A stretch of 11,617 bases of DNA from a bacterium (GTDB lineage Bacteria > UBP14 > UBA6098 > B30-G16). The notes beneath the pieces were generated by a model. That model saw nothing but the letters and a program-made list of their open reading frames with translations, was not told the origin of the DNA and searched no databases. Where the stretch lies: positions 1-11,617 of the forward strand of contig JALTEE010000058.1 in NCBI GenBank assembly GCA_027007865.1. Reading direction: 5' to 3'. Below, one piece after another: positions 1 to 11,617 of the stretch. The position numbers were made by a program, and so were the translations under genes. Position 1 is the stretch's first letter; each line of letters begins with the position of its first letter.

Positions 1-72
1 CTTTTAAAAAATGCAACTCATATCTAAATTGCAAGTCGATACTAAAAGTAAGCGAACATTAAAAGTATTTTT

Positions 73-101
73 TTGCGCCACATAAAGTAGAGACGGATAA
101 A
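73..101 (+). promoter_or_regulatory. weak candidate sigma70-type promoter before tig
   Basis: TTGCGC (73-78) and GATAAA (96-101) are separated by 17 bases and lie 46 bases before the tig start. The -10-like box matches the consensus at four of six positions and the -35-like box at three of six. The leader is very A/T-rich, so a match of this quality can arise by chance, and transcription could also enter from upstream of the window. Confidence 0.2.
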
Positions 102-147
102 CTAAACACTAAAAACAACAAATAAAAACTAATATCGGGGGTATTCG

Positions 148-1482
148 ATGAATGTTATCTTAAATCGTCTCGATGCGGTAAGCATCGTTGTCAAAGGTGA
201 AATTTCTAATGAAGAGGTTTCAAGGAAACTTGATGAAATGGTTAGTAAAAATGCAGGTAAAATATCGATACCGGGTTTTCGCCCTGGTAAAGCGCCGAAA
301 AGTGTGATTATCGCAAGATATGGCGATGCTTTTAAAAACGATTTGACTATGGATTTCATCCGAGAAGTCGTCGAAGAAGCGATAAAACAAGAGCCTGCTC
401 TGGAAAAACCGCTGTTTATGGACGAGCCGAAATTCGAACCGATTTCCGACGGCAAGCCATTTAATGTCGAGATATATGTTGAATTGAAGCCGAAAATAGA
501 ACTGCAAAAATATAAAGATTTCGAGTTGAAACGCCCGCTAATACCCGTGCCAGATGAAGAAGTAGATGATATGATAGAAGAGTTTTTACTGCGAAATGCC
601 ACATTAGAGCCGCAGGAAAGACCCGTTCAAGAAAACGACTATGTGGAAGTAAAAGTTTCCGCAGGAAACGAGGAACCTGCTCCTATGCTTATCCCTCTCG
701 ATGACCCAGAATTCCTAAACCATTTTGGCGACTTAATCGGCAAGTCGATGGGTGATATGCTCGAAAAGGATATGGCTTTCCCCGATTCTTTTCCAGACCG
801 TAGATTGCAGGGTAGAAAAGGACATTTTGTTCTTGAAATTACCAATGTTTTCAAACAAATTAAGCCTGAATTAAACGCGGAATTTTTCAAGAAAATCGGC
901 AAGCAGGACGGATATTCAGCAGAAGATTTCAGAAAAGAAGTCGCAGATTACGCACGAGCACAGAAAGCGCAGACATCGAATGATATGGTGTTCGAAAGGC
1001 TCATCGATGCACTTATAGAAGCAAATCCCGTGCAGATACCGCCGAAATTTCAACAACAACAGGTCGATGAATACATCGAAGAAAATCTCAATGTTTCAAA
1101 AATTCCACAGGATGAGTTGCAAAATATTATGAATGAAGTGAACGAAAAAATTAGGCGGAGAATTTTATATCAGTTCATTGTCGATGCCATTGCAGATGCG
1201 GAGTCCATCGAGCCTTCCGAGCAAGATGTTCTCGATTCGATGCGCAATTGGGCTTATTCGATGAGATTAAATCCCGATGAGGTGCAGAAAACATTCACAG
1301 AAGACCCCCAGCGATATGAGGATTTTAAGAGCACAGTGCGACGGGAAAAAACAATCGAATTTTTATTATCAACCTGCAAAATATTGGATGAAATGGTGTC
1401 CGAAAAAAGCGATACAGCGACCCCCGAAAACACTGCAGAAAGCGAGGTAAATAACGATGAAAGCGAGTTACAAACTTCTTAG
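148..1482 (+). CDS. tig: trigger factor, ribosome-associated chaperone/PPIase
   Basis: Trigger factor docks at the ribosomal exit tunnel and shields nascent chains in the cytoplasm; its middle domain is an FKBP-type peptidyl-prolyl isomerase. The 444 residues have the usual length and order. The ribosome-binding N-domain (about 1-115) carries the signature GFRPGKAP at 43-50. An FKBP-like domain covers about 155-240, and the helical chaperone domain follows to about 415. The last 30 or so residues are an acidic, Ser/Thr/Asn-rich tail, as in many homologues. ATG 148 is preceded by a G5 run (137-141) six bases away, a weak but usable ribosome-binding site. No cysteine-rich or signal segment is seen. 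The 3' end overlaps pheT by 26 bases, so the two are probably cotranscribed and translationally coupled. The more usual tig neighbours clpP and clpX do not follow. Confidence 0.95.
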   Translation: MNVILNRLDAVSIVVKGEISNEEVSRKLDEMVSKNAGKISIPGFRPGKAPKSVIIARYGDAFKNDLTMDFIREVVEEAIKQEPALEKPLFMDEPKFEPISDGKPFNVEIYVELKPKIELQKYKDFELKRPLIPVPDEEVDDMIEEFLLRNATLEPQERPVQENDYVEVKVSAGNEEPAPMLIPLDDPEFLNHFGDLIGKSMGDMLEKDMAFPDSFPDRRLQGRKGHFVLEITNVFKQIKPELNAEFFKKIGKQDGYSAEDFRKEVADYARAQKAQTSNDMVFERLIDALIEANPVQIPPKFQQQQVDEYIEENLNVSKIPQDELQNIMNEVNEKIRRRILYQFIVDAIADAESIEPSEQDVLDSMRNWAYSMRLNPDEVQKTFTEDPQRYEDFKSTVRREKTIEFLLSTCKILDEMVSEKSDTATPENTAESEVNNDESELQTS

Positions 1483-3823
1483 TGAACTGCTCGATTTCCC
1501 ATATTCTCCCGAAGAACTTGCGGAAAAATTCACGCTAACAGGAACAGAAGTCGAAGCAATCGAACATCCTGGCGAGTGGATTTCTGATATCTTCATCGGC
1601 GAAATTATGGATGTCAAGGAAAACGCGCCCCATAGCGGACTTGCAAAATGTGTTGTTTTGTGCGGAGACAAAAAATATACCACAATCACAGGTGCACCGA
1701 ATGTTAAAGTCGGGACAAAAGCCGCTTTTGCTGTGCCTGGCGCAAAAATCTTTGGCGGACGAGAAATCGGTATTGCAGAAATAGATGGTGAAAAAAGCGA
1801 GGGAATGCTATGCTCCGGGGTGGAAATTGGTCTCGGCTTTCCGAAAGATAAATTGTTCCCAATTCCCGACGATGCGCAGAGCGGTGCGGATTTGAAAAAA
1901 TTGCTCGGCTGGAACGATGAAACAATCTACGAGATGGAAGTTACGCCGAACCGTCCCGATTGCTATGGACATTTCGGACTTGCTCGAGAAATCGCTGCGA
2001 TGCTCGGAAAATTATGGCAGCCGCGAATCCCGAAATTAGACGATGTAATCGATGACGACGGCGGAGTTTCGGTAAAAATTATCACGGACAAATGTCCGCA
2101 CTACGCAGGCAGACTTATCGAAGGTATAAAAATTGCGCCGTCGCCGTTGTGGCTCACCGGAAGACTCGCCGCTCTCGGAACGAGACCCATCAACAATATC
2201 GTCGATATCACAAACTATGCGATGCTGCTCACAGGACAACCGATTCACGCATTCGACGAAGCGAAACTCGGCAGAGAGATAATAGTAAGACAGGCGCAAA
2301 ATGGCGAAAAAATGTTCACTCTCGACGATGTAGAACGAAAATTTTCGGACGATATAATGCTCATTGCATCGCCGAAATCTCCTGTTGCCGTCGCTGGAAT
2401 TATGGGCGGGAAAAATTCCGAAGTAGATGAAAACACACGGAATATTATCGTTGAAGTCGCCTATTTCGACCCGATTACAGTTCGCAGAGGCAGTAAATTT
2501 CTCGGACTCACTACAGAATCGTCCACACGCTTCGAGAAAGGCACCGACCCGAATGCTCCGTCAAAAGTATCCGATATCGTTGCTGAAATGGCAAAAAAGT
2601 TCGCTGGCGCAAAAAAAATATATAGGACTGTCGATGAATACCCACAAGTTACCGAGCCGATGAAAGTTACGCTGACCGATGAAAAAGTAAAAAGAGTTAT
2701 CGGAGTGAAAATTCCGCGAGTGGATTGCCGAAAAATTCTCATCGGTCTCGGTTTCGACATTTTTTCGGAAAATGCGGGTGGAACGACTTATGAAGTTCCT
2801 ACATTTCGTCCCGATGTAATGCGAGAAATCGACCTCATCGAAGAAGTCGGCAGAATTTACGGACTGTGGAATATTCCAGCGCAGTTGCGTGCACAAGGGC
2901 CATTGCCACCTGAAATACCCGATAAAATCCGATTGAAGATATTTTTCGAGGATATTTTGCCGGGGCTCGGCTATCGTTATGCTATGACCGACCCGCTCGG
3001 CAAACGCGAGATACTCGGATTTTTTGCGGACAAACCACTGGTGAAATTATCCAATCCATTGTCGGAAGATTTTTCTGTGATGCGCCCAAATCCGCTGCCG
3101 TCGATTATCGCTGCTGCAGCGAGAAATCTTAATCGCGGGATGCGTTCCATACGGCTGTTCGAAGTCGACAACGGATATTCCGATGATGGCGAATATTCTG
3201 AAGAAATGTATCTAACAATCGTCGGCGGAGGTTTCAGAAATCCTGTCGGATGGGATTTTAGCGACGACCCGCTCGATTTGTTCGACATCAAAGGCACAAT
3301 CGAAGCACTGGCGGGAAATATTAGGACAAAATTTCAATTCGAGCAGGCAACTGCGGACTTCGCCGAAGATGGAACATTTCTAAAAATCTTCACGGATGGG
3401 AAAGAAATCGGCTTCATCGGAACACTCGCTAAAAAATTGTGGAATTACTACGAACTGCGTTCACCCGTGCATTTTGGGCTATTGCAAATTATGCCGCTGC
3501 TCCCGTTTTTCACGAAAACACCCGAATATAAAAAGTTCTCGCGTTTTCCTGCAATAAAGAGAGATGCGGCGCTTATCGTGGATGAGAATCTTTCTGCACA
3601 AAAATTGCTCGATGCAGCGAAAGATTTTGCCCCCGATGCAGAGAAAATCGGCTTGTTCGATATGTATCGTGGAAAACCGATTCCAGCGGGGAAAAAATCG
3701 CTGGGATTGTTTTTTATATTCCGCTCAGCAGAAAAAACACTCACCGATGAAGATGTGAACGAAATGTTTGAAAAAATCGTGCGAAAATTATGCAAAAAAT
3801 TCGATGCGGAGATAAGAAAATGA
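1457..3823 (+). CDS. pheT: phenylalanine--tRNA ligase beta subunit
   Basis: PheT pairs with PheS as an (alpha-beta)2 enzyme that charges tRNA-Phe; the beta chain binds tRNA and edits Tyr-tRNA-Phe. At 788 residues it has full bacterial length. Visible in order: EMAP/OB-type tRNA-binding domain (about 40-150); TPNRPDCYGHFGLAREIAA (163-181); the B3/B4 editing region with NIVDITNYAMLLTGQPIHAF (247-266) and TESSTRFEKGTDP (352-364 or so); the B5 domain (about 403-470) ending in PTFRPDVMREIDLIEEVGR; the catalytic-like core; and a C-terminal FDX-ACB anticodon-binding domain (about 695-788) with SRFPAIKRDAALIVDE. ATG 1457 has GAGG at 1444-1447 inside the tig end, about nine bases upstream. The gene starts inside tig with a 26-base overlap. 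The usual partner pheS is not adjacent and must lie elsewhere. Confidence 0.96.
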   Translation: MKASYKLLSELLDFPYSPEELAEKFTLTGTEVEAIEHPGEWISDIFIGEIMDVKENAPHSGLAKCVVLCGDKKYTTITGAPNVKVGTKAAFAVPGAKIFGGREIGIAEIDGEKSEGMLCSGVEIGLGFPKDKLFPIPDDAQSGADLKKLLGWNDETIYEMEVTPNRPDCYGHFGLAREIAAMLGKLWQPRIPKLDDVIDDDGGVSVKIITDKCPHYAGRLIEGIKIAPSPLWLTGRLAALGTRPINNIVDITNYAMLLTGQPIHAFDEAKLGREIIVRQAQNGEKMFTLDDVERKFSDDIMLIASPKSPVAVAGIMGGKNSEVDENTRNIIVEVAYFDPITVRRGSKFLGLTTESSTRFEKGTDPNAPSKVSDIVAEMAKKFAGAKKIYRTVDEYPQVTEPMKVTLTDEKVKRVIGVKIPRVDCRKILIGLGFDIFSENAGGTTYEVPTFRPDVMREIDLIEEVGRIYGLWNIPAQLRAQGPLPPEIPDKIRLKIFFEDILPGLGYRYAMTDPLGKREILGFFADKPLVKLSNPLSEDFSVMRPNPLPSIIAAAARNLNRGMRSIRLFEVDNGYSDDGEYSEEMYLTIVGGGFRNPVGWDFSDDPLDLFDIKGTIEALAGNIRTKFQFEQATADFAEDGTFLKIFTDGKEIGFIGTLAKKLWNYYELRSPVHFGLLQIMPLLPFFTKTPEYKKFSRFPAIKRDAALIVDENLSAQKLLDAAKDFAPDAEKIGLFDMYRGKPIPAGKKSLGLFFIFRSAEKTLTDEDVNEMFEKIVRKLCKKFDAEIRK

Positions 3824-3902
3824 TACATAATAGGGAATTACATACAGCAAAAAAGATTTCGCTAATTATTTTAATATTTCACTTAAATCGGCGAATGAAA
3901 GT

Positions 3903-3954
3903 ATGGTTAGCACCACTTAGAGATACAAATCGTGCAAAGGCAGACGATAACCAT
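3903..3954 (+). other. bulged hairpin followed by T-rich tract, between pheT and the methyltransferase
   Basis: ATGGTTA (3903-3909) pairs exactly with TAACCAT (3948-3954). Directly inside, GCAC (3910-3913) pairs with GTGC (3932-3935). This gives an 11-bp stem with a 12-base one-sided bulge and an 18-base loop. TTTTAATTTTTTAT follows at once. It could act as a weak intrinsic terminator for tig-pheT or as a leader structure of the next gene, but the outer stem has little GC, so chance pairing is quite possible. Confidence 0.3.
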
Positions 3955-4008
3955 TTTTAATTTTTTATATGTAGATTTTATTTTTTATTTAATCAACATT
4001 GCGATAAA

Positions 4009-4638
4009 ATGCCAAAAATAGAACCATTTGAGAAATATACCGAGCGCTATGAGGATTGGTTCGGACAGAATGAATTTGCATACCTGTCGGAACTTAAAGC
4101 GATTAGAGAAATCCTTCCAGACGGTGTCGGTGTTGAAATCGGCATCGGTAGCGGCCGTTTTGCTATACCGCTCGGGATAAAATTTGGCATCGACCCGTCG
4201 ATGAAAATGCTGGAAGTAGCATATCAGAATAAAAGCATCATTGCTGCCGCGGGAATTGCAGAAAAAATCCCGCTTCGAGATGATATATTCGACTTCGCTC
4301 TGATGGTCACAACTATTTGCTTCGTTGACGATATCGAAAAAACATTTTTGGAAACGCATCGCATCCTGAAAAAAAATGGCCGCATAATAATCGGCTTCGT
4401 GGATAGAGAAAGTGAAATCGGAAAGTTCTATCAGCAGCACAAAAATGAGAGCCTTTTCTATAAAATAGCACAATTTTTTTCGACGGACGAAGTTTTATCA
4501 CATTTGAAAAATGCGGGCTTCGGCGATTTCAAATTTGTTCAGACAATATTTCATCCATTGCCCGATGTGAAAAATGTAGAGTCCGTCATCGATGGCTACG
4601 GGAAAGGCTCGTTTGTCGTCATCAGTGCGAAAGGATAA
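4009..4638 (+). CDS. class I SAM-dependent methyltransferase (Methyltransf_11 type)
   Basis: This 209-residue soluble protein transfers a methyl group from S-adenosylmethionine; the acceptor cannot be told from the sequence. The Rossmann motif I is EIGIGSGRFA (43-52), the acidic end of strand 2 is the D in GIDPS (about 62), and the adenine-side loop is AEKIPLRDDIFD (84-95). It leads into the strand-4 segment LMVTTICFVDD (98-108). The LMVTTICFVDD block and the C-terminal GYGKGSFVVI (196-205) are, from memory, typical of a compact methyltransferase group common in anaerobes. ATG 4009 has no Shine-Dalgarno sequence in its A/T-rich upstream bases, so initiation may be leaderless or weak. A DUF1858 gene follows after 26 bases and is probably in the same transcript, suggesting a shared redox or metal-related job, which is inference. 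Confidence 0.85.
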   Translation: MPKIEPFEKYTERYEDWFGQNEFAYLSELKAIREILPDGVGVEIGIGSGRFAIPLGIKFGIDPSMKMLEVAYQNKSIIAAAGIAEKIPLRDDIFDFALMVTTICFVDDIEKTFLETHRILKKNGRIIIGFVDRESEIGKFYQQHKNESLFYKIAQFFSTDEVLSHLKNAGFGDFKFVQTIFHPLPDVKNVESVIDGYGKGSFVVISAKG

Positions 4639-4664
4639 AAGATATTAAAAAATGGAGATTAACT

Positions 4665-4901
4665 ATGATAGAAATCGACCCAAAAATCACAATCGAAGAC
4701 CTTGTCGAAAAGTATCCCGCCGCGGTAAAATTTTTATCGAAGCGCGGAATTGTCTGCATAGTTTGCGGCGAACCTGCTTGGGGGACACTCGAAGAAATGG
4801 CTCGTAAAAAAGGTGTCGAAGATGTTGAAAAACTCGCTGTCGAGTTGAGCGATTTTTTGAACGAAGCAGAGCAGAAAGGTGAACTTGAAAGAAGATTTTG
4901 A
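4665..4901 (+). CDS. DUF1858 / hybrid-cluster-protein-associated CxxC domain protein
   Basis: This 78-residue cytoplasmic protein is a single DUF1858 domain, also described as a hybrid-cluster-protein-associated redox disulfide domain. It starts with the typical IDPKITIEDLVEKYPAA (4-20), predicts as helical, and carries one cysteine pair, C31 and C34, in GIVCIVCGEPAWGTLEEMA. The family is presumed to do thiol/disulfide or Fe-S-related chemistry in anaerobes, but its biochemical role is not established. The start is well fixed: GGAGAT (4654-4659) lies five bases before ATG 4665. The remaining 40 residues after the CxxC are charged and helical. It sits directly behind the methyltransferase and 91 bases before ribF. 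No hybrid-cluster protein gene is present in the window. Confidence 0.85.
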   Translation: MIEIDPKITIEDLVEKYPAAVKFLSKRGIVCIVCGEPAWGTLEEMARKKGVEDVEKLAVELSDFLNEAEQKGELERRF

Positions 4902-4992
4902 TGGAAGGAAATACCATTAATATCGGGAAAAATTTTGCTGGTTGGTAATTCATAATTATTAGCAGATATTATTTGAGGTTTAAATTATCAAG

Positions 4993-5946
4993 ATGTTCGC
5001 ATCACCGCAAATACGGACAATTTGGCTTGATGAGCCGCAACGGATATTCGACAAGACCGCTGTAACAATCGGCAGTTTCGATGGAATTCATCGTGGGCAT
5101 AAAATTATTTTGGAACACCTCGCGAATGCCGCGGCAAAAAGAAATCTTTCACCGATACTTTTGACATTTGACCCGCACCCAAGGCTTGTGCTGTCGGGCG
5201 ACATATCAGTCCTGACGACAGTTGCAGAAAGAGAATTGCTGCTCCGAAAATCGGGATTATCCTGTATTGTCCACATAAGATTTACGCAGAAAATCGCAAA
5301 TCTATCGCACAGTGAATTTGTGGCGCAGTATCTTGTGCAATCGCTTGGAGCGAAATATGTCATCGTTGGTTATGACCACCATTTTGGCAAAAGCAGAGAA
5401 GGTAGTCCGCAAGCGTTGGAAAAACTCGGCGCAAAATACGATTTCGATGTAGAAATCATCCCGCCGATAAAAGTCGAGCGCAATACGATAAAAAGCAGTG
5501 TTGTGCGAAAGCTCCTCGTAGATGGCAAATTGGACAAAGCAAATTCACTTCTGGGACATAGTTATATCGTAATGGGCAAAGCGGTTCCTGGCAGAGGTCT
5601 TGGCCACCACATCGGGTATCCGACGGCAAACCTCGAACTGCCTGCGCAAAAATTGCTTCCTCCCGATGGCGTATATGGGGCGACCGCCGTTGTTCTGCCA
5701 AATAAAATCGAAAGCGCAGCGATGGTATATATAGGTCATGCACCGACATTCGACCTGCCGAAAAAGATGTTCGAAGTGCATATTTTCGACCACGACGGAA
5801 GCGCATTGTATGGGCGAAACATTGTTGTTCGACTGCACAAATTCATTCGTTCAGACCGCTCGTTCAAAACCGTGGACGAACTGCGAAGACAAATCGACAG
5901 CGATGCAATCGAGACAAAAGAAGCGCTGAAAAATGTTTTTGAGTAA
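4993..5946 (+). CDS. ribF: bifunctional riboflavin kinase / FAD synthetase
   Basis: RibF phosphorylates riboflavin to FMN and then adenylylates FMN to FAD in the cytoplasm. The 317 residues match the usual length. The N-terminal nucleotidyltransferase domain (about 18-185) shows GSFDGIHRGHK (27-37, with the HxGH-type motif), FDPHPR (59-64), GYDHHFGKSREG (126-137) and the SSVVRKLL block (168-175) that corresponds to the family's ISSTxIR. The C-terminal flavokinase domain shows GRGLGHHIGYPTANL (200-214), the conserved PTAN, then GHAPTF and EVHIFDHDG, whose E261 is at the usual catalytic glutamate position. The start is not fully settled: GAGG (4975-4978) is 14 bases from ATG 4993, which is long. 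The in-frame ATC 4987 and ATT 4984 would be better spaced, and an in-frame TAA at 4981 limits any extension to three residues. Confidence 0.94.
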   Translation: MFASPQIRTIWLDEPQRIFDKTAVTIGSFDGIHRGHKIILEHLANAAAKRNLSPILLTFDPHPRLVLSGDISVLTTVAERELLLRKSGLSCIVHIRFTQKIANLSHSEFVAQYLVQSLGAKYVIVGYDHHFGKSREGSPQALEKLGAKYDFDVEIIPPIKVERNTIKSSVVRKLLVDGKLDKANSLLGHSYIVMGKAVPGRGLGHHIGYPTANLELPAQKLLPPDGVYGATAVVLPNKIESAAMVYIGHAPTFDLPKKMFEVHIFDHDGSALYGRNIVVRLHKFIRSDRSFKTVDELRRQIDSDAIETKEALKNVFE

Positions 5947-5958
5947 AGCAATTGTAGC

Positions 5959-6192
5959 TTTTATCATTTCCCCCGTCATTTCCCAACTCGATTGGGAATC
6001 CAGTTTGTTTTTATCATTTCTTCTGGATTCCCGTTTTCACGGGAATAATAAATAATGTATGGAAATGACAAGACAAAGTATGAGAATGACAGAACCGCAT
6101 TTGAGCGACAGCAAGGAGCGACATTGATGCACGGCGAAGCGTGGATGGTCAAGCGGAACGCTTGCTGGATTCCCGCTTGCACGGGAATGACA
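5959..6192. repeat. cluster of REP-like palindromes after ribF
   Basis: Three imperfect copies of a palindrome with a TTCCC...GGGAA core lie here: TTCCCAA/TTGGGAA (5980-5998, 5-base loop), ATTCCCGT/ACGGGAAT (6027-6046, 4-base loop) and ATTCCCG/CGGGAAT (6169-6188). The first two are each preceded by the 12-mer TTTTATCATTTC (5959-5970 and 6009-6020), a 50-base period. A further hairpin, AAGCG-GAA-CGCTT (6151-6163), abuts the third copy. GGAATGACA-like ends recur at 6061-6070, 6082-6091 and 6183-6192. This is the look of small dispersed non-coding repeats of the GTCATTCCCG...CGGGAATCC kind. The first palindromes, 34-100 bases after the ribF stop, could also help end ribF transcripts. Confidence 0.7.
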
Positions 6193-6239
6193 ATTTGCTC
6201 GATACTTGCTGGTCGATATATATTCGTCCCTGCACGGAT

Positions 6240-6543
6240 GCACTTGCTTGGATAATTTGTTCATTCGACAGTTTCGGTTTTTGGAGCGCTTGTTCCACGC
6301 AAGGACTTACTTTTGGAATGTGGGATTCCACGGGCGCAACAATCGATACGACAAGAGTATATTTTACGGGAATAATCGGACATACTTATGGCACGAGCGA
6401 TACGATTGCACTGCCCGCATTCTACATAATTTTTTGGCGATACCGTTATGGCAACGACATTCGGCTCTTGGGCGAACGGAGATGCCGTTATAATAACGCT
6501 CAATTCACTATTCACAACGGACGGATGCAAAACCGTGCCATAA
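6240..6543 (+). pseudogene. remnant of an exported beta-sandwich-type repeat protein, frameshifted
   Basis: One frame reads SFDSFGFWSACSTQ and then TFGMWDSTGATIDTTRVYF to about 6430. A second frame then reads GDTVMATTFGSW and ANGDAVIITLNSLFTTDGC to a TAA at 6541-6543. The two join cleanly if one T is removed from the T6 run at 6430-6435. Together they give a Thr/Ser/Gly/Asp-rich chain with alternating hydrophobics, like the Ig- or fibronectin-type repeats of large secreted bacterial proteins; this resemblance is judged by eye and not by a search. There is no start codon, signal peptide or ribosome-binding site, and the 5' side runs into repeat DNA. A decayed fragment is most likely. A sequencing error in the T run would explain the frame change but not the missing 5' part. 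Confidence 0.5.
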
Positions 6544-6555
6544 CATTATCTACTT

Positions 6556-6701
6556 TCATTATGAATATTATGAACTCTGCAAAAATGTAATTGTCCGATT
6601 TTCCCGCCACGGCGAGGCAGCAGCATCGTTTTTTCCCCCCGTCGAGCGAGGGAATGACAGTGAGTGTTTTTCCTTGTTTTGCAGGAGTCATTATGAATAT
6701 T
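6556..6701. repeat. 14-bp direct repeats enclosing an inverted-repeat (MITE-like) segment
   Basis: TCATTATGAATATT occurs exactly at 6556-6569 and again at 6688-6701. Just inside, ACTCTGCAAAA (6574-6584) faces TTTTGCAGGAGT (6677-6688), an inverted pair with one extra base on the right. The enclosed DNA holds a degenerate palindrome of the same kind as the ribF-side repeats, with TTCCC near 6634 and GGGAATGACAG at 6650-6660. The right-hand direct repeat covers the last codons and stop of the minus-strand gene. The layout resembles a small non-autonomous element with a target duplication, although 14 bases is longer than most target duplications. The inverted arms could also form a 3' hairpin on the operon transcript. 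Confidence 0.45.
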
Positions 6702-8463
6702 TTCTTGTTGCTTCAAGCACCATAGTTAATATCTGGTTTTTGAAGAAATTGCTATGCTGTACGGCGCCAGATGGGCAAGCAGCAGCACAAGCTCCGCAGC
6801 CTTCGCAAAGTGCTTCATTCACAACAGCAATATGTTTAACGGGGTCGACAGCGATTGCCTCGTATGCGCACGCCTTTTCGCAGTATCCGCAACCTGCGCA
6901 AATTTCCTGGTCAACATGAGCGATGGTCGGTGAACGAACTAATTCTGGCTGACTAAACATATCCAAAACTTTGGCTGCCGCACCGGATGCCTGAGCGACA
7001 GTATCTGTGATATCCTTTGGATACTGAGCGACTCCCGAGATGAAAATTCCAGCGGTCATAGATTCGAGCGGACGGAGTTTTAAATGCTGCTCCTTTATCC
7101 AGCCATATTCGTCGGTTGCAAGGCGTAGAGTCTTCAAAAGTTTCAGCCCCGATTCGCTTGGAATCATAGCAGGAGCGAGAACAACCATATCCACATCGAG
7201 TTTTACCTGTCTGCCTGATAGCGTATCTGTCGACCAGATTTGAACTTTGTCGCCATTTTGTATAATTCGCGCGGGTTTGCCGCGAATAAATGTCACCCAT
7301 TCTTCTTCTTGCGCACGCTGATAAAATTCTTCGTAGCCTTTTCCATTTGTTCGCAGGTCGATGTAGAAGTCGTATGCGCGTCCATCTTCGACGGCATGCT
7401 TATAAAGCATCGCTTGTTTAATGAGATACATACAGCAAATTCTCGAACAATATGGAACACCGTGTTCGGGGTCTCGTGAACGAACGCAGTGAACAAATGC
7501 GATAGATTTGGGAATTTTCCCGTCGGAAGGTCTTTTGACAATGCCATTTGTCGGTCCTGCTGGTGCAAGCAAACGCTCCATCGTAAGCGCATCTATTACA
7601 TCGGGAATTTCTCCGCCGCCATATTCGGGAATCTTTTTAAGCGGATAAAGTTCGAATCCCGTAGAAACGATTATCGCTCCAACATCTAATTCTTCGATTT
7701 TATCGACCTGTTTGTAATCTATCGCATCGGTTGGACAAACAGCGGAACATACTCCGCAGGCATCGTTTTTGAAGTGCATACAGCTCGTATCATCGAGAAC
7801 AGGAGTATTCGGCACGGCTTGCGGGAAAGGAATGTAGATGGCGGGTCTATCGACTAATCCTTGGTCGAACTCTGACGGTATGGGATGAATAGGTCGGTCT
7901 GTCCAATCGGAGACTTTGATGGCATTTGTTGGACATACGAATTGACATGCTCCGCAGGTGGAACATATATCAGAATATTCTTTCATAGGTGTAGCAATAC
8001 GGCGGTGTTCTCCTCTGCCGACAAAACCGATAGCACTTATATTCATAATTTCATCGCAGGTGCGAACGCATAATCCACACATTATACATTTCTTATTCCA
8101 GTTGCTCTCGCGACTTTTATATTCCGTATCGAATACATCGTATTTTGCAGCGAGTTCACGGATATCTTCTGCTTCGGGAGCGGCGGCAAGCATAAGTTTG
8201 AGTATAAATTTTCTGGCGCGTTTGACAACAGGTGAATTTGTGCGAATTTCGCCTTCCCATGCAGGATAGGTGCACGCTGTTTTGAGTGTAGAACGTCCCT
8301 TCCAAATTGTCTCTACAACGCACAATCTGCAAGTGCCAGATGGTGAAAGCGCTTTGTGGTGGCAAAGAGTGGGAATCTCTATTCCCAATTCGTTCGCAAC
8401 CTCGAGCACAGTTTTATTAGGGTCAGGCTCGACCTCTATTCCGTCTATTATTAGTTTTGCCAT
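6691..8463 (-). CDS. HydA/NuoG-type Fe-S N-domain fused to C-terminal half of HdrA
   Basis: This 590-residue cytoplasmic electron carrier has two parts. Residues 1-75 form a [2Fe-2S] ferredoxin domain (C34, C45, C48, C64) as in NuoG, HoxU and HydA. Residues 126-136 and 167-177 are two [4Fe-4S] motifs (CIMCGLCVRTC and CSTCGACQFVC). The His-Cys cluster normally between them and the [2Fe-2S] domain is absent: residues 88-125 have no His or Cys. No hydrogenase domain follows. From about 196 the chain is HdrA: RPAIYIPFPQAVP (206-218), an inserted-ferredoxin motif (C228, C236, C239, C243), VGAIIVSTGFELYP, the four-cysteine set C326-X12-C339-X3-CC (343-344) with K349 five residues on, the RGKP segment, and the FAD-closing GIFISGVAQYPKDITDTVAQ (472-491). 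Two more [4Fe-4S] motifs end it (522-532, 553-563). HdrA's GxGxxG half is missing here and lies in the first gene of the operon. AGAGGAG (8470-8476) sits six bases before ATG 8463; the gap to the preceding gene is 22 bases. Confidence 0.9.
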   Translation of the reverse strand: MAKLIIDGIEVEPDPNKTVLEVANELGIEIPTLCHHKALSPSGTCRLCVVETIWKGRSTLKTACTYPAWEGEIRTNSPVVKRARKFILKLMLAAAPEAEDIRELAAKYDVFDTEYKSRESNWNKKCIMCGLCVRTCDEIMNISAIGFVGRGEHRRIATPMKEYSDICSTCGACQFVCPTNAIKVSDWTDRPIHPIPSEFDQGLVDRPAIYIPFPQAVPNTPVLDDTSCMHFKNDACGVCSAVCPTDAIDYKQVDKIEELDVGAIIVSTGFELYPLKKIPEYGGGEIPDVIDALTMERLLAPAGPTNGIVKRPSDGKIPKSIAFVHCVRSRDPEHGVPYCSRICCMYLIKQAMLYKHAVEDGRAYDFYIDLRTNGKGYEEFYQRAQEEEWVTFIRGKPARIIQNGDKVQIWSTDTLSGRQVKLDVDMVVLAPAMIPSESGLKLLKTLRLATDEYGWIKEQHLKLRPLESMTAGIFISGVAQYPKDITDTVAQASGAAAKVLDMFSQPELVRSPTIAHVDQEICAGCGYCEKACAYEAIAVDPVKHIAVVNEALCEGCGACAAACPSGAVQHSNFFKNQILTMVLEATRKYS

Positions 8464-8485
8464 CGAAAACTCCTCTTTACTTACA

Positions 8486-10330
8486 TTATATTCGTTTTAC
8501 CGCATCAAAATTACAAACATCGTAACACATACCGCATTTCACGCATTTTTCCGTGTCGATAACATGAGCCTCTTTTGCTTTGCCTGTAATTGCTCCTACT
8601 GGACACTTTTTTGCGCAAAGTGTGCATCCGGTACATTTTTCAGCATCTATCGTATATGTTACCAATGCTTTGCATACACCAGCAGGACATCGTTTCTCTT
8701 CGATATGTGCTATATATTCATCTCGGAAATATTTTAATGTCGACAACATCGGGTTCGGTGCTGCTTTACCGAGTTGGCAGAGCGATGTCTGCGAAATGCC
8801 CCAGGCGAGTTCTTCGAGCATATCGAGATGCTCCATTTTGCCCCTGCCTTCGCAAATATCGTTGAGTATTTCGCGCATCTGAACCAATCCTTCGCGGCAA
8901 GGAGTGCACTGCCCACAGGATTCATCCACTAAAAAACTGATGAAATATTTGGCGATGTCAACCATACAGTTATCTTCATCGAAAACAATCATTCCACCAG
9001 AACCCATCATAGACCCCGCATCGCTGAGACTGTCAAAATCGACTTGCAGGTCGAGAAGGCTTTCTGGCAACACTCCACCGGATGGACCGCCAGTTTGAAC
9101 ACCTTTGAATTTTTTCCCATTTCTGATTCCACCACCGATATCATACACAATTTCACGCAGTGTTATTCCCATAGGAACTTCGACAAGTCCCGTATTGTTA
9201 ACTTTTCCAACAAGTGAGAAAATTTTTGTTCCTTTGCTACGCTCCGTTCCTATGGACGCATACCATTTGGAACCGTTATTTATAATAAGCGGAACATTTG
9301 CCCAAGTCTCGACATTGTTCAGAACCGTCGGTCTATCCCACAGCCCTTTTTGAGTTGCGTGAACATGCTTCGGTCTTGGAACAGCGGCTTTCCCCTCAAT
9401 GGAACGCATCAGAGCGGATGATTCTCCCGCGACAAATGCGCCGCCACCACGATTTATCTTAATGTCGAAATCGAAACCTGAACCGAGAATATTTTTTCCT
9501 AACAAGCCATATTTTCTGGCTTTTTCCATGGCGATACCGAAATTTTCACAGGCGAGCGGATATTCCTGTCGAACATAGATGTATCCTTCATTTGCACCGA
9601 TAGCATAAGCACCGATAATCATTCCTTCCAATATCGAATGGGGATTGCCTTCCAATAACGCTCTGTCCATATATGCGCCAGGGTCGCCTTCATCGGCATT
9701 GCAGATAACATATTTGATATCTCCTTCCGCTTGCCGAGCAGATTTCCATTTAATGCCCGTAGGGAAACCGCCACCGCCCCTGCCGCGCAACCCCGATTTT
9801 AATACTTCGTCGATTATAGCATCCCTGTCCATTGATAAAGCTTTTGCAAGTGCTGTATATCCACCAATGGCTATATAATCATCTATGGAAGTTGGGGTGA
9901 GATTGACATTATTCCCGAAAATAAATGGTTGTTGTTTTTCATAGAACGGAATATCATCGTGGGTCATGCATTTTTTGTTTGTTATTGGGTCGGTATATAA
10001 CAACTCTTCGACAATCTTGTGCTTTTCTATCGTCTCATTGATGATTTTTGGCACATCTTTATGAGAAACCGAGGTATAAAATATTTTTTCGGGTTCGATG
10101 ATTACGATTGGTTCCCGTTCGCAAAATCCCAGACATCCTGTCGGTCTCAAATGCACTTTATCGTTAAGTTTTCTATCCTCTAATTCTTTGCGGAATGCGG
10201 AAACGACGCTTTTAGAGCCACGCGCTTCGCCACAGGTTCCTCCTGAAACGATAATAAGTCGTTCTTGTTTGGCTCTTTTTTGCGCGAACTTCTCCGCGAG
10301 TTTATTCAGGTCTTCTGCGGACTTAATCAT
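8486..10330 (-). CDS. NuoF/HydB-type NADH-binding FMN subunit with extra Fe-S domains
   Basis: This subunit exchanges hydride with NAD(H) at FMN and passes single electrons to Fe-S clusters. In the 614-residue product, residues 1-115 are a thioredoxin-like ferredoxin domain. The NuoF core carries [10 protein letters not shown] (181-190), [13 protein letters not shown] (211-223) and GGGAFVAGE (295-303) for FMN and NADH, then an SLBB-like part. The N3-type [4Fe-4S] ligands follow: C472, C475, C478 and C518. Next come CPAGVC (548-553) and two ferredoxin motifs, [11 protein letters not shown] (566-576) and [11 protein letters not shown] (596-606). This order is that of HydB/HndC of bifurcating [FeFe]-hydrogenases, longer than complex I NuoF. 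The N-terminal domain keeps only three of the usual four ligands (C33, C66, C70). I place the start at ATG 10330, since AGGAGG lies six bases before it; an in-frame GTG at 10336 touches that sequence. It overlaps the upstream gene by eight bases. Confidence 0.93.
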
Positions 10331-11615
10331 TTTCACCCTCCTCTTTCTCGAACTTATTAAAAAGTTTCACTACATCGGGTGGGTCGGCATGATAATATGT
10401 TTCATCGATTGTAACGACAGGGCCCAACGCACAAACACCCAAACAATTGACTGTTTCGAGGCTGTATCGCATATCGGGTGTTGTTTCACCACTCTTGATT
10501 TTTAGCCGACGCTCGACTTCGTCTAACACTCGCGGCCCGCCTCTCGTATGGCAAGCCGTGCCCATACAAACTTTTACAATATGTTTGCCTCGTGGTTCGA
10601 GGCTAAATGCAGTGTAAAATGAAGCAACTTCATAGACTTTCGATAATGGCACATTTAATTTCTCACTGACATATTTCAACGCATCCTCAGGAAGATAATT
10701 GAATATTGCATTGACATCAAGCAGCACCTGAACCAGAGCAGATTTATCGCCGATATGCGGAGACACTATCGGTTCGATTTTTTCGATGAATTCGGGCGCA
10801 ATCTGCTGACTATACTTTGGCGGAGCGATTATTTGTGGCTGATTATGCACAGGACAACTTACATAGCATTCGCCGCAGCCGGTGCATTTCTCCGCATCGA
10901 CATAACTGGCTTTGCGGCGAACTTTAACCTTGAAATTGCCTATATAGCCGCCAACTTCTTCAACCTCCGAGTATGCCAATAGATTTATATTCGGATGATT
11001 TGCTACATCGGTCATCTTCGGCGTAGCGATACATTGCGGACAGTCGAGAGTCGGGAATGTCTCGGACAATTGAAGCATCTTTCCGCCAATGGATGGGCTT
11101 TTCTCAATTAAATATACTTCGTATCCTGCATCGGCGATATCAAGCGCAGATTGCATCCCTGAAATTCCGCCACCGATAACCATTGCTCTGCGTGTAACGG
11201 GGATTTTTATATCATCCAATACGGTGTCCCGCTTGACCTTTTCTACCGTTTGGCGAATTACGAGGAATGCCTTTTTTGTCGCCAATTTTTTTTCGTGCCA
11301 GTGTGGCCACGATACCTGCTCGCGTATATTTGCCACTTCGAGACGATACGGATTTAAACCTGCTTTTGCAGCGACATTACGGAAAGTCTTTTCGTGTAGC
11401 GTCGGTGAGCAGTGCGCATTGACAACGGCGTCAAGATTGTATTTTTTTATGCTATCCGCCACAAGTTGTTGTCCCGGGGCAGAGCAAAGAAATTTGTAAT
11501 CTGTGGCAAAAACAACATCGGGAAGTTTCGCGACTTGTTTTACAAGCGAAGATACATCGACTGCGCCCGCAATGTTGTTGCCACAATGACAGATAAAAAC
11601 TCCTATCCGTGCCAT
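10323..11615 (-). CDS. N-terminal half of HdrA fused to NuoE/HydC-type [2Fe-2S] domain
   Basis: The 430-residue product starts like Hdr[13 protein letters not shown] (4-15, C9 and C11), FLCSAPGQ (C44) and [14 protein letters not shown] (66-79, C69), then ANIREQVSW. The FAD-binding Rossmann motif is [19 protein letters not shown] (146-164), followed by [20 protein letters not shown] (C192, C195) and GGYIGNF. One inserted-ferredoxin motif, [11 protein letters not shown] (244-254), is the last HdrA element. Where HdrA would go on, the chain switches at about 270-285 to a thioredoxin-like NuoE domain: helical [28 protein letters not shown], and [2Fe-2S] ligands C350, C355, C391 and C395 (CX4C and CX3C). 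NuoE/HydC relays electrons next to NuoF/HydB, which is the next gene. ATG 11615 is two bases from the window end, so its ribosome-binding site and any earlier operon genes are unseen. The length to the first HdrA motif is normal, so the start is probably right. Confidence 0.92.
10337..10342 (-). promoter_or_regulatory. Shine-Dalgarno that sets the NuoF/HydB-type start
   Basis: The minus strand reads GAGGAGGGTGAAAATG here. The perfect AGGAGG is directly followed by GTG 10336 with no spacer, while ATG 10330 is six bases away. The ATG is therefore the likely initiator, making the product two residues shorter than the longest reading. The site lies inside the end of the upstream gene, whose TAA is at 10323-10325, so translation of the two is likely coupled. 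Confidence 0.75.
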
Positions 11616-11617
11616 AG

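Follow-up and report, generated by a model that had tools for sequence, protein, structure and literature searches.

Organization of the locus

The window, a contig of 11617 bp, contains a three-gene operon on the minus strand at positions 6691-11615, with the gene order HdrA_N-NuoE (P1), NuoF (P2) and NuoG_N-HdrA_C (P3) (Table 1). HdrA, an ancient and central electron-bifurcating flavoprotein of anaerobes, is typically a single polypeptide of ~650 residues; here it is found as two chains, each fused to another domain. The cassette parts NuoE, NuoF and NuoG_N form the interior of the gene order, and the two HdrA halves flank them. The overlap of P1 and P2 is 14 nt when counted from the GTG start and 8 nt when counted from an ATG at 10330; P2 and P3 are spaced by 22 nt, with a GAGGAG motif. 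The overlap and the short gap appear as in one operon. P1 starts 2 bases from the contig end and, thus, any upstream genes lie beyond the window. The genome of the window also encodes other HdrA-type proteins (C371 and C497).

Table 1. Features of the split HdrA operon, with positions in the window.
Feature	Position	Strand	Basis
P1, HdrA N-half fused to NuoE/HydC (BfuC-like), 430 aa	10323..11615	-	profile searches
HdrA residues 1-257: N-terminal cluster domain, FAD (thioredoxin-reductase-like) domain part 1, inserted-ferredoxin half 1	10845..11615	-	
GxGxxG dinucleotide motif; G148, G150, G153 in 64/64 aligned rows	11157..11174	-	
First Cys motif of the split inserted ferredoxin, P1 244-254; C244, C247, C250, C254 in 64/64	10854..10886	-	
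NuoE/HydC [2Fe-2S] domain (NuoE/HoxE-type), P1 residues about 272-425; C350, C355, C391, C395 in 64/64	10341..10802	-	
P2, HydB/NuoF-type (BfuB-like) FMN/NADH subunit, 616 aa	8486..10336	-	profile searches, alignment to 7t2r_B
P3, NuoG/HydA N-terminal (BfuA-like) domain fused to HdrA C-half, 590 aa	6691..8463	-	profile searches
NuoG/HydA-N (BfuA-like), P3 residues 3-190; C34, C45, C48, C64	7894..8463	-	
HdrA residues about 257-642: inserted-ferredoxin half 2, remaining FAD domain, C-terminal ferredoxin	6703..7881	-	
Second Cys motif of the split inserted ferredoxin; C228, C236, C239, C243 in 63/64 (P0239 gapped)	7735..7782	-	
P3 E296, equivalent by alignment to E356 of M. thermolithotrophicus HdrA (FAD N5 environment); 64/64	7576..7578	-	
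P3 K349, equivalent by alignment to K409 of M. thermolithotrophicus HdrA; 64/64	7417..7419	-	
C-terminal 2x[4Fe-4S] HdrA ferredoxin; C522, C525, C528, C532, C553, C556, C559, C563 invariant	6760..6924	-	

The first-pass annotation had described the first gene as HdrA up to the first inserted-ferredoxin motif followed by NuoE/HydC, the middle gene as a HydB/NuoF-type subunit, and the third as a HydA/NuoG-type Fe-S region followed by the rest of HdrA. Profile searches place the domains in just this way. HdrA2 profile positions 1-258 match P1 residues 3-259 (E 5.8e-107), and positions 257-642 match P3 residues 195-587 (E 1.2e-123), behind the NuoG/HydA-type region. Judged from these matches, the domain arrangement is far beyond chance. 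The N-terminal cluster domain of HdrA is kept in P1, with C11, C44, C69 and C195 present in 64/64 aligned rows and C9 in 63/64; C195 aligns with Cys197 of 5odc_A. The BfuA-like part of P3 carries two CxxCxxCxxxC motifs (126-136 and 167-177), and its best solved sequence match is 9mqx_A.

The NuoF-type match of P2 (residues 147-545) scores 482.6 bits, under the NuoF model cut-off of 558.65, as would be expected for a HydB-type relative, while PF01512 scores over its own cut-off. The N-terminus of P2 is of the thioredoxin-like [2Fe-2S] type, and the C-terminus contains 2x[4Fe-4S]. Residues C457, C495, H544, C550 and C555 align gap-free with C438, C476, H525, C531 and C536 of 7t2r_B, the positions of the B2-cluster ligands of the Bfu family (Cys, Cys/Thr, His, Cys, Cys). 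The B1, B3 and B4 cysteines are also present, and the same complete set occurs in 11/11 split NuoF proteins compared. The first Cys pair of B5 in 7t2r_B is replaced by S31 and G36 in the window, with C35 there instead; C68 and C72 of the B5 region are retained. This first pair is present in 8/11 split NuoF proteins; the proteins of the window, L045 and L173 lack it in this form.

The FAD site and the inserted ferredoxin

The features of the HdrA FAD domain are divided between the two chains, with the GxGxxG glycines on P1, and E296 and K349 on P3. The counterparts of the latter two, E356 and K409, have been proposed to tune the bifurcating FAD and to mark bifurcating HdrA. The inserted ferredoxin is likewise divided, with one Cys motif per chain and the break between motif 1 and motif 2. 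Structure comparison of the single chains (VIA-align, Foldseek) gives complementary coverage of 5odc_A, residues 3-239 by P1 and 257-636 by P3, the P3 match having an rmsd of 9.1. Block means of pLDDT in the monomer models are 54-65 at P1 171-200, 52-59 at P1 241-260, and 42-66 at P3 451-510. Such low values where the halves should meet fit a missing partner, without proving one. Residue placement, coverage of 5odc_A and the co-variation of the halves described below all support the earlier proposal of a two-chain HdrA FAD site linked to NAD(H).

We propose that an exchangeable Bfu-type (HydABC/NuoEFG-type) NAD(H)-ferredoxin module is housed in the opened inserted ferredoxin of HdrA and that, because the module sits there, the FAD site of HdrA is formed in trans; the sequences make this reading probable. 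P1 would contribute its GxGxxG motif, and P3 its closing segment plus E296/K349, to the binding of one FAD when the two chains unite. In 2[4Fe-4S] ferredoxins, the fourth ligand of each cluster comes from the other motif and, thus, both inserted-ferredoxin [4Fe-4S] clusters would be completed by cysteines from P1 and P3. The inserted ferredoxin, normally an exit to soluble ferredoxin, would then become an internal wire joining the BfuBC FMN centre with the HdrA FAD. HdrBC, or a protein like HdrD, would act as partner at the high-potential end and work for either a TfrA-like fumarate reductase or an EtfAB/acyl-CoA dehydrogenase system. The net reaction would reversibly link NADH and ferredoxin with an acceptor or donor of high potential.

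The chains may instead assemble in trans around an HdrA FAD that does not bifurcate, the complex being a plain relay from NADH to HdrBC/HdrD, or one in which the Bfu FMN-FeS core alone bifurcates. The five B2 ligands found in bifurcating BfuB are all present in P2, together with its B1, B3 and B4 cysteines, such that one centre could suffice; the exit through the inserted ferredoxin is occupied; and the clusters are proposed to be repurposed in single-chain GltD insertions, as described in PMC12054007. However, E296 and K349 are invariant in 64/64 rows, and the cysteines of the C-terminal ferredoxin, another ferredoxin route, are also retained. We regard a non-bifurcating FAD as a real possibility, if a rather doubtful one. 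Domain order, conservation, placement of the FAD and cluster residues, co-inheritance of the halves and exchange of the cassette between HdrA lineages are established at the level of sequence; bifurcation or confurcation by the split complex is an inference.

Descent of the split forms and exchange of the cassette

In the tree of HdrA cores, uninterrupted, GltD-inserted and split forms are interleaved (all trees, including that of 74 rows, were run in quick mode). The label of an insertion denotes a gap of >200 residues, and L046, L104 and L112 bear it on the gap alone; the inserts of L028, L040 and L196 (same gene as L041) are GltD-like, with Fer4_20 plus Pyr_redox_2. A topology that unites every split HdrA core in one clade is rejected (p-AU 3.7e-6). 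For the window's own family, the test of one split clade is only marginal (p-AU 0.048), and the tree does not settle the branching order within the triple of the window, P0002/P0124 and G001, a genome of the same genus.

Three genomes hold two split copies each. In G011, the copies are 95% identical in NuoE and 90% in NuoG_N, 67% in HdrA_N and 53% in HdrA_C. Their nucleotide identity climbs from 0.67 to 0.95 at P1 residue 241 and drops from 0.92 to 0.73, then to about 0.35-0.67, past P3 residue 240. What these copies have in common is mainly the cassette, and the breaks fall within the two ferredoxin halves. The contrast is weaker in G015 (NuoE 74%, NuoG_N 64%, HdrA_N 57%, HdrA_C 44%), and no exchanged-block contrast is seen in G008 (NuoE 52%, NuoG_N 61%, HdrA_N 60%, HdrA_C 52%). 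The second copies in G011 and G015 are without a NuoF gene, a point against the single obligate three-protein complex put forward in the first-pass annotation. Comparison across related genomes points to a plug-in NADH unit that has moved between HdrA-type enzymes at one fixed site. Some uninterrupted forms may reflect loss of the cassette by exact refusion.

The interleaving could also stem from many independent fissions or refusions, instead of one moving cassette. On starred branches of the core tree, the split label must change at least 9 to 10 times, and two of the three two-copy genomes lack a sharp exchanged block, both in keeping with repeated fission. Against it, NuoE of the split forms falls into one family: NuoE from 35/36 long splits and 2 short splits groups apart from 22 free NuoE rows, with moderate support for a single cassette origin (75 to 91; L045 unplaced). 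The cassette and core trees also conflict strongly (p-AU 2.4e-4 and 6e-88, quick trees), and the exchanged block of G011 is sharp. Repeated fission is, thus, unlikely, and a moving cassette remains our preferred account.

Co-variation was measured over 36 split loci, 9 of them read from one contig and 27 paired by equal size of their contigs. The distance correlation between HdrA_N and HdrA_C is 0.80, compared to 0.74 in 78 uninterrupted HdrA proteins used as control. Fused neighbours co-vary weakly (HdrA_N with NuoE, 0.41; HdrA_C with NuoG_N, 0.19), and the value for NuoE with NuoG_N is 0.55. Joint inheritance of neighbouring genes may account for some of the correlation between the halves. 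It is very improbable that the halves stay apart as stand-alone domains, docking, for example, to a separate intact HdrA. The chains are separate genes, and other HdrA-type proteins exist in the same genome; however, the FAD and cluster ligands are split across the halves, where they are seemingly useless alone, and are invariant in both, and the halves co-vary like those of one protein. Moreover, no uninterrupted HdrA of ~650 residues is among the matches listed (4/6 in one search) for the window genome, which is 74.5% complete.

An architecture search for the same fusions found them to be recurrent, on many independent contigs. Among the best 120 of about 8000 scored, 120/120 P1 homologues are HdrA_N+NuoE. 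The corresponding P3 homologues (best 120 of about 8000) comprise 113/120 NuoG_N+HdrA_C and 7/120 HdrA proteins with both halves in one chain. The fusion is carried by at least 9/386 genomes. Among the homologues, it occurs on contigs up to 5.2 Mb, and the proteins are named as bacterial and archaeal. The first-pass annotation held that close homologues with both halves in one uninterrupted gene would suggest rearrangement or misassembly. Such a gene does exist in G001, 82% and 83% identical over the two halves; it does not indicate misassembly here, since the split form is widespread on independent contigs and interleaved with the uninterrupted form. An assembly error, chimera or decayed gene, to which the short contig and the place of the G001 protein among those closest to the window core might point, is hardly credible, as the recurrence of the fusion among homologues rules out an artefact for the family, the frames are intact and the ligands are invariant.

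Candidate partners and relation to known complexes

Of 10 long-split operons with readable flanks, 7 have HdrBC or HdrD-like genes no more than about 6 kb away. The slot in HdrD-like-EtfB-EtfA operons is filled by a GltD-inserted HdrA in the window genome (L196) and by the split form in L038 and L172; that in HdrC-HdrB-TfrB-TfrA operons is filled by an uninterrupted HdrA in L192 and by the split form in L032, L035 and L036. The window, in which P1 begins at the contig end, shows no partner gene. None adjoins the operon of G004 (L030), and a neighbourhood common to split and uninterrupted HdrA was not seen in the window's family when compared by eye.

Single-chain insertion of GltD in the inserted ferredoxin of HdrA has already been published (PMC12054007, PMC9012536). 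Type III HdrA, or HdrA9-11 of ANME-1, as described in these reports, likewise has an NAD(P)H-handling module in the inserted ferredoxin and retains E356/K409. It is a single chain with a GltD/NfnB module, whereas the module here is of the Bfu/NuoEFG type and HdrA is in two chains around a separate NuoF gene. Bfu Type 2 (Wor-Bfu, PDB 9mqx), as presented in PMC9304861, also has BfuC-, BfuB- and BfuA-type parts and the B2 ligands, and the one [2Fe-2S] and two [4Fe-4S] motifs in the BfuA part here equal the Type 2 count given there. However, Wor-Bfu keeps BfuABC as separate proteins; in the window, the BfuC part and the BfuA part are joined to one HdrA half each, and the B5 region differs. Bam-Bfu of class II benzoyl-CoA reductase likewise combines BfuABC-type and HdrA-type modules in a single complex, for which a serial arrangement of two bifurcating modules has been proposed, and its description, as far as it goes, mentions neither a split of HdrA nor fusion of a Bfu subunit (PMC9304861). 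FlxABCD-HdrABC and HdrABC-MvhADG are described with a similar HdrA core, HdrBC partners and NADH- or H2-linked input, with flx-hdr genes interspersed with tfrAB (PMC9012536, PMC6315080); their HdrA is one chain, in contrast to two here. The three-gene HdrA/NuoEFG split was not found in the openly available literature searched.

A wider scheme, which we put forward tentatively and hold to be finely balanced, is that HdrA serves as a docking frame in which recombination at the inserted ferredoxin exchanges NAD(P)H modules whose folds are unrelated (GltD/NfnB or Bfu NuoEFG). With the Bfu plug, the FAD and both inserted [4Fe-4S] clusters would be common to two chains, and FMN-FeS and FAD bifurcating centres would lie in series in one soluble complex. 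If true, an FAD site and an inserted ferredoxin each completed by two polypeptides would represent an unusual flavoenzyme build that is widespread in nature, and would offer a clean handle on NAD(H) electron entry to or exit from HdrA. That uninterrupted, GltD-inserted and NuoEFG-split forms of HdrA occupy equivalent operons allows a direct test of how bifurcating complexes evolve by modules. Database names seen for these proteins include 'NADH:ubiquinone oxidoreductase subunit E', 'heterodisulfide reductase subunit A' and '4Fe-4S binding protein'; the split complex is easily missed, because such names do not reveal the split.

A split HdrA in the window and beyond

Three minus-strand genes fill the region 6691–11615, with an overlap of 14 or 8 nt between P1 and P2 and a gap of 22 nt between P2 and P3. 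P1 matches positions 1–258 of the HdrA2 profile and P3 positions 257–642, the rest up to 777 being unmatched. Thus, HdrA is cut between its two inserted-ferredoxin cysteine motifs, with all core parts present. This coverage bears out the first-pass annotation, which had described one HdrA divided over two fused proteins with a HydB/NuoF-type gene between them. The window is the entire contig C58 of a genome in 530 contigs (74.5% complete), with 2 bases between the start of P1 and the edge of the contig. The plus-strand genes (see the table) are unrelated to the split HdrA. No convincing gene was found between the plus-strand RibF-like gene and the end of P3 (6000–6690), where a short GC-rich stretch may be a repeat.

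Features and their locations (L, locus; unprefixed positions refer to the window)
Feature	Location	Strand	Remarks
P1, HdrA residues 1–257 + NuoE/HydC	within 6691–11615	minus	profile matches
P2, HydB/NuoF-type subunit	within 6691–11615	minus	profile matches
P3, HydA/NuoG N-terminal domain + HdrA residues about 257–642	within 6691–11615	minus	profile matches
Trigger-factor-like, PheT, methyltransferase-like and RibF-like genes	148–5946	plus	by eye; PheT further supported
Short split form	L049:10314–16273; L080:9992–16110; L174:1899–8946; L175:1–9359; L176:7400–11907		HdrA N-domain absent
Second split copies	L037:10579–13700 (genome G011); L033:942–4023 (genome G015)		no NuoF gene between fused genes
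Broken HdrA frames	L069:10001–11980; L075:2010–3977; L122:9989–11977		break at about residue 193
Two small ORFs	L173:8229–9070		110 and 100 aa
Uninterrupted and split HdrA	L045:8037–11266		Spirochaetales contig
GltD-inserted HdrA	L196:138–6407 (contig C371, window genome)		HdrA of 1110 aa, next to HdrD-like-EtfB-EtfA

The split architecture is real beyond this contig. Roughly 8000 homologues each were scored for P1 and P3. Among the best 120 of each set, the HdrA_N+NuoE fusion is present in 120/120 for P1 and NuoG_N+HdrA_C in 113/120 for P3, with both HdrA halves in a single chain in 7/120 of the latter. Among the organisms named as sources are KSB1, Cloacimonadota, NC10, Methanomassiliicoccales and Thermoplasmata. 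The genome search for the same architecture that the first-pass annotation had suggested covered 386 genomes, most of them from families of this domain other than the window's, and recovered the long form, with the HdrA N-domain, in at least 9 (G000, the window's own, G004, G007, G008, G011, G015, G017, G150 and G299); nine is a lower bound, as scoring stopped at four candidates in each genome. In the short form the HdrA N-domain is missing (see the table). In L049, L080 and L174, NuoG_N-HdrA_C is joined to a second HdrA-like part (1060–1090 aa); L174–L176 have a separate 127-aa gene before the NuoF gene that by eye resembles the N-terminal [2Fe-2S] part of NuoF. The Pfam domains listed for P0237, a 742-aa P3 homologue, include FlpD/MvhD (PF02662). 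In L173, the two ORFs between NuoF and NuoG_N-HdrA_C may be a toxin-antitoxin-like pair. The HdrA frames of L069, L075 and L122 are broken near conserved cysteines, possibly by an in-frame stop read as selenocysteine.

A Bfu-like inserted module

Residues C457, C495, H544, C550 and C555 of P2 align without gaps to C438, C476, H525, C531 and C536 of 7t2r_B, which PMC9304861 gives as the five B2 ligands of the Bfu family. All 11 split NuoF compared have the B2 set (Cys or Thr at the second position) as well as the cysteines of B1, B3 and B4. The first B5 cysteine pair is kept in 8/11, the window, L045 and L173 departing; in P2 (residues 31–36) it is replaced by S31 and G36, with C35 between them. 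At the P3 N-terminus there are two [4Fe-4S]-type motifs and one of [2Fe-2S] type, the same A1/A2/A4 set that Type 2 BfuA is described as having; among solved structures, the best relative of P2 is 9mqx, a tungsten aldehyde oxidoreductase that bifurcates electrons. By these ligands, motifs and matches the cassette is Bfu-like in sequence and a candidate member of the family, the first B5 pair of the window deviating.

Inheritance of the HdrA halves and probable movement of the cassette

Pairwise distances were correlated over 36 split loci, comprising the window, 8 directly read loci and 27 database-protein pairs joined solely by the equal size of their contigs; two further pairs that nearly duplicate L032 and L034, the repeat rows L033 and L044, and L031, which is cut by a contig end, were left out. 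The correlation was 0.80 for HdrA_N~HdrA_C, compared with 0.41 for HdrA_N~NuoE and 0.19 for HdrA_C~NuoG_N; NuoE~NuoG_N gave 0.55. With the ferredoxin ends trimmed, these values were 0.80, 0.38, 0.18 and 0.55, respectively. The two halves of uninterrupted HdrA gave 0.74 (n = 78, two long-branch rows dropped). HdrA halves on separate chains therefore co-vary as the two ends of a single polypeptide do, and their coupling to the domains fused to them is only weak.

Three genomes, G011, G015 and G008, have two long split copies. Those of G011 share 95% identity in NuoE and 90% in NuoG_N, 67% in HdrA_N and 53% in HdrA_C. At P1 residue 241 their nucleotide identity rises from 0.67 to 0.95, and it stays at 0.88–0.95 to the NuoE end; in P3 it is 0.70–0.92 through residue 240, 0.73 at 241–260 and 0.35–0.67 thereafter, which places breaks inside both ferredoxin halves. 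The contrast is weaker in G015 (NuoE 74%, NuoG_N 64%, HdrA_N 57%, HdrA_C 44%) and absent in G008 (52%, 61%, 60% and 52%). Since the second copies in G011 and G015 have no NuoF gene, they may share that of the first copy.

The HdrA core tree, built on 80 uninterrupted cores, 38 split ones and 6 carrying more than 200 inserted residues (124 in all), is at odds with the NuoE+NuoG_N cassette tree. The split label changes 14 times on the core tree, at least 10 of these forced by starred branches, and 14 times on a 74-row tree (at least 9 forced). A single clade of all split cores is ruled out (p-AU 3.7e-6); inside the window's family this rejection is marginal (p-AU 0.048). Closest to the window's core are the split P0002/P0124 and the uninterrupted HdrA of the same-genus genome G001 (82% and 83% identity over the halves). 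A close homologue with both halves in one gene, which the first-pass annotation had held would point to rearrangement or misassembly, thus exists; however, the split recurs, as in the P1 homologues. NuoE of 35/36 long splits and 2/2 short splits tested cluster together, apart from the free NuoE, whose 22 rows include one gene twice (support 75 to 91; L045 unplaced). In L045, the uninterrupted and split cores are sisters (74% and 66% identity over the halves).

Operon neighbours, proposed mechanism and known systems

An HdrBC or HdrD-like partner lies near 7 of 10 long-split operons with readable flanks; contig ends curtail the flanks at L031, L033 and the window. HdrB and HdrC directly adjoin L034, L035, L036 and L173 and are found no more than about 4 kb from L032; L038 and L172 have an HdrD-like CCG protein and EtfBA at distances of up to about 6 kb. 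Next to L032, L035 and L036 there are fumarase genes as well as TfrA-like and Fe-S (TfrB-like) genes, whose matches to TfrA and TfrB fall below curated cut-offs. L037 neighbours MeaB, L045 has an uninterrupted HdrA directly upstream and MvhD downstream, and no redox partner was seen in the L030 flanks. Equivalent slots hold an uninterrupted HdrA in G150 (HdrC-HdrB-HdrA-TfrB-TfrA, L192) and a GltD-inserted HdrA in the window genome (with HdrD-like-EtfB-EtfA, L196). Some of these names come from profiles built on a single sequence; in examples, Pfam or NCBIfam confirmed ETF, acyl-CoA dehydrogenase, CCG, FlpD and fumarase.

Most likely, the BfuBC core would be where NADH (and ferredoxin) react. 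Electrons could pass by way of the BfuA clusters and the inserted ferredoxin shared by the two chains, to or from an HdrA FAD bound jointly by P1 and P3, which HdrBC or HdrD might join to fumarate or acyl-CoA chemistry. Beyond the anatomy these steps are inferred; electrons might run in either direction, and both centres might bifurcate.

The passages available describe Bfu together with an HdrA-type module in Bam (PMC9304861), a proposed Flx-Hdr with TfrAB in tubeworm symbionts (PMC6315080), and, in an archaeal fusion survey, HdrA-HdrA and HdrA-MvhD fusions with no HdrA/NuoEFG split (PMC11237513). The three-gene split is likewise absent from the passages available of PMC6037941, PMC7325909, PMC5736913, PMC10327494, PMC9723716, PMC6305446, PMC8671834, PMC8421398 and PMC9723677, and searches of literature outside subscription journals returned no description of it. 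We regard NAD(P)H-module insertion in HdrA as known, and the three-gene NuoEFG split, within that literature, as apparently a new variant. GltD/NfnB is inserted at the same HdrA site according to the parts available of PMC9012536 and PMC12054007, but in one chain, whereas the window's form is split. At this site the HdrA of L196 carries an insert resembling GltD (Fer4_20 plus Pyr_redox_2), which makes it a counterpart, in a bacterium, of type III HdrA. TfrB-like and TfrA-like genes also occur in the window genome, where they lie on a contig of 3.5 kb (L189).
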